From Myxococcales bacterium (GTDB taxonomy: Bacteria > Myxococcota_A > Polyangia > Polyangiales > Houyiibacteriaceae): DNA of 64,000 nucleotides. Positions 1-64,000 of the stretch are shown in pieces. The position numbers were made by a program, and so were the translations under genes. The DNA is taken from assembly GCA_019637115.1 (NCBI GenBank), contig JAHBWH010000004.1:1-64000 (forward strand), read 5' to 3'. A model generated the notes under the pieces. The model was not told where the DNA came from. It saw only the letters and a list, made by a program, of their open reading frames with translations, and searched no databases. Each line of letters starts with the position of its first letter. Within the stretch, counting starts at the first letter, position 1.

Positions 1-165
1 TCCGCGTCCGAGTCCGCGTCCGAGTCCGCGTCCGCGCCGGCGTCGGCGTCCGCGTCCGAGTCCGCGTCCGCGCCGGCGTCGGCGTCCGCGTCCGAGTCCG
101 CGTCGGCGTCCGCGTCCGCGTCCGCGCCCGCGCCCGCGCCCGCGTCCGCGTTCGCGTTCGCGTTC
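1..165. repeat. GC-rich tandem repeat of TCCGCG/TCCGAG type
   Basis: The left edge is built from six-base TCCGCG, TCCGAG and GCGCCG units. A 36-bp unit occurs twice in perfect tandem (25-60 and 61-96). The plus strand reads Ser-Ala-Ser-Glu-Ser-Ala and the minus strand reads Asp-Ala-Asp-Ala-Asp-Ser. Both frames are open to the edge, so the coding strand cannot be settled from this window. Asp-Ala linkers are common in secreted myxobacterial proteins. However, a Ser-rich plus-strand tail made of similar units is clearly coding at 22206-22440. Confidence 0.8.
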
Positions 166-200
166 ATGTCCGGGTCTCGTCCGTCCGAGTCCGCCGAGCG

Positions 201-1806
201 TCAGCCGCCGATGCAGATGTGGCCGCTCACGTCCGCGGCGCCCGCGCGCGGGCAGGTGAAGCGCAGTGTCGAGACGACGCGCTCGACGCATGCGCGCGCC
301 CGCTCGCGCGCCTCGTCGCTCCCCTCGAGGTCGATCCCGTGCTCGACGACCACGGCGGTCGGCGCGCCGCTCGCGTCGATGGTGAACGAGACCGGGAAGG
401 CGCCGATCCCCGCGCCTGCGAAGCACGTGCGCAGCTCTCGGCCTCTCGCGTAGAGCGCCGACCCTGGCGAGACGAAGGGACCGGGGCCGTCCAAGCCCGC
501 GACCCGGAGCGCGTGCCGCGCGCCGAGGGCCGATGAGGTCGCGTCCTCGGTGAGCACGGAGCCGATGCCCCCGCCGAGCGCACCCAGCGCGTTCCCCTCC
601 CCGAAGGAGCCGCCGCCGCCCGAGCGTAGCACGCCCAGGATGCCGACCATGCGGACCTCCTCGAGGCGGCGCGCGGCGGCCAGGAGGTGCGCCGGTCTCG
701 ATCCGTCGAGCTGCCCTTCGAGGGTCGTCGGCGCGGGGGTGCGAGGGTCGAGGGCGCGGAACCGGACCTCGAGCTTCGCGCTGCACCTCGTCCCGAGTGA
801 GGAGACGCCGGGCGGGGGCTCGGGCTCGGGACCGCAGAGGCGCTCGCGCACCTCGGCGAGCAGGAGGGTCGGGTGCTGGGCGGCCAGCAGCGCCGGGAGG
901 GGCGGCGACGCCGCGCAGATGGGACCGCGGGGCTCCCACCGGCGGCCGTCGACGAGCCGGCGGGCGGCGGCGAGGTCGCGGGCGGGGACGAGCTCGTGCC
1001 CTCGCGCCGCGAGCGCTCGGCTCACCTCGGCTTCGAGGCGGCGTGCGTCTGCGGCGCGTGAGAGCGCGCGCCCCTCGTAGACCACGGCGACCCGGACCGG
1101 CGCGTCCTCGTCGACGCGCGCGGCCTGGGCCCGCGCGCCGCGCGCCGTGCACGCGGAGACCTCCGCGGGCCCACGGCGCTTCGCGCGAAGGCCGAGCGAG
1201 CGACGCGCGCAGCGGGGTCAGCCGCTCGTCGAGCGTGGCGCCTCGCTCGCGGCACCGGGCGCCCCACGCGTCGAGCGGGGCCTCCACGCGCGGCGCGAGC
1301 TGCTCGCACCCTCGGAGCGCCTCACGGGCCTGCTCGAGCACGGGCAGCATCGTCTCCTCGAGCGTGCGCGTGTACACCGCGCGCAGCTCGGGGTCGCGGC
1401 CGACCTGGGCGGGGAGCGGGAGGTCGAGGACCGAGGTCGCGAGGTGCGCGGTGAGGTCTGCGTGCAGGACCCGTCCGACGAGCGACCACGCGAGGGGGGC
1501 GTCGCTTCGGCCGAGGCGCTGCTCGATCTCGCGGAGCGCGTCGCGGTTGCGGGTGATCCACGGGGCGAGCGTCCGCCTGCTCCACGTCGCGTCGGCGTTC
1601 GCGCGCGGTGGGGCGAGGCGCTCGCGGCGCATGCGCGCGTGAACCTCGAGCGCTTCGCGCACCTCTTCGGGCGCATCGGCGAGGGCGGTCATCCAGATCG
1701 GGAGCCCGTCGACCCGTGGCAGGCGCGCGCTCGGCTGCGCGTCGCCCGGTGCTCCGAGGATCCACGCGCCCAAGAGCGCGCTCGCGAAGAGGCTCCACCG
1801 CGACAT
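201..1806 (-). pseudogene. Secreted protein with AgmX/TonB-C-like tail, apparent frameshift
   Basis: The ATG at 1806 opens a frame with a signal peptide (Met-Ser-Arg-Trp, then Leu-Phe-Ala-Ser-Ala-Leu-Leu-Gly) and about 200 plausible residues, ending near LDERLTPLRASLA. Beyond roughly 1190-1217 that frame turns into Arg-rich nonsense. The sensible reading moves to another frame (VSACTARGARAQAARVDED onward) and ends at 201. The second frame has a stop at 1218-1220 and no usable start before GTG 1085, so two separate genes are unlikely. The last 80 residues (RELRTCF, VSFTIDASGAPTAVVVEHG, ACVERVVSTLRFTCP) resemble the AgmX/PglI or TonB C-terminal fold seen in many myxobacterial envelope proteins. 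Function unknown. Either a real one-base indel or a sequencing error would explain it. Joined length would be about 535 residues. Confidence 0.6.
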
Positions 1807-1898
1807 GGGGGCATCGTACGACATCGTCGCCCGTTTCTCCCCCGCAGCGACAGGGCACTGGCTGCCACGACCAGGACGCGCGTGTTAGCGTCTTCGCC

Positions 1899-2612
1899 GT
1901 GACGCTGGTCTGGCGGACGCGGTGGCTCAGCCTGCAGCCCGAGGTCTGGCTCGAGGACCGCGTGCTCCACGCGCGCTCGTCGACGCTCGCGCGCGTGCTC
2001 ACCCTCGGATCCTATTGGCGCCACGTCGTGGTCGACGCGAGCACCGGCTACGTCCACGTCGACGTGCGCTATCTGTGGGCGCTGCACGCGACCGAGACCA
2101 TCCCCTTCGGCCACGTCGATCACGTGACCTACGAGTTCTCGGCCCTGCCGACCGCGTGGGACCGGTGGGGCCGCCGCAACCAGCTCGAGCGCTTCACCGT
2201 CTCGCTCGTCACGCGGCGCGGCGAGAAGGTCGAGCTCTGCAGCTTCCGGGGCGACGGGAGCGTCGGCGCTCACCCTCTCGTCTTCGCCGAGCTCGCGGGG
2301 ACGCAAGAGAGCGCGAGCCGCTGGTTCGTCGAGCAGCTCACGTCACTGCTGGGCGTCGGGCTCGGGCCCAAGCTCGACCCGATCCGCGACGAGGCCGGCA
2401 AGACGTGGTGCTGCACCGCGTGCCGACGCCCCAGCCCGCCGCGCTTCGGCCGGTGCCTCTATTGCGGCGGCGCGACCGCGCCCGCGGACGCCGCGGTCGA
2501 CGTGTCGAGCCCCCGCGGACGGGGGCACGCCGCGGACGGCGGCCGCGGAGCCGACCCCGCGCGCGAGGCGCTCGAGCGGTGGAACCGAGAGCGCTCCGAG
2601 CGCTCCGAGTGA
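1899..2612 (+). CDS. Hypothetical protein with C-terminal zinc ribbon
   Basis: 237 residues from GTG 1899. The frame stays open further upstream, but that part lies opposite the signal peptide of the divergent gene, so the later start is preferred. The body is a soluble mixed alpha/beta protein without signal peptide or membrane span, with several Trp and charged strands (EVWLEDRVLHARSSTLARVL). Near the C-terminus a CCTACRR...CLYCGG pattern forms a CxxC-x(n)-CxxC zinc ribbon, followed by an Asp/Ala/Arg-rich tail. I do not recognise the N-terminal domain. It is transcribed away from the frameshifted secreted protein and toward the hydrolase lipoprotein gene. No function is assigned. Confidence 0.7.
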   Translation: MTLVWRTRWLSLQPEVWLEDRVLHARSSTLARVLTLGSYWRHVVVDASTGYVHVDVRYLWALHATETIPFGHVDHVTYEFSALPTAWDRWGRRNQLERFTVSLVTRRGEKVELCSFRGDGSVGAHPLVFAELAGTQESASRWFVEQLTSLLGVGLGPKLDPIRDEAGKTWCCTACRRPSPPRFGRCLYCGGATAPADAAVDVSSPRGRGHAADGGRGADPAREALERWNRERSERSE

Positions 2613-2647
2613 GCCGCGCCGTCGGGCGCGTGCGGTCGCTGCTCCGT

Positions 2648-2729
2648 GGTGGGTGCGTGCTCGTCGCCGCCGCGGTGGGTGCGTGCTCGTCGCCGCCGAG
2701 GCGCGCGCGTGCTCGTCGACGCCGCTGCG
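2648..2729. repeat. 26-bp tandem direct repeat
   Basis: A 25-bp sequence starting GGTGGGTGCGTGCTCG occurs at 2648-2672 and again at 2674-2698, a period of 26. A third decayed copy (GCGCGTGCTCGTCGACGCCG) lies around 2706-2725. The repeat sits between the zinc-ribbon gene and the hydrolase lipoprotein gene, just upstream of the chosen start. No inverted symmetry was seen. Confidence 0.8.
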
Positions 2730-2778
2730 CGCGACGTGGGGCTCGACCTTCGACCGCTTCCGGCGCGAAGATGCCCTC

Positions 2779-4737
2779 ATGCCCACGCCCCCCTTTGCAC
2801 GCGTCGCGTCGCTCTCCGGCGCTCTCGTCGTGCTCGCGTGTGCGTCGACGCCCGAGCTCGCGACGATGGCGCGCACCGACTACGCGGCGGCCGCGGCGGG
2901 GGAATTCTTCGCGGCTCCCTTCCCCGACGAAGGCCGCGCGCCCGGCGACGTCGAGGATCTCCCCGCGCTGCGGCGCCCCGAGATCCTCGACACTCTCGCG
3001 GGCATCCTCCGCGAGAGCGAGGGCTTCGGCGCGACGTCGACGATCTTCGTCGCCTTCGACGGCCCGCTCGAGCCGCTCGCCCTCGGCGCGCGCGACACCA
3101 CGACGCTCGACGCGCCGGTCTTTCTGCTCGACCTGGACCTGAGCCCGCCCACCCCCCGACCGATCGAGGTCCGTTACCGCGACGAAGCGACGCCCTTCGG
3201 CGCGCCGCACCTGCTCTCTCTCTTGCCGCTGCAGGGGGTCCCCCTCACGCCTGGCCACCGTCACGTCGCCGTCGTCACGACCCGCGTCCGCGACCGGGCG
3301 GGGCGAGCCCTCGGGCCGAGCGCCGCGATCCGCGCGCTGCGCGACGGCGCGCGCCCAGCGGGCCTCGACGAGGCGGGCGCCGCCGCGCACCAGCGCGCGC
3401 TGGACGCGCTCGACGCGCTCGGCGTCGAGCCGGCGGCGATCGCGGTGTTCACGCCGGCCGACGCGACGACGCCGATGCGCGCGCTGCGCGACGCCATCCT
3501 CGCGCACGCGCCCACCCTCGACGGGCCCCTCGAGCTCCTCGAGACGCACGACGACTTCTGCGTCTTCGCTTCGACGCTCCCGATGCCGAGCTTCCAGCGC
3601 GGCGAGCCGCCGTTCGCCGCCGAAGGGGGCGACGTCGTCTTCGAGGGAGGGGTCCCGGTGTTGCGACGGACCGAGCCCGCGCGTGTCTTCGTCACGCTCC
3701 CGCGCGCGCCGATGCCCACCGGAGGTTTCCCGACGCTGGTCTTCAGTCGCACGGGCGGCGGCGGCGATCGTCCGCTCATCAATCGCGGCGTGCGCGACGC
3801 GAGCGGGGCGCCCATCGAGGCGGGCAGCGGGCCTGCGCGCGAGCTCGCCGCGATCGGCTTCGCGGGCGTGAGCGTCGACGGTCCCCATGGGGGCGCGCGC
3901 AACGTGAGCGGCGGCGACGAGCAGTTCCTCGTCTTCAACGTGGCCAACCCGCGCGCGCTGCGCGACAACGTCCGGCAGTCGGCCGCTGAGCTCGCGCTGC
4001 TCGCGCACCTGGTCGGCACGTGGACGATCGACGCGAGCGCGTGCGAGGGGCTCGAGCACGGCGAAGCGCGCCTCGACGACGCGCGCCTCGCGCTCATGGG
4101 GCACTCGATGGGCGCGACGATCGCCCCGCTCGCGGCCGCCGTCGAGCCGCGCTATCGCGCGCTGGTGCTCAGCGGCGCGGGGGGCTCGTGGATTCAGAAC
4201 GTGATCCACAAGGAGAAGCCGGTCGTCGTCCGGCCGCTGGCCGAGCTGCTCTTGCGCACGCCGCGTGGTTACGTGCTCCACGAGCACGACCCGGCGCTGA
4301 TGCTGCTGCAGTGGGCGGGCGAGGGGGCCGATCCGCCGGTCTTCGGACCAGCGCTCCGGGCGCTCGGGACACACGTGCTGATGATGCAGGGCATCGTCGA
4401 CCACTACCTCCTGCCGCCGATCGCGAACGCGGCGAGCCTCGGCTTCGGCCTGGATCTCGGCGGGCCGGCGCTCGACGAAGCGGACGCGCGCCTCGTCGCC
4501 TACGAGCCGCTCGCGCCGTTGCTTCCGCTCGTCGGCGCGGAGGCGCGCGCGCTGCCGCTCGGCGGCAACCAAGCGGGCGTGACGCGCGTCGTCACACAGC
4601 ACGCGGAGGACGGCGTCGAGGACGGACACGAGGTCGTCTTCCAGACCGACGCCCCGAAGGCGGAGTATCGGTGCTTCCTCGCGACCTTCGCGCGCGGCGA
4701 GGCCCCGCGGGTCGAACGCGACGGCTGCGGCGAGTAG
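2779..4737 (+). CDS. Alpha/beta-hydrolase lipoprotein (lipase/esterase-like)
   Basis: 652 residues from ATG 2779. This start is chosen because it gives a lipoprotein signal peptide (SLSGALVVLAC, with lipobox Cys about residue 20), whereas earlier in-frame starts read through the 26-bp repeat. The nucleophile elbow is LMGHSMGAT with Ser443, typical of alpha/beta-hydrolase lipases and esterases. Downstream IVDHYLLPPI may carry the acid/His region, but I cannot place the triad with certainty. The N-terminal 400 residues form a large domain resembling the leading part of myxobacterial lipase-like proteins. The product is probably exported and membrane-anchored, acting on an ester substrate that is not identifiable here. 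It stands alone, followed by a convergent small secreted-protein gene. Confidence 0.75.
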   Translation: MPTPPFARVASLSGALVVLACASTPELATMARTDYAAAAAGEFFAAPFPDEGRAPGDVEDLPALRRPEILDTLAGILRESEGFGATSTIFVAFDGPLEPLALGARDTTTLDAPVFLLDLDLSPPTPRPIEVRYRDEATPFGAPHLLSLLPLQGVPLTPGHRHVAVVTTRVRDRAGRALGPSAAIRALRDGARPAGLDEAGAAAHQRALDALDALGVEPAAIAVFTPADATTPMRALRDAILAHAPTLDGPLELLETHDDFCVFASTLPMPSFQRGEPPFAAEGGDVVFEGGVPVLRRTEPARVFVTLPRAPMPTGGFPTLVFSRTGGGGDRPLINRGVRDASGAPIEAGSGPARELAAIGFAGVSVDGPHGGARNVSGGDEQFLVFNVANPRALRDNVRQSAAELALLAHLVGTWTIDASACEGLEHGEARLDDARLALMGHSMGATIAPLAAAVEPRYRALVLSGAGGSWIQNVIHKEKPVVVRPLAELLLRTPRGYVLHEHDPALMLLQWAGEGADPPVFGPALRALGTHVLMMQGIVDHYLLPPIANAASLGFGLDLGGPALDEADARLVAYEPLAPLLPLVGAEARALPLGGNQAGVTRVVTQHAEDGVEDGHEVVFQTDAPKAEYRCFLATFARGEAPRVERDGCGE

Positions 4738-4814
4738 CGCGCGGTCGTGCTCACCCCGCCCGCGCTCATCCCTCGGCGCCAACGTTCGACCCGAGCGTGG
4801 GAGGGCTTCTGGCG

Positions 4815-5102
4815 TCAGCGGAGGTCGATGTCGCAGCGCTCGTTGCTGCAACTCCCGATGTAGCTGCGGGTCGAGGACGAGCGGCAGGAGGCGGCGCTCT
4901 CGAAGGCGGAGCGTGCGCGGCGCTCGGCGTTGCTCCCACACGAGTCGGGGACGCAGACCTTCATCTCACGGTCGCAACCCGAGATCACGTATCGGCAGCA
5001 GTTGGCCTGAGCGTCCGCCGTCGAGGGGGCGGCCACGACCGCGAGCCCCATGGGGAGCAGAGGCAACGAGAAGAGCACGAGGAGCAGGAATCGGTTCAGC
5101 AT
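4815..5102 (-). CDS. Small Cys-rich secreted protein
   Basis: 95 residues from ATG 5102. A longer in-frame ORF reaches 5495, but this start gives a clean Sec signal peptide (MLNRFLLLVLFSLPLLPMG, cleavage near ADAQA) and lies close to a reasonable Shine-Dalgarno sequence. The mature part has eight cysteines (NCCRYVISGC, VCVPDSC, SC, SC, RC) and is rich in Ser/Arg, suggesting a small disulfide-stabilised extracytoplasmic domain. I do not recognise a family. It is divergent from the FG-GAP gene, with a 235-bp region between them holding a palindrome and a 10-bp direct repeat. Confidence 0.65.
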   Translation of the reverse strand: MLNRFLLLVLFSLPLLPMGLAVVAAPSTADAQANCCRYVISGCDREMKVCVPDSCGSNAERRARSAFESAASCRSSSTRSYIGSCSNERCDIDLR

Positions 5103-5135
5103 GGGGAGTCCTTGGTGAGGTGTGATGCACGGCGA

Positions 5136-5149
5136 CGTACCGGGGTACG
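5136..5149. promoter_or_regulatory. 14-bp palindrome in divergent promoter region
   Basis: CGTACCGGGGTACG is a 6-bp perfect inverted repeat with a 2-base centre, 34 bp upstream of the small Cys-rich gene. It could be an operator; nothing identifies the regulator. Confidence 0.35.
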
Positions 5150-5220
5150 GGCCTCGGCGACTGGCCTCCCCCGCGGGCGTGCGTGTTCGCAAGGCGTGAG
5201 CGTCGCTCGCGATCTCTGCG

Positions 5221-5240
5221 TCGTGACGGTTCGTGACGGT
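5221..5240. promoter_or_regulatory. Perfect 10-bp tandem direct repeat
   Basis: TCGTGACGGT occurs twice head to tail with a period of 10, about one helical turn. It lies 98 bp before the FG-GAP gene start. The spacing suits a regulator binding two half-sites on the same face of the DNA, but this is inferred from spacing alone. Confidence 0.4.
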
Positions 5241-5337
5241 TTCGCGCGCGTCAGAGCCGAGATCGACGCGGCGTCGAGATCCGGAGACCTCGACCCGTGG
5301 AACGAGATGAAAGGACAGCCCGGAGTACCGTTCGCAG

Positions 5338-8300
5338 ATGGCACTCGCTGTCAACTCTCGAGTCTGGCTCACCTTCGTCCTCTTGCTCGGCGCTGGCGCG
5401 TCGACCTCGCGGGCGGAGGACTGGCCCGTCTTCCGACACGACGCGCGACGCACCGCCCAGTCGAACGCGCGTCTCGGCATCGATCGCCCCGCCATCCGCT
5501 TCCAGACGTACCTCGGGGGCGCGCTCGGCCGGTTGCAGGTGCTCGATCTCGACGTGACGGGAGACGGTCGACACGAAGTGGTCTACGTCTCGGGTGGGCG
5601 CGTGGTCGCCAAGCGCGGCAACAACATCGCGGTGTGGGAGTCCGAGATCCTCCCGATCGACGAGCTCTGGGGAGCCGTCGATCTCGACGGCGACGGCGAC
5701 GTCGAGCTGATCGCCACTCGGACTCGCCCCGTGCCCGCCGCGCTCGTGATCTTGTCGGCCCGCGACGGCTCGGTGCGTTGGCAGATGCCGCTCGGCACGA
5801 CAGATTGGTTTCAGCGCGTCGCGCTCGGCGACCTCGACGGGGACGGTCGCGACGACCTCTACATCGGCTCGGGGATGTGCGGGACGGGCGTCGAGGGGCC
5901 GCCCGGTGTGGCGTTCTCGTTCTGCGACGCCGCGGGCTGCGACTTCGGTCGCGCGCGAGAGCTGTGGCGGCTCGTGCCCGGCACGCCCGCCGGCGACGCC
6001 GGCAACTGCGGGAGCTCGGGCGTCATCGCCGACCTCACGGGGGACGGGCGACAAGAGCTGATGATCCCCTTCGAGTACCAGCGCGTCCCCTTCTACGCGG
6101 GCGCGTCCGGCACCAGGCTCGGCGCCCTGCCGCCCTTCGAGCACGACTACGACCGGAGCTCCGTCACCGTCCTCCCCGTGCAGCTCGATGACGACCCGGC
6201 GCTCGAGGTCGTCTCGTACGTCAACGCGTTCAACGGGGGCCGAGGCGGGCGGCGCCTCGCCGTGCACGACCTCGTCGCGGGCGATTACACGACCCTCTGG
6301 GAGGTCTGGATGCCCGACCGCGCCGGCGACCGAGTCGTCGCCGACCTCCCCGGCAGCGTGCGAGATCTCGACGGCGACGGGCGCCCCGAGGTCGTCGTCG
6401 GTCGTTTCGAGGCCTCGACCGGGCGATGGACGACGACCGTGCACCACCCCCTCACCGGGGCCGTGCGAGCGAGCCTCGAGGCGCAGCTCCAGGGGGTCGT
6501 CGACGTCGACGGCGACGGTCGCGCCGAGATCTTCGCGACCGCGGCCGGTCGTTTGCGCGCGTACCGCTTCGACGCGGCGGGGACGCTGGAAGAACGCTTC
6601 GCGCTCGAAGCCCGCGGGGTCGTGAGGGTCGACGACGCGGCGCGTCGCCCCCGCACGTTGGCGTCGACGCGAGTCTTCACCATGCAGCTCGACGACGATC
6701 CGGCGCCGGAGCTCGTGCTCGGCGAGTGGGGGACCGGCGGGCTCGTCGCGTTGCACGCCTACGACGCCGACGTCGCCCCGCCCGTGCTCCGAGCGAGCTT
6801 TCGCGCCCCCGAAGGCACGACCATCCTCGCGGCCCTCGAGCTCGGACCGGTGACGCGGGACCACGCGCAGCCAGGCGTTGTGACGAGCGACGGCTACTTC
6901 CTGGTGCTCGACCGGAACCTGAACGTGACCAATCGAATCACGGATGGCGAGTTCACCGAGCCCGGGATGCGCGTCGGCGGGTACTACACCGGCGCGAGCG
7001 GACTGCGGGCCGCACCGATCGTCGCGACGCTCTCGGATGGCCCCGCCGTGCTCGTCTCCGACAGCCGAGGTGCGCTGCTCCGCTTCGACGCCCGCGCCGC
7101 GAGCCCGATCGAGGCTCCGGTCGTTCGGGACGCGCTCTTCGGGGCTCGTTTCCCGAGCGTCGTCGAGCTCGCGGGCGAGCGCGGGGTGCTCGTCGTGGAG
7201 GGGACGACGGTCGCGCTTCGAGAGGCTGGGCCCGGGCTCGGACTCCGGTGGCGCTCTCCCCCCATCGTCGACGCTGGCATCTTCGGTGACGCCGTCCCCG
7301 CGAGCCTAGTCGGCGGCGCGCCCAGCGTCGTGGGGAGCGCGCATCAGCCGACCGGCGATTGGCTCGCCTACGCGATCGACGCGGGGACGGGCGCGCTTCG
7401 TTGGCGGACCCCCACGCCACGGCTGCTCGGCTGGGGCGTCGGGAACAACGGGTTGCACGCCGTCGGCGACGTCACGGGGGACGGGGTCGACGACGTGACG
7501 AGCGTAGTGAACGGCGTGAGCCTCGTGAACGGCGCCGACCCCACCGACGTGCGCCACGTGGGCGGCTTCATGGCGCGCGGAGCGACGCTCTTGAGCCAGA
7601 TTGACGGAGCGGGCCCGCTCGCCATCTACGCGCACGGGGCCTATCACCCCTCCACGCTCGTTCGCGACGGCGCCGTCGAGTGGACCTTCGAGCCTCGGAT
7701 GGCGCTCGACTCCTTTGCCGCGCGAGCGACGTGCGCTGGCGAGACCGTCTTCGTCGGAGGGGCGTTCGGGAGCGCGGAGCTGTGGACGGTGCGCGGGCGT
7801 GACGCCTCCGTGCTCGCCCACCGGGCGTTCGCTGGAGGCGCGGACTTCGTGCCTGGCACGATCCCCGCTTCGGTGAGACCCGGCGCGCTCGGGAACGTGA
7901 CCTCCGTGGCCGGTGTCGACGGCGCGGGCCGCGCGGGGGTGCTCGTCGGTTCGAGCGATGGCCACCTCTACGCCCTCGACCCTTGCACGCTCACGCTGCG
8001 GTGGGCGCTCGATCTGCGGTACCCCGTCGGAGAGGCCGTGCCAGCGGACGTGGACGGCGACGGTGTGGACGAGATCGTCGTCAGCGTCGCCGACGGAAAC
8101 CTCTACGGCATCACGAACGCCGCCTACGACGCACCAAACGTCCGCGACATCGTGCCTGGCATGCCCGACGTGGACGTCGACGTCATCGACTCGGTGAGCT
8201 CACTCCACGCTGCGTGGGACCCGGTCGAGGGGGCGAGCTCCTACCTCGTCTCGGCCTTCACGGAGCAGGGGTCGCCGCTTCGATTCCCGAACGCGCGCGA

Positions 8301-8988
8301 CGTCGGCGACGTGACGGTCGTCGAGCTCGCGGGTCTGCCGCTCCAACCTGGGCGACGATACTACGTCGCCGTTCAAGCCGTGGGACCTGCGGGACCCGGC
8401 CTCGAGGGGCGCTCCGACGGTGTGCTCGTCGACGACGTCTCCCCGGCGGACGCGATGATCTCCGTCGAGCCCGCGGTGTCGTGGCCTGCCGGTGGGGTCG
8501 AACCCACGATTCGCGCCTCATGCGTCGACGCCTTCGGCGTGCGTCGGCTGCAGCTGCTCGTTCGGCGAGGCGACGAGCCCATCGCGTGGCTCGCGTCCGA
8601 GGACGGCGCAGCCCGGCCGAACATCGGCGTGACGCACGCCTGGCGCGGGCTCGACGAGGTCGGCAACCCCGTTCCGGCAGGGGTGTACACGGCGCGGGTG
8701 GAGTGCCTCGACGCACGCGATCGCGAGTCGTTCGCGGAGGTCGACCTCACCCTCGACCCCGCGGCCGCAACACCAGGCGACGCCGGGGTGGGGGCCGACG
8801 CCGGGGCGGACTCGTCAGAGGGCGGCGGCTGCGGCTGTCGAACGCCCTCGGGCTCCTTCGCCGGAGGGTGGCTCTGGGTCTTGCTTTCGTTTGGGGCCCG
8901 GCATCGGAGGGCCTCCCGCCGGTGTCTCCCGCCAGCGAAACGACCGCTCAAGGCGCGACAGGGACCCACGCCAAGGCGAAGCGGGTGA
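5338..8988 (+). CDS. Secreted FG-GAP/VCBS beta-propeller protein with MYXO-CTERM-like tail
   Basis: 1216 residues with a signal peptide (LTFVLLLGAGASTSRA). At least eight calcium-binding-type FG-GAP/VCBS loops are visible, for example DLDGDGDVE, DLDGDGRDD, DLTGDGRQE, DVDGDGRAE and DVDGDGVDE, spread through residues 70-950 as in integrin-alpha-type propellers. Around residues 945-1045 there is a fibronectin type III-like domain (AAWDPVEGASSYLVSAF, YYVAVQAVGPAG). The C-terminus has an Asp/Ala/Gly linker, a GGCGCR cysteine motif, a hydrophobic stretch (GGWLWVLLSFGA) and HRRASRR. This matches the MYXO-CTERM surface-sorting layout, so the protein is probably surface-exposed. After the Arg cluster another 20 residues run 41 bp into the convergent ATPase gene, which is longer than usual for such tails. 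Substrate unknown. Confidence 0.85.
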   Translation: MALAVNSRVWLTFVLLLGAGASTSRAEDWPVFRHDARRTAQSNARLGIDRPAIRFQTYLGGALGRLQVLDLDVTGDGRHEVVYVSGGRVVAKRGNNIAVWESEILPIDELWGAVDLDGDGDVELIATRTRPVPAALVILSARDGSVRWQMPLGTTDWFQRVALGDLDGDGRDDLYIGSGMCGTGVEGPPGVAFSFCDAAGCDFGRARELWRLVPGTPAGDAGNCGSSGVIADLTGDGRQELMIPFEYQRVPFYAGASGTRLGALPPFEHDYDRSSVTVLPVQLDDDPALEVVSYVNAFNGGRGGRRLAVHDLVAGDYTTLWEVWMPDRAGDRVVADLPGSVRDLDGDGRPEVVVGRFEASTGRWTTTVHHPLTGAVRASLEAQLQGVVDVDGDGRAEIFATAAGRLRAYRFDAAGTLEERFALEARGVVRVDDAARRPRTLASTRVFTMQLDDDPAPELVLGEWGTGGLVALHAYDADVAPPVLRASFRAPEGTTILAALELGPVTRDHAQPGVVTSDGYFLVLDRNLNVTNRITDGEFTEPGMRVGGYYTGASGLRAAPIVATLSDGPAVLVSDSRGALLRFDARAASPIEAPVVRDALFGARFPSVVELAGERGVLVVEGTTVALREAGPGLGLRWRSPPIVDAGIFGDAVPASLVGGAPSVVGSAHQPTGDWLAYAIDAGTGALRWRTPTPRLLGWGVGNNGLHAVGDVTGDGVDDVTSVVNGVSLVNGADPTDVRHVGGFMARGATLLSQIDGAGPLAIYAHGAYHPSTLVRDGAVEWTFEPRMALDSFAARATCAGETVFVGGAFGSAELWTVRGRDASVLAHRAFAGGADFVPGTIPASVRPGALGNVTSVAGVDGAGRAGVLVGSSDGHLYALDPCTLTLRWALDLRYPVGEAVPADVDGDGVDEIVVSVADGNLYGITNAAYDAPNVRDIVPGMPDVDVDVIDSVSSLHAAWDPVEGASSYLVSAFTEQGSPLRFPNARDVGDVTVVELAGLPLQPGRRYYVAVQAVGPAGPGLEGRSDGVLVDDVSPADAMISVEPAVSWPAGGVEPTIRASCVDAFGVRRLQLLVRRGDEPIAWLASEDGAARPNIGVTHAWRGLDEVGNPVPAGVYTARVECLDARDRESFAEVDLTLDPAAATPGDAGVGADAGADSSEGGGCGCRTPSGSFAGGWLWVLLSFGARHRRASRRCLPPAKRPLKARQGPTPRRSG

Positions 8989-10423
8989 CGCGCAGGTCGC
9001 CCTTGCGGGGGGGCACGGCGATGGCCTCGATGGCGGGGACGACGTCCGCGGCGCGTTGCGCCTCGAGCTCGTCTGACATCTCGGCTTCGAGGGCCGCGAG
9101 CTTCTCGCGCGCCTCCGCGAGCTGCGCCTCGGCGCGCGCGAGCGTCGAGCCTCGCTGTGAGACGCGGCCGGCCTTCCGCGCCGTGGTTGCGGCGCGGCTC
9201 GCGTGGCCGCGCGCAGTGCCACCCCCGAAGACCGCGCCGAGCACCGTCGTGCCGACGCCGAGCGCCGCGTCGAGCTGGGCAGAGCGCGCTTGGCCTCGCT
9301 CGCGCGCGACGCGCTCTTCGGCGCGCCGCACCTCGCCGCGCCCCCGCTCGAGGCGCTGCGTCCAGCGCTCGCGGAGCCTCCCGACCTCCCGGTCACGGCG
9401 CTCGCGCGCGTCTTGTCGCACGCGCGCGACCAGCTCGTCGTAGCCCTCTCCCGGTCTCGAGTAGAGCTTCGTCTCCGCGAGGACCTCGCCGAGCAGGCGC
9501 GTGAGGAAGAACATTCGCTCGACGTCCGAGAGGTGCGCGATGGACAAGATGGAGACGCGCGGTTTGCCTTCAGGCGTGTAGAGCAGGCGCTGCACGTCGA
9601 GCGGCTCGCCCTCGAGCCACGCCGCGAAGCCGGGGTTCGCGAGCACCGCGTTCAGGCGCATCGCGAGCGCTTGGCGGTCCTTGGCGGGGAAGAACGACTC
9701 GAGGTCCAGCACGCCGACACGCGCGAAGGGCGGCTCGAGCACGGCGCGGACGAGGCCGCCGAGGTCGAGCGAGCGACCGCCGCTCCAAGCGTGGTGCAGG
9801 AGGTTGGCGAGGAAGACGTGCTCGCGGGATTGGATGGGGTCGGCGTCGACGCCGAGGAGCGCCAAGAGCGAGCTCACGGCCGCATCGACGGCCTCGCGCA
9901 GAGACTCGGCGTCGGCGCTCTTCGGCGCGTCGAGCGAGCGGATGACGGCGAGCGGTCTGCCGGCGCTCGAGCCGGGGGTGTAGAGGGCGAGCTCTGCGGC
10001 GTCGCGGAGGCGCGCGATCCGGGCGCCGTCTTGGCCCCATTGCGCGAGGCCTTCGCGCCATTGCTTCGCGACGTCTCGGGCGCGCTCGGCGACCGACTGA
10101 CCTCGGCGCGCGGCCTCCGCGACGTCGATCCATGGCTCGAAGTCGTCCGGCGCGAGCGACGGAAAGGTCAAGAGCAGGTTGCCGAGGTCACCTTTGGGGT
10201 CGATGCAGATCGCCGGCACGCCGTCGATGGCCGCTTCCTCGAGGAGCGAGACACACAAGCCGGTCTTGCCGCTGCCGGTCATGCCGACGCAGAAGGCGTG
10301 CGTGGTGAGATCGCGCGAGTCGTAGAGGAGCGGCGGCCCGGTCGGTGCGCTGGTCTCGGGGTCGAGGGTGCGGCCGAGGTAGAAGGCGCCGAGGTGCTCG
10401 TAGTCCGCGGGGCTCGGGATCAT
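8948..10423 (-). CDS. HerA/DUF853-like ATPase lacking the Walker B block
   Basis: 491 residues. Residues 1-330 match the N-terminal part of the HerA-like family often annotated DUF853 or ATP-binding protein: Walker A GMTGSGKT at 47-54, IDPKGDLGN, and ILSIAHLSDVERMFF. The last 140 residues match that family's C-terminal coiled coil (RERRDREVGRLRERW, glycine-rich GVGTTVLGAVFGGG, and PRKGDL...LAWVP at the end). From memory, members run to about 800 residues, with a central block holding Walker B (LLYMDE-like) and the sensor region. Here the chain goes straight from LLGEVLAE to LYSRPGEGYDELV, so that block appears absent. No stop or frameshift was seen, so the frame is intact. It follows the metallophosphoesterase gene by 40 bp and is probably co-transcribed with it. 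Confidence 0.75.
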   Translation of the reverse strand: MIPSPADYEHLGAFYLGRTLDPETSAPTGPPLLYDSRDLTTHAFCVGMTGSGKTGLCVSLLEEAAIDGVPAICIDPKGDLGNLLLTFPSLAPDDFEPWIDVAEAARRGQSVAERARDVAKQWREGLAQWGQDGARIARLRDAAELALYTPGSSAGRPLAVIRSLDAPKSADAESLREAVDAAVSSLLALLGVDADPIQSREHVFLANLLHHAWSGGRSLDLGGLVRAVLEPPFARVGVLDLESFFPAKDRQALAMRLNAVLANPGFAAWLEGEPLDVQRLLYTPEGKPRVSILSIAHLSDVERMFFLTRLLGEVLAETKLYSRPGEGYDELVARVRQDARERRDREVGRLRERWTQRLERGRGEVRRAEERVARERGQARSAQLDAALGVGTTVLGAVFGGGTARGHASRAATTARKAGRVSQRGSTLARAEAQLAEAREKLAALEAEMSDELEAQRAADVVPAIEAIAVPPRKGDLRVTRFALAWVPVAP

Positions 10424-10463
10424 CGGCCGGACGATAGCAGCGTTCGGCGAAGAGCTCGGCCTC

Positions 10464-12170
10464 TCAGCCGTGCCCTCGGGCGCCGACGGCGAGGCGCCTC
10501 GGCTCTCGTCGACGCGCGCGGGCCCGTGCGAACGCCCGCGGGCTCGTGGGGACGTCCAGCTTCGGGGCCGCGGCGGCGACGTCCTCGAGCGGCCAATGCA
10601 GCCGCAGCACGGTGCGGGCGGGACAGTCCTCGAGCCGAACGATCACGGCGCCGTCATCACGTTCGATGGGCAGCACGGTCTGTTGGCCGCTCCCGGCGTC
10701 GGTCGCGCTCGCGAAGACGTCGCGGGTCGGGAGCCCGATCGCGCGTAGCTCGGCCCGCGCGCAGCGGTAGCGCACCAGCAGCTCGACGTGGCCGTAGGGG
10801 GCCGCGTTCCCGCGCTGCGATCGGAGCGCTTCGGCGTGGGTACGGTACGCGCCGGCCTCGAGGAGATAGCGCGTGGGCTCGAAGCCGAGGGAGAGGTCGT
10901 GCGGGGTGTCCACCGCGATCCCGCGGACGAACGCGGCGCCTCCGGCGAGCGGTGCGAGGGTCTCCACGTAGTGGGGCACGCGAGCGTCGAGATCGGGCGT
11001 GAGGCGTCGCTCGATGGCGAGGTCCCAGCGCCCCGGTCGTCGTGAGCGCTCGAGCCGCACGGACATCACGTCGGCCGCGAGCTTCGGTCCGCGCTCGCGT
11101 GGGCCGCGCGGGACCGGCACCACGCGCCACTGGCTCCCGCTCCGCGCCGCCCAGACGAGCGGCGTGGTCTCGACCTCTCCTCGCGAGCGGCCTTTCCATC
11201 CGAAGGCCGCGGTCTCGATCGCGACGCTGTCGGGCTCGAGCTCGACGACGTTGAAGCTAGGCCAGACGCGGGCGGATCGGTGAGTGGCCGCCCGCCGCAC
11301 GCTGCTCGCGGTGCCTGCGCTCCCTGCGGAGGCGATGAGCACGTCGCCTTGCGCCGCGACGGTGGCGTCGAGCGAGCGCGCTGTCGCGTTGTGCTTGTGG
11401 CCGTGGAGGACCAGGACCGCGCGCCCGAGGTCGTGGAGCGCGGTCAACGCCGAGCCGGCGCCGAGGGCCGTCATCATCCACTCTTCGTGGTCGGCGTGCG
11501 CGAGCAAACGCGGCAGCACCTCGGTGACGCCCCAGCGGACGAGGCTCGAGCGTTCGCCCGCGTCGATGGGGTCGGTGTCGGTGAGCGGCGTGGGGACGAG
11601 GTGATGGTGAAGCAAGACGAGGATCGGCCAGTCGGGTTGGTGTCGCCCAATCTGCGCCGCGACGTGCAGGAGATCCTCACGGCGGAGGGTGCCTCCCGCC
11701 CCGAGGAGCCCGCGGGGTAGAAACGTCGAGTCGTAGGCGACGAGCCAGAAGGGCTGTCGGTGGAGCGTGTGCGGGACGACTCGGGCCAAGAAGGGGGAGC
11801 CGTCCAAGGCGCCGTGGACGAAGACGCCTCGTGGCGCGTTCGCGGCGAAGGCGCTCCAGAGCTCGCTCCGATGAGGGCCGACGAGGCCGCCCACGCGGCG
11901 GTCGTGGTTGCCCGGCACGACCGCGAAGGGGGTCGGCGCGCCGAGCGCCTCGGTGAGCGCCTCGTGGAGCCGACAGAACGCCGAGAGCGCGTGCGGCATG
12001 TCGAGCGCCGCACTCTCGAAGACGTCCCCCGAGATCACGACGAGGTCGACGTTCCGCCCGCGCTGCGCGCGCTCACGCGCCACGGCCGCGGCGAGGGCGT
12101 CGAGGATCTCCGGCTGCTCGCCACGCCCGGCGCCGAGGTGGAGATCGCTGAGGTGGAAGAGGACGGACAC
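10464..12170 (-). CDS. Calcineurin-like metallophosphoesterase
   Basis: 568 residues, cytoplasmic. Metal-binding motifs appear in the usual order: D9-L-H11 near the N-terminus, VVISGDVF, VVPGNHDRR, LLHHHL and LHGHKH. These place it in the calcineurin-like/CpdA class of two-metal phosphoesterases. The catalytic domain takes about the first 290 residues. The remaining 280 are an unrecognised C-terminal domain with strand-rich segments, probably a substrate or partner domain. It is the first gene of a two-gene minus-strand run with the truncated HerA-like ATPase. Nuclease-plus-HerA pairs (Mre11 or NurA with HerA) are known in DNA end processing, but the sequence does not show that this enzyme is a nuclease. 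Confidence 0.85.
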   Translation of the reverse strand: MSVLFHLSDLHLGAGRGEQPEILDALAAAVARERAQRGRNVDLVVISGDVFESAALDMPHALSAFCRLHEALTEALGAPTPFAVVPGNHDRRVGGLVGPHRSELWSAFAANAPRGVFVHGALDGSPFLARVVPHTLHRQPFWLVAYDSTFLPRGLLGAGGTLRREDLLHVAAQIGRHQPDWPILVLLHHHLVPTPLTDTDPIDAGERSSLVRWGVTEVLPRLLAHADHEEWMMTALGAGSALTALHDLGRAVLVLHGHKHNATARSLDATVAAQGDVLIASAGSAGTASSVRRAATHRSARVWPSFNVVELEPDSVAIETAAFGWKGRSRGEVETTPLVWAARSGSQWRVVPVPRGPRERGPKLAADVMSVRLERSRRPGRWDLAIERRLTPDLDARVPHYVETLAPLAGGAAFVRGIAVDTPHDLSLGFEPTRYLLEAGAYRTHAEALRSQRGNAAPYGHVELLVRYRCARAELRAIGLPTRDVFASATDAGSGQQTVLPIERDDGAVIVRLEDCPARTVLRLHWPLEDVAAAAPKLDVPTSPRAFARARARRREPRRLAVGARGHG

Positions 12171-12240
12171 GCCGGAGGGTGGGCGCCTTCCGCGCCGATC
12201 GTGTGACGCGCCGACGGCGATGCCGTGACGGACTCGGCCC

Positions 12241-13539
12241 TCAGAACGTGAAGTGGCGCAGGCCCGCGAGCGCCTGGCGGAGGCTCGGGCGGAAGTCGGG
12301 GTGCGCGATGCTCACGAGCAGCTCACCGCGCCGGCGCAGCGACTGGCCGAAGAGGTTCACGGCGCCGTGCTCGGTCACGACCCAGTGGACGTGGCCGCGG
12401 GTCGTCACGACGCCCGCGCCCTCGACGAGCGTGGGCGTGATGCGCGAGAGGGTGCCGTTCTTGGCGGTGGAGGGGAGGGCGATGATCGGTTTTCCGCCCT
12501 CGGAGAGGGCCGCGCCCTGGATGAAGTCCATCTGGCCGCCGATGCCGCTGTAGATCTGGTGGCCGAGGCTGTCGGCCTGCACCTGACCGCTGAGGTCGAC
12601 CGCGAGCGCCGAGTTCACGGCCACGACGCGTGGGTTCTTTCGGATGAGCTCGATGTCGTTGGTCCGGTCGCAGGGGTGCATCTCGACGAGCGGGTTGTCG
12701 TCGACGAAGCGGTAGAGGCGCTCGCTGCCCATCACGAAGCTCGTCGCGAGGCGGCCGGCGTGGATCGCCTTGAAGCGATTGGTGATGACGCCCTGCTCGA
12801 CGAGGTCGACGACGCCGTCCGAGAACATCTCGGTGTGGACGCCGAGGTCGCGCTTGTGCCCGAGGCGCGAGAGCACCGCGTCGGGGATCGCGCCGATGCC
12901 GAGCTGCAGGGTCGAGCCGTCCTCGACCAGCGCGGCGATGATCTCGCCGATGGTCTCCTCGACCTTCGAGCGCGGCGCGGCGGCGCGCGCGTGCGGGCCC
13001 GCGTCGTCGAGGCAGAAGGCGTCGATGCGATCGAAGGGGACGACGGTGTGGCCGTGCGTCCGAGGCACCTTCTCGTCGATGACCGCGAGGACGAGCCGCG
13101 CCCGCCGCGTCGCCTCGAGCGCGGCGTCCACGCTCGTGCCCAGCGTGCAGAGGCCGTGGCGGTCGGGGGGCGAGAGCCGCACGAAGCAGGCGTCGAGCTC
13201 GACGATGCCGCGCCGGAAGAGGTGCGGGACGTCCTTCAGGAAGACCGGCACGAAGTCCGCCTCGCCCCGGTTGACCGACCCTCGGAGCGCCGGCCCCGTG
13301 AAGAAGGAGACGCTGCGGATGCGCGGGCTGTGCTCGGGGGCCGCGAAGGGGACGGGCCCCTCGAGGTGGAGGTGGTAGACGGTGACGCGCTCGAAGTCTC
13401 GGCGCGCACAGAGCGCCTCGAGGAGCGGCGTGGGCGTCATCGCCGCGCCCTGAATGAAGACGTGCCCGTGATCGGGGACCTTCGCCACTACGGCGGCGGC
13501 GTCCACCGCGCGTGATCGCCACATCGGATCGAACGTCAT
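12241..13539 (-). CDS. Acetyl-CoA hydrolase/CoA-transferase family protein
   Basis: 432 residues from ATG 13539, chosen because a GGAGG sits about 7 bases upstream; the longer ORF start at 13587 has no support. The protein matches the acetyl-CoA hydrolase/4-hydroxybutyrate CoA-transferase family over its whole length. It has LGIGAIPDAVLS (about 213-224), HTEMFSDG with the presumed catalytic glutamate E237, and GGQMDF and GRGH-like glycine motifs in the second half. The reaction is transfer of CoA between acyl-CoA and a free acid via a glutamyl-CoA thioester. The donor and acceptor (acetate, butyrate, 4-hydroxybutyrate or succinate) cannot be told from sequence alone. It is divergent from the PhoH gene. 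A strong hairpin overlaps its Shine-Dalgarno region. Confidence 0.9.
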   Translation of the reverse strand: MTFDPMWRSRAVDAAAVVAKVPDHGHVFIQGAAMTPTPLLEALCARRDFERVTVYHLHLEGPVPFAAPEHSPRIRSVSFFTGPALRGSVNRGEADFVPVFLKDVPHLFRRGIVELDACFVRLSPPDRHGLCTLGTSVDAALEATRRARLVLAVIDEKVPRTHGHTVVPFDRIDAFCLDDAGPHARAAAPRSKVEETIGEIIAALVEDGSTLQLGIGAIPDAVLSRLGHKRDLGVHTEMFSDGVVDLVEQGVITNRFKAIHAGRLATSFVMGSERLYRFVDDNPLVEMHPCDRTNDIELIRKNPRVVAVNSALAVDLSGQVQADSLGHQIYSGIGGQMDFIQGAALSEGGKPIIALPSTAKNGTLSRITPTLVEGAGVVTTRGHVHWVVTEHGAVNLFGQSLRRRGELLVSIAHPDFRPSLRQALAGLRHFTF

Positions 13540-13548
13540 CGAGGACCT

Positions 13549-13573
13549 CCGCCCGCAGGCGTACTGCGGGCGG
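13549..13573. promoter_or_regulatory. Perfect 10-bp inverted repeat overlapping a Shine-Dalgarno site
   Basis: CCGCCCGCAG at 13549-13558 and CTGCGGGCGG at 13564-13573 form a perfect stem with a 5-base loop. On the minus strand it lies in the leader of the CoA-transferase gene, and one arm takes in the last bases of its GGAGG (13546-13550). It could act as a translation-occluding hairpin or as an operator in the 134-bp divergent promoter region. Confidence 0.5.
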
Positions 13574-13673
13574 TCGGGGGAGAGCAAGGCGGTATCGCAG
13601 GCCTGGCAATCGTGCGAAGCTCCACCTGCCGCGTTGCGCGCTGGCAGCGTGGGAGGGAGAACGCGCCGAGCTC

Positions 13674-15128
13674 ATGTCGAACCCCAAGATCTTCGTCCTC
13701 GACACGAACGTCCTGCTGCACGACCCGCAGGCCATCTTCAAGTTCGAGGAGAACACCGTCGTCATCCCGATCTACGTCATCGAGGAGGTCGACCAGTTCA
13801 AGAAAGAGTCGAGCGAGCGGGGGCGCAACGCGCGGTCCATCGCGAGGACGCTCGACCAGCTCCGCGAAGAGAGCGGCCACTCCCTGCAGGAGGGCGTCGA
13901 CATCGCGGAGGGGGGCCACCTGATCATCGCGACGCCGGACGACGCGGAGCTCTGGCGCAACCGCGACAACAAGCAGATGGACCACGCGATCATCCGGACG
14001 GCGCTCGCCCAGCGCGACGCCCACCCGGATCGCGCGGTCGTCTTCGTGACGATGGACTCGAACCTCCGCATCCGAGCCGACGCGCTCGGCCTCCGCGCGG
14101 AGAACTACGAGGGCGGACGGATCCACGTCACCGAGCTCTACACCGGCATCGTGAAGGTGTTGGCGCCCAAGGAGCTCGTCGACGTGCTCGGGAAGCGAGA
14201 CGCCGTCGACCTCGCCGTCCTCGAGGGCGCGAACGTCCCCGCCGCCCAGAGCGTGGACGAGGCCTCGATGGAGGAGGGCGCGGAGAAGCCCGCCAGCGAA
14301 CCGCCGCGCGAGGCGCCGCGTGAGAAGAAGCGGGCCGAGCCGACCCTCGTCGACTCGATGCACCCCAACGCGGGCGTCGTGATGGAGGCGCGCGACAATC
14401 GGCGTCACACCGCGCTCGGTCGCTGGGACGCGACGCATCGTCGCGTCGTGCCGCTCCGGGTCGGCCGCGACGGCGCGTGGGGCATCCGGCCGCGCAACCT
14501 CGAGCAGACGATCGCGCTCGATCTCCTGCTCGACCCGGACGTGCAGCTCGTGACGCTGGTCGGCAAGGCGGGCACCGGCAAGACGCTGCTCGCGGTCGCA
14601 GCAGGCCTGCAGCGCGTGCTCGACGAGGGCGCGTACGCGCGGCTCGTGGTGTCGCGCCCGATCTTCCCGCTCGGACGCGACGTGGGCTACCTGCCCGGCA
14701 CGATCGAGGAGAAGCTCAACCCCTGGATGCAGCCGATCTTCGACAACCTCGAGTTCATCTTCGCCGCGAACCGCCGTCGCATGAGCGACCACCGCGATTA
14801 CCAGGAGCTGATCGCGAGCGGGATGTTGCAGATCGAGCCCCTCACCTACATCCGGGGTCGCTCGCTGCCCAACCAGTTCCTCATCGTCGACGAGGCTCAG
14901 AACCTCACGCCGCACGAGGTGAAGACGGTCATCACGCGCGCCGGCACCGGCACGAAGATCGTGCTGACCGGCGATCCCGACCAGATCGACAACCCCTACG
15001 TCGACGCCGCCAGCAACGGCCTGACGATGGTCGCCGAGCGTTTCCGCGACGAGCTGATCAGCGGCCACGTCACGCTCACGAAGGGCGAGCGCTCCGAGCT
15101 CGCCGAGCGCGCGACGCAGCTGCTGTGA
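13674..15128 (+). CDS. PIN-PhoH fusion ATPase/ribonuclease (PhoH2-like)
   Basis: 484 residues from ATG 13674, preceded by a GGGAGGGA Shine-Dalgarno. The N-terminal PIN domain (about 1-150) has D10 in VLDTNVLLHD, an acidic EEVDQFK and D-x-N in FVTMDSNLRIR, as in PhoH2/YlaK toxin-like RNases. A charged linker (about 190-235) leads to the PhoH ATPase domain with Walker A GKAGTGKT (297-304), SRPIFPLGRD, LPGTIEEKLNPWMQPI and Walker B FLIVDEAQN. Known PhoH2 proteins couple RNA unwinding to PIN cleavage. The next gene starts within its stop codon (GTGA overlap), so the two are translationally coupled. No antitoxin-like small gene precedes it. Confidence 0.93.
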   Translation: MSNPKIFVLDTNVLLHDPQAIFKFEENTVVIPIYVIEEVDQFKKESSERGRNARSIARTLDQLREESGHSLQEGVDIAEGGHLIIATPDDAELWRNRDNKQMDHAIIRTALAQRDAHPDRAVVFVTMDSNLRIRADALGLRAENYEGGRIHVTELYTGIVKVLAPKELVDVLGKRDAVDLAVLEGANVPAAQSVDEASMEEGAEKPASEPPREAPREKKRAEPTLVDSMHPNAGVVMEARDNRRHTALGRWDATHRRVVPLRVGRDGAWGIRPRNLEQTIALDLLLDPDVQLVTLVGKAGTGKTLLAVAAGLQRVLDEGAYARLVVSRPIFPLGRDVGYLPGTIEEKLNPWMQPIFDNLEFIFAANRRRMSDHRDYQELIASGMLQIEPLTYIRGRSLPNQFLIVDEAQNLTPHEVKTVITRAGTGTKIVLTGDPDQIDNPYVDAASNGLTMVAERFRDELISGHVTLTKGERSELAERATQLL

Positions 15129-16339
15129 GAGGGGTGGCGAGGCAGCTCGGTCGTTCGCGCGCGCAGCTCGAGCTGGACGCGCGGCTCCGGCTCGTCGCGA
15201 AGGCGGCGCTGCGCCTCCCCGCCCTCGTGGGCCGCGGCGTGCGCGACGAGCGCGCGCGGCTCTTGGCGAAGCACGCGCGCCGCGAGCGGCTCGACCCGAG
15301 CTGGGCGATCGCGGCCGAGCCGGTGGCGCACACCACCCGGAGGGCCCTCGACGACGCGCGGGCGCTGGCGCGAGAGGTCGAGGGGCAGCGCCTCTACCTC
15401 GAGCGGCTCGACGAGCTGGACCTCGAGCTCGACGTGCTGGAGTCGTTCGGGGATCCGCGGCGCACGCGCGCGCTCGCCCGGCGGCGCTGGCCGACCGGGC
15501 GGACCGAGGTGGTGCTCGGGCGGCGCGCGACGCTGCGGAGCGTGGCGGACGCGCTGCTCGAGGAGGTGCGGCTCGACGCGCCCGAGCCGCCGACGGTGGA
15601 GGCGCGCGCCCTCGCGGGGATGGTCCGGGCGCTCGCGGCCCACGCGGGCATCGCGCCGGAGGTGAAGATCGAGCCTGGCCTGGTCGCGAACGCCGCCGCG
15701 GGCGAGCGCACGGTCTTCCTCGCCGACCGACGCTTCGGCGCGCGCGAGGCGCGTCGGCTCGCGGTCCACGAGGTCCTAGGTCACCTCGTCGCCGCCGCGA
15801 ACGGGCGCGCCCAGCCGCTCGCGCTGCTCTCGGTGGGCACCGCGGGGGCCTTCGAGGATCAGGAGGGGCTCGCGCTCACGCTCGAGGAGGAGGCGGGGCT
15901 GCTCGACGGACGCCGCGCGCGGACCTTCGCGGCGCGCGTGATCGCGACCGACGCGGTCCACGACGGGGCCGATCCGAGCGAGCTGGTCGTGTTGCTGGAG
16001 CGCGACCACGGCTTCGAGCCGGAGGAGGCCATCGCCCTCGTCGAGCGCGCGTTCCGCGGAGGAGGGCTCGCCCGCGACGCGAGCTACCTCTTCGGCTGGG
16101 TGCGGGTGCGGCGCGCGCTCACCCGCGGCGCGACGACGGTCGACGAGCTGCGCTGGGGCAAGGTCGCGCTCGGGGCGCTCGAGGGCCTGCGGGCGCTCCT
16201 CGGTCGGGGAGCATTACGCCCACCCGGGCCTCACCGCCCGAGCTTGGCCGAGAGCTTGGCCGCGACCGGGCCGGGCACGAGCGCCTTCACGTCGCCGCCG
16301 AGCTTCGCGGCCTCCTTGATGAGGTTCGAGGAGACGTAG
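15125..16339 (+). CDS. QEGLA-motif protein (TIGR02421/DUF1704-like), putative metallopeptidase fold
   Basis: 404 residues from GTG 15125, which overlaps the phoH stop by 4 bases. The name-giving motif QEGLALTLEEE starts at Q246. A HEVLGH (HExxxH, 215-220) lies 30 residues earlier, the arrangement seen in the QEGLA-motif family whose members have been annotated as flavohemoglobin expression modulators. The HExxxH-plus-glutamate pattern resembles tyrosine-carboxypeptidase-like (MATCAP) metallopeptidases, so a peptidase role is possible but unproven. The last 36 codons overlap the convergent coaD gene by 109 bp and read as unlikely protein (Pro/Ser-rich). The natural stop may have been lost, or a frameshift may lie near 16215. 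Confidence 0.8.
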   Translation: MRGVARQLGRSRAQLELDARLRLVAKAALRLPALVGRGVRDERARLLAKHARRERLDPSWAIAAEPVAHTTRRALDDARALAREVEGQRLYLERLDELDLELDVLESFGDPRRTRALARRRWPTGRTEVVLGRRATLRSVADALLEEVRLDAPEPPTVEARALAGMVRALAAHAGIAPEVKIEPGLVANAAAGERTVFLADRRFGAREARRLAVHEVLGHLVAAANGRAQPLALLSVGTAGAFEDQEGLALTLEEEAGLLDGRRARTFAARVIATDAVHDGADPSELVVLLERDHGFEPEEAIALVERAFRGGGLARDASYLFGWVRVRRALTRGATTVDELRWGKVALGALEGLRALLGRGALRPPGPHRPSLAESLAATGPGTSAFTSPPSFAASLMRFEET

Positions 16340-16725
16340 AAGTAGGCGTCGTCGGCCATGATGAACACGGTCTCGACGTCCTCGTTGAGGTGCCGGTTCA
16401 TGTTGGCCATCTGCAGCTCGTACTCGAAGTCGGCGACCGCGCGCAGCCCGCGGAGGATGATGCGCGCCCCCTTGCGCTTGCAGTAGTCGACGAGCAGGCC
16501 GTCGAAGGTGTCCACCTCGACCCGGCCGGGCTCCGCGCCCATCTCCGCCACCGACTCGCGGATGAGCTCGATGCGCTCCTCGACGGAGAAGAGCGCCTGC
16601 TTGCGCGGGTTGTGGAGGACGGCGACGACGATGCGCTCGAACGCGACGAGCCCGCTCTTGAGGATCGAGGTGTGCCCGTTGGTGATGGGATCGAAGGATC
16701 CGGGGTAGACGGCGACGACGCTCAT
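16231..16725 (-). CDS. coaD: Phosphopantetheine adenylyltransferase
   Basis: 164 residues, the usual family length. The nucleotidyltransferase signature PGSFDPITNGH (8-18) holds the T/N-G-H active-site motif. Further family marks are LRGLRAVADFEYELQMANMN and the C-terminal SSNLIKEAAKLGGDVKALVP. The enzyme transfers AMP to 4'-phosphopantetheine, the fourth step of coenzyme A synthesis, in the cytoplasm. It is third in the minus-strand run PEGA protein - rsmD - coaD, 58 bp after rsmD; the rsmD-coaD pairing is common across bacteria. Its 3' end overlaps the convergent QEGLA-motif gene. Confidence 0.97.
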   Translation of the reverse strand: MSVVAVYPGSFDPITNGHTSILKSGLVAFERIVVAVLHNPRKQALFSVEERIELIRESVAEMGAEPGRVEVDTFDGLLVDYCKRKGARIILRGLRAVADFEYELQMANMNRHLNEDVETVFIMADDAYFYVSSNLIKEAAKLGGDVKALVPGPVAAKLSAKLGR

Positions 16726-16783
16726 GGTCTCCTCGTGGCCCGAGGGCGGTAGGTGAAGCGATGCTCCGACGACGCGTGTGAGG

Positions 16784-17350
16784 TCAGCCCAAGCCTTCCG
16801 TCCTCACGAACGACACGGCAGTGTCACCATACTCGTAGGTCGCGAAGGGGGCGAGCCCAGACAGAGGCGTCGCCTTCGGGTGCTCGAGGACGAGCGTGGC
16901 GTCCGGCGCGAGCGCCCCGGCGCGTACGAGGGCGCGCGCGAGCTCGGGCAGCGTCGCCGCGTTCGCGTAGGGTGGATCGGCGAAGACGAGGTCGAAGGGG
17001 CCGTCGGCGGCGACCTTGGCGGCGGCGTCCGCCTTGCCGAGGTCGTAGGGCCGGATCGTCACCCGCGCCTCGAGCCCCAGGGTGGCGACGCTCTCGCGCA
17101 GGCTCGCGAGCGCGCGCCGATCACGCTCGACGAGCACGGCGTCCGCGGCGCCCCGGCTCAAAGCCTCGAACGAGAGCGCGCCCGTCCCCGCGAAGAGGTC
17201 GAGGACCCGCGCCCCCTCGATCAGCCCGCGCGCGACGAGGGCCGAGGCGAGGGCCTCGCGGACCCGCTCGGACGTCGGCCGGGTGTGCTCACCGACGTGA
17301 GGCCGGAAGCGCCGCCCACGCAGCGCCCCGCCGACGACGCGGAAGCTCAA
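16784..17350 (-). CDS. rsmD: 16S rRNA (guanine966-N2)-methyltransferase RsmD
   Basis: 188 residues from TTG 17350. The open frame extends to 17515, but family homology begins at SFRVVGGALRGRRF, and this TTG overlaps the upstream gene's TGA (TTGA), which implies coupled translation. The SAM-binding motif I is VLDLFAGTGALSFEAL and the catalytic motif IV is FADPPYA. RsmD methylates N2 of G966 in 16S rRNA during small-subunit assembly. It is linked to coaD downstream, as in many genomes. TTG use is inferred from these points rather than from a strong Shine-Dalgarno. Confidence 0.92.
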   Translation of the reverse strand: MSFRVVGGALRGRRFRPHVGEHTRPTSERVREALASALVARGLIEGARVLDLFAGTGALSFEALSRGAADAVLVERDRRALASLRESVATLGLEARVTIRPYDLGKADAAAKVAADGPFDLVFADPPYANAATLPELARALVRAGALAPDATLVLEHPKATPLSGLAPFATYEYGDTAVSFVRTEGLG

Positions 17351-18513
17351 AAGTCGAAGCCGAAGCTCATCCCGGCTTCGGTGCGCCCCGCGAGCGGGGT
17401 CAGGCGGATGTTGCGGAGCGCGGAGGCCGGCTCGTCGTCGTCGCCGCCCAGGCTGAGGATCGCCCAGGCCACGCCGCCGACGATCATCGCCGCGCCGAGC
17501 CCGTAGCCGATCCATTGGCGCCGCGTGTTGCGGGAGCGGGCGTCACAGGCGTCCTCGCCGCCCTCGACGCCGAAGGTGCCGTCGCCGCAGATGCGCTGGT
17601 CGGTCTGCGCCAGCAAGAGCATCCGCTGCAGCGGGGTGAGGCCGGGCTCGGTCGGCGAGACGGGGCCGCCCGCGAGGCGCGCCTCGAGGTCCGCGCGCTC
17701 TTGCCGCTGACCCATCGCGCCGCTCGTGCCGATGCCGCCGAGGACGACGAGCGCGGCGCCGACGGCGGCCACGCCGACGCCGGGCAGCCAGCGGAGGTTC
17801 GTCCGCGAGGTCGCGATGAGGTTCGCGCGGACCTCGCTCTGGTCGTCCGCGACGATGCGGACGCTGCCGCGGAAGGTGTCGTGCCCGTCCGCGGAGATCT
17901 CCAGATCGCGCTGCCCCTCCGCGACCTCGTCGACCAGGATGACGCCCGCCTCGTCGGTGCGGCCGACCTCGCGACCGTCCAGGACGACGAGGGCGCCGGG
18001 GACGTTCGTCGCGATCCGGACCGAGCCGTACTGGGTCTGGTCGGTGAAGCGCGCGAGATATCGCGCGGCGCGGGGCCGGAGCGGGTCGATGTCGGTCTGA
18101 CCGCGCGGGATGGTGTCGGTGAGCGACCCCTCGATCTGACCGCTCTCGGAGTTGAAGAAGTAGAGCGTGAGGGCGAAGTCGTAGCTCGCGCCCGCGCCCG
18201 TGCGGCGCACAGTCCCGTAGACGATGCGTCCCTGGCCCAGCTCGTTGGCGATCTCTGCCATGCAGGCCGCGTCGGGCTCGTCGCAGCCGTGCACCATCGA
18301 CATCTGCGCGAGGGTCACGTCCGCTTGGCTCACGGCCCAGCCAGGGACCTGGCTCGCGGCGTGGCGCAGCGCGCCCGTCAGGTTGCGCGCGAGCTCCTCG
18401 TCGCCCTCGACCGAACGAATTCCGAGGACGATGGCGCTCGTCTGAGCGGCAACCGGGAGGGTGGTGAGGGCGAGAACGAGAGCCGAGAGGGTGCCCCAGA
18501 GGCGGCGTCGCAT
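17347..18513 (-). CDS. PEGA-domain envelope protein
   Basis: 388 residues with a signal peptide (LWGTLSALVLALTTLPVAAQ). Residues 25-160 form an extracytoplasmic domain that looks like a TolB-N-type or adenylate-cyclase-associated module (IVLGIRSVEGDEELARNLTGAL, IVYGTVRRTG). About 165-230 is a PEGA domain (GSVRIATNVPGALVVLDG, then a DLEISADGHD strand). Two hydrophobic segments follow, around LPGVGVAAVGAALVVLGG and GYGLGAAMIVGGVAWAIL, separated by a Cys-containing loop. PEGA proteins are typical of myxobacterial envelopes, where they are thought to bind the surface layer; the role here is unknown. It is the first gene of the run with rsmD and coaD, although that pairing need not be functional. 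Confidence 0.8.
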   Translation of the reverse strand: MRRRLWGTLSALVLALTTLPVAAQTSAIVLGIRSVEGDEELARNLTGALRHAASQVPGWAVSQADVTLAQMSMVHGCDEPDAACMAEIANELGQGRIVYGTVRRTGAGASYDFALTLYFFNSESGQIEGSLTDTIPRGQTDIDPLRPRAARYLARFTDQTQYGSVRIATNVPGALVVLDGREVGRTDEAGVILVDEVAEGQRDLEISADGHDTFRGSVRIVADDQSEVRANLIATSRTNLRWLPGVGVAAVGAALVVLGGIGTSGAMGQRQERADLEARLAGGPVSPTEPGLTPLQRMLLLAQTDQRICGDGTFGVEGGEDACDARSRNTRRQWIGYGLGAAMIVGGVAWAILSLGGDDDEPASALRNIRLTPLAGRTEAGMSFGFDF

Positions 18514-18711
18514 GGCGGGTAGGGTATGCGAGCGAGCCCGGGGGAGGCAATCCCACGGTGCCCTCCCAAGGCGAGGGGGGCGCCGAATGTTCCACGAGGA
18601 GCCGGCGTCTCATGGGGGCGAGCCTCCCGGGGCCCCCCTCCCGAGGTGCCTCTCTGGACCCAGATGTTGAGCCCCCCCGAGCGCAGTGTTACTCCCAACG
18701 CAGGCCCCTCC

Positions 18712-20802
18712 ATGCCCGCGCCCTCGAAGGTCTGCCCGCTCTGTAGCCTGCGCTACGACGCCGGGGCGATCTTTTGCCAGCGCGACGGGGCCCGGCTCGT
18801 GTCCGAGGCGCCCAGCGATCCCTTCGTCGGCCGCGAGATCCTGGGGCAGTTTCGCATCGCGGAGGCCATCGGCTCCGGGGGCATGGGCACCGTCTATCGC
18901 GCGCATCAAGCGAGCCTCGACCGCGACGTCGCGGTGAAGATCCTGCACCCGGACCTCACGCAGAGCGCCGACGCGGTCCGCCGTTTCCATCGGGAGGCGA
19001 AGGTCGCGACGAGCCTCGAGCACCCGAACCTAGTCCGCGTGTTCCTCTTCGGGGAGCTCCCGGAAGACAAGAGCCTCTACCTGGTGATGGAGCACCTCGC
19101 GGGGCGCCCGCTCGTCGACGCCCTCGAGCAGGACGGGCTCTTCACCTTGCCGAGGGCCCTCCACGTCGCCGCGCAGATCTGCGACGCCGTCGGAGCGGCG
19201 CACGCCAAGGGCATCGTGCACCGCGACGTGAAGCCCGAGAACGTGATGCTCGTGGAGCGCTTCGGCGACCCCGACTTCGTCAAGGTGCTCGACTTCGGCA
19301 TCGCGAGGTTGCTCTGGGATCAGCAGTCGGCGCTCACGCAGACCGGCGTGATCTTCGGGACCGCGCGCTACATCTCCCCCGAGGGCGCGGCGGGCGAGCC
19401 CACGGACGCGCGCAGCGACGTCTACTCGATCGGGGTGCTGGCCTATCAGCTCCTGACGGGGGTGACGCCCTTCGACGCGAGCACCCCCGTGTCGATGCTG
19501 ATGAAGCACATCCACGACTCGGCGCCGCCGCTGCGGCAGCGGGGCGAGGGGCGGCGGGTGCCTCAAGTGATCGCCGACGTGGTGATGCGGGCGCTGGCGA
19601 AGAACCCCGACATGCGCTTCGACGACGCGGGGGTGATGGGCCAAGCGCTCCGTCGCGCCGCAGATCTGGCGGCGATCTCGCTGCCGACCGGCTTCGGCGG
19701 TGCCCGCGCGAGCTGGCAGCCGAGCGCGCCCGCCGCCGCCCCGCGGGCGCGACGCGAGGCGACGCCGACCGACCGCGTCCGCAGCGAGCGCCGGGAGACG
19801 ACCGACGTGGCGCGGCACGGGCGCCGAGGGGAGTCCACGGCGGCGCTCGTCGCGGGCATCCCAGGCCTTCCGTCTCGTCCGCGGTGGACGACGATGTTCC
19901 TCGCGTTCGTCCTCGGCGCGTCGGCCGTCGTCGGCGCCGTCTTCGCCATCCGGCACTTCACGAGCGACGACACCGTCGTCACCGAGCGCCGAGAGCTGCT
20001 CACACGCGCGCGCGAGGCGTTCGCGCGCGGCGACCTCGACGCGCCCGCCGACGAGAACGTGCTCGCCCTCACCGCGCGCGTCCTCGAGCTCGAGCCGGAG
20101 CATCGCGGCGCCGCACGGCTCCGCCGCGAGGTGGGGCTCGCGCTCCGAGAGCAGGCGCTCGCCAAGCGCGAGGCCGAGGATCTCGAGGGGGAGCGCGAGA
20201 TCTGGCGGCGCCTGCTCGCGTTCTTTCCAGAGGACGCCGCCGCGGCGTCGCGCGTCGCGGAGCTGAGCGAGATGCTCTCTGCGGCCCCCGTCGAGCCAGG
20301 CCTCCAGATCAGCCCCGAGCGGCGCGTGCTCGGCGAGGCGCTGACCTTCGAGGCGGTGCTGGCCGAGGGCGAGGCCGTGGGCGAGGACGGGCGCTTCGAG
20401 ATCTGGCGCGCGGGGCGGCGGGTCGCGACCGTGCCTGCGGTTCGCGCGGGGATCGAGCGGCAGTGGCTCGGCACCACGACGATCCGGACGGCGGGCGCCC
20501 ACGAGGTGCGCTTCGTCGTCACCGGCGCGCCCTCGCTCGCGGCGACGATCGAGATCGAGCGCGCCACGACGGTCGCCGCGCGGATGACCAGTGTCACCCC
20601 GGCCGCGGTGACGACGCTCCAGCCGATCATGACGACGCCGACCCCGCCGCCCCCACCCGCGATGGTGGACGACGGCATCGACTGGAGCTTGCCGTCGACC
20701 ATGACCACCACGATGACGGACTCGCCGACGGCGCCCGTCGCGCCCTCTTTGCCTCCACCGCACACGGGCGCGCCGCCGCCGGAGCCTTGGACGGGAGGCT
20801 GA
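18712..20802 (+). CDS. Transmembrane Ser/Thr protein kinase with N-terminal zinc ribbon
   Basis: 696 residues from ATG 18712; an in-frame ATG at 18664 is the alternative. The N-terminus has a CPLC...FC pattern (C8, C11, C22) resembling a double-zinc-ribbon seen before myxobacterial kinase domains. The Hanks-type kinase spans about 45-310: glycine loop GSGGMG (54-59), K76, HRDVKPEN (170-177), DFG (194-196) and a SPEGA activation-segment end. After an Arg-rich linker, a single transmembrane helix (about 391-412) leads to an extracytoplasmic region. This has a TPR-like helical part and a strand-rich domain, ending in a Thr/Pro-rich tail. All catalytic residues are present, so it should be active. 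It is divergent from the PEGA gene; no partner phosphatase is nearby. Confidence 0.92.
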   Translation: MPAPSKVCPLCSLRYDAGAIFCQRDGARLVSEAPSDPFVGREILGQFRIAEAIGSGGMGTVYRAHQASLDRDVAVKILHPDLTQSADAVRRFHREAKVATSLEHPNLVRVFLFGELPEDKSLYLVMEHLAGRPLVDALEQDGLFTLPRALHVAAQICDAVGAAHAKGIVHRDVKPENVMLVERFGDPDFVKVLDFGIARLLWDQQSALTQTGVIFGTARYISPEGAAGEPTDARSDVYSIGVLAYQLLTGVTPFDASTPVSMLMKHIHDSAPPLRQRGEGRRVPQVIADVVMRALAKNPDMRFDDAGVMGQALRRAADLAAISLPTGFGGARASWQPSAPAAAPRARREATPTDRVRSERRETTDVARHGRRGESTAALVAGIPGLPSRPRWTTMFLAFVLGASAVVGAVFAIRHFTSDDTVVTERRELLTRAREAFARGDLDAPADENVLALTARVLELEPEHRGAARLRREVGLALREQALAKREAEDLEGEREIWRRLLAFFPEDAAAASRVAELSEMLSAAPVEPGLQISPERRVLGEALTFEAVLAEGEAVGEDGRFEIWRAGRRVATVPAVRAGIERQWLGTTTIRTAGAHEVRFVVTGAPSLAATIEIERATTVAARMTSVTPAAVTTLQPIMTTPTPPPPPAMVDDGIDWSLPSTMTTTMTDSPTAPVAPSLPPPHTGAPPPEPWTGG

Positions 20803-20847
20803 CGCAGGCCTGGCACGTCGATCCCCCGTCCCCTACGCTCGGCGGCC

Positions 20848-22494
20848 GTGACCGTCGACGCCCCCATCTCCTCCGAGGCTCCGCCCGAGCGTCCGGCCCC
20901 GAAGCGCCGCGCGCGCATCCGGCCCGCACACGCGATCATCGGCGGCCTGCTCGGCGCGGTCGGCGCGTTCATCGGCAGCGGCCTCTTCATGCTCGCCGCG
21001 ATGGTCGTCGTCTTCGCTGGCGATCCGCCCGACCCCGCGACCCTGCGCACCCCGGAGTTCCTCGAGTCGATCATGAAGAACTTCCCGATCGTCGCCTCGA
21101 GCGTCGTCGGGACGGCAGTCTTCCTCACCGGCGTGCCGCTGCTGACGGCGAAGCTCTCGAAGACGTCCATCCGCGAGGGCCTCGGCTTTCGGCCCGCGCC
21201 GCTCGTCGCGTTCGTGCTGGCGCCGGTCGGCATCTTGGCCCTCGGCCCCACCTCCGAGCAGCTCGTGCGCTTCATGAAGTGGGCGGCGCCCTCGGCGAGC
21301 CTGAACGCGCTCGAGAGCATCGGCGCGCTCGTGAGCGCCCACCCCGCCTGGATGCTCTGGCCGATCATCGCGCTCTGCCCTGGCATCGCCGAGGAGGTCT
21401 TCTTTCGCGGGCTCGTCCAGCGCGCGGCGGGCTTCGGCGTTCGCGCGATCGTGATCAGCGGGATCACGTTCTCGTTCTTCCACCTCGACCCGCACCACGT
21501 CGCGGGCGTGCTCCCGCTCGGTTTCTACCTCGCGTGGCTCGGCGCCCGGACGGGCTCGACCTGGGTGCCCATCGTCGCGCACATCGTGAACAACTCGATG
21601 GCGCTGCTCGCGTCGAAGATCGTCGGCACCGAGTCCATGGCCGACGAGACGATGCCGATCTGGATCATGCCGATCGGCTGGGTCGTCTGCGCGGGCTGCT
21701 GCTACGTGATCTGGCGCGCGACGAAGGACCGCGCGCGCTGGCTCGGGCCGGCGGCGGAGCCCGGCGCGACCGCCGACCCCGACGCGCCGAAGGTCAGCCC
21801 CGACTGGCGCATCGTGCGCGCGATGGGGGCCCACGAGGAGGTGCTCGGCTACGTCCGCGGCGCGACGCTCGTAGCGCTCGACCCGGTGGCGAGCGCGCGC
21901 GAGGCGCGGGGCGCAGGGCCGAGCTGGGGAGGGCTCTCGGGCGTGCAGTTCGTGGGGCAGTTCCACCCAGGCCCGGCCTGGGACGACTATGCGCGGCACG
22001 TCGTCGACCTCGACAGCGCCGTCGGCAGCGCCGCCCACCGCGAGGCGAGCGAGGCGCTGATGGGCTTCGCGCTCGAGGACCTCCGCAGCCGCGAGCCGCT
22101 GCCGAACGCGGCGTTTCGTGTGCATGGCGACCAGGCCTTCGTGATGGTCCTCCCCGCGAAGATCGTGCAGCCGCCATCGGAGGACGCGCCGCCCTCGCCC
22201 GTGGGCCTCGCGTCCGTTTCCGGGTCCGGCGCCGTTTCTCCTTCTGGGTCCGAGTCCGTTTCCGCGTCCGCGTCCGCGTCCGCGTCCGTTTCCGGGTCTG
22301 AGTCAGGGTCCGAGTCAGGGTCCGAGTCAGGGTCCGAGTCAGGGTCCAGGTCGGGCGCCGAGTCCGGGGTCGGGTCGGGGGCCGAGTCCGGGTTCGGGTC
22401 GGGGTCCGAGTCCGGGTTCGGGCCCGGGGCCGAGTCCGTGGCCGACGCCGTGCCCACGACCACGGCTGACGCGCCCAAGGAGCCCGGGGCATGA
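20848..22494 (+). CDS. CPBP-family intramembrane metalloprotease with Ser-rich repeat tail
   Basis: 548 residues from GTG 20848. Several membrane spans (IIGGLLGAVGAFIGSGLF and others) surround the CPBP/Abi motifs: EEVFFRGLVQR (EExxxR), FSFFHLDPHH and HIVNNSMALL, the glutamate/histidine active site of Rce1-type proteases. After about residue 300 comes a soluble domain (VSPDWRIVRAMGAHEEVLGYVRG), then a low-complexity tail from residue 450 made of Ser-Ala, Ser-Glu-Ser-Gly and Gly-Ala-Glu-Ser units (DNA 22206-22440). The tail is encoded by the same kind of TCCGCG/TCCGAG units as the left edge of the window. Its substrate is unknown; CPBP proteins serve in prenyl-protein processing, bacteriocin immunity or stress signalling. 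The next gene overlaps its stop (ATGA). Confidence 0.88.
   Translation: MTVDAPISSEAPPERPAPKRRARIRPAHAIIGGLLGAVGAFIGSGLFMLAAMVVVFAGDPPDPATLRTPEFLESIMKNFPIVASSVVGTAVFLTGVPLLTAKLSKTSIREGLGFRPAPLVAFVLAPVGILALGPTSEQLVRFMKWAAPSASLNALESIGALVSAHPAWMLWPIIALCPGIAEEVFFRGLVQRAAGFGVRAIVISGITFSFFHLDPHHVAGVLPLGFYLAWLGARTGSTWVPIVAHIVNNSMALLASKIVGTESMADETMPIWIMPIGWVVCAGCCYVIWRATKDRARWLGPAAEPGATADPDAPKVSPDWRIVRAMGAHEEVLGYVRGATLVALDPVASAREARGAGPSWGGLSGVQFVGQFHPGPAWDDYARHVVDLDSAVGSAAHREASEALMGFALEDLRSREPLPNAAFRVHGDQAFVMVLPAKIVQPPSEDAPPSPVGLASVSGSGAVSPSGSESVSASASASASVSGSESGSESGSESGSESGSRSGAESGVGSGAESGFGSGSESGFGPGAESVADAVPTTTADAPKEPGA
22206..22440 (+). repeat. Coding low-complexity repeat in the CPBP protease tail
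   Basis: Short units of TCCGCG, TCCGAGTCAGGG and GCCGAGTCCGGG encode Ser-Ala and Ser-Glu-Ser-Gly repeats. The unit GGGTCCGAGTCA recurs about four times around 22286-22340. Every variation keeps the reading frame, as expected for a repeat under coding constraint. Confidence 0.8.
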
Positions 22495-22979
22495 GCGAGC
22501 CCGGCTCGCCCGACGGGCCTTCGAACCAGCGAGACGAGGACGCCGACGCGCCGCGTGGGCGCTCCCGCGCGACGTCGAAGGGTCCGCTCGAGCGCGCTCT
22601 GGACGGCGCGCCCGACGAGCGCGTCGACCGGGGCGACGACGCAGAGGCGGCGCCGCGGGGCGTCGGGGTCGTCCGGCTCCATCGCCTCCTCACGCTCGCG
22701 ATGTGGGCGACCTTCATGACGGGCTTCTTCTGGCGCGAGCACCAGCCGTGGTTCTTCTCTGGCGCCCTGACCATCGGTTTCGTCCGCAGCGCGCTCACCG
22801 CCGTCGTGCAGCGGAGCATCGTCTACGCCGCGTTCGCTCTCGTCTTCCTCGTGGGCGCGGTGGCGGTGCTGCTCCAAGCCGGCGGTCACGTCGTGATCGA
22901 GTGGTGGCACGTCGGCTACGCGCTCGGCGCGATGCTGCTCGTGATCCTGCTCGCGTGGCGCGTTCGCCGGCTTCGGTGA
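22491..22979 (+). CDS. Small membrane protein, three predicted spans
   Basis: 162 residues; its ATG overlaps the stop of the CPBP protease gene (ATGA), so the two are coupled. The first 55 residues are charged and disordered (Asp/Arg/Pro-rich). Three hydrophobic helices follow: LLTLAMWATFMTGFFW, IVYAAFALVFLVGAVAVLL and VGYALGAMLLVILLAW, ending in RVRRLR. I do not recognise a family. The coupling suggests a partner or stabiliser of the protease, but nothing in the sequence shows it. Confidence 0.75.
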   Translation: MSEPGSPDGPSNQRDEDADAPRGRSRATSKGPLERALDGAPDERVDRGDDAEAAPRGVGVVRLHRLLTLAMWATFMTGFFWREHQPWFFSGALTIGFVRSALTAVVQRSIVYAAFALVFLVGAVAVLLQAGGHVVIEWWHVGYALGAMLLVILLAWRVRRLR

Positions 22980-23088
22980 CCGCCGACCAGTTCGGCCTCT
23001 TCGCAAGCGTGGTGATCAGTGTCCGGTCCGCCCTGGCACGTGAATCTCGCATGTTGACGCCTGTCGACTCCTTGGCAACCCTGGCGAG

Positions 23089-23424
23089 ATGAAGTTGATC
23101 TTCGTCTTCGGGCTCTGCTTCTTCGCTTTCGGTTGTGGCTCCGGGGTAGGGACCGAAGGTGATGTCGTTGGTGGTCCATGCGTTGGTGACGCGGACTGCG
23201 CTGGGGGATCGCGATGTCTGCTTGGGGGCGACTTCCCGGGCGGGACTTGCTCCGTCATCTGTGCGAGCGACGCAGACTGCCCCTCGGCGACAGCCTGCAT
23301 CGACAAGATGGGGGGCGTGTGCTTGACGCTGTGTAGCTTCGACGATGACTGTCGTCGCGGCTACGAGTGCAAGGACGAGAGCCGACGAGGTGCCGCAGGG
23401 TCGGCGACCGTGTGTATCGACTGA
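23089..23424 (+). CDS. Small Cys-rich lipoprotein
   Basis: 111 residues with a lipoprotein signal (MKLIFVFGLCFFAFGC, lipobox AFGC). The mature part has regularly spaced cysteines (CVGDADC, CLLGGDFPGGTC, CASDADC, CLTLCSFDDDC) like the DxDC repeats common in myxobacterial and human-style EGF-like secreted proteins. Base composition is less GC-rich at third positions than in its neighbours. It stands alone before the efflux operon. No function is assigned. Confidence 0.7.
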   Translation: MKLIFVFGLCFFAFGCGSGVGTEGDVVGGPCVGDADCAGGSRCLLGGDFPGGTCSVICASDADCPSATACIDKMGGVCLTLCSFDDDCRRGYECKDESRRGAAGSATVCID

Positions 23425-23482
23425 ACGTCGCGCCCTGTCTGCAGTCGCTTGCGGGGCCGTAATCTTCGCGCCATAAAGCGCC

Positions 23483-24763
23483 GTGCGTTTGTCGCTAGTC
23501 TCTGGCCTGTCTCTGGTCTTCGTCGCCTTCGGGAGCGTCGCGGCTCAGCCGGACGCGCCCAGCGGCCGGCTTGACGCAGACGGCGACGACCCGCCAAGTC
23601 GCCTCAGCCTCGACCGAGCTCGAACGCTCGGCGCGGATGCGTCCCCTCGGGTGCGGGCCGCCGAGCTCGAGCGAGCCGTCGCCGAGAGCGCGCGTGAGCA
23701 CGCGGCCATGCCGCGGATCCGAAACCCGATCCTCTCCTTGCGGGCGCTCGTGGGCGTGCCCGATGACGCGGCGGCGACCTACGCCGTGACCCTGGGCTTC
23801 CCGTTCGATCTCACGGGCCGGCGGTCTCTCCGCTCCTCCGAAGCGGACATCTTGGCCGAGGAGGCAGAAGCGCAGATCGAGCTCGAGCGGATCGAGGCAC
23901 GCGCGCGCGCGACGACCGCGACGGCGCGCGTCTACGCGGGTCAGGAGCTGGTCCAGATCGCTGAGTCACGCGTGCGCCTGGCGGTGTCGCTCCGGGAAGC
24001 GACGCAGGCGCGCGTCGACGCGGGCGCCGCGACCGCGCTCGACGCCATGCTCGCCGCCCAAGAGCTCGGTCGCGCGGGCGCGATGCTCGAGGCGAGCCGC
24101 CGGGAGCTCGAGGCGGCGCGCGATGCGCTCCGCGAGGTGCTCGACCTCGGTCCGCTGGCGCCGGTCCGCGTCGAGGCGCTCGGGCTCCCCCAGATGCCGC
24201 CGGGCTTGAGCCTCGCGCGGGCCGTCGAGATCGCTGCGGACCAGCGACGCGAGCCTCAGCTCCTCCGCCTCGCCGCGCGGCGGCTCGAGGTCACCGAGGA
24301 TCGGCTCTTCGCGGAGTCCGTCTCGCCGCTGACCATCTCCGCCGAGTACGAGGTCCAGACCAACTCGCAGCGCCTCTCGTCGTTCGGCGTCGGCGCGTCG
24401 ATGGAGCTCCCGCTCGCGTGGACGGCACAGGGTGACCGCGCCGTCGCGCGGAGCAGCGCGGTCGCGAGCGCAGGACGCGCCGAGCTGGTCCAGCGCAGCG
24501 CGGCCCGCGACGCAGCCACCGCTTGGCGCGCGTTGACGGGCACGCTCGCCGAGCTCCGTACGCTGGAGCAAGAGGCCTTGCCGGCCACCGAGCGGGCCCT
24601 CGAAGCGACCGAGGAGCTCTTGGCCCGCGGCGCGGTCGATTCGTTCCGGCTCTTGCTCGCGCGTCGGGAGCTCTTCGAGCTGCGCGCGCGGAGGGCCGAG
24701 CTCGTGCTCGCCGCGTGGGTCGCCCACGCCGAGCTCGAGCGGGCTGTAGGAGGCGAGCTGTGA
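23483..24763 (+). CDS. Outer-membrane efflux protein, TolC/CzcC family
   Basis: 426 residues from GTG 23483 with a signal peptide (LVSGLSLVFVAFGSVAAQ). The protein has the alternating long helices of the OEP family, two copies of the TolC half-repeat (LERAVAESAREH, QARVDAGAATALDAMLAAQE; then TEELLARGAVDSFRLLLARR) and an IRNPILSL motif near the N-terminus as in CzcC. It would form the trimeric outer-membrane exit duct of a tripartite pump. It is first in an operon with the adaptor, whose GTG start overlaps its stop (GTGA), and the RND pump. Confidence 0.9.
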   Translation: MRLSLVSGLSLVFVAFGSVAAQPDAPSGRLDADGDDPPSRLSLDRARTLGADASPRVRAAELERAVAESAREHAAMPRIRNPILSLRALVGVPDDAAATYAVTLGFPFDLTGRRSLRSSEADILAEEAEAQIELERIEARARATTATARVYAGQELVQIAESRVRLAVSLREATQARVDAGAATALDAMLAAQELGRAGAMLEASRRELEAARDALREVLDLGPLAPVRVEALGLPQMPPGLSLARAVEIAADQRREPQLLRLAARRLEVTEDRLFAESVSPLTISAEYEVQTNSQRLSSFGVGASMELPLAWTAQGDRAVARSSAVASAGRAELVQRSAARDAATAWRALTGTLAELRTLEQEALPATERALEATEELLARGAVDSFRLLLARRELFELRARRAELVLAAWVAHAELERAVGGEL

Positions 24764-26007
24764 GCGAGTCCGAGATGCTGCCGACGTCCTTGCCCGCTTC
24801 GCGAGCGACCACCGAGGCCAAAAAGGTGAAGACGCAGGGCCCCGAGCCGAGCGCGGCCAAGCCCCTGGTCGCGGGCGCGGTCGGGCTGCTCTTGGGGGTG
24901 CTTGGGACGGTCGCGGTCCTCGGCGGGGGAGAGGCCGACGGCGTGAGCGAGCCGGCGCCCGCGCCGTCGCGCGTCGTCCGCCTGACGCCACAGCTCGCGA
25001 CGAACGCGCGCCTCGCGGTGGAGGCGACCGAGTCGTCCGAGGTCGCGCCCGTGCTCGACCTCGTCGGCACGGTCGAGTTCGACGAGCGGCGGGTGGCCGA
25101 CGTCGGCGGCCGCATCGAGGGGCGGATCGTCCAGATGCTCGTCTCGGTCGGTGATACGGTCGAGGAGGGGCAGGCGGTCGCGCAGATTGAGTCTCCCGCG
25201 CTCGGCGAAGCGATGGCGGACTTGCTCGCCGCGCGCGCGCGCCTCGTCGCGGCGCGCACGGGGGCCGCGCGCGAGACGAGCCTCCGCCAGCGGCAGCTCA
25301 CGACGGCCGTCAGCGTCGAGGACGCGACCGCGACGGTGGGGGCGCTCGACGCCGAGGTGACGGGCGCCGAGCAGCGCCTCCTCGCGCTCGGGCTCGGCGC
25401 CGCCGAGCTGCGCCGCATCGAGCAGGGCGGCGCGCCGCCCCGACGCGTCACGCTGCGCTCGCCCATCGCGGGTGAAGTGATCGAGCGCTTCGCGCACCTC
25501 GGCCAGGTCGTCTCGGCGACGGAGCCCATCCTCCGGGTCGCCGACCTCTCGTCGGTCTGGGTGATGCTCGAGGTCTACGAGCGCGACCTCTCGCGCGTCC
25601 GGATGGACGACGAGGTCGAGATCCTCTCGGAGGCGTATCCGGGAGAGACCTTCCCCGGGCGGGTGAGCTACCTGGACGCGCTCATCGACGAGCGGACACG
25701 ATCGGCCGGCGTCAGGATCGTCGTGGACAACGCGGATCGCCGCCTGCGACCGGGTCATTTCGTGCACGCGCTGCTGACGTCGGCGGGCGAGGTGCGACCC
25801 GCGATCATGCTGTCGCGACGTGCCATCGTGCAGGTGGACGGCCAGCCGACCGTCTTCGTCGAGGCGGGCGAGCTCGCGTTCGAGCCCCGCGCGATCGAGC
25901 TGGGGGCAGCGGTGGCGGATCGCGTCGAGGTCGTCGCGGGCCTCGCGGCTGGCGAACGCATCGTCACCGAGGGCGCCTTCGCGTTGAAGAGCGAGATGCA
26001 GCGCTGA
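24760..26007 (+). CDS. RND efflux periplasmic adaptor, CzcB-like
   Basis: 415 residues from GTG 24760, overlapping the stop of the outer-membrane gene. A membrane anchor (GAVGLLLGVLGTVAVLGG) follows about 35 cytoplasmic residues. Then come the barrel-sandwich/lipoyl halves (GGRIEGRIVQMLVSVGDTVE and LRSPIAGEVIERFAHLGQVV), a helical hairpin between them, the beta-barrel (SVWVMLEVYERDLSRVRMDD) and the membrane-proximal domain. This is the HlyD/CzcB layout. It links the inner-membrane RND pump to the outer-membrane duct. No His-rich metal-binding N-terminal extension, such as some CzcB proteins have, is visible. The pump gene follows by 18 bp. Confidence 0.92.
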   Translation: MSESEMLPTSLPASRATTEAKKVKTQGPEPSAAKPLVAGAVGLLLGVLGTVAVLGGGEADGVSEPAPAPSRVVRLTPQLATNARLAVEATESSEVAPVLDLVGTVEFDERRVADVGGRIEGRIVQMLVSVGDTVEEGQAVAQIESPALGEAMADLLAARARLVAARTGAARETSLRQRQLTTAVSVEDATATVGALDAEVTGAEQRLLALGLGAAELRRIEQGGAPPRRVTLRSPIAGEVIERFAHLGQVVSATEPILRVADLSSVWVMLEVYERDLSRVRMDDEVEILSEAYPGETFPGRVSYLDALIDERTRSAGVRIVVDNADRRLRPGHFVHALLTSAGEVRPAIMLSRRAIVQVDGQPTVFVEAGELAFEPRAIELGAAVADRVEVVAGLAAGERIVTEGAFALKSEMQR

Positions 26008-26025
26008 GGCGCTGAGGAGCCGAAG

Positions 26026-29000
26026 ATGCTGGAACGGATCGTCACGTTGGCGGTCGGCCGTCGCCTCGCGGTGGCTGGTGTGGCCATCGCGGTGCTCGTC
26101 AGCGGGTATTTTGTCGTGCCGGCGCTGCCGATCGACGCCGTACCCGACGTCACGACGACGCAGGTCGTCGTGCTCACCGAGGCGTCGGGGCTCTCCGCCG
26201 AGGAGATGGAGCGCTTCGTCACCTTCCCGGTCGAGATGGGCGTCACGGGCCTCCCCGGCCTGACCGAGATGCGCTCGGTCACGCGCGGCGGCTTGTCGGC
26301 CGTGACCATCGTCTTCAACGACGACACCGACGTCTGGTTCGCGCGGCAGCTCGTGAGCGAGCGGCTCCGCGACATCGAGGCGAACATTCCCTCGCATTTC
26401 GGGCGCCCTCAGCTCGCGCCGGTCTCGACCGGCCTCGGCGAGATCTACCAATTCGTCCTCCGCAGCGACCGCCACACGTCGATGCAGCTGCGCGAGATGC
26501 TGCAATGGGAGGTGTCGCCCCGGCTCCGCGGGGTGCCGGGCGTCATCGAGGTCAACGCGATGGGGGGCGCGGCCAAGGAGTACCAGGTGGTGCTCGACCC
26601 GCGTCGGCTCGCGGCGCACCGGCTCACGCTTGGCCAGGTGCTCGACGCGCTCAACGACAACAACGCGAGCGTCGGTGCGGGGTGGATCGAGCGGGGCGCC
26701 GAGCAATTCGTGATCCGCGGCGACGGTCAGCTCCGGACGGTGGACGACATCGGCGCGGTGGTCGTCTCGACCAGCGAGGACGGCACGCCGGTCTTGGTGC
26801 GGCACCTCGGCGAGGCGCGCGTCGGTGCGGCGCTGCCCTACGGCGTCGTGACCCGTCAGGGGGAAGGCGAAGCCGTGACGGCGATCGTCCTCATGCTCGT
26901 TGGGCAGAACTCTCGCAGCGTCGTGCAGGCCGTGCACGCGCGCATGGACGAGATCCGCGCCGACCTCCCGGAGGGGGTCGAGGTGGACGTGGTCTACGAC
27001 CGCGCCTCGTTCATCGGACGGACGCTGACGACGGTCGGCACCAACCTGCTCGAGGGCGCGCTCCTCGTCGGCCTCGTGATCTTGGTCTTCCTCGGGAGCT
27101 TCCGCGCGAGCATCCTCGTCACGCTCGGGATCCCCTTCTCGATGATCCTCGCGTGCGCCGGGATGATCTACCTGGGTGTCCCGGGCAGCCTGATGTCGCT
27201 CGGGGCGATCGACTTCGGGCTCCTCGTCGACGGACCCATCGTCATGGCCGAGGCCGTCATCGCGAAGCTCGCGATCGACGGCCTCAAGGAGGAACGGCGC
27301 ATCGAGTCGATCGCGGCGGCGCTGCGCGTCGTCGCGCGCCCGGTCGTCTTCTCGGTGCTGATCATCCTGCTCGTCTACCTGCCGCTGCTGACGCTCGAAG
27401 GGGTCGAGGGGAAGATGTTCCGGCCGATGGCGACGACGATGGGCCTCGCCCTCGCGGGCTCGGTCATCTTCGCCCTCTTCGTCTTCCCGGCTGGCGCCGC
27501 GATCCTGCTGCGGCTCCCGAAGAAGCCGGGCCACCACGGCCTGCTCGCGAAGCTCGACGCGCCCTACGCGCGACTCGTGACCTGGGCGATGCGCCGCCGC
27601 GGACCGCTGCTCCTCGGCGCGGTCTTGCTCTTGTTGGCGACGTTCCCGGTCGCCCGAGGCTTGGGCGCCGACTTCGTGCCGCGCATCGACGAGGGCGACA
27701 TCGTCGTGGCGGCGCGCCGCATCCCCAGCATCGGGATGAGCGAAGCCCGCCGTCTCGACCTCGAGATGGAGCGCATCCTGCATCGCTTCCCCGAGGTGCT
27801 CAGCACCGTCGGTCAGACGGGCCGCTCCGAGGTCGCGACCGACCCGGTGGGCATGGACAACACCGACATCCTCGTGCGCCTCCGTCCGCACGAAGAGTGG
27901 ACGACCGCCTCGGATCTCGACTCCCTCGGCGAAGCGATGAAGGAAGCGATCGAGGCCGAGGTCCCCTCGACCTTCGTCTCCATCTCGCAGCCGATCGAGG
28001 ACCGTACGAACGAGATCATCTCGGGGTCGCGGTGCGACGTCGCGATCTTGGTCTTCGGCGACGACATCCAGCGGCTCTCCGGGATCGGTCGTGAGATCAT
28101 GACGGTGCTGCGGCAGGTGCCGGGCGCCGGCGACGTGCGCATGGAGCGCCCGCTCGGCCTGCCGATGCTCGAGGTCAAGCCAGACCGGGCGCGCCTCGCG
28201 CGCTACGGCATCCCGGTCTCCGACGTGCTCGCGGCGGTCGAGGCCTCGCGGCAGGGGCGACACGTGGGACATGTCTTCGAGGGCCAGCGCAAATACGACC
28301 TGCGGGTGATCGTGCCCCCGACGGATCTGCGGGCCGAGTCGTTCGGGAACCTCCCGATCGGGTCGCGAGACGGGCAGCTCATCCCGCTCGGGCAGCTTGC
28401 GTCGATCGAGGAGATCGACGGACCGGCGCAGATCAGTCGGCAGGACATGCGCCGCCGCGTGCGCATTGAGGTCAACATCCGCGGCCGCGACCTCGTGAGC
28501 TTCGTGGAGGACGCGCGCCGCACCGTGGGCGCGCAGATCGACCTTCCGGACGGCTACGAGATGGAGTGGGGCGGCCAGTTCGAGAACTTCGCGCGCGCGA
28601 GCGAGCGCTTGGCGATCGTCGTGCCGCTCGCGCTCGCGATCATCTTCGTGATGCTCTTCTTCGCGTTCGGCGAGGTCCGTTACGCGCTCGCGGTCTTCTC
28701 CGGCGTGCCCTTCGGCCTGATCGGCGGCATCGTCGCGCTCGCGGCGCGGGACCTGCCGTTCAGCATCCCGGCCGCGGTCGGCTTCATCGCGCTCTGCGGC
28801 ATCGCGGTGCTCAACGGCGTCGTCATGGCGAGCGAGATCAAGCGGCGCGTCGAGGACGGCGCTCCCCTCGACGACGCGCTCCGCGACGGGGCGGTCGCCG
28901 TGCTGCGCGCGGTGTTGCTCACCGCCACCGTGGCCGCGATCGGCTTCCTCCCGATGGCGATCTCGACCTCCGCGGGGAGCGAGGTCCAGCGCCCGCTCGC

Positions 29001-29142
29001 CACGGTGGTCATCGGCGGCATGGTCTCGAGCACGGTGCTCGGTCTCGGGTTGCTGCCAGCGCTGCTGCGCATCTTCCTCCGGCGCGAGACAGTGCCCGAT
29101 CCGGTCGAGCCCTCCGCCGCGCCCGAGCCGAGCCTGCCTTGA
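26026..29142 (+). CDS. CzcA-family heavy-metal RND efflux pump
   Basis: 1038 residues, normal for the family, with twelve expected spans and two large periplasmic loops. The transmembrane-4 signature DFGLLVDGPIVMAE carries D396, D402 and E409, matching the proton-relay acidic residues of CzcA (D402, D408 and E415 in that protein). This separates the heavy-metal HME branch from drug-exporting RND pumps. Likely substrates are divalent cations such as Co, Zn, Cd or Ni, driven by proton import; the exact metal is not readable. A Pro replaces the usual Ala after DG in the motif. Last gene of the czcCBA-type operon; no metal-sensing regulator is adjacent. Confidence 0.93.
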   Translation: MLERIVTLAVGRRLAVAGVAIAVLVSGYFVVPALPIDAVPDVTTTQVVVLTEASGLSAEEMERFVTFPVEMGVTGLPGLTEMRSVTRGGLSAVTIVFNDDTDVWFARQLVSERLRDIEANIPSHFGRPQLAPVSTGLGEIYQFVLRSDRHTSMQLREMLQWEVSPRLRGVPGVIEVNAMGGAAKEYQVVLDPRRLAAHRLTLGQVLDALNDNNASVGAGWIERGAEQFVIRGDGQLRTVDDIGAVVVSTSEDGTPVLVRHLGEARVGAALPYGVVTRQGEGEAVTAIVLMLVGQNSRSVVQAVHARMDEIRADLPEGVEVDVVYDRASFIGRTLTTVGTNLLEGALLVGLVILVFLGSFRASILVTLGIPFSMILACAGMIYLGVPGSLMSLGAIDFGLLVDGPIVMAEAVIAKLAIDGLKEERRIESIAAALRVVARPVVFSVLIILLVYLPLLTLEGVEGKMFRPMATTMGLALAGSVIFALFVFPAGAAILLRLPKKPGHHGLLAKLDAPYARLVTWAMRRRGPLLLGAVLLLLATFPVARGLGADFVPRIDEGDIVVAARRIPSIGMSEARRLDLEMERILHRFPEVLSTVGQTGRSEVATDPVGMDNTDILVRLRPHEEWTTASDLDSLGEAMKEAIEAEVPSTFVSISQPIEDRTNEIISGSRCDVAILVFGDDIQRLSGIGREIMTVLRQVPGAGDVRMERPLGLPMLEVKPDRARLARYGIPVSDVLAAVEASRQGRHVGHVFEGQRKYDLRVIVPPTDLRAESFGNLPIGSRDGQLIPLGQLASIEEIDGPAQISRQDMRRRVRIEVNIRGRDLVSFVEDARRTVGAQIDLPDGYEMEWGGQFENFARASERLAIVVPLALAIIFVMLFFAFGEVRYALAVFSGVPFGLIGGIVALAARDLPFSIPAAVGFIALCGIAVLNGVVMASEIKRRVEDGAPLDDALRDGAVAVLRAVLLTATVAAIGFLPMAISTSAGSEVQRPLATVVIGGMVSSTVLGLGLLPALLRIFLRRETVPDPVEPSAAPEPSLP

Positions 29143-29159
29143 GCTCGAAGCGTTCGAGC
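29143..29159 (+). terminator. Short hairpin just after the efflux operon
   Basis: GCTCGAA (29143-29149), GCG loop, TTCGAGC (29153-29159): a 7-bp perfect stem starting one base after the pump stop codon. There is no T-run, so it is at best a weak or Rho-assisted terminator, or a 3'-end stabiliser. Confidence 0.35.
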
Positions 29160-29241
29160 GAGCGGCCGCGCCGAGCGCCCCGACGAGCTCTCGAGCTCAT
29201 GAACACTCTCTCTCGATCCCACCGCCTCGACGAGCCTCCCG

Positions 29242-30504
29242 ATGTCCTCTCCCTTCCGTGCCCTCTCGTTGATCTCTACCCTCGCCCTCGGCTGTGGGAC
29301 CTGCCAGGACGACCGCCGCAGCGGCCCTGACGGGGGCGACGCGACCGACGCGGCGGTCGACGCGGGGAGCGACGGCGCCCTCGATGGCGCCCCCATCGGG
29401 CTCGACGCCGCCTGCGCCGTCGCGACCGAAGAGGCGACCGTCTCGCTTCGCCCCGTCGACATCCTCTTCATGGTCGACAACTCGTCGAGCATGGAGCCGG
29501 CGGTCCGCGAGGTGAACCAGGGCCTGAACGACTTCGCCGCGCGCATCGCGGCGAGCGGGCTCGACTATCGCGTCATCATGCTCTCGCTGCGCGGCGCGAC
29601 GGTGATGGGCAGCCTGCACCCCGTGTGCATCCCGCCGCCGCTCGGTGGCGCGGGCTGCGCGGACGGCGCGCGCTTCTTCCACGTCGACGTGAACATCTCG
29701 AGCACGCAGCTCGTCGAGCAGCTCCTCGGCACCCTCGGGCAGACCGAGGGCTACCTGGAGACGGACGCGCGCGGGAGCGCGCCATGGCGCATGCACCTCC
29801 GTGACGACTCGACCAAGACCATCGTCTTCGTCACCGACGACAACGCTCGGACCTGCGCGCGCCCGGTCGGCACCTGCCAAGCCGGCGAGCCGCCCCTCAC
29901 CGAGACCTCGCTCGAGGACTTCCCGGGCGGGCCGAACCCCTTCAACTCCGCCGTCCTCGGGCCTGGCATCCGAACCGCCACCTACGGCTCGCTCTTCGAG
30001 GGCTACACGTTCAACGCCATCTACGGCTGGGGCTCGGCGACCGACCCCTCCGTGCGCTGCCGATACCCCGACGGGAGCCAGCCCGACGCGCCGGGCCACA
30101 CCTACACCGCGCTGGTCGCGCGCACCTCGGGCGTCCGCGCTCAGATCTGCGACCAGGCGAGCTCAGCGGCGTGGGACGACTTCTTCGAGCGCATCGCCAG
30201 TCGCGTCGAGGAGACCGCCCGCCTCGACTGCACGCTGCCGCTGCCCGAGCCGCCCGACGGCTTGATGCTCGACCCGACGAAGGTGAACGTCGTCCTGCGC
30301 AGCGGCGACGACGCGCGCGTCGTCGGCAAGGTCCGAGACGAGGCGGCCTGCGGCACCTTCGGCGGCTGGTACTACGACTCGGACGCTGCGCCGACCGAGG
30401 TGCGCCTCTGCCCCGCCTCGTGCGAGGAGGCGCAGGAGGTGCTGCGTCGCGAAGGCAGCGCCGGCATCGACGTCCAGTTCGGCTGCGACACGCTCCTCAT
30501 CTGA
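29242..30504 (+). CDS. vWA-like lipoprotein
   Basis: 420 residues with a lipoprotein signal peptide (LSLISTLALGC) followed by an Asp/Ala/Gly linker. The domain starts with VDILFMVDNSSSM, a DxSxS MIDAS motif of von Willebrand A domains, and has KTIVFVTDDNA further on, matching the second acidic MIDAS position. The mature protein has multiple cysteines. Such proteins recur many times in Polyangiales genomes and are thought to be surface-exposed ligand binders, but targets are unknown. It follows the efflux operon by 99 bp and is probably independent of it. Confidence 0.8.
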   Translation: MSSPFRALSLISTLALGCGTCQDDRRSGPDGGDATDAAVDAGSDGALDGAPIGLDAACAVATEEATVSLRPVDILFMVDNSSSMEPAVREVNQGLNDFAARIAASGLDYRVIMLSLRGATVMGSLHPVCIPPPLGGAGCADGARFFHVDVNISSTQLVEQLLGTLGQTEGYLETDARGSAPWRMHLRDDSTKTIVFVTDDNARTCARPVGTCQAGEPPLTETSLEDFPGGPNPFNSAVLGPGIRTATYGSLFEGYTFNAIYGWGSATDPSVRCRYPDGSQPDAPGHTYTALVARTSGVRAQICDQASSAAWDDFFERIASRVEETARLDCTLPLPEPPDGLMLDPTKVNVVLRSGDDARVVGKVRDEAACGTFGGWYYDSDAAPTEVRLCPASCEEAQEVLRREGSAGIDVQFGCDTLLI

Positions 30505-30561
30505 TGGCGTTGACCATCGGTGTGCGATCTATCACAGTATGGATCGCGTGAGGTACGAGAG

Positions 30562-30999
30562 ATGACGGACGCAGAGTGGCGATGGATCGCGGAGTCGGAG
30601 CCCGCGCGGTGGGACGAAGAGAAGGCGCGCATCGTCGGCCGTGAGGCTGAGGGGGTCTTCGACCCACGCTATGCCCAGCGCGTCGTCGACGACGTGGCCT
30701 CGGGGAGTTGGTGGCGGGTCGAAGAGGCGGGCAAGACGCTCGGCTACGGGTGGATGGACGTGGTCTGGGGCGACGCCGAGATCTTGCTCGCCGTCGCCCG
30801 CGACGCCCGAGGCCGGGGCGTCGGCAGCTTCATCATGCAGCACCTCGAGAAGGAAGCCTTCCACCGGGGCCTGCGGTACGTCACCAACGTCGTCCGCGCG
30901 ACCCACCCCGAGCGGGAGCGCATCGTCGGCTGGCTCGAGACGCGCGGCTTCACCTGCGGCGAGGACGGCCGCCACTTCCGGAGCGTCGCCACTCGCTGA
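30562..30999 (+). CDS. GNAT-family acetyltransferase
   Basis: 145 residues from ATG 30562, preceded by GAGAG; the open frame begins at GTG 30520. The acetyl-CoA-binding motif A is RDARGRGVGSFIMQHLE (R-x-x-G-x-G/A), and motif B gives a C-terminal IVGWLETRGFTCGEDGRHF. This is the fold of GCN5-related N-acetyltransferases. The acceptor cannot be read from sequence. It stands between the vWA lipoprotein and the chemotaxis-like gene on the same strand. Confidence 0.78.
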   Translation: MTDAEWRWIAESEPARWDEEKARIVGREAEGVFDPRYAQRVVDDVASGSWWRVEEAGKTLGYGWMDVVWGDAEILLAVARDARGRGVGSFIMQHLEKEAFHRGLRYVTNVVRATHPERERIVGWLETRGFTCGEDGRHFRSVATR

Positions 31000-31131
31000 G
31001 CCTCGAGCGGGCGCGGCGTCACGGAACTTGATCGCCACCGGGCCCCTTTCGTACCCTCCAAGCTCCGGGAATCCGGCGGCTTTCCCCTCGCGCTCGTCGC
31101 GCCTTCGGGGAGGGCTGGGACGAGAGGACGC

Positions 31132-32889
31132 ATGTTCGACCGGATCTCGCAGAGCACGACCTTCTGGGCAGGAATCCTCGCGGGGGCCGTCGCCATCGCC
31201 CTGGGCGCTTGGATCGCGTCGAGTCAGAGCGACGTGGGCGGGGCCATCCTCGCCGGCGTCGGCGGGCTCGTCGGCGGTCTGATCGTCGCAGGCGGCATCC
31301 GAGGCGCCGCACTCACCCCCTTCGTCCAGCTCGCGCGCGACCTGGCGGCGGGCCAGCGGCTCAAGCGCCCCGCCGCGCTCTCGCAGGGCAAGGCCCCCGA
31401 GGGCGCCGAGGATCTCTTCGACGCGATGGAGGAGGTCGCGACGTGGCTGCGCGACCGCAAGGCGAGCGGCGACGACGAGGCGAAGCTGGTCAAGGAGGAG
31501 GCGAGCGCCCTGCGCGAGCAGGTCTCGCGGCTCGAGCGCGAGCTCGAGGAAGAGCGCGGCGGCCGACGGCGCAGCGACGGGCGCATCGAGGAACAGCGCC
31601 GCGAGGTCATCGAGGCCGAGGGGACGATCCGCCAGACGGTGGACGAGCTCTCTGGCGGTCTCGGCGAGCAGATGGCCGCGGTGGAGCAGACCGCGAGCTC
31701 GATGCGCGAGATGAGCGCGGCGCTGCAGGAGATCGCGCACCACGTCGAGGCCCTCGCGTCGAGCGCCGAGGAGTCGAGCTCGTCCATCCTCGAGATGACG
31801 GCCACGAACGACGAGGTCGCCGAGAACATGGCCAACCTCGCGGCGAGCGTCCGCGAGACGGTGAGCTCCATCGAGGAGATGGCCTACTCGATCAAGGAGG
31901 TCGCGCGGAACGTCGACGCGCTCAGCCTGACGGCCGAGGAGACCTCGTCCTCGATGAACCAGATGGACGTCTCCATCGACCAGGTGCAGTCGAACGCCAA
32001 CGAGACTGCGCGCCTCTCGGAGGAGGTCGCGGTCGACGCCGAGAAGGGCGCGGAGTCGATCCTCTCGATCACCCGCGAGATCAACCGCATCAAGGAGACC
32101 TCGAGCGAGGCGGTCTCCGTGATCTCGAACCTCGGCAGCCGCATCGAGGCGATCGGCGACATCCTCAACGTCATCGACGACGTCGCGGAGCAGACGAACC
32201 TCCTCGCGCTCAACGCCGCGATCATCGCCGCCCAGGCCGGCGAGCACGGCAAGGGCTTCGCGGTCGTGGCCGACGAGATCAAGGACCTCGCCGAGCGCGC
32301 GGGCGCCTCGACCAAGGAGATCGCCGAGCTCATCAAGACGATTCAGCTCGAGTCTCGCAACGCAATCGTCGCCGTCGAGCGCGGCGCGAGCACCGTCGAC
32401 AACGGCGTGAAGGTGAGCATCGAGGCCGAGCGCGCGCTCAAGAAGATCCTCGAGTCCTCGCAGAAGTCGACCACCATGGTCCGCGCGATCGCGCGCGCGA
32501 CGGTGGAGCAGGCCAAGGGCAGCAAGCAGGTCACCGACGCCATCGGCCGGATCGCCGAGACGGTCCAGCAGATCGCCGCCGCCACGGCCGAGCAGGCCCG
32601 GGGATCCGAGCTCATCATGAAGAGCGCCGAAAAGATGCGCCTCATCACGCAGCACGTGGAGCGGTCGAGCCAGGAGCAAGCCAAGGGCGGGCGGCAGATC
32701 AGCCAGGCGATCGAGAACATCTCGAACATGGTCAACCACCTGCACCAATCGCAGCGTAGCCAGGCGCGGGGCTCCGAGCAGACCCTGCAGGCAGCGCAGC
32801 GCATGCATGAGCTCACCAAGCGCTCGGAGCAGCGCATGCGCGCGATCTCCCTGGTCGCGGACAAGCTGCGCCGGCTGGCGCAGAGCTGA
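31132..32889 (+). CDS. Methyl-accepting chemotaxis-type signalling protein without periplasmic sensor
   Basis: 585 residues. Two adjacent N-terminal hydrophobic helices ([20 protein letters not shown] and [20 protein letters not shown]) are joined by only a few residues, so there is no periplasmic ligand domain. After about residue 100 the chain is one long coiled coil. The signalling tip is [21 protein letters not shown], then [20 protein letters not shown]. The usual IEAARAGE here reads IIAAQAGE, changing a Glu and an Arg at the hairpin that contacts CheA/CheW. It may signal through a variant partner or respond to membrane or cytoplasmic cues. No che genes are nearby. Confidence 0.88.
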
Positions 32890-32996
32890 GCACGCCCCCG
32901 TCGTGACGCACACACCCGTCGTGACTCGTTGTGATCGATCCATCGAGGCTCCGCCGCTTGCCCCGTGGGGGGGCGCGGCTTCATGCTCGGGACCAG

Positions 32997-33443
32997 ATGT
33001 TCGGCATCGGCAGCGGTGAGCTCGTCGTCCTCGCGATCGTGGTGCTGATCGCGGTCGGCCCCAAGCGGATGCCGACTCTGATCAAGGCCATCGGCAAGGG
33101 GTTGCGCGAGTTCCGCGCCGCGAGCCAGGAGCTGCGCAAGCAGTCGGGGATCGACGATCTGCTCCGCGACGACGACCTGACGGGGCTCAAGAAGCTCTCG
33201 CGCGAGATCCAGTCTCCCACGGCGCCGCCGCCCGCGCGCCTCACGGCCGACGACATCCGGCGCGAGCAGCCCTTCGAGGGGGTGGACATCGCGGACGCGC
33301 GGGCGCGCGCGCTGGTCGAGCGCGAGCGTCGCCACGTCGCGCCCACGCCTGGGGCCGGCGAAGACGAGGACGAGGACGCCTCCGACGTCCGGCCGATCGC
33401 GCGCCAGGACGCGGTGGACGACCCGGAGGCCGTGAAGTCGTGA
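32997..33443 (+). CDS. tatB: Sec-independent translocase protein TatB (TatA/B family)
   Basis: 148 residues from ATG 32997. One N-terminal membrane helix (ELVVLAIVVLIAVGP) leads through the VGPKRMP hinge to an amphipathic helix (LIKAIGKGLREFRAASQELR) and an acidic disordered tail. The GP hinge and long tail fit TatB better than TatA, which usually has FG. TatB and TatC form the receptor for twin-arginine signal peptides in the inner membrane. The stop overlaps the tatC start (GTGA). No tatA is seen next to it. Confidence 0.85.
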   Translation: MFGIGSGELVVLAIVVLIAVGPKRMPTLIKAIGKGLREFRAASQELRKQSGIDDLLRDDDLTGLKKLSREIQSPTAPPPARLTADDIRREQPFEGVDIADARARALVERERRHVAPTPGAGEDEDEDASDVRPIARQDAVDDPEAVKS

Positions 33444-34249
33444 CGGAGCGACTCGAGTCAGAGCAGCGGCCCGAAGACGAAGTCGAGATGGGCTTCTTCG
33501 AGCACCTCGCGGAGCTGCGCACCCGCCTCGTCCGCGCCATCTACGGCATCGTCCCGTGCATCGGCGTGATGTGGGCGTTCAAGGAGCGCGCGCTCGAGGT
33601 CCTGCTCGATCCGCTCGTCGTCGCCTATCGCGCGAACGGGATCGAGCCCGAGATCCACTTCCAGAGCCTGCTCGACCCCTTCCTCGCCTACCTGAAGATC
33701 TCGATCATCGGCGGCATCCTGCTCGCGAGCCCGTGGGTCTTCTGGCAGGTCTGGGGCTTCCTCGCGCCCGGCCTCTACCGCCGCGAGAAGCTGCTCGCGA
33801 TCCCCTTCGTGCTCTTCTCGACGCTCTGCTTCGCGGGCGGCGCGCTCTTCGGCTATTTCATCGTCTTCCCGCTGGGCTTCCAGACCTTCCTCGAGTTCGC
33901 GGGCCCGTTGCCGTCGGGCGAGCTGACGATGCAGCCCACCATCATGATCGACAAGCAGATCTCGCTCTCGACGCGGATGCTGCTCGCGTTCGGCGTGGTC
34001 TTCGAGGTGCCGGTCATCGTGAGCTTCATCTCGATGCTCGGCCTCGTCACGGCGCGCGGGCTGCTGAAGTTCGGGCGTTGGTGGCTGATCATCGCGACGC
34101 TCCTCGCAGCCTTCCTCACGCCGCCCGACCTCGCCTCGCAGCTCATCATGCTCGTGCCGCTCGTCGTGCTCTATTTCTTGAGCGTCGGCATCGCCTTCCT
34201 CATCGACCTCCGGCGGGCGGCGAAGGCCAAGCGCAACGCCAGCGAGTGA
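33440..34249 (+). CDS. tatC: Sec-independent translocase protein TatC
   Basis: 269 residues from GTG 33440, overlapping tatB by 4 bases. The N-terminus has the conserved FFEHLAELRTRL, and six membrane helices follow, including GILLASPWVFWQVWGFLAPGLY (first-loop F-x-x-P-G-L) and LAFLTPPD-like (AAFLTPPDLASQ) in the sixth-helix region. TatC binds twin-arginine signal peptides and nucleates the translocon that exports folded proteins. The molybdopterin oxidoreductase at 51705, by contrast, shows no twin-arginine signal. Confidence 0.96.
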   Translation: MTERLESEQRPEDEVEMGFFEHLAELRTRLVRAIYGIVPCIGVMWAFKERALEVLLDPLVVAYRANGIEPEIHFQSLLDPFLAYLKISIIGGILLASPWVFWQVWGFLAPGLYRREKLLAIPFVLFSTLCFAGGALFGYFIVFPLGFQTFLEFAGPLPSGELTMQPTIMIDKQISLSTRMLLAFGVVFEVPVIVSFISMLGLVTARGLLKFGRWWLIIATLLAAFLTPPDLASQLIMLVPLVVLYFLSVGIAFLIDLRRAAKAKRNASE

Positions 34250-34375
34250 CACCCCGGCCCGGGAATACCGCGGCCCGCGCAATTTTTGGATTCACCGGAT
34301 CCGGCTGCTAGCTTCGAGCGCGATCGGGCTCGGCGGCGAGGCTCTTCGGAGCGCGGGCCCAAAGGGTAGGGCGAC

Positions 34376-35323
34376 ATGACGTGCTGGCGTGTAGGTGGGT
34401 CCGTGGGCAGCTGGTTCCCCGTGGGGGGGGCGCTGCTCGCGCTGGCGCTCGCGGCCCCGGCGGCCGCGCAAGAGCTCCCCTTGCCGGGCGCCGTCGTCCC
34501 CGATAGCGGCGACCGGCCGAGGGAGTCTACTTATGAGACCGCGCGCGGGCTCGGCATGGGCGCGGGCGGCCGCGCGAGCGCCGCAGGCACCTCGGCGCTC
34601 GCGTACAACCCCGCGAACCTCCCGCTCGTGCCCGTCTATCACATCGAGACCTACGCGAGCTTCATCCCGAACGACCGCGCGTGGCTCTACGGTGGCGCGG
34701 TCGCCGACTCCATCACCAACCGCCTCTCGATGGGCCTGTCGATGCACGGCGTACACGGCCGCGAGGACCGGAACTATCGCGGCTTCGACAGCCGGCTCGC
34801 GCTGGCGATGCCCTTCGGGCAAGCGCTCGCGGTCGGCGTCTCGGGTCGTTACGTCCGCATCGACTCGCGCGACGAGAACGAGAACGGCGACCGGGTGGGT
34901 CCAGGGGTGCGCGCGTTCACGATGGACGCCGCCGTGCGCGTCTCGCCGACGCCGGGGCTCAACCTCGTCTTCCTCGGCCACAACCTCATCCCCACCGACT
35001 CGTCGCTCGCGCCCATGCTGCTCGGCGGAGCGGCCTCGTACAGCTACCAGACGCTCTTCAGCATCGGCGCGGAGTTCTTCGTCGACATGACGACCTTCGC
35101 CAAGCCGCAGATCGTCGCGGGCGTCGGGGGCGAGATCCTGATCGCCAATCAGGTCCCGCTGCGTGTCGGCTACCGGCGCGACAACGGCCGCGGGGTGAAC
35201 CAGATCACGGCGGCGGTCGGCTACGTGGACCAGCGGGTTGGTCTGGACATCGCCATCCGGCAGGACGTCGACGGACCGAAGGAGACCCACCTCGTCCTCG
35301 CGTTCCGCTACCACGTGCAGTGA
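34376..35323 (+). CDS. Outer-membrane beta-barrel protein (PorV/FadL-like)
   Basis: 315 residues with a signal peptide (FPVGGALLALALAAPAAAQ); the start may be a few codons later. The mature protein begins with the TARGLGMGAGGRASAAGTSALAYNPA pattern, here only partly quoted, that marks PorV/UPF0164/FadL-related barrels. It continues as alternating strands (LSMGLSMHGVHG, LALAMPFGQALAVGVSGRYV) to a C-terminal LVLAFRYHV strand. An outer-membrane location is likely; transport or assembly role unknown. The end of this gene is partly duplicated 110 bp downstream. Confidence 0.8.
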   Translation: MTCWRVGGSVGSWFPVGGALLALALAAPAAAQELPLPGAVVPDSGDRPRESTYETARGLGMGAGGRASAAGTSALAYNPANLPLVPVYHIETYASFIPNDRAWLYGGAVADSITNRLSMGLSMHGVHGREDRNYRGFDSRLALAMPFGQALAVGVSGRYVRIDSRDENENGDRVGPGVRAFTMDAAVRVSPTPGLNLVFLGHNLIPTDSSLAPMLLGGAASYSYQTLFSIGAEFFVDMTTFAKPQIVAGVGGEILIANQVPLRVGYRRDNGRGVNQITAAVGYVDQRVGLDIAIRQDVDGPKETHLVLAFRYHVQ

Positions 35324-35464
35324 AAGCAGCCCAGCAGTCCCCTGCCCCTGCCCCCTCCGCGGCCCCCTGCCTGCCCCTCCCACTGCGGCTCTCCCGTCTA
35401 GAGTCGCTCCTCGCGTTCCACCGCGCGCAGTGAAAGCAGCCCAGCAGTCCCCTGTCCCTGCCCC
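35317..35464. repeat. Direct repeat copying the end of the barrel gene
   Basis: A 38-bp segment starting GCAGTGAAAGCAGCCCAGCA, which includes the gene's TGA, occurs at 35317-35354 and again at 35427-35464 with one mismatch. The bases before each copy (CTCGCGTTCC...) are also shared with small indels, so about 60 bp were duplicated with a 110-bp period. The remaining intergenic stretch to 35619 holds C-rich sequence and no gene I can support. Confidence 0.8.
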
Positions 35465-35619
35465 GCGCGTACGCCTTCATCCCCACACCCGCCGCGCACC
35501 CAGGGCCGAGCCCCCTCTACTGAGGTGCAGCACCGGCCGCGGTCCTTCCCGTCCACAATCGCGCGACCTTCGGTTAGGGTCTCGACGGAACCCGTCGCGG
35601 GTGTGGTTGTCAGGCTGGT

Positions 35620-36291
35620 GTGGACACCACCCACCCACCCGACCAGGCAGCGATCGCGGCGGGGTTCCACGTCCCCATGCCGGAAGGCCACGAAGAGCAA
35701 CTGGTCGAGCGCCTGAGGCGGCAAGATGAAGCCGCCTTCAACGAGCTCGTGCGCCTCTACGAGGGGCGCATCTTCCGCCTCGTCTTCCGGATGCTCGGCG
35801 ACCGCGCCGAGGCCGAGGATCTCGCGCAGGAGGTCTTCGTCACGGTGTTCAAGAGCATCGCGACCTTCCGCGGGGACTCCAAGCTGAGCACGTGGCTCTA
35901 TCGCGTGGCGACCAACCACGCGAAGAACCGCCTCAAATACCTCGGCCGCCGCGCGCGTGGGCAGAAGAAGGAGCTCGACGAGCACGCCGACGCGACGGCG
36001 CTCGAGAGCGCGACGATGAACACGAGCCACCGGATGGCGCGGCCCGACGAGCAGGCGCAGGGCAACCAGCTCGAGATCCTCATCCGGCAGGCGCTGCTCG
36101 AGCTCCCCGACGACCAGCGCGAGCTCGTCGTCCTCCGCGACATCGAGAACCTCACGTACGAGGAGATCCAAGATCTGACCGGGCTGCCCTCGGGCACGGT
36201 CAAGAGCCGCCTGCACCGGGCACGGCTCGCGCTGGCCCAGCGCGTCCGCGAGCTCCAGGGTGTCGGCGCCGAGCACGAGGTGCTGCCGTGA
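35620..36291 (+). CDS. ECF RNA polymerase sigma factor
   Basis: 223 residues from GTG 35620; ATG 35677 is an alternative start. Region 2 is EAEDLAQEVFVTVFKSIATF with GDSKLSTWLYRVATNHAKN (about 65-105), and region 4 is LPDDQRELVVLRDIENLTYE with GLPSGTVKSRLHRAR (about 160-205). Both are typical of RpoE-like group 4 sigma factors. The linker between them is long and charged. The next gene starts inside its stop codon and encodes a membrane anti-sigma-like protein, so the pair probably responds to an envelope signal. Confidence 0.95.
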   Translation: MDTTHPPDQAAIAAGFHVPMPEGHEEQLVERLRRQDEAAFNELVRLYEGRIFRLVFRMLGDRAEAEDLAQEVFVTVFKSIATFRGDSKLSTWLYRVATNHAKNRLKYLGRRARGQKKELDEHADATALESATMNTSHRMARPDEQAQGNQLEILIRQALLELPDDQRELVVLRDIENLTYEEIQDLTGLPSGTVKSRLHRARLALAQRVRELQGVGAEHEVLP

Positions 36292-36752
36292 CGAGCGACG
36301 AAGCACGCGACCGCTTCAGCGACGCCTACGAGGGCGAGCTCTCCGCCGAAGAGCAGGCGGCCTTCGACGCGGCGCTCGCCGCCGACGAGGCGCTCGCCGC
36401 CGAGTACGACGACTTCCGCGCCTTCCTCGAGGGCACCTCGGCGCTCGCCGGCCTCGGGGACCTGCTCGACCTGCGCGACGATCCGAGCCTCCGGCGCGAG
36501 TTCTTGATGGAGCCGCCGCCCGCGGACGCACCCGACCTCTTGCCGGGGGTGCAGAAGAAGCTCCGCGAGCGCAGCCGCGGGCGCTACTACCGCGATCGCT
36601 TCGCCGAGCGCTCGAAGCTCCGCGCTTTCCCGCTCGTGCTCGGCATCATCATGGTGCTCATCCTCGCGCTCTCGTGGTTCGGGCTGAGCTACGTCCAGCT
36701 CGAGCTCGAAGCGGAGCCGCTGGCACCGATCGAGGACGCGGGCGAGCGCTGA
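36288..36752 (+). CDS. Membrane anti-sigma factor lacking the zinc motif
   Basis: 154 residues from GTG 36288 (GTGA overlap with the sigma gene). The N-terminal helical part (FSDAYEGELSAEEQAAFDAA, then LAAEYDDFRAFLEG) resembles the anti-sigma domain that clamps ECF sigma factors. However, it has no cysteine and so lacks the HxxxCxxC zinc site of ZAS proteins. A single transmembrane helix (FPLVLGIIMVLILALSWFGL) lies near the C-terminus, leaving only about 20 residues outside. The short outer part means the signal probably reaches it through another protein. Confidence 0.82.
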   Translation: MTSDEARDRFSDAYEGELSAEEQAAFDAALAADEALAAEYDDFRAFLEGTSALAGLGDLLDLRDDPSLRREFLMEPPPADAPDLLPGVQKKLRERSRGRYYRDRFAERSKLRAFPLVLGIIMVLILALSWFGLSYVQLELEAEPLAPIEDAGER

Positions 36753-36788
36753 GCTCCGTGCGCGTCCCCGTCGGAGCGCGGCTCGCGC

Positions 36789-36956
36789 CCTTCGATGACG
36801 AGATGGGGCCGCGGCGGATCTCCGAGGCCGGCTCTCGTCATCGCTACCAGGTACCGGTTGGCCGCCTGGTCCTTCGATGACGAGGATGGGTCGCGGCCGA
36901 TCTCCCAGCCCGGCTCGTCATCGCTGCCGGGTCCCGTCCCGGTTGGAAGGTCCTGT
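36789..36956. repeat. Tandem duplication, 82-bp period
   Basis: Two imperfect copies begin CCTTCGATGACGAG at 36789 and 36871 and share GATCTCC, CGTCATCGCT and CCGGTTGG blocks. Substitutions and small indels show the duplication is not recent. It fills the gap between the anti-sigma gene and the convergent zinc-ribbon membrane gene. Each copy contains the near-palindromic pair GATGACGA and TCGTCATC about 40 bp apart, so each unit could fold. Confidence 0.7.
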
Positions 36957-36983
36957 CCTTCTTGGAGGCCAGTTGGAGCGGGT

Positions 36984-37511
36984 TCAGCGGCGCTTCTGCT
37001 CGCCCGCCATCTGGAGCTTCTCGCCGATGAAGCCGCCGAGGAGCGTCACCATGACGCCGATGAGGCCGCCCACGAAGTTCGCGAGGCCCGAGAGCGGATA
37101 CACGTCGGCGATGCTGTTCAGGTAGAGCAACGTCGGCACCACGGCGAGCGAAGCCGCGACTGCGGGCTCGAGGAAGGTCTTCCCAGGCGAGAGGCGCCCG
37201 ACGAGGATGCCTCCGACGAACCAGACCCCCGCCGAGATGAGCAGGCCGGGAAGCCCCTGCGGGTCGTAGCTCGAGATGACCATCGGGCCCACGACGAGCA
37301 CCAGCACCTGAAGGGTCACGTAGATCAGGAAGGCGATGCCCGCCCACTTCCAGGAGAAGCCCTCCTGTTGGTACTTCCGGGCCTCCTTCTCCTCCAGACT
37401 CAGCTCGCGGGACTCGAGCGGATCCAGCCGCGCGCCGCAGGACGTGCAGCGTTCTGCCGTGGGCTCGTTCTTCGCGCCGCAGACGGTGCAAGTGATCTCG
37501 GTGGCCGCCAT
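36984..37511 (-). CDS. Zinc-ribbon membrane protein
   Basis: 175 residues from ATG 37511, preceded by AAGGAG. The N-terminus is a rubredoxin-like zinc ribbon (CTVCGAKNEPTAERCTSCGA). About 30 charged residues follow, then four membrane spans (WKWAGIAFLIYVTLQVLVLV, GLLISAGVWFVGGILVG, VAASLAVVPTLLYLNS, FVGGLIGVMVTLLGGFIG). Zinc ribbons placed before membrane helices are common in Myxococcota proteins of unknown role. No family is recognised. Confidence 0.8.
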   Translation of the reverse strand: MAATEITCTVCGAKNEPTAERCTSCGARLDPLESRELSLEEKEARKYQQEGFSWKWAGIAFLIYVTLQVLVLVVGPMVISSYDPQGLPGLLISAGVWFVGGILVGRLSPGKTFLEPAVAASLAVVPTLLYLNSIADVYPLSGLANFVGGLIGVMVTLLGGFIGEKLQMAGEQKRR

Positions 37512-37619
37512 CGAAGCTCCTTGAAAGGTCGCTCGCCGACGCGCCTCCCCTTCGGCCGAGCGACCCGCGCATCGTCCCCTGACGCGACGAAAAGCGCAAC
37601 CATCTTGAAGGCCCTCAGG

Positions 37620-39547
37620 TCAGGGAGCCAGTCGGAGGATCCACGGCGTCCCAGCGTGCTCCACCACGAGGTGCTCATCGTCCAGTGCGGCGATCGCATG
37701 GGTGGTCGACACGAAGATGGTTCTTGGCGGGCCGAAGGATGGGGGCGACGTCGACACGATCTCTCGCACTTCGAGCCCTCCGAAAGAGCTCATCGAGACC
37801 AAGCGTCGGCCCACCACGACCCCTCCTTGGGCGTTCCTCAGCCTCGTGACCTCTGGATCGGCCCAAGCATCGAGCGCGACGCCGGCTTCCGTGCGGGCGA
37901 GCAGTGTGCTGAGCGGCACCACGAAGGTGACGATGTCACCAGTTCCGTCCGGCCACGTGGGTGTAGGGGGATGACCGACCAGAAGTACGAGCCCAGTGCC
38001 GGCGTCGAATCCGGACGACCCACCCACTGTCCATCGTCCGAGCCCGCGCACTGCCGCCGCGCCGAGCGAGATCGTAACCCCATCGAACTCGGCCCAGTGC
38101 ATGCGAGGAGGGTCGCCGATCCTGACCAGCAACCGGCGCTCATCAACCCACGCGAAGCCATCGTGGACCAGCGGCGCGCGGACCGTCGCCCGGTCCGATG
38201 TTCGTGTGAACAGGATCTCTCCCGCTCGTGGGGTCGACGTCATCGTGTAACCGATCGCGATGGCTTCGTGGTCGGGGCTCATCGCCAAGCCCAGACCAAA
38301 GATCGGGGTGTCCTCGTCCGCACGCGAGACCAGGAAGCTCGAGAGATCTTCCTGCGCGACCGAACGTGGTTCCCGCAGGTTCGCTGGCCAATGAGAGACG
38401 TGCCATCGAGTGTCTCGTGCCGTGGGTGACGTCGCCACCACGGAGAGCACCTCGTGGACTTCGCAACCATCGCGGCGACGAGTTCGAGCCGCGAGCCCAC
38501 CCACGGAGACGCACAGGCGTCCCACGGCCATCGCGCCACCGATGATGTCATCGGTGGCAGCCCTTGTCTCGGACTCCGGTCTTCCACAGAGCGCGATGCA
38601 GAAGCCTCCGAAACACCGATCGTCGGAGTGCGGGTAGTCCGCGGGGGATGAGCACGCGCGAGGCGAGAGCGGACCGGCGCAGGACTCGCAGAGGCCGTCT
38701 CGGCAGCGACTGCCGTCGGGGCATTCGCCGCAATCGAGCGTGGAGCCACAAGCGTCCTCAGCGGATCCGCATTGGACTCCGAGGAGCTCGCACGAGAGCG
38801 GGGTGCAATCTGGGATGGGAACGTCGCACACGTTCGGGCGGCGGAGCCCGCAGACCTCTCCCACGTTCGTGCATTCGCCGCAATCGACCAAGCCGCCGCA
38901 GGCATCATCCACGAGGCCGCAGAAGATGTGGCAAGGAGGGTCGAAACACGGCCCACCATCGATCCCACTCTCCGAGGCCCCATCCCTCGGGAGCTCCGGC
39001 CCGTCTGGACGTTGTCCGCCGTCTCGAGATGTGTCCGCGTCCGGACGAGGTTCGTCGTCTGTGGCGCCGACGGGATTGTAGTCGGGAAGCGACGTCGAGG
39101 AGACGTCGAAATCCACGCATCGTCCGGCCTGGCAGGTCTCATCCTGCGCGCATGTCTCATGGGATTCGCGGCAAAGCTCCGAAAGGAACAGCGGGAGCGC
39201 CTTCGTCTTTCCTGGAACGAACCCGCTTCGGGCGCGGACGCGTCCGATGGGGTTTCCTCGGGATCGAGAGCCGTAACCTCGAGGATGTACGTACGCGTCA
39301 CGTCTCCTTCGAGTGGCGCCAGCGCGACCAACACCGGTCATCGCGTTGGTGCGAGCTGCAGCATGGTTCGTTCCTCGAGAGCCTCACCGCGGCCCCCTAG
39401 GACGAGGATGTTCAGGTACGTGGTGTCCGAAGCGATCGTCTCGTCTGCAGTGACGATCGCCATCACTTGTGTCCGAGGTTGCACGCAGGCGACCGACCCG
39501 AGGGCGAGTGAGGCGAGTGCAAACCACGAGAGGAGGCGAGCGTTCAT
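37620..39547 (-). pseudogene. Cys-rich lipoprotein with N-terminal carrier domain, interrupted
   Basis: ATG 39547 overlaps the polX-like stop codon (ATGA) and starts a lipoprotein signal (LSWFALASLALGSVAC). The frame reads well to LQLAPTR, meets TGA at 39338-39340, then resumes sensibly in the same frame (VLVALAPLEGDVTRTYILEV). Near 39250-39260 it needs a one-base shift to go on as GNPIGRVRARSGFVPGKTKA and LPLFLSELC. The third part (37620 to about 39250) holds Cys-rich DUF-like repeats (ACGGLVDCGECTNVGEVCGL, CGSTLDCGECPDGSRC) and a strand-rich C-terminal half that looks like a propeller. Restoring Trp (TGG) at the stop and one base would give about 640 residues. Codon use is less GC-biased than that of neighbours. 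Confidence 0.7.
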
Positions 39548-41388
39548 CGAGGGCTCCGGAGAGGACGTTGACGCGTGTCATCTGCGCTGTCCGGCTCATG
39601 GTGTGAGCTTGCACCGGAGCCAGAGCGGGTCAGCCAGGCCCGTAGGTCCGGGAGGGGGCGAGTGTTCAGCACGTCCTCAGCGGTCAGGCCGGCGCGGCGG
39701 GCGATGGCGACGCCGTAGCGGAGGTTCTCGAGCTCAGCCGTGGCGTGGGCGTCCGCCGCGATCGAGACGAGCACGCCGCGGGCTTTGGCCTTCGCGAGGT
39801 GCTCGGCGTCGAGGTCGAGGCGGTGGGGGCTCGCGTTGAGCTCGACCGCGCAGTGGGCGGTCGCGCACGCCTCGAGCACCGCGTCGACGTCGAAGTCGAC
39901 CGGGGGGCGCCCGAGCAGGAGGCGCCCGGTCGGGTGGCCGAGGACGCGCGTGTGCGGGTTGCGGGCGGCCGCGACGAGGCGCCGCGTCGCCGCGTCGCGA
40001 TCGTGCGCGAAGCGGCGGTGGACGGAGGCGACGACCAGGTCGAGCGGGGCGAGGACCTCGGGCGGGTAGTCGAGCGCGCCGTCTTCGAGGATGTCGCTCT
40101 CGACGCCCGCGAGGAGCGCGCAGCCCGGCGCGCGCGCGAGGGTCTCGATCGCGGCGCGCTGCGTCTCGAGCCGCAGCGCGTCGAGCCCGCGCGCGTAGAA
40201 CGCGCTGACGCTGTGCTCGGTGATCGCGAGGTACTCGTGGCCGAGCGCGGTCGCCGCCGCCCGCATCGCCTCGAGGCTCGCGGCGCCGTCCGAGGCGTTC
40301 GTGTGGTTGTGCAGCGACCCGCGGAGGTCTTCGAGGCGCACGAGCGGCGTCACGGCGCGGCCGGCCTGCACGAGCGGGACGTGGGCCTCGCGGCGCTCGC
40401 TCGGGGTCGGGTGCAGCCCGAGGGCGACGTAGACGCTCTCTTCGTCGGGGGCGCGCAGCGTGTCGAGCTCGAGGCCGAGCGTGCGGGCCCGCGCCTCGAG
40501 CGCGGCGACGTGCTCGGGAGCTGCCGTGCGCGCGATCGCGAAGGCGCCGAGGCGGTCGGGAGCGACGTCGACGAGCTCGACGCCTTGTGGGACCTCGACG
40601 TCCAGCGGGGCGCCTTCGCTCATGTCGGCGAGAGGGCGCGCGGCGTGGAGCGGAGAGGCGGCGGCCTCGCTCGTGTCGGCGAGCGCGGCGTCCGAGGTTG
40701 CGTCGAGCGCGGAGTCCGAGGTCGCGTCGAGCGGCTTGCGCGGGGCGAGCGGCGGCGCGTCCGAGGCCGCGTCGGCGGGTCGGCGTGCGACGGCGATCTG
40801 GATGGGGAGCTCGACGAGCGAGCGACCGCGGCGGTAGTCGCCGAGCACGAGCGCCGCCTGGACGTCGGGGTGGGCCTCGAGCGCGGCGAGCACTGGGCCC
40901 ACGAGGGCCGCGACCTGGTCGCGGCGGCGGTGGTGGGCGGTCGCCGCGAGCGCCGCGAGCTGAGTGAGCAGCGACGCCTGGGTCTTCGCGCCGAAGCCCT
41001 GCAGCGTCACGAGGCGATTCTCCGAGCAAGCGTGCTCGAGCTCGGCGAGGTTCGTCACGCCGAGCTCGGTCCAGAGCTGGTGGATCTTCTTCGCCCCGAG
41101 GCCCTTCAGACGCCGCAGCTCGAAGAGGCCCCGGGGCAGGTCACCCTCGAGCTCGCGGACGATCGCGGGCTCGATGCCATCGAGCAGGTCCGCGACGAGC
41201 GCGACCATCTTCGGTCCGACCCCGCGGGCAGCCGCGAGCTTCCCCGACTCCACGAGCTCGCGCGGATCCTCGTCGAGGTGGCGCATCGCCCACGCCACGC
41301 TCTGCAGCGGGCGCTGGCGCCGATCGCCCGCGAGCTCCGCCGCGAAGGCGAGGCGCTCGAGCGTGGCCAGGAGCTCTCTCCGCTTCAC
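39544..41388 (-). CDS. PolX-like protein: HhH modules and PHP phosphoesterase, polymerase site degenerate
   Basis: 614 residues from GTG 41388, two bases after the EVE-gene stop; a much longer in-frame ORF upstream is antisense to pyk and rejected. Residues 1-150 carry the Pol-beta-type 8-kDa region and helix-hairpin-helix motifs (ARGVGPKMVALVADLLDG, RLKGLGAKKIHQLW). At 183-200 the palm motif, normally GSxRRG...DIDIL, reads GDYRRGRSLVELPIQIAV, so the catalytic aspartates are gone. It is followed by a DATSD-type low-complexity insert (205-265). The PHP domain is intact: H360-N-H362, D367, TEH392, GHPTGRLLLGR, ELNASPHRLD and AADAHAT. I infer a DNA-binding phosphoesterase without polymerase activity. 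Fourth step of the run is the broken lipoprotein gene. Confidence 0.85.
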   Translation of the reverse strand: MKRRELLATLERLAFAAELAGDRRQRPLQSVAWAMRHLDEDPRELVESGKLAAARGVGPKMVALVADLLDGIEPAIVRELEGDLPRGLFELRRLKGLGAKKIHQLWTELGVTNLAELEHACSENRLVTLQGFGAKTQASLLTQLAALAATAHHRRRDQVAALVGPVLAALEAHPDVQAALVLGDYRRGRSLVELPIQIAVARRPADAASDAPPLAPRKPLDATSDSALDATSDAALADTSEAAASPLHAARPLADMSEGAPLDVEVPQGVELVDVAPDRLGAFAIARTAAPEHVAALEARARTLGLELDTLRAPDEESVYVALGLHPTPSERREAHVPLVQAGRAVTPLVRLEDLRGSLHNHTNASDGAASLEAMRAAATALGHEYLAITEHSVSAFYARGLDALRLETQRAAIETLARAPGCALLAGVESDILEDGALDYPPEVLAPLDLVVASVHRRFAHDRDAATRRLVAAARNPHTRVLGHPTGRLLLGRPPVDFDVDAVLEACATAHCAVELNASPHRLDLDAEHLAKAKARGVLVSIAADAHATAELENLRYGVAIARRAGLTAEDVLNTRPLPDLRAWLTRSGSGASSHHEPDSADDTRQRPLRSPR

Positions 41389-41390
41389 CG

Positions 41391-41870
41391 TCAGACCTTC
41401 GTCTTCGCGCCGCCGAGCTTCAACACCCGGCGGAAGTGTGCCTCCTCCACGGGCGTGACGCTCAACCGGCTCCCTTTGCGGGTGACGAGCATGCCGTCGA
41501 GCGGCGCGTCGTTCTTCAACGTCTCGAGCGGGATCAGCTCGGCCAGCTTCTCGACGAAGCCGACCTCGACCAGATCCCAGCGGGGCTCCTCCTGCGTCGA
41601 CTTCGGATCGTGGTAGTCGCTCTTCGGATCGAACTGCGTCGGGTCGGGGCGCGCCTCGCCCACGATCGTCGCGACCCCCGCGACGCCCGAGGGCTTGGCG
41701 TTCGAGTGGTAGAAGAGCACGAGGTCGCCCTCGCGCATCTCGCGCATGTAGTTGCGCGCCTGGTAGTTCCGGACGCCGTCCCAGCCTTCCTTCCCCTTCC
41801 GCTCGAGGTCGTCGATCGAGAAGACGTCGGGCTCGCTCTTCATCAGCCAATAGCCGCGCTTGTCTGCCAT
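41391..41870 (-). CDS. EVE-domain protein
   Basis: 159 residues, single EVE domain like the THYN1 family. It begins WLMKSEPDVFSIDDL and has WDGVRNYQARNYMREMREGD and VLFYHSNAKPSGVAG, which form the aromatic pocket used by EVE/YTH-like folds to read modified bases. Stand-alone EVE proteins in proteobacteria are cytoplasmic and often sit near housekeeping genes; the ligand is thought to be a modified nucleotide. It lies 45 bp after pyk and 2 bp before the PolX-like gene. Confidence 0.92.
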   Translation of the reverse strand: MADKRGYWLMKSEPDVFSIDDLERKGKEGWDGVRNYQARNYMREMREGDLVLFYHSNAKPSGVAGVATIVGEARPDPTQFDPKSDYHDPKSTQEEPRWDLVEVGFVEKLAELIPLETLKNDAPLDGMLVTRKGSRLSVTPVEEAHFRRVLKLGGAKTKV

Positions 41871-41915
41871 GCGCGGAGCGTACCCAGGATCGCGGCGACG
41901 GCGACCCGAAGCGCC

Positions 41916-43328
41916 TCACATGCGGTGGAGCTTGACCGTGTTGGTGCGCCCGGAGACCGGCCACCCGACGACCATCGCGAAGGCGTCGCCGGTCGTCGCG
42001 ATCCCCTCGCGCGCCATGAGGGAGCACGCGATGCGCAGGGTCTCTTCGTGGTCGTCCGGCGGGACCTCGACGCGCGGCATCACGCCCCACTCGAGGGCGA
42101 GGCGCTGCGCGACCGCGGCGCTGCTCGTGACGGCGACGATCGGCGCGCGCGGGCGGTACTCGCTGACGAGGTGCGCGGAGCGGCCGTCCTGCGTGAAGGT
42201 CACGATCGCCTTGAGTGGGAGGTGCGTCGAGAGGACGGCGGCGGCGCGCGCGGCGGCCTCCGGGAACTCCCAGTCCTCGTGCGGGACGACCTTGAGGTCG
42301 CGGGTCTGCCGCGCGAGCTCCTCGACCCACTCGTTCTCCACCTCGCGGGCGATGGCGTCCATCATCTGGACCGACTCCACCGGGTAGCGGCCCGCGGCGG
42401 TCTCGGCGCTCAACATGATCGCGTCGGTGCCGTCGATGATGGCGTTCGCGACGTCCGCGGCCTCGGCGCGTGTCGGGCGCGGGTTGCGGATCATCGAGTC
42501 GAGCATCTGGGTCGCGGTGATGACGATCTTTCCGCGGCGGTTCGTCTCGCGGATGATGCGCTTCTGCATGATCGGCACCTTCTCGCTGCCGACCTCCACG
42601 CCGAGATCACCGCGCGCCACCATGGCGCCGTCTGCCTGATCGAGGATCGAGTCGAGCGCCTCCATGGCCTCGGGCTTCTCGATCTTCGCGATGACGGGCA
42701 CGCCCTTGGCGAGCGCCTGCGCCTCACGGAGATCGTCGGCGCTCCGCACGAAGGAGAGGGCCAGGTAGTCGACCTTCAGCTCCTCGACGGCGAAGATCAG
42801 GTCTTCGCGGTCCTTCTCCGTCAGCGCCGGCGTCGAGGTCGCGACGCCCGGGAGGTTGAGGCCCTTGCGGTTCGAGAGCGTGCCCGCGACCTCGACCACG
42901 GTCTCGACCTCGGTCGCGGTCGTGCCGGTCACGCGCAGCTTCAAGAGGCCGTCGTCCAGCAGGATCGCGTCTCCGATCTTCACGTCGCGTGGGAGCGGCT
43001 CGTAGCTCTGCGAGACGATGTCGACGGTGCCCTCGACGCTCTCGTCGTTCGTGAGCACGAAGCGGGCGCCCTCCTCGAGCTCGACCTTGCCGTCGCGGAA
43101 GTGGCCGACGCGCATCTTCGGCCCGCAGAGGTCGGCGAGGATCGCCAAAGGGCGGCGCGCCTTGGCGGCCGCTGCGCGCACCTTCGCCGCCATCTCGCGG
43201 TGCGCGTCGTGCGAGCCGTGAGAGAAGTTCAAGCGCGCGCAGTCCATGCCCGCCGCGACCAGCCGGTCGAGCATCGCGGGATCGGAGCTGGCGGGGCCGA
43301 GCGTGCACACGATCTTCGTTCGTCGCAT
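41916..43328 (-). CDS. pyk: Pyruvate kinase
   Basis: 470 residues from ATG 43328. The protein shows RRTKIVCTLGPAS at the N-terminus, ARLNFSHGSH, ILADLCGPKMRVG, the signature VIAKIEKPEAMEALD with the catalytic Lys, MVARGDLGVE, and TATQMLDSMIRNPRPTRAE, followed by the C-terminal effector domain. It transfers phosphate from phosphoenolpyruvate to ADP in the last step of glycolysis. Cytoplasmic, normally a tetramer. It heads the minus-strand run pyk - EVE - PolX-like - lipoprotein. Confidence 0.97.
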   Translation of the reverse strand: MRRTKIVCTLGPASSDPAMLDRLVAAGMDCARLNFSHGSHDAHREMAAKVRAAAAKARRPLAILADLCGPKMRVGHFRDGKVELEEGARFVLTNDESVEGTVDIVSQSYEPLPRDVKIGDAILLDDGLLKLRVTGTTATEVETVVEVAGTLSNRKGLNLPGVATSTPALTEKDREDLIFAVEELKVDYLALSFVRSADDLREAQALAKGVPVIAKIEKPEAMEALDSILDQADGAMVARGDLGVEVGSEKVPIMQKRIIRETNRRGKIVITATQMLDSMIRNPRPTRAEAADVANAIIDGTDAIMLSAETAAGRYPVESVQMMDAIAREVENEWVEELARQTRDLKVVPHEDWEFPEAAARAAAVLSTHLPLKAIVTFTQDGRSAHLVSEYRPRAPIVAVTSSAAVAQRLALEWGVMPRVEVPPDDHEETLRIACSLMAREGIATTGDAFAMVVGWPVSGRTNTVKLHRM

Positions 43329-43421
43329 CGAGTCAGCGTCTACCAGAGGCCGCGCCGCAACGGAACGCGCGCGTTGGGGGGTGGGGTCTTCGGAGGGGCT
43401 CGTCCGGGCCAGGAGCATGAG

Positions 43422-43441
43422 GTAACTCTACACAGAGTTAC
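43422..43441. promoter_or_regulatory. Perfect 8-bp inverted repeat, operator candidate
   Basis: GTAACTCTACACAGAGTTAC has 8-base arms around ACAC, lying 94 bp upstream of pyk (minus) and 125 bp upstream of the kinase gene (plus). Its AT-rich content stands out in this GC-rich DNA. The size and spacing suit a dimeric helix-turn-helix repressor such as a TetR or GntR type, none of which is encoded nearby. Confidence 0.5.
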
Positions 43442-43497
43442 TATCCGCGTCGAGGGCCGCATGTCCGGGCGCGCGGGGCCGCCCGAGGACGAATAAA

Positions 43498-43521
43498 ATT
43501 CGGTCTTTGGGGGCACCGAAT
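43498..43521. promoter_or_regulatory. Inverted repeat ahead of the second Ser/Thr kinase gene
   Basis: ATTCGGT (43498-43504) and ACCGAAT (43515-43521) pair across a 10-base centre containing CTTTGGGGG. It overlaps an AT-rich GAATAAAATTC run, 45 bp before the start codon, where a promoter -10 or operator would be expected. Confidence 0.4.
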
Positions 43522-43565
43522 GGCGGCTCGGGGCGAGGTGGGGTAGTAGCATTCGGCCTCTACGC

Positions 43566-44939
43566 ATGGACGAGGGCATCCCGAAGAACATCGGCCGCTA
43601 CGAAATCGACCGCCTCCTGGGGTCGGGGGCGATGGGCTTCGTCTTCCTCGGGCGTGATCCCGAGCTCGACCGGCCGGTGGCGATCAAGACCGTCCGCGAC
43701 CTGAAGATGGACTCGGACGCGCTGGCCCTCTTCCTCGAGCGCTTCCGGAACGAGGCCCGCGCGGCGGCGCGCCTGCACCATCCGAACATCGTTCAGGTCT
43801 ACGACGTGGGCGAGGAGCCCGAGATCGGGCCCTACCTCGTCTTCGAGTACGTTGCGGGCTCGACGCTCAAGCAGATCATCAAGAGCCGCGGGCCGCTGAC
43901 GCCGGCGGCGGTCGTCCGGCTCGCGGAGGAGGTCGCGGACGCGCTCGCGGTCGCGCACGACGCGGAGATCATCCACCGCGACATCAAGCCCGACAATCTG
44001 CTCGTCACGCCGAGCGGCAAGACGAAGCTCGCGGACTTCGGCGTCGCGCGCATCCCGAACGCCGCCCTCACGCGTGAGGGACAGTTCCTCGGCACCCCCT
44101 GCTACGCGGCGCCCGAGACGCTCTCGAAGGGGCAGTACGGGCCGGAGTCGGACATCTTCTCGTTTGCGGCGGTGCTCTACGAGGCCGCGGCGGGCGTGCG
44201 CGCGTTCCCGGGCACCGACGCGCTCGAGGTCGCGCACAAGGTCATCCACGACGAGCCCGATCCCGTGCGCGAGGTCGCGATTGATCCGCAGCGGATCCCG
44301 CGGAGCGTCGAGGCCGTGATCATGCGCGGGCTCTCGAAGGATCCGACCCAGCGCTACGGCGACGCCCTCGAGCTCGCGCAAGCGATCCACGACGCCTACA
44401 TCGAGTCCGGCCTCGTCACACCGGCCGACCTCACGAGGCCGCCGTCGCGTCGCGTCTCGACCCAACAGGCCGCGATCGAGCGTCCACGCGGCTCGCTCGC
44501 CTTCGTCGCGGTGCTCGTCGGCGGCCTCGCGATCGGGATCGCGCTCGTCTTCGCGTTCGACGAGCCGAGCGCGACGCCGCTCTCCGAGGTGGACGCCAGC
44601 GTCGCGCCGGAAGAGGACGCGGGCCGCTCGCCCCTCGAGGACGCGGGCGTCGAGGTCCCCGACTCGTCGATCCTCGTGCCGCTCGTCGTCGACGCGGGCG
44701 TGGTGGTGGTCGACGCGGGGCGGGACGCCGGTGCGTCGAGCACCGAGCGCGAGATGACACCTCACGAGCGCGAGGAGGCGGCCAAGGACGCCCTGGCGCG
44801 TGCGCGGGCGGCGCTCGAGGACGGCGATCTGGTCGGCGCGCGCGGCGCGCTCGAGGAGGCGCGGCGCTTCGATCCCGGAAACGCGGACATCCACGCGCTC
44901 CAGGGGCGCGTCGACGAGGCGAGCGCGAACGAGGAGTAA
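43566..44939 (+). CDS. Transmembrane Ser/Thr protein kinase with TPR-like tail
   Basis: 457 residues. The kinase domain spans about 9-275 with glycine loop LGSGAMGFVFLG, the VAIK lysine, HRDIKPDNLL, ADFGVAR and the APE motif (AAPETLSKGQYGPESD), so all catalytic elements are present. A single transmembrane helix (AFVAVLVGGLAIGIALVFAF) near residue 315 is followed by an Asp/Ala/Val-rich periplasmic linker and a short TPR-like segment (DALARARAALEDGDLVGARG) at the end. PknB-type topology. The start is fixed by the kinase domain beginning almost at once (IGRYEIDRLLGSG). Confidence 0.93.
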   Translation: MDEGIPKNIGRYEIDRLLGSGAMGFVFLGRDPELDRPVAIKTVRDLKMDSDALALFLERFRNEARAAARLHHPNIVQVYDVGEEPEIGPYLVFEYVAGSTLKQIIKSRGPLTPAAVVRLAEEVADALAVAHDAEIIHRDIKPDNLLVTPSGKTKLADFGVARIPNAALTREGQFLGTPCYAAPETLSKGQYGPESDIFSFAAVLYEAAAGVRAFPGTDALEVAHKVIHDEPDPVREVAIDPQRIPRSVEAVIMRGLSKDPTQRYGDALELAQAIHDAYIESGLVTPADLTRPPSRRVSTQQAAIERPRGSLAFVAVLVGGLAIGIALVFAFDEPSATPLSEVDASVAPEEDAGRSPLEDAGVEVPDSSILVPLVVDAGVVVVDAGRDAGASSTEREMTPHEREEAAKDALARARAALEDGDLVGARGALEEARRFDPGNADIHALQGRVDEASANEE

Positions 44940-45007
44940 AAGCCCTCGCGTCCGGTGACGCCCCACACTCGGCTGGCGCGGGCGCCGACTCCGGCCCACC
45001 GATCGGC

Positions 45008-45583
45008 ATGGTGAGAGAGCCCGCGCAAGTTCGAGCGCCGCTGACCAAGGCCGTCCTCGAGCTCCTGGAGACGCAGCCGGAGGCCGTGCGCCTCGCGGTG
45101 TTGGAGCAGGCGAGCGAGGCCGTGCGCGTCGTCGAGGAAGCGAGCCGCGTGAGCTGGATCCCGCTCCGCGCGCAGCTCGAGATCCTGGCCGCGCTCCGAG
45201 CCGTGACCAACGACCGGGTCTACGACGAATTCTGCGCGAAGCACTTCTCGTCGACCGTCGAGCAGCCGCTCGTGAAGTCGGTCTTCGACACCACGGTGCG
45301 CCTCTTCGGCGTGGGGCCGGGCCCCGTCTACCGCATGTTCCCGAAGACGTGGGCGATGATGGCCCGCGGCTGCGGCGTCATCGAGGTCGACGAGGACGGC
45401 AAACGCGCGCACCTCGAGGTGAGCGAGCTCCCGGTCGAAGAGCCGGAGATCGAGCTCTTCGTCCGTGGCTTCCGGGCGACCTTCGCGGGCGTGCTCGACA
45501 TGTTTCGGCGGCCGGGGACGGTGACGCTCGACTCCTTCGACCCCGCATCCAGGATCGCCCGATACACGGCGACCTGGAGGTGA
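45008..45583 (+). CDS. Hypothetical protein, perhaps DUF2378/TIGR02265-like
   Basis: 191 residues, no signal peptide or membrane span. Length and layout (helical first half, VYRMFPKTWAMMARGCGVIE in the middle, strands FVRGFRATFAGVLDMF and ARYTATWR at the end) recall the myxobacterial DUF2378/TIGR02265 family, but I cannot confirm this from memory of the profile. The upstream gene is the kinase (68-bp gap), downstream a membrane protein. No function is assigned. Confidence 0.65.
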   Translation: MVREPAQVRAPLTKAVLELLETQPEAVRLAVLEQASEAVRVVEEASRVSWIPLRAQLEILAALRAVTNDRVYDEFCAKHFSSTVEQPLVKSVFDTTVRLFGVGPGPVYRMFPKTWAMMARGCGVIEVDEDGKRAHLEVSELPVEEPEIELFVRGFRATFAGVLDMFRRPGTVTLDSFDPASRIARYTATWR

Positions 45584-45641
45584 GGCGGCCGGATGGTGGG
45601 GACTGGTGGACCTGGCCGTCGGCTGAGCCAAGACTTGGGCG

Positions 45642-46400
45642 ATGGCCCGCGCGGAGCCGCTCGAAGCAGGAGACGACGCCCTCACGGCGGAGAAGGTCGT
45701 CGGCTGGTACCGCGTCGACGATGACGTGCGTCGCTTCTGGTGGGTGCTCGCCCCCGTGACGGCGATGGTGGCCGGCTCGGTCGTGGTGGGGGTCGCGTTC
45801 ACGCAGCTCGACGCCATCGATCCGGTTGGGCTCAACCCGTCCCTGGCGCTGCCGGGTGAGGAGAGGCCTTCCGCGTCCCTCTCGCCACAGGCCGCACCCC
45901 CCACCCCGGTCGAGGCGCTGGCCGGCGAGGGAAGACCGGAGGACGGGGCGGTCGAGGGTGAGGTGCTCGCACAGCGTGGCCGCGTGTCGCCCTTCTCGCG
46001 CGCGGTGCGTCGCGTGCATGCGCCCTCGCGCGGAGGGAGCGTCGTCTGGCAGACCTGGGCGCTCTTCGCGCTCGGCCTGCTGCTCGTCGCGGCCGGGCCG
46101 GTCTCGCTCGTCGTCGCGCTGCGGCGGAGCTGGCGGGACGAGCGCTTCCTGCTCCTGCGCGTCGACGCGCTCGTCTACCGGCACGGCGAGGGCCAGGACG
46201 AGGTGCCGTGGGACGACGTCGCGAAGGTCGAGTGGGACGCGCGAGGCTTCGTCGCGCTGCGCATGCGCGACGAGGACGCGCCCGACTACGAGCTCCGCAG
46301 CCGCTTCGCCGGGATCGAGCCGCCGGCGCTCGCCGCGCGCCTCGAGGAGCTCCGTCGGAAGTCGACGTTCGGTCTCCTCCCCCGCAAGCGCGGGAGCTGA
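45642..46400 (+). CDS. Hypothetical two-span membrane protein
   Basis: 252 residues from ATG 45642. One membrane helix near the N-terminus (WWVLAPVTAMVAGSVVVGVAF) and one near residue 140 (WQTWALFALGLLLVAAGPVSLVVAL) flank a Pro/Ala/Glu-rich outside loop. The C-terminal 85 residues are a small cytoplasmic domain with PH-like strands (FLLLRVDALVYRHGEG, VPWDDVAKVEWDARGFVALR), similar in style to bacterial PH/DUF-type modules. No family is identified. Confidence 0.7.
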   Translation: MARAEPLEAGDDALTAEKVVGWYRVDDDVRRFWWVLAPVTAMVAGSVVVGVAFTQLDAIDPVGLNPSLALPGEERPSASLSPQAAPPTPVEALAGEGRPEDGAVEGEVLAQRGRVSPFSRAVRRVHAPSRGGSVVWQTWALFALGLLLVAAGPVSLVVALRRSWRDERFLLLRVDALVYRHGEGQDEVPWDDVAKVEWDARGFVALRMRDEDAPDYELRSRFAGIEPPALAARLEELRRKSTFGLLPRKRGS

Positions 46401-46427
46401 GCCCCGCTCCTGACGCGAGACCGGGGC
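46401..46427. terminator. GC-rich hairpin between convergent genes
   Basis: GCCCCG (46401-46406) and CGGGGC (46422-46427) pair across 15 bases immediately after the membrane-protein stop. They lie between two convergent genes, where a bidirectional terminator would be useful. There is no T-run, so support is weak. Confidence 0.3.
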
Positions 46428-46452
46428 GATCTTCGGCTCGGGCGAGAAGCGG

Positions 46453-47670
46453 TCAGGTGCGCGCGACGATGCCCAGGTTGCGCGGGCTCACCCGCGCCGG
46501 GAAGAGCGGCGCGACCTCGACCTCGTAGCCGGCCTCTTCGAGCACGCACGCGCGGTCGAGCACGATCGCCAGCTCGAGCACTCGCCCCAGCGCGTGGCGT
46601 GGCAGCGAGAAGCGCGCGACGCGCGCGTGCTCGACGCTCGCGCGGGCCTCGGCGAGCTCGAGCTCGTGCGGCGTCGGCGGCGTGAGCCCGCGCGCGCGAC
46701 ACGCGAGCTCGGCGATCTCGGCGAGCCCGCGGCGCACACGGTCCTTCGGGACGCCGCGTGCTTCATCGCCGGGGCCGAGCGAGAGACCGCGGCCCTCGAG
46801 GAGCGCGCGGAGCGCGTGTCGCGTGCGGCGTCCGTCCTGCTTCGCGCTCACGTCGGCGCTGCCTTCGAACGACTCCGGGGAGAGGTTGGCGAGGCCGAGG
46901 GCGTGCCGCGGCACGACGAAGCCGCGGCGGCGCGCGCGCGCCGAACTCGCCTCGCGCGCGCTCGCGCCGATCTTCTGGAAGCAGCAGCTCACCGCGAGCA
47001 CGTGCGCGCCGGCGTCTCGCGCTCGTCCTACCAGCGCGTCGCCGAGCGCACCGCAGGGATGGAGCCCGACCACCAGGTCGCCACGTCGAAGCGTCCGCTC
47101 TTCGCGGCTCGCGTCGGCGTGCACGAAGCGTGGGCCCACCGCGCCCGCTCGCGCGGCCGCCCGCGCGAGCTCGGTCGCCCGCGCGACCCGGCCGGCGTCC
47201 CAGTCGACGCCGAGCGCCTCGGGGAGCGCGAGCTCGCGCAGGAGCGCGCGGGTCAGGTGCCCGTGTCCGGCGCCGAAGTCCACCACGCGCGACGCATCCG
47301 GGAAGCGTCGCCGCGCGACCTCCACGAGCGGCCCGAGCTGCGCGTGCTTCCTCGCCTTCACGTGGCGCTCACGCGCGGCCGCGGGCGTCGGCGCGAGCGC
47401 TGGCGAGGGCTCGAAGCGCCGGACGAGGCGCGAGGCGGCCTCGGCGAGCGCGCGCAGCGAGGGGGGCGCGTCGGCGCAGGTCCGAAGCCACCCAGCCGGA
47501 TCGGCCTGCGCCTCCCGCAGCGCCTCGTCCGAGATCGCCCCGAGGAAGGCGTCCCACCCGCGCGCCGCCGCCCAGACCGGCGCCTCCGATCCAGACGGGC
47601 GGAGCTCGACGACGTCTCCGAGCTCCAACAGGAGATCGAGCGCTTCGTCGAGATCGGCGGCCACGTCCAC
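46453..47670 (-). CDS. Class I SAM-dependent methyltransferase (METTL25/Methyltransf_32-like)
   Basis: 405 residues from GTG 47670, chosen because GGGAGGGG lies 8-10 bases upstream and earlier starts run into the divergent glycosylase gene. The SAM site is RVVDFGAGHGHLTRALL near residue 130 with acidic LGVDWDAGRV after it. VVGLHPCGALGD and VLAVSCCFQKI match the Methyltransf_32/METTL25-type family, whose members are likely RNA or protein methyltransferases. The C-terminal part is Arg-rich with a final VEVAPLFPARVSPRNLG. The substrate is not known. Confidence 0.8.
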   Translation of the reverse strand: MDVAADLDEALDLLLELGDVVELRPSGSEAPVWAAARGWDAFLGAISDEALREAQADPAGWLRTCADAPPSLRALAEAASRLVRRFEPSPALAPTPAAARERHVKARKHAQLGPLVEVARRRFPDASRVVDFGAGHGHLTRALLRELALPEALGVDWDAGRVARATELARAAARAGAVGPRFVHADASREERTLRRGDLVVGLHPCGALGDALVGRARDAGAHVLAVSCCFQKIGASAREASSARARRRGFVVPRHALGLANLSPESFEGSADVSAKQDGRRTRHALRALLEGRGLSLGPGDEARGVPKDRVRRGLAEIAELACRARGLTPPTPHELELAEARASVEHARVARFSLPRHALGRVLELAIVLDRACVLEEAGYEVEVAPLFPARVSPRNLGIVART

Positions 47671-47773
47671 GCGCGACCCCTCCCACGCTCCTTTGCGCCC
47701 GACAAGGCGACCGCGCTTCTCCACCCCCCGACGAGGGCTCGCACTTCGCGCGGACGCGTGTAGGGTCCGGCGC

Positions 47774-48499
47774 ATGGCGCTCCCCCGTCTCGTCACGATC
47801 GATCGTGAGCTCTCGGACGCGGTCGATCGGCTCCGCTTCGCCGCGCCGGTGACGCACGTGTACAACCCGCTCGTCTACGCGCGCGCGCCGCACGAGGCGT
47901 ACCTCCGCCGCTACGGCGCGGGCCCCAAGGAGGCCCTCCTCCTCGGCATGAACCCGGGGCCCTTCGGCATGGCGCAGACAGGCGTGCCCTTCGGAGAGGT
48001 CGAGCACGTCCGCGATTGGCTCGGCGTCGAGGCGAGGGTGGACAAGCCCGCGGGCGAGCACCCCAAGCGCCCGATCGAGGGCTTCGACTGCGCGCGCTCG
48101 GAGGTGAGCGGGCGGCGCCTGTGGGGCTGGGCGAAGGAGCGCTTCGGCACCCCCGAGCGCTTCTTCGAGCGCTTCTTCGTCGTCAACTACTGCCCCCTCG
48201 TCTTCATGGAGGGGCCGACGGGGAAGAACCGTGTGCCCGAGAAGCTCCCCGCGGAGGAGCGCGAGCCGCTCTTCGCCGCGTGCGACGAGGCGCTCCGCCG
48301 GGTCGTCGAGACCCTGCGGCCGCGGTGGGTGCTCGGCGTCGGGGCCTTCGCGGCCAAGCGCGCCGAGGAGGTGCTCGCGGGCGCCGACGTTCGCTTCGGG
48401 CAGATCCTGCATCCCAGCCCGGCCAGCCCCGTCGCGAACCGCGGGTGGGCGCCCCAGGCCGAGGCGCAGCTCGCGGCGCTCGGCATCGCGATCGGCTGA
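47774..48499 (+). CDS. SMUG1-type uracil-DNA glycosylase
   Basis: 241 residues from ATG 47774. The active-site block GMNPGPFGMAQTGVPFG (58-74, with N60) is nearly identical to that of animal SMUG1. EHPKRPIEGFDCARSEVSG, the VNYCPLVFM loop and the second catalytic/intercalating motif LHPSPASPVANRGW (H213) also match in order. SMUG1 removes uracil and oxidised pyrimidines such as 5-hydroxymethyluracil from DNA. A few bacteria carry SMUG1-like enzymes in place of or beside UDG. Whether this genome has a normal ung is not visible. It is divergent from the methyltransferase gene with about 103 bp between starts. Confidence 0.93.
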   Translation: MALPRLVTIDRELSDAVDRLRFAAPVTHVYNPLVYARAPHEAYLRRYGAGPKEALLLGMNPGPFGMAQTGVPFGEVEHVRDWLGVEARVDKPAGEHPKRPIEGFDCARSEVSGRRLWGWAKERFGTPERFFERFFVVNYCPLVFMEGPTGKNRVPEKLPAEEREPLFAACDEALRRVVETLRPRWVLGVGAFAAKRAEEVLAGADVRFGQILHPSPASPVANRGWAPQAEAQLAALGIAIG

Positions 48500-48554
48500 G
48501 GCGCTCGAGGTCCCAGTCCGAAACCCACGGGCGTGTCCCTCGCGGCCGCGTAGC

Positions 48555-48645
48555 TGACTCGCGTCCGGGCAGGTGGCGCGCGTCCGGGCTGATCCGTGTC
48601 TGGGCAGGTGACCGGCGTCCAGGCAGGTCACCCACGTCCGCACCG
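48555..48645. repeat. Degenerate tandem repeat of about 19 bp
   Basis: A core like CGTCCGGGCAGGT recurs four to five times at roughly 16-20-bp spacing (CGTCCGGGCAGGT, CGTCCGGGCTGAT, TGTCTGGGCAGGT, CGTCCAGGCAGGT, CGTCCGCACC). It occupies the promoter-side gap between the glycosylase and the first Cys-rich lipoprotein gene, and a related CGTCCGGGCATG carries that gene's start codon. Confidence 0.7.
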
Positions 48646-48710
48646 CGCATCGTCACCCACGAGAGTGAGCGCGAAGGAAGGTCGCGAACGGCATCCGCGT
48701 ACGTCCGGGC

Positions 48711-50030
48711 ATGACGAAGCGCACCCTCCTCATCCTCGCGTCGATGGCCCTCGCGGCTTGTCGCGGTGGCGCGCCCGCCGACGAAGACGAGATGACATCC
48801 GACGGTGGCCTGCGTGCCGACGGCGGCGCGCGCCGTGATGCGGGGCTGCCGACCTCCGAGCCTTGCTCGAGCCCCGGCGCGCTCGAGACCGTGAGCTGCG
48901 GGGCGTGCGGCAGCGCGCGGAGGTTCTGCGCGTCGAGCGGCGTTTGGGAGTACGGCCCGTGCGACGGAGAGTCGGGCGTCTGCGCGCCGGGCGAGTCCCG
49001 TGACGGCACCTGCGGCGCGTGCGGGACGCAACGCGAGGTGTGCACGGAGGCTTGCGCGTGGGAGGCGATCGGCGAGTGTCGCGGCGGTGGCACCTGCGAG
49101 CCGGGTACGTTGATCCGCTCGCGAGAGGGCTGCCCACGCGGGCAACGCGATCTCCGTTGCTCGAGCGCGTGTGAGTACGAGCCCGCGTCCGAGTGCAGCG
49201 TCGATGCGTGCGACACGCCCGGCGCGACCGAGGACGTGCCATGCGGGATGTGCGGGGCTCGCACGCGCTTCTGTACCGCCAGCGGAGAGTGGGAGTACGG
49301 GCCGTGCGGCGGCGAGGGCGTCTGCGTGCCTGGGACGACGGACGAGGGGACATGTGGGTTCTGTGGACTTCAGGCGTTCCGCTGCACGGACCGCTGTGAG
49401 TGGGTCGGCTTCGGCGAGTGCGTCGACGCAGGGGAGTGCGCGCCGGGGACCTCGACGCGGCGCTCCACCGGCTGCCCCGAGAGCCAGACCCGCCTGCACA
49501 CCTGCACCGCGTCGTGTCGCTACGAGCCATCCGGATCGTGCGAAGGAGGCGCGGGGGGCGGCGGTCTCGGCGAGGCTTGCGTCGCCGGCGCGTGCTCCAC
49601 GGGCCTCGTCTGCAGCTCCGAGACCGGCATCGCGATCTGCCGGCGCCCCTGCGAGGCCGACGCGAACTGCGTGACGAACGCTTATTGCCTCGGATCCGGG
49701 GACCGGCGCGAATGCTCCGACGTCTGCACGCTCTTCTCGCACGCAGGCTGCCCGACCGGCGCGAAATGCGACTACCTCGGCGCCGCCGACGAGACAGGCC
49801 TGATGCCGATCACCATCTGCAGCGGCGTCGGCACCGGACGACAGGGGGCGACCTGCAGCCGGAACAGCCAGTGCGCGAGGGATCACAGCTGCGTGATCGC
49901 GTCGGGCACGACGGGTACCTGTCAGCAGATCTGCGACACGAGCCATCCGTGCCCCTCCGGGCTGACCTGCTCCGGTAGCTCGATCTTCCCCTTCCCCGGA
50001 CTGGGCCTGGGCGCAGGGTTCTGTCGTTGA
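48711..50030 (+). CDS. Cys-rich repeat lipoprotein
   Basis: 439 residues with a lipoprotein signal (LLILASMALAAC) and Asp/Gly linker. The body has at least two full copies of a roughly 120-residue module: ETVSCGACGSARRFC, WEYGPC, CAPGESRDGTCGACG, then CAWEAIGEC; and EDVPCGMCGARTRFC, WEYGPC, CVPGTTDEGTCGFCG, CEWVGFGEC. The last 150 residues are another Cys-rich region (LGEACVAGACSTGLVC, CRRPCEADANC). It is likely surface-exposed and disulfide-rich. It is followed 54 bp later by a paralogue sharing the module, so the pair probably arose by duplication. Confidence 0.85.
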   Translation: MTKRTLLILASMALAACRGGAPADEDEMTSDGGLRADGGARRDAGLPTSEPCSSPGALETVSCGACGSARRFCASSGVWEYGPCDGESGVCAPGESRDGTCGACGTQREVCTEACAWEAIGECRGGGTCEPGTLIRSREGCPRGQRDLRCSSACEYEPASECSVDACDTPGATEDVPCGMCGARTRFCTASGEWEYGPCGGEGVCVPGTTDEGTCGFCGLQAFRCTDRCEWVGFGECVDAGECAPGTSTRRSTGCPESQTRLHTCTASCRYEPSGSCEGGAGGGGLGEACVAGACSTGLVCSSETGIAICRRPCEADANCVTNAYCLGSGDRRECSDVCTLFSHAGCPTGAKCDYLGAADETGLMPITICSGVGTGRQGATCSRNSQCARDHSCVIASGTTGTCQQICDTSHPCPSGLTCSGSSIFPFPGLGLGAGFCR

Positions 50031-50084
50031 GCGGGGAAGAACGTCGTTCGCGCGATCGTAGACGAACCCGAAGGAGCGTCCTCC

Positions 50085-51656
50085 ATGACCCGTTGGCTCT
50101 GCGTGGTTGTGTTCGTGTCGTTGGTCGCGTGCGGGAAGTCGTCCGTCGTCGAGGACGGCGCCGTCGGCGGTGACGCGAGCATGGAGGACGCTAGCCTCGA
50201 CGGCGGCGTGGACGCCGCGCCCGTCGAGCCGGACGGTGGGCCTCCGGTCGACGAGCCGTGCGACGAGCCTGGCGCGGTGGAGAGCGTCGCGTGTGGCCGC
50301 TGTGGCTCACGCACACGCTTCTGCACGGTGGACCTCGTCTGGGCGTATGGGCTCTGCGAGGGGGAGCTCGACGGCGCCTGCGTCCCAGGGGCGGTCGAGA
50401 CCCGCGCGTGCGGTCGATGCGGCGTTGGGCGCGCCGTCTGCACGGACGCATGCGAGTGGGAGCCCCTCGGTGAGTGCGCGGACGAGGGGACCTGCACGCC
50501 CGGAGATCGGCAGCGCACCTCGTCGGGGTGCCCCGCCGGAGAGACCCGCGAGGTGCTCTGCACCGACACGTGCACGTTCGACGTCGTCGAGGCCTGTCGT
50601 CCCGACGGCTGCACCACCCCCGGCGCGATCGAGACCGTGGGGTGTGGGATGTGCGGCACGCGCGAGCGCTTCTGTTCGGCGGGGGGCACCTGGAGCTACG
50701 GCGCGTGCACGGGGGAGGGCGTCTGCGCGCCCGGCACGAGCGGCGAGGAGGCCTGCGGCATGTGCGGCACGCGCGCGCTTCGGTGCACCGTGGCGTGCCG
50801 GTGGGAAGCTTTCGGGGCGTGTGGGGGCGAGGGGGCATGCGCGCCCGGGGAGACGCGCCGCACCTCGGCTGGTTGCCCGGCCGGAGAGACGCGGCTCATG
50901 CGCTGCAGCGACACCTGCGGCTTCGTCGAGGCGGAGGCGTGCACGCGGCGCGTCCCCATCGACGTGATCCTGCTCTTCGACATGACGGGCTCGCACGCGC
51001 ACGAGATCACGAGCGCCCGAACGACGATCCTGTCCGATCTCGTAGGGCCTCTGCTCGCGCTCGAGGACGTCGCGGTCGGCGTCGCCGAATACGCGGACTT
51101 CGACCACTCCACGTTCGGATCGCCGGGAGACGTGCCCTTCCGGGGCGTGACGCCACCCACGACCACCCGCGCGACCGCCGAAGCGGGCGTGAACGCGCTC
51201 TCGACGATGTTCGGTGGCGATGGTCCAGAGAGCGGCGTGGAAGCGCTCGCGGTGCTGGCGGGCATCGCGCCGCACCCGCAGTCGGTCGGCTTCTCGTGCC
51301 CCGCCGGGCGTGCGACCGGTGGGTGCTGGCGGTCCGGCGCCGAGCGCGTCGTGATCGTGTTCACGGACGCCGCCAACCACAACGGCCCCCTCCCTGGTGG
51401 CGGCGCGGGGCTCTTCTCCCCCTACTCGGGGATCAGCCCGGCCCCGCAGACGTGGGGGCCGGTCCGCGACGCTTCGCGTGCTGCGGGGCTCTCGTACTTC
51501 GCCGTCGTGCGACAGACCGGTGACGCGATGGAGCAGCACCGCCGCATGATCACCGAGCTCGAGCTCGACCCCGCGGATCACTTGGTGTCGCGCGTGAGCG
51601 CCTCGTGGAGCGCGGTCTCGGCCGCGCTGGTCGAGCGCGTCGCGGCCCTTCGCTGA
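50085..51656 (+). CDS. Cys-rich repeat lipoprotein with vWA-like domain
   Basis: 523 residues with a lipoprotein signal (LCVVVFVSLVAC). Residues 60-280 repeat the same Cys-rich module as the upstream gene (ESVACGRCGSRTRFC, GACVPGAVETRACGRCG, ETVGCGMCGTRERFC). The C-terminal 235 residues begin VPIDVILLFDMTGSH, a DxTGS variant of the vWA/MIDAS first motif, with FGGDGPESGVEAL and VVIVFTDAANHN giving later metal-site candidates, as in integrin-beta/VWA folds. Together with the preceding gene it looks like a surface-displayed ligand-binding pair. Confidence 0.85.
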   Translation: MTRWLCVVVFVSLVACGKSSVVEDGAVGGDASMEDASLDGGVDAAPVEPDGGPPVDEPCDEPGAVESVACGRCGSRTRFCTVDLVWAYGLCEGELDGACVPGAVETRACGRCGVGRAVCTDACEWEPLGECADEGTCTPGDRQRTSSGCPAGETREVLCTDTCTFDVVEACRPDGCTTPGAIETVGCGMCGTRERFCSAGGTWSYGACTGEGVCAPGTSGEEACGMCGTRALRCTVACRWEAFGACGGEGACAPGETRRTSAGCPAGETRLMRCSDTCGFVEAEACTRRVPIDVILLFDMTGSHAHEITSARTTILSDLVGPLLALEDVAVGVAEYADFDHSTFGSPGDVPFRGVTPPTTTRATAEAGVNALSTMFGGDGPESGVEALAVLAGIAPHPQSVGFSCPAGRATGGCWRSGAERVVIVFTDAANHNGPLPGGGAGLFSPYSGISPAPQTWGPVRDASRAAGLSYFAVVRQTGDAMEQHRRMITELELDPADHLVSRVSASWSAVSAALVERVAALR

Positions 51657-51704
51657 CGCCATCGAGACGTCACCTCGTGCGGCCGCGCTGGTAGAGTGCG
51701 CGCG

Positions 51705-53981
51705 ATGGCAGCACCTCGACCGTCCCACGAGCTTCGAGCCCTCGAGCACACCTTCTGTCGGATCTGCGAGGCGCTCTGCGGGCTCGAGGCCGAGGTCGAG
51801 GGCGGGCGGGTCGTGCAGCTCCGGCCTGACGCTGCGCACGTCGCGACGCGCGGCTACGCGTGCGTGAAGGGGTTGCGTCAAGCCGAGTACCTCGCGGGCC
51901 CCGATCGGCTGCGCTATCCGCTCGCGCGCGCCGCGGACGGGTCCTTCCGGCGCGTGAGCTGGGACGACGCGCTTGCGCGGGTCGGCGCCGTGGTGGCGGC
52001 GGAGCGCGCCATCCACCCCGACCGCGTCGCGATGTACGTCGGCACCGCGGCGGGCTTCGGCGTGCTCCACCCAATCTTCGCGCAGGGGTTCATGAGCGCG
52101 GTCGGCAGCCGGTCGATGTTCTCGTCGGCGACCCAGGACTGCGCGAGCAAGTTCGCCGCTGCGACGCATCTCTACGGCTTCCCCTTCACGCAGCCCTTCC
52201 CCGACCTCGACCACGCCCGCGCGCTCGTCGTGGTCGGCGCGAACCCGGCCATCAGCAAATGGTCCTTCCTCCAGGTCTCGAACCCGCTCGCGAAGCTCCG
52301 CGAGATGGAGGCGCGCGGGTGCCGGATCGTCTTCGTCGATCCGCGCCGCACCGAGAGCGCGAAGGCCGCTGGCGAGCACGTCTTCATCCGGCCCGGTACG
52401 GACGCTTTCTTTTACCTCGCCTTCCTCGCCGAGCTCGTCGCGCGGGACGCCCGCGGGGAGCGCGTGCTCGACCACGAGCGCATCGCGCGCTTCTCGAAGG
52501 GCTGGCGCGAGCTCGCGGAGCTCGCGGCGCCGTGGACGCCGGAGCGCGTCGCCGACGTCACGGGCATCGCGCCGGCGACGCTGCGCCGCGTGGTCGACCT
52601 CTACCTCGAGGGCACCCGCGAGGGTGGGGCGGCGCTCTACCTGAGCACCGGCGTGAACATGGGGCCGCACGGCTCGATCGGGTTCTGGCTTCAAGAGGCG
52701 ATCAACCTCGTGACGGGCAACACCGATCGACGCGGCGGCACGTTGGTCGGCCAGGGCATCCTCGACTTCCCGGCGTTCGGGGCGCGCACGGGGACGTTGC
52801 TGCGCAAGGATCGCTCGCGGATCGGCGCGTTTCGCTCCGTGAACGACGCCTTCCCGGGTGGCATTCTGGCCGACGAGATCCTCACGCCGGGCGAGCGCCA
52901 GATCCGCGTGCTCTTCGTCACCGGCGGCAACCCGCTGCTGACGATGGCCGGCTCGGCGCGCCTCGCGGAGGCCTTCGCGCACCTCGAGCTCTTGGTCTGC
53001 CTCGACGTCCTGCCGAGCGAGACCGCCCACGCGGCGCACGTCGTCCTGCCATGCACCTCACCGCTGCAGCGGCCGGACCTGCCCTTCGTCTTCCCCTTGA
53101 TGCTCGGCCTGCAGTCGAAGCCGTATCTGCAAGCGACGCGCGCGGTCGAGGAGCGGCAGGGCGAGCAGCGGGACGAGGCGACCATCTACCTCGACCTCTG
53201 CCGGGCCGCGGGGCTCCCGATCTTCGGCTCGAAGGTCGCGCAGCGCGCGCTCGAGGGCATGAAGGCGTTGCACACCGCGAAGCTCCGGCGGACGAATCCA
53301 CGCGCCGAGCCGGCGCTACCCGAGGAGCGTCTGCTCGACCTCGTGCTGCGCGCGACGAAGCAGGGCTCCTTCGCGTCGCTGCTCGCGCACCCCCACGGGC
53401 GTGCGCGCCCCGCGCACGCCCCGGGGAGCTTCCTCGGGGCGCGCGTGGTCACGGGCGATGGGCTCGTCGACCTCGCGCCCCCACCACTCGTGGACTTCGC
53501 GAGCTCGCGGCTCGAGCGCGACCTCGAGGCGGAGCGCGCGCTCCTGGCGCGCGGGGCGCTCAAGCTGATCACGCGCCGCGCCGTCACGACGCACAACAGC
53601 TGGATGCACAACCACGAGGCCTTCGTCCGCGACGGGACGAACCACCTCTACATGCACGGCGACGACCTCACCGCGCGTGGCCTCGCCGAGGGCGAGCTCG
53701 TGGACGTCCGCAGCGCGACCGGGACCGTGCGGCTCCCCGTGCGGCGCCTCGACGACCTCCTGCCGGGCGTCGTCGCGCTGCCGCACGGCTGGGGGCATCA
53801 GCGCGCGCCGGGTCTGCGCGTCGCCAGCCGGACGCGCGGCGTGAACGTGAACCTGCTCGCCGCGGACGGCCCGGAGGCGCTCGAGCCCGTGAGCGGGATG
53901 GCCCACCTCACCGGCATCGTGGTCGAGGTCGAGCGCGCGGCGGGCCCGCAGGCGGCGACCTGGAGCGGTCTGCCAGAGTGA
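51705..53981 (+). CDS. Molybdopterin-dependent oxidoreductase (formate dehydrogenase/DMSO reductase superfamily)
   Basis: 758 residues from ATG 51705. The N-terminus has a 4Fe-4S motif CRICEALC...YACVKG, then the large bis-MGD fold: VSWDDALARVGAVV, a candidate metal-ligand Cys in SATQDCASK, VVGANPAISKW, FVDPRRTESAKAA, TGVNMGPHG, VTGGNPLLTMAG and a C-terminal MoCo domain (RAVTTHNSWMHN, ARTRGVNVN-like). No twin-arginine signal precedes it, so it should be cytoplasmic. No electron-transfer subunit or chaperone gene is adjacent, which makes its redox partner and substrate unclear. Confidence 0.9.
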   Translation: MAAPRPSHELRALEHTFCRICEALCGLEAEVEGGRVVQLRPDAAHVATRGYACVKGLRQAEYLAGPDRLRYPLARAADGSFRRVSWDDALARVGAVVAAERAIHPDRVAMYVGTAAGFGVLHPIFAQGFMSAVGSRSMFSSATQDCASKFAAATHLYGFPFTQPFPDLDHARALVVVGANPAISKWSFLQVSNPLAKLREMEARGCRIVFVDPRRTESAKAAGEHVFIRPGTDAFFYLAFLAELVARDARGERVLDHERIARFSKGWRELAELAAPWTPERVADVTGIAPATLRRVVDLYLEGTREGGAALYLSTGVNMGPHGSIGFWLQEAINLVTGNTDRRGGTLVGQGILDFPAFGARTGTLLRKDRSRIGAFRSVNDAFPGGILADEILTPGERQIRVLFVTGGNPLLTMAGSARLAEAFAHLELLVCLDVLPSETAHAAHVVLPCTSPLQRPDLPFVFPLMLGLQSKPYLQATRAVEERQGEQRDEATIYLDLCRAAGLPIFGSKVAQRALEGMKALHTAKLRRTNPRAEPALPEERLLDLVLRATKQGSFASLLAHPHGRARPAHAPGSFLGARVVTGDGLVDLAPPPLVDFASSRLERDLEAERALLARGALKLITRRAVTTHNSWMHNHEAFVRDGTNHLYMHGDDLTARGLAEGELVDVRSATGTVRLPVRRLDDLLPGVVALPHGWGHQRAPGLRVASRTRGVNVNLLAADGPEALEPVSGMAHLTGIVVEVERAAGPQAATWSGLPE

Positions 53982-54033
53982 CGCAGTCGGATCGAGCTCA
54001 CCGTAGGCGTCCTTTGACGGGCCGTCGCCAGCT

Positions 54034-55548
54034 TCAGCGGAGCAGAACGACCATCGTGAGGCTCGCCGCGTTCAGGCTCGCGTGCAGCAGGAAGGGGACG
54101 AGGAGGCTGCCCGTGCGCGCTCGCGCCCAGCCGAGGACGACGCCCATCACGAGCGGACCCGCGATCGATGGGCCGTGATGGACGTGGAGGAGGCCGAAGA
54201 GCACGCCGCTCGCGGTGATCGCGCGCCAAGGGGAGAGCGTCCTCGCGAGGTGGGGGAGGAGCGCGCCGCGAAAGAGGAGCTCCTCTGCGAGCGGGCCGAG
54301 GAGCGCGCCGGCCAAGAGGAGGAGCGCGCCCCCCGCGAAGCCGAGCTCGGTGTCGGCGAAGGCGTCGAGCGCGGTCCCGGCGCGTCCGGCGACGTCGGAG
54401 GTCGAGAGCAGGCCGACGTGCTCCACGAGCCCGTGCAGCGCGAGCGCGAGGACACCCGCGCGCGGCACCCATCCGAGCGCGTAGAGGAGCGACTGCGCGA
54501 AGGTCCGCGTGTGGCCGAGGGGCGGCAGCAGAGGGCCGACCTTCTGGCCTCGCCGCGCGAGCCACGCGCCGCCGAGCGCGAGCACGAGGCCCTGGAGCGC
54601 GAGCGTGAGGAGAAAGGTCCCGGGCGCGTGACCGCCGACGAGGGCACAGCCTCCCGCACGCGCGAGCATCGAGACGAGCCACGCCGCGCCGAAGACGCCC
54701 GCGAACGGGAGCCAGAAGCGCGCGCCCGAAGGGGCGCCGTGGCGCTCTTCGCGCGTGGCCCCGCCGTGGCGCTCGTCGCGCGTGGCCCCGACCCGGCGAT
54801 CGTCGCGGGTGGCGCCGCCTTGGCGCTCGTCGCGCGTGGCCCCGACCCGGCGCTCGTGGCGCCAGAGGGCGAGCGCGAGGGCGAGCGCGAGCGCGAGCAG
54901 CGCGAGGGTCGCGGGCGCCGGGCGCGGCAGCGCGGCCTCCACGCAGGTCGAGGTCTCGTGCTCGGGGACGAAGAGGCCACGTCGACCGGCGCGCAGACCT
55001 CCCGTCGCGGCCCCTCGCGTGGGCTCGACCGCGACCTCGAAGGAGGCGCCGTCGCGCTCTACCCGTAGGCGCCGCGTGCTCAGCGGACCCTCGCCGATCG
55101 CGCGCTGCAGATCCTCGACGCGCTCGACGCGCGCGCCGTCCACCTCGAGCACGAGGTCGCCAGGGCGGAGCCCCGCGAGGGCGGCGGGGCCTCCTTCGAC
55201 GGGCTCGACCGCGACCCCGCGCGGGGCGTCGTCGATGCGCACGCCGATCACGGGGCGCGGGCCGGCGACGGGCGCGAGGCGGGGCGAGGGGCGCAGCCAG
55301 AGGCTCACGAGCGCGCCCGCCACGAGGAGATCGACGAGGGCGAGCCCCGCGAGGCGCCACGCCCAGAGCGGCGCCCCAGCGCGACCGCGCCAAGCCCAGA
55401 GCGCCGCGCCGACGACGAAGGGGAGCGAGACGATCGGCAGGAGCACGCAGCCGAGCGCGACGTGGAACGCGAGCGAGGCCCGCGCGACGTGCGGCGCGCC
55501 GCGCGTCGTCGGCGCTGCGGTGTCGGAGGTGCGGAGGTCGTCGTTCAA
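54034..55548 (-). CDS. PDZ-CPBP membrane protease with repeat insert
   Basis: 504 residues from TTG 55548 (start uncertain; the frame is open to 56007). Two membrane helices near the N-terminus are followed by a PDZ domain (VIGVRIDDAPRGVAVEPVEG, GLRPGDLVLEVDGARV, about 95-165). After another helix (LALLALALALALALW) comes a 9-residue tandem repeat (GATRDER/GATRDDR type), then the CPBP domain with AEELLFRGALLPHL (EExxxR), GLLHVHHGP and LLHASLNAA. PDZ plus CPBP suggests a regulated intramembrane protease whose PDZ reads a substrate tail, like site-2-type proteases in layout but of another family. Second CPBP protease in the window. Confidence 0.85.
   Translation of the reverse strand: MNDDLRTSDTAAPTTRGAPHVARASLAFHVALGCVLLPIVSLPFVVGAALWAWRGRAGAPLWAWRLAGLALVDLLVAGALVSLWLRPSPRLAPVAGPRPVIGVRIDDAPRGVAVEPVEGGPAALAGLRPGDLVLEVDGARVERVEDLQRAIGEGPLSTRRLRVERDGASFEVAVEPTRGAATGGLRAGRRGLFVPEHETSTCVEAALPRPAPATLALLALALALALALWRHERRVGATRDERQGGATRDDRRVGATRDERHGGATREERHGAPSGARFWLPFAGVFGAAWLVSMLARAGGCALVGGHAPGTFLLTLALQGLVLALGGAWLARRGQKVGPLLPPLGHTRTFAQSLLYALGWVPRAGVLALALHGLVEHVGLLSTSDVAGRAGTALDAFADTELGFAGGALLLLAGALLGPLAEELLFRGALLPHLARTLSPWRAITASGVLFGLLHVHHGPSIAGPLVMGVVLGWARARTGSLLVPFLLHASLNAASLTMVVLLR
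54733..54870 (-). repeat. 27-bp coding tandem repeat in the PDZ-CPBP gene
   Basis: Four to five copies of a 27-bp unit (plus-strand form CGCTCGTCGCGCGTGGCCCC...) encode R-x-x-GATR-D/E-D/E nonapeptides. Copies 2 and 4 are almost identical, pointing to recent unequal exchange. The frame is kept throughout. Confidence 0.85.
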
Positions 55549-55583
55549 GGCGGCCGGCGTCGTTCGTGGGGGGGCCGGAGGGC

Positions 55584-55606
55584 GCTTGCGGGTGTAGACC
55601 GCAAGC
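55584..55606. promoter_or_regulatory. 8-bp perfect inverted repeat upstream of PDZ-CPBP gene
   Basis: GCTTGCGG (55584-55591) and CCGCAAGC (55599-55606) flank GTGTAGA. It lies 36 bp upstream of the proposed TTG start, on the promoter side, and may be an operator or a leader hairpin. Confidence 0.4.
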
Positions 55607-55820
55607 CGCGCGGCGACCAGGGGGCGAAGACCATGGATGGAGCGCCCTCGGCCGCACTCCCGCTCGGCGCCCGGCAGCCGGGGTTGGAGGAGAAGTCCCC
55701 GCGGGTGCCATCGAGCGAGCCGGCGGACGTGGCGTCGAGCCACCTCGAGTTGCACAGGCCGAACTCGACAGCGAGAGCCGGTCCGCCGTCGAGACCCGGC
55801 TCGAGCCGGGCGCGGACGAG

Positions 55821-56111
55821 ATGCGGGCCCGCAGATCCGCGTGGCTGAATCGGGACTTCGTTCGGTCCGCGTTGGCGTGCGGCGAGGGAACGCTTTCGGA
55901 CGTCGGCCCGCGCGCGCTCGACGTCGAGATCGCCAAAGACCCCGACGACATCCCCCACGTCCTCGCCTGCGAAGGACCTGTTCGCGTCCCGCGACCCCCC
56001 ACGACACTGCACTTCAGGGCCTCGTCCAGGGCATTTGTCTTCTCTTCGGTTGAACGCCCACCGTCGCGACACGCCGCTCCGTCTGCTCCGACCCGTTTGG
56101 CGCCTCGGTGA
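55821..56111 (+). CDS. Doubtful small ORF, possible gene remnant
   Basis: 96 codons from ATG 55821. The first 55 residues look protein-like, with mixed codons (SAWLNRDFVRSALACGEG, ALDVEIAKDPDDIPHVLAC). The rest is Pro/Arg/Ser-rich and looks non-coding. There is no clear Shine-Dalgarno. The frame is also open upstream to 55566 with a poor sequence. I read it as a fragment of a lost gene at the island edge. No family is recognised. Confidence 0.25.
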   Translation: MRARRSAWLNRDFVRSALACGEGTLSDVGPRALDVEIAKDPDDIPHVLACEGPVRVPRPPTTLHFRASSRAFVFSSVERPPSRHAAPSAPTRLAPR

Positions 56112-56206
56112 CGTGTCTCGTGCGGAGCACGTGGGCTCCTCGGAGCCGGCCCTCGTGGTTTGGTGAGCCAGTCTCACGGCACCTCGCGAGCAAATTCTCG
56201 AGTCGA

Positions 56207-56290
56207 GCCTGGTTGTTTCGGGCAGTTCGGATGTCCTATCATCCGATCCGCCGCCTCGGCTACGGCAGCCCGCTCGACGCCGCCCACATC
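56207..56290 (+). mobile_element. Possible decayed IS3-family transposase C-terminus
   Basis: The frame reads RAWLFRAVRMSYHPIRRLGY and then GSPLDAA. IS3-type OrfB transposases end in a pattern like F-x-x-I-x-x-F-Y-N-P-x-R-R-H-S-x-L-G-Y-x-S-P-x-x-F. The fit is good except that the H-S-x triplet is missing, and no catalytic DDE region or inverted repeats were found nearby. If correct, an insertion sequence once sat at the edge of the defence island. Confidence 0.4.
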
Positions 56291-56596
56291 CCTCCGGAGT
56301 GGCCCCGGAGAGGTCGGTGCCGGGAGCGCGGGCTAAACCCTCGGCAAGCTCCCCACGTTCAGGACTTCCGCAGCATCACATAGACGCTACCGCCGAGTTC
56401 CGCGACGATCTCTTCCTGGCGCGTGACGGACTGATGTTGGCGCACGGTCTACAGCATATGCACGGCGCATCGACTCGCGGCGGGTTCCAGAGCCTCGACG
56501 AACGATGGCGGGTGCAAGTGTCGGGGGCCTTTGGTAGCATCACCCCCTTGAGCGCGCGCGATCAGCGAGCGCTCTGGTCGGACCCAGCAGACTGAC

Positions 56597-57823
56597 ATGC
56601 GACCTCGAACCAGCGATTCTCCTCGCGAAGAGCAACACGCGCTGCCCCCCATGCCTTCTCCGACTCAGGCCTCGGACGTAAACGCGACCACCGTAGCATG
56701 CGTGGATCTGTTCTGCGGGGCGGGAGGACTCACCCATGGATTGATCTCCGCGGGTGTGAAGGTGGTAGCAGGAGTCGACTTCGACTCGGCGTGCAAGCAT
56801 CCATACGAGACCAACCACCCCGGGCTCGTCTTCCACGAAGCCGACGTCGCCGAGCTCGATGCAGAAGTGGTCGCCGGGTGGTTCGGAGACGCATCGGTTC
56901 GAGTCCTCGCGGGTTGTGCACCGTGCCAGCCGTTCTCGAACTACGCGCTGCGCTATCAGAAGGAAGAAGACGGGAAGAACGTCGAGGACGACGAGCGCTG
57001 GAGTCTCCTCAACCACTTCGCATCGTTGGTCGAAGCGCTGATGCCCGACATCGTGACGATGGAGAACGTGCCGAGCGTCAGGAAGCACGCGGTCTTCCAG
57101 AAATTCCACGCAACCCTGGTTCGTCTCGGCTACCACGTCTGGCACGACGTGGTCGACTGCAGCCAGTACGGGCTTCCTCAGCGCCGCCAGCGCACCGTGC
57201 TCTTGGCGTCTCGACATGGCGAGATCGCTCTGCGTGCGCCCGACGCCACCGAGCCGCGGACAGTGGCCGACGTCATCAAGGGGCTGCCTCCGCTGCGTCA
57301 AGGCTGCCAATCCGCTACGGATCCGCTGCACACGGCGTCACGTCTCTCGCCGTTGAACCTGCGCCGAATCAAGGTCTCGAAGCCTGGCGGGACCTGGCGG
57401 GATTGGCCCCCCGAGCTCGTTGCCGAGTGTCATCAGAAGAAGACCGGCAAGAGCTACCCGGGGGTCTACGGCCGAATGTCGTACGAGGAGCCGGCCCCCA
57501 CGCTCACCACGCAGTTCTACGGCTTCGGAAGCGGTCGCTTCGGTCATCCGACGCAAGCACGTGGCATCTCGTTGCGTGAAGGTGCGCTGCTCCAAGGGTT
57601 TCCGGAGAACTACTCGTTCCTCCCCGAAGGGGAGCCGATCCGCTTCAAGGCACTCGGTCGGATGATCGGGAACGCCGTCCCGGTGGATCTGGGGCGCGCC
57701 ATCGGCGAGAGCATCATGGCGCATGTGGAGGGCTGGTCGTCGAAGGCGTCGACCTCCGACCCGAGCGAGAACCGAGAGGGGCGGGGTGGGTCGAAGCGGC
57801 GGAGTCGAAGCGTCGTCTCCTGA
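56597..57823 (+). CDS. C5-cytosine DNA methyltransferase
   Basis: 408 residues from ATG 56597; ATG 56651 is possible. Motifs are in canonical order: I DLFCGAGGLTHG (37-48), IV GCAPCQPFS with catalytic C110, VI ENVPSV, VIII QYGLPQRRQR, and X GRMIGNAVPVDLGRAIGESI. The target-recognition region between VIII and IX is short (HQKKTGKSYPGVYG), so the recognition site is probably small. It heads a four-gene operon with a Vsr-like endonuclease 13 bp later, then a DrmD-like helicase and an N6-adenine methyltransferase. It may protect host DNA within a DISARM-like system or form a Dcm/Vsr pair that travels with it. Codon use is less GC-biased than the core genes to the left. Confidence 0.95.
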   Translation: MRPRTSDSPREEQHALPPMPSPTQASDVNATTVACVDLFCGAGGLTHGLISAGVKVVAGVDFDSACKHPYETNHPGLVFHEADVAELDAEVVAGWFGDASVRVLAGCAPCQPFSNYALRYQKEEDGKNVEDDERWSLLNHFASLVEALMPDIVTMENVPSVRKHAVFQKFHATLVRLGYHVWHDVVDCSQYGLPQRRQRTVLLASRHGEIALRAPDATEPRTVADVIKGLPPLRQGCQSATDPLHTASRLSPLNLRRIKVSKPGGTWRDWPPELVAECHQKKTGKSYPGVYGRMSYEEPAPTLTTQFYGFGSGRFGHPTQARGISLREGALLQGFPENYSFLPEGEPIRFKALGRMIGNAVPVDLGRAIGESIMAHVEGWSSKASTSDPSENREGRGGSKRRSRSVVS

Positions 57824-57836
57824 AGCGAGACTTCGC

Positions 57837-58226
57837 ATGCAGCGAGTCCGACGGGCCGACACTTCGGCCGAGTCGGCGCTTCGTCGCGCGCTCCACGCAC
57901 GTGGACTCCGATACCGCGTCCAAGTCCCACTCCTCGCCAAGCCTCGACGTGTCGCCGACGTCGCGTTCAGCGGGCTTCGGATCGCCGTGTTCGTCGATGG
58001 GTGCTTCTGGCACGGGTGTCCGTTGCACGCGACGTGGCCGAAGCGGAACGCTGAGTTTTGGCGGGCCAAGATCCTCGCCAACCAGGCGCGTGACCGCGAC
58101 ACCGACGCGCGTCTCCGCGCGGATGGTTGGGATGTCATCCGCGTGTGGGCGCACGAGGACCCCGAAGTCGCCGCGGAACGGATCGCGAAGGCCGTCGAGG
58201 CCCGAAGGGAAGGTAGATCGGGATGA
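57837..58226 (+). CDS. vsr: Very-short-patch repair endonuclease (Vsr)
   Basis: 129 residues from ATG 57837. Vsr hallmarks are all visible: DTSAESALRRALHARGLRYR at the start, ADVAFSGLRIAVFVDGCFWHGC (catalytic Asp/His region), KRNAEFWRAKILANQARD, and LRADGWDVIRVWAHED near the end. The enzyme nicks at T:G mismatches made by deamination of 5-methylcytosine, which fits the C5-methyltransferase gene just upstream. Its stop overlaps the helicase ATG (ATGA), so it is co-translated with a defence helicase rather than only with the methyltransferase. Vsr-fold enzymes can also act as restriction nucleases. Confidence 0.93.
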   Translation: MQRVRRADTSAESALRRALHARGLRYRVQVPLLAKPRRVADVAFSGLRIAVFVDGCFWHGCPLHATWPKRNAEFWRAKILANQARDRDTDARLRADGWDVIRVWAHEDPEVAAERIAKAVEARREGRSG

Positions 58227-61200
58227 GCGAGGGCAGCATGGTGTCGGCTTCCCCCGAGCCGGGACAGCTCGTCGAAGTGAGACGACGTCAGTGGATGGTC
58301 TCCGACGTCGACGCGTCGTCGGTCTCGCCCGAGCTCCGTCGACAGAGCCTGGTGAAGCTCGCGTCGATCGACGAGGACGCGCTCGGTGAAGAGATCGAGG
58401 TGGTGTGGGAACTCGAGCCCGGCGCCCACGTCATCGAACGCGCCGGGTTGCCGACGCTCTCGACGCTCGACGACCCTTCGACACTCGACGCATTCCTCGA
58501 TGCCGTCCGTTGGGGCGCGGCGACCAATGCGGATCGGGGATACCTCCAAGCCCCGTTCCGAAGCGGCGCCAGCATCGAGGACTACCAGCTCGATCCACTC
58601 GTCCGCGCGATCGACATGGCGCGAACCAACCTGTTGATCGCGGACGACGTCGGCCTCGGCAAGACGATCGAGGCAGGGCTCGTGATCCAGGAGATGCTCC
58701 TGCGGCACCGCGCGCGCACCGTCCTCGTGCTCTGCCCCGCCTCCCTCCAGGAAAAGTGGCGAGTCGAGATGGCCGAGAAGTTCGGACTCGAGTTTCGCAT
58801 CGTGGACACCGAGTTCGTGAAGCGACTCCGCCGCGAGCGAGGCGTCCACGCGAACCCGTGGACGGCCTTCCCCCGGCTCATCGCTTCCATCGATTGGGCC
58901 AAGCAGGGGGAGGGCATGCGTCTGCTCCGCGACGTGCTTCCGCCCCACCCTACGTACTCCCGCCGTTTCGACATGCTCGTGATCGACGAGGCGCACAACG
59001 TGGCGCCAACCGTGGGTCGGTACGCCCTGGAGAGTCTGCGCACGCGCCTCGTGCGTCTCGTCGCGCCGCATTACCAACACAAGCTCTTCCTCACGGCCAC
59101 ACCACACGACGGTTACACCGAGTCGTTCACGGCACTCCTGGAACTGCTCGACGATCAGCGATTCTCGCGCAACGTGCTCCCACCCGAGGATCAACTCGCG
59201 CGCGTGATGGTGCGCCGCCTGAAAAGCGACCTCGTCGACGCCGACGGGAAGAAGCTCTACCCGGTGCGGCGGCTCGAAGCGTTGAACGTCGAGTACACCG
59301 ACGACGAGCGCGCGGCGCGCAAACTCCTCGACGAGTACATCGCAAGCCGCGAGGCCCAAGACGACCGGGCGGGGATCGCCTCGCACTTCGTCCACCAGCT
59401 CCTCCGCAAGCGTCTCGCATCGTCTCCCGCAGCGTTCGGTTCGACGCTCGCGCGCCACGTCGCGACCCTCGAAGGACGCGTAGAGAAGCTCCGCGCCTCG
59501 CGGCTGGACGAGCGCATCCTGCGTCGTGCGATCTCGAAGTCCGAAGAGGACTACGCCGACGACGACAGCCGCGAGACCGCGGAAGTCGAGGCCATCGAAG
59601 AGGCGAGCCGTCGTCTTCGGCCACTCTCCGACGCGGAGAAGAAGCTCCTCGCGCGGCTCCGGTCATGGGCCGAGGTAGCGGGCCACAAGCCCGACTCGAA
59701 GGCGGCCTCGCTCCTCCGCTGGCTCGAAGCGACACTCCGACCGGGAGGGCACTGGTCCAAGACACGCGTCATCCTCTTCACCGAGTATCGCGCGACGCAG
59801 AAGTGGCTCCAGGAGATCCTTGCGAGCCACGGCTTCGGCGCCTCGCGCCTCGCGCTACTCTTCGGAGGCATGGACCCCAAGGAGCGCGAGTCGATCAAAG
59901 CTGCGTTCCAGGCGGACCCGAGTGAATCACCGGTGCGCATCCTGCTGGCGACCGACGCAGCATCCGAAGGCATCGATCTGCAGAACCACTGCAACCTACT
60001 GGTGCACGTAGAGATTCCCTACAACCCCAACGTGATGGAGCAGCGGAACGGCCGCGTCGATCGTCACGGGCAGAAGCAGAGCGAGGTCGTCATCTACCAT
60101 CCCGTCGACAGCGACGGCGGTCACGGCGACGACATTCTCCGCGCCCTGCGCAAGCTCGACCTGATGAGAGCCGACATGGGCAGCGTGAATCCCGTGATCG
60201 CCCCGCAGCTGCCCGCGTTGCTCGAAGGGCGCCGCCGTGAGCTCGACACGCGAGCCGCCGAACAGCGTATCGATCGAGCGCGCCGCTACGTGAAGGCAGA
60301 GCGAGAGCTGCGAGAGCGCATCGCCAAGCTGCATGATCGGCTGACGACGACGCGCGGTGAGCAGCACCTCACGCCCGATCGCATCGAGCGCGTCGTGCGC
60401 GTCGCCCTGGCGCTCGCCGATAAACCCGATTTGACGCCCGCCAACCTCGCGGGTGTCTCGGACGTACCCGTCTTTCGCATGCCCGCGCTCTCCGGTTCGT
60501 GGTCCCGATGCCTGGATGGACTCGAACATCCGTTCACGAAACGGGTCCGCCCGATCACGTTCGACCATGACGTGGCGAAGGGCCGCGACGACGTGGTGCT
60601 GGTGCACCTGAACCACCCCCTCGTCCAGATGAGCCTGCGAGTGTTGCGAGCCGAGGTGTGGGCGCGCGACGACGTGAAGAAGCTCAGTCGTGTGACCGCG
60701 CGGATGCTGCCCGATGCGCGGCTCGACGGCCCGGCCGTCGTCGTCGTCTCACGTCTGGTGATCACGGGCGGCAACCACCATCGGCTCCACGAAGAGCTGA
60801 CGGAGGCGGGTGGCTACCTTCGCGACACTAGCTTCAGGCGTGAAGACCGCGTCGGTGAGCTTCGCGGCTGGCTCGATGATTCGAAACCAGCGGTGATCCC
60901 CGACCCCCTCTTCGACGCACTGCGGACCCGATTCGAGAAGCATACCGGGGCAGTGCTGAACGCCGTCGGCGCTCGGTCGAAGGAACGATTGAAGGGACTC
61001 GGATCCACGCTCGACGCTCGCAAGCGGAAGGAGGTCGACGAGATGAGCCAGCTGCTCGACGACCTCGCGACCAACCTCCGGGCCGAGCTCGACAAAGAAG
61101 AGCCGAAGCAGCTCTCGCTCTTCTCGGAGGACGAGCGCACACAGCTCCGACGCGACCGACTCGCGCTCGAGGCCCGCTTGCGACGCATTCCGGAGGAGCG

Positions 61201-61315
61201 CGAACGTGAGCGGCTGGCCATCGAAGCGCGTCACGAAGGGTTGGCCGATCATACCTTCCCGGTGGCCGTGGTCCTCTTGGTGCCCGAAACGCTCGCTGCA
61301 GGGAGGCCGTCGTGA
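58223..61315 (+). CDS. drmD: SNF2-family helicase, DISARM DrmD-like
   Basis: 1030 residues, ATG overlapping the vsr stop. The SNF2/helicase core has Walker A ADDVGLGKTIEAGL (K147), VLCPASLQEKW, DEAH box VIDEAHN (255-258), LFLTATPHDGY (motif III), and the C-terminal RecA lobe with VILFTEYRATQKWL, LLATDAASEGIDLQ and EQRNGRVDRHGQ. About 400 further residues form a helical C-terminal region. Size, start pattern (PGQLVEVRRRQWMV) and gene order with a large adenine methyltransferase match DrmD of class 1 DISARM. The next gene overlaps its stop (GTGA). The assignment to DISARM rather than another SNF2-methyltransferase system is inference. Confidence 0.85.
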   Translation: MSEGSMVSASPEPGQLVEVRRRQWMVSDVDASSVSPELRRQSLVKLASIDEDALGEEIEVVWELEPGAHVIERAGLPTLSTLDDPSTLDAFLDAVRWGAATNADRGYLQAPFRSGASIEDYQLDPLVRAIDMARTNLLIADDVGLGKTIEAGLVIQEMLLRHRARTVLVLCPASLQEKWRVEMAEKFGLEFRIVDTEFVKRLRRERGVHANPWTAFPRLIASIDWAKQGEGMRLLRDVLPPHPTYSRRFDMLVIDEAHNVAPTVGRYALESLRTRLVRLVAPHYQHKLFLTATPHDGYTESFTALLELLDDQRFSRNVLPPEDQLARVMVRRLKSDLVDADGKKLYPVRRLEALNVEYTDDERAARKLLDEYIASREAQDDRAGIASHFVHQLLRKRLASSPAAFGSTLARHVATLEGRVEKLRASRLDERILRRAISKSEEDYADDDSRETAEVEAIEEASRRLRPLSDAEKKLLARLRSWAEVAGHKPDSKAASLLRWLEATLRPGGHWSKTRVILFTEYRATQKWLQEILASHGFGASRLALLFGGMDPKERESIKAAFQADPSESPVRILLATDAASEGIDLQNHCNLLVHVEIPYNPNVMEQRNGRVDRHGQKQSEVVIYHPVDSDGGHGDDILRALRKLDLMRADMGSVNPVIAPQLPALLEGRRRELDTRAAEQRIDRARRYVKAERELRERIAKLHDRLTTTRGEQHLTPDRIERVVRVALALADKPDLTPANLAGVSDVPVFRMPALSGSWSRCLDGLEHPFTKRVRPITFDHDVAKGRDDVVLVHLNHPLVQMSLRVLRAEVWARDDVKKLSRVTARMLPDARLDGPAVVVVSRLVITGGNHHRLHEELTEAGGYLRDTSFRREDRVGELRGWLDDSKPAVIPDPLFDALRTRFEKHTGAVLNAVGARSKERLKGLGSTLDARKRKEVDEMSQLLDDLATNLRAELDKEEPKQLSLFSEDERTQLRRDRLALEARLRRIPEERERERLAIEARHEGLADHTFPVAVVLLVPETLAAGRPS

Positions 61316-64000
61316 GCGCACGGTTCGAGTGGCTGAATCTGGTTGAGGTCTCGGGACCGTTCCTCGCGATTCCCGTCCTACGCGAGGTCTTCCCGCAGGG
61401 GCTCGAGGAGCTCGACGCGACTCGCGCCAAGCGCCTTCGCAGCGCCTACGAGGAGTGGCGGGATGCGGTGGATGGCGACGACGCCGGGCGGGAGGAGTTG
61501 CACGCTGCGTGGATCGACGAAGTGCTGCGCACCGCGCTCGATGCTGACGACCCGATGGTGAAGACCGGGGCCGAAGTTCCTGCGGCATCGGCGGAGCTGC
61601 CGGAACACGGCGTGACCATCGTGCCCGAGCGGGTGCTGGTCGACCCCACGCACGGCGGCGCCGTACTGGCCCCCATCCATGTCTTCCCGCCCGACACCGA
61701 CTTGTCGGCGACACGGAAGTTCGAGGGGCTCTCGAGCTCGCCGGAAGACCGGATGGTCTCGCACCTACGTGCACTGAACCTTCCCTTCGGCGTCGTGACC
61801 AATGGCGAACGTTGGATGCTCGTGCACGCGCCCTCGGGCCAGGTGACGACCTTCGCCAGTTGGTACGCCCGGCTCTGGGGACAGGAACCCGAGACGCTCC
61901 GCGCGTTCGTATCGCTCCTCGGCGTGCGCCGGTTCTTCGCGCCGGAGGATGACCGCCTCCCGGCGCTCTTCACCCGCTCGATGAAGCACCAAGACGAGGT
62001 CGCCGACGCGCTCGGCGACCAGGTCCGGCGGGCCATCGAAGTCTTGGTCCAAGCACTCGACCGGGCGGACCAGGATCGGAACCGTGAGCTCCTCCACGAC
62101 GTGAAGCCTCGAGACCTCTACGAGGCGGGCCTCACCGTGATGATGCGGCTCGTGTTCCTCCTGGCAGCGGAGGAGCGCGGACTCTTGCTCCTCGGGGAGC
62201 CGCGCTACGACGCCTTCTACGCGGTCTCGACGTTGCGGATGCAGCTCCGCGCGGAGACCGACGAGATCCTCGAGCGCCGCCGCTCGGCATGGTCACGGCT
62301 GCTCGCGACCTTCCGGGGCGTGTTCGGCGGCATCGACCATCCCACGTTGCGACTCCCCGCGATGGGTGGCTCGCTCTTCGATCCGGATCGTTTCCCGTTC
62401 CTCGAGGGGCGCCTGAAGGGCACGTCTTGGCGAAGCCACCGCGCGGAGCCCCTACCGATCGACGACCGCACGGTCTTGTTGCTCCTCGAAGCCATCCAGA
62501 CCTTCGAGGGGCGCACGCTCTCGTATCGAGCGCTCGACGTGGAACAGATCGGTCACGTCTACGAAGGTCTGCTCGAACGCACCGTCGAGCGCGTCGCCGA
62601 CGTGACGCTCGAGCTCGACGCGAGCACCTCGGCCAAAGACGCGCGCGTCACGCTCGGCGAGCTCGAGTCGGCACGACTCGATGGGAAGGCGAGCGTCACG
62701 GAGCTCCTCGTCGAGCGCACGAAGCGTTCGAAGTCGGCGATCGCGAAGGCGTTGGCTGCGGAGGTCGAGCCCATTCGGAGCGCGCGCCTCCTGTCCGTCT
62801 GTCGTGGTGACGTGAAGCTCCGCGACCGACTCGAGCCCTACGTGCGCCTCCTACGCACCGACCCTTGGGGCTATCCGCTGGTCCACCCGAAGGGCGCGTT
62901 CGTCGTCGTGCTCGGGACCGACCGGCGCGAGACCGGCACGCACTACACGCCGAAGAGCCTCACCGAGCGCATCGTCGAAGAGACGTTGACGCCGCTCGTC
63001 TACGAAGGCCCAGCGACCGGTACACCGCGCAGCGAGTGGAAGCTGAAGACGCCTGAAGAGCTGCTCGACCTGAAGGTTTGCGACCCGGCAATGGGCTCGG
63101 GCGCATTCCTAGTGCAGGCGTGCCGCTTCTTGAGCGCCCGACTGATCGAGTCCTGGGCAATCGAGGAGGCCGCTGGACGCATCGTCGACCTCACTGGCAA
63201 GACCCATGACCCGAGCACCAACGTCGAGACCATGTCGTTCGGTGAGGAGGTGCGTGCCGAGAACGCGCGGCGCATCGTGGCAGAGCGCTGCCTCTACGGC
63301 GTCGACCTGAACCCGCTCGCCGTCGAGTTGGCGAAGCTGTCGCTGTGGCTCGTCACGCTGTCGAAGGGGCGACCGTTCGGCTTCCTTGACCACAACCTCC
63401 GCCAGGGGGACAGCTTGCTCGGCATCAGCCGGCTCGAACAGCTCACGGACCTGTCGATGACTCCGAAGAGGCAGACACAACGACGACTCTTTGGAGAAAG
63501 CGTTCGGTATAGCGTCCGGACGGCCCTGGCCATTCGCCTCCAGCTACGTGAGATGCCCATCCGCGACATTCGAGACGTGGAGGCTATGGCAACGCTCGAC
63601 GCCGCTGCGCGACAGAAGCTCGACGTCTCCGACGAGCTGGCGAATGCGTTCATTGCGGCGGTGTTCGCAGCTGAGAGCGACCGCGTGCTCGAGTCACGGC
63701 TGGCGGGCTTCGCCGTGGAAGCCGACCGGATCTCGGAGGGCAACGAGGAGGACCTGAAATCGCTGCGGTGTCGTGCGGCATCCGACTTGACCATCGACTC
63801 CCCCAGTGGGGCTCCGCGGACACCATTTCACTGGCCGCTCGAGTTCCCCGAGGTGTTTCATCGCCCCGACGCTGGGTTCGACGCGATCGTTGGTAATCCG
63901 CCGTTCATGGGCGGACGCATCCTCGGTCGACGGCTCGGGATGGTCTACCAGGAGTATCTGAAGACCATCCGAAACAACGTTGTCGGCTCTCCAGACCTTT
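61312..64000 (+). CDS. drmMI: N6-adenine DNA methyltransferase, DISARM DrmMI-like (partial, runs off right edge)
   Basis: At least 896 codons from GTG 61312, overlapping the helicase stop; no stop before the window end. The N-terminal 580 residues include FEWLNLVEVSGPFLAIPVLR, a nuclease-like or helical region (MVSHLRALNLPFGVVTNGER) and the IGHVYEGLLER segment typical of Eco57I/type IIG-like methylases. SAM motif I is VCDPAMGSGAFLVQ (D591) and catalytic motif IV is NPPF (N862). The motif region NPLAVELAKLSLWL lies between them. It methylates adenine and in DISARM marks host DNA as self. The rest of the gene and any drmA, drmB and drmC lie beyond the edge. Confidence 0.88.
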   Translation, partial: MSARFEWLNLVEVSGPFLAIPVLREVFPQGLEELDATRAKRLRSAYEEWRDAVDGDDAGREELHAAWIDEVLRTALDADDPMVKTGAEVPAASAELPEHGVTIVPERVLVDPTHGGAVLAPIHVFPPDTDLSATRKFEGLSSSPEDRMVSHLRALNLPFGVVTNGERWMLVHAPSGQVTTFASWYARLWGQEPETLRAFVSLLGVRRFFAPEDDRLPALFTRSMKHQDEVADALGDQVRRAIEVLVQALDRADQDRNRELLHDVKPRDLYEAGLTVMMRLVFLLAAEERGLLLLGEPRYDAFYAVSTLRMQLRAETDEILERRRSAWSRLLATFRGVFGGIDHPTLRLPAMGGSLFDPDRFPFLEGRLKGTSWRSHRAEPLPIDDRTVLLLLEAIQTFEGRTLSYRALDVEQIGHVYEGLLERTVERVADVTLELDASTSAKDARVTLGELESARLDGKASVTELLVERTKRSKSAIAKALAAEVEPIRSARLLSVCRGDVKLRDRLEPYVRLLRTDPWGYPLVHPKGAFVVVLGTDRRETGTHYTPKSLTERIVEETLTPLVYEGPATGTPRSEWKLKTPEELLDLKVCDPAMGSGAFLVQACRFLSARLIESWAIEEAAGRIVDLTGKTHDPSTNVETMSFGEEVRAENARRIVAERCLYGVDLNPLAVELAKLSLWLVTLSKGRPFGFLDHNLRQGDSLLGISRLEQLTDLSMTPKRQTQRRLFGESVRYSVRTALAIRLQLREMPIRDIRDVEAMATLDAAARQKLDVSDELANAFIAAVFAAESDRVLESRLAGFAVEADRISEGNEEDLKSLRCRAASDLTIDSPSGAPRTPFHWPLEFPEVFHRPDAGFDAIVGNPPFMGGRILGRRLGMVYQEYLKTIRNNVVGSPDL

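Follow-up and report, generated by a model that had tools for sequence, protein, structure and literature searches.

The window, a stretch of 64,000 nucleotides, ends within a complete class 1 DISARM operon whose genes continue beyond it. Overall, we consider it probable that the system belongs to a clade bearing a C5-cytosine methylase, that its Vsr endonuclease repairs 5-methylcytosine (5mC) damage, and that its drmMI-drmA junction carries exchangeable cargo. The DISARM core is ordinary, and the novelty of the locus is mostly gone, since class 1 systems with both methylase types are already known. The less ordinary part is the vsr gene, a recurrent and seemingly undescribed variant; no report of Vsr in DISARM was found in the literature library that we searched.

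Gene content and class assignment

The initial annotation described positions 56597-64000 as a DISARM-like operon of four coupled genes, encoding a C5 methylase, Vsr, a DrmD-like helicase and a DrmMI-like adenine methylase. All four open reading frames are in place, and the DISARM call was right. The window corresponds to positions 1-64000 of a contig that runs on to 107,786 bp, and on this extension drmA, drmB (DUF1998) and drmC (PLD) follow downstream, making the locus a complete class 1 DISARM rather than one that is DISARM-like. Beyond the window all operon genes keep one orientation and the same coupled chain, up to the last gene, drmC (Table 1). Neighbouring genes mostly share 1 to 8 nt, as in the ATGA of vsr/drmD (58223-58226) and the GTGA of drmD/drmMI (61312-61315), both reported previously; a 298-bp gap separates Methyltransf_35 from PDC-M65A. 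The base-composition shift that had been claimed is real: at 50-56 kb GC is about 0.73-0.76, between 56 and 79 kb it drops to 0.58-0.68, and across most of 79-94 kb it is back at 0.70-0.77, so the entire operon is compositionally foreign. The leader was searched for a sigma-70-type promoter and an intrinsic terminator, with no match.

Table 1. Features of the DISARM locus; contig and window coordinates are the same
Feature	Coordinates	Strand	Family or model
Intergenic leader before operon	56008..56596	.	
C5-cytosine DNA methylase, DrmMII-type, 408 aa, first gene	56597..57823	+	PF00145, PADLOC DrmMII
Vsr endonuclease, 146 aa	57786..58226	+	PF03852, TIGR00632
DrmD, SNF2-like helicase, 1030 aa	58223..61315	+	NF038317 DISARM_DrmD
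DrmMI adenine methylase, 1359 aa (window stops at 64000)	61312..65391	+	PADLOC DrmMI
GHKL ATPase (beyond window)	65388-66845	+	
Methyltransf_35 (beyond window)	about 66842-67798	+	
PDC-M65A (beyond window)	68097-69254	+	
PDC-M65B (beyond window)	69257-71485	+	
213-aa ORF, no family match (beyond window)	71482-72123	+	
drmA (beyond window)	72116-76096	+	
drmB (beyond window)	76093-77931	+	DUF1998
drmC (beyond window)	77931-78689	+	PLD

The first gene product matches Pfam DNA_methylase (PF00145, 5.2e-52) and PADLOC DrmMII (4.8e-90) and contains the motifs FCGAGG, PCQ, ENV, QRRQR and GNAV; an alternative start is the ATG at 56651. Vsr scores above the cut-off of TIGR00632 (106.7 bits) and matches PF03852 (1.5e-15). 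Starting vsr at its first ATG (57723) would give 167 aa and a 101-nt overlap with the C5 methylase gene. This start was dropped in favour of the GTG at 57786, which gives a 38-nt overlap, because a close relative in another genome (G116) agrees with it in both length and overlap. DrmD reaches 1360 bits on NCBIfam NF038317 (cut-off 610) and carries GLGKT and DEAH motifs. A PADLOC model named DrmA, PDLC02572, scores best on this DrmD (1555 vs 1439 bits) and looks mislabelled. DrmMI, with NPPF at residue 862, scores 1709 bits on the PADLOC DrmMI model and a higher 1894 on the type IIG model, and NCBI names a relative MmeI-like; the name DrmMI is therefore a convention.

The downstream core proteins all score above their NCBIfam cut-offs: DrmA with DISARM_DrmAS (1460 bits), DrmB with DrmB_fam (731 bits) and DrmC with DISARM_DrmC_I (236 bits), the models for DrmD, DrmA and DrmC being equivalogs and that for DrmB being at family level. 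The PADLOC rule for type I DISARM asks for DrmA, B, C, D and MI together with the absence of DrmE, and DrmE was not found among the PADLOC matches listed for the 12 operon proteins (the best 25 for some). Class 2 combines DrmMII with DrmE and lacks DrmD. The locus resembles class 2 in having drmABC and a DrmMII-type C5 methylase, but differs from it in having DrmD and DrmMI, with no DrmE found.

The presence of both methylase types had been put forward as a mixed class 1/class 2 architecture. This is true as a description, but it is not new, and we have dropped the claim: the class 1 DISARM operon of Serratia sp. SCBI has a C5 as well as an N6-adenine methylase, the former being treated as a DISARM part (PMC9142583), so the prototype itself already shows the mixed architecture, and the clade with an upstream C5 methylase is large. 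The likeness extends to the proteins, with DrmA and DrmB matching Serratia DrmAB (structures 7S9V/7S9W) from end to end (1726 bits for DrmA and 998 for DrmB, against 7S9V). The ATPase of Serratia DrmAB is damped by 5mC, and Bravo et al. propose valine V1296 as its methylation sensor (PMC9142583). This valine is kept in our DrmA, within MREVEPG; we placed it through an alignment with a Raoultella orthologue, counting residues backwards from the C-terminal end of the latter. The Raoultella DrmA itself scores 2460 bits against Serratia DrmA (7S9V), and its operon has the order C5 methylase-drmD-drmMI-drmA-drmB; unlike our locus, it lacks both Vsr and a cargo block between drmMI and drmA.

The C5 methylase clade and the role of Vsr

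A scan of genome contigs gave 80 loci, and the order C5 methylase-vsr-drmD-drmMI recurs in many genomes, which excludes chance as its source. It continues through cargo to drmA-drmB-drmC in two genomes sampled from the phylum, G116 and G052. Plasmid pR24_2 of Microvirga terrae (NZ_CP102847.1) has C5 methylase-vsr-drmD-drmMI-GHKL ATPase-O-methyltransferase-drmA-drmB-drmC, differing from our locus in lacking PDC-M65AB and the 213-aa ORF. Of the 96 sequences in our DrmD tree, 41 come from loci with a C5 methylase gene immediately upstream and 42 from loci without one, while 13 could not be scored. The 41 fall without exception into a single clade of 45 rows with 100% SH-aLRT support; the upstream methylase requires four changes on the tree, and Vsr eight. 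Of the 41 loci, 22 have Vsr between the methylase and drmD, against none of the 42 (Fisher p 3.5e-9, uncorrected for descent). Mantel correlations with DrmD, which partly reflect shared descent, are 0.74 for the C5 methylase and 0.86 for Vsr (p 0.0005 for both), and 0.83 for DrmMI. Separately, the genome from which the window comes carries a second, distant drmD-drmMI pair on contig C123 (L058:1977-10089).

By homology to the Serratia system, DrmMII (C5) and DrmMI (N6-adenine) would mark host DNA; DrmAB, restrained by its trigger loop, would load on unmethylated DNA that is single-stranded or has a 5'-overhang; and DrmAB, the DrmD translocase and the DrmC nuclease would block the invader. Vsr most likely nicks beside T:G mismatches that arise when 5mC made by DrmMII deaminates, through which the host would retain its marked sites and avoid mutation by its own mark. 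In Escherichia coli, Vsr repairs T:G at the sites that Dcm, encoded in the same operon, methylates (PMC12907096). Positions equivalent to E. coli E25, D51, H69, K89 and N93 are invariant in 24/24 relatives, and the position of H64 is Asp, as it is in the functional V.NgoAXIII and V.Nme18VIP. The C5 methylase recognition domain is similar in loci with and without Vsr, so the target motif is probably shared; our reading of this motif leans on the conserved recognition-domain sequence and on analogy with Serratia, whose specificity, if it holds here, would give a TCGA core.

The initial annotation had left open whether Vsr repairs damage from the C5 mark or serves as an effector nuclease. Its standing as a linked, recurrent component is supported, and its dependence on the C5 methylase (22/41 vs 0/42) favours repair, which, judging from sequence, is the likeliest role. 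A Vsr steered by DrmD or DrmAB to nick invading DNA seems improbable to us. The active site is intact and vsr is translationally coupled to drmD. The related YprA helicases of ARMADA carry fused nuclease domains of Vsr type, as do those of Druantia, where the domain is mostly inactivated (PMC12458937), and a Vsr-like domain is a predicted effector in type III-B CoCoNuTs. Against this, the operon already has DrmC, 19 of the 41 otherwise similar systems have no Vsr, and in the tree set Vsr stands beside drmD only together with a C5 methylase, which fits repair better. The same 19 systems, all with a C5 methylase, show that repair is not obligatory either.

Repair may also penalise methylase loss, and we gave some weight to the rather unlikely reading that Vsr mainly stabilises the operon, with loss of the C5 mark leading to double-strand breaks by Vsr and so to a penalty for cells that lose the methylase. 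Caulobacter VsrA behaves in this way, harming cells that lose cytosine methylation, for example on deletion of ScmA (PMC12907096), and Vsr loci in the tree set always have a C5 methylase. However, the effect in Caulobacter is regarded as a side effect of mismatch repair and hence is not separate from the repair explanation.

It is very unlikely that the C5 methylase and Vsr form an independent, solitary pair that happens to lie beside DISARM. Such pairs do occur alone and in other restriction-modification operons (PMC2292703), and their position can vary: a Deinococcus plasmid has both genes together at the 3' end of DISARM, the opposite end from ours, and one genome (G038) has a more distant C5 methylase with Vsr 3' of DISARM. 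Dcm-Vsr pairs and MORC/paraMORC operons resemble our locus in having a C5 methylase with linked Vsr and GHKL ATPases nearby (PMC2292703), but they have other SF2 helicases and are without drmABC and drmD. The overlapping reading frames, the fixed position across many genera and several phyla, the co-variation with DrmD and the treatment of the Serratia C5 methylase as a DISARM part (PMC9142583) all argue against independence. In a further genome, G141, only Vsr of the two lies at the 3' end of DISARM.

With repair as the preferred role, the recurring arrangement of Vsr beside the C5 methylase looks like built-in repair of methyl-mark damage. Should Vsr be a DISARM partner, this would be a restriction-type immunity that brings along an enzyme to mend the mutagenic damage from its self-mark, and this would explain how C5-based self-marking is tolerated.

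Exchangeable genes between drmMI and drmA

Other defence genes are exchanged at the drmMI-drmA junction, and since candidate systems recur there, it is a place to seek new ones. Many loci of the C5-methylase clade have no extra gene at this junction. In our locus the cargo is a recurrent pair, GHKL ATPase plus Methyltransf_35, followed by an insertion of the PADLOC candidate system PDC-M65. The pair is also present in L065, L068, L072, L093 and Microvirga, and elsewhere the junction holds a paraMORC-like GHKL ATPase, PDC-S39, a PifA/KAP ATPase, AspBHI-like 5mC-dependent restriction enzymes and others.

Both genes of PDC-M65 are present (M65A 1.2e-39, M65B 6.6e-101). PDC-M65B was ruled out as a DISARM component: in a sample of 269 genomes of the phylum, the genome of the window itself is the only one with a strong match, and relatives on plasmids occur outside DISARM, after an adjacent upstream ORF. 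The 213-aa ORF had no match in Pfam, PADLOC or plasmids.

A GHKL ATPase is found in 9/20 Vsr-bearing and 1/18 Vsr-lacking C5-methylase loci (Fisher p 0.009), a difference that is not significant on independent pairs, so a strict link between the two remains only a lead. We regard it as quite doubtful that Vsr and the MutL-like GHKL ATPase make up a MutL-Vsr-like module that marks or nicks C5-methylase sites and feeds the DrmAB/DrmD helicases, instead of plain repair. Our data suggest that the GHKL-Methyltransf_35 pair is a module linked to C5 methylases. On contig G086:C12 (L148, reverse strand, about 8093-11459), the pair forms a three-gene cluster with a divergent C5 methylase (GHKL ATPase-Methyltransf_35-C5 methylase), and the 20 kb read there hold no further DISARM gene.

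AspBHI-like 5mC-dependent restriction enzymes, one of them partial, lie inside DISARM operons at L072:20088-21293, L089:10572-11795 and L085:17183-17923. As they share these operons with a C5 methylase, they must target sequence contexts other than that of the self-mark.
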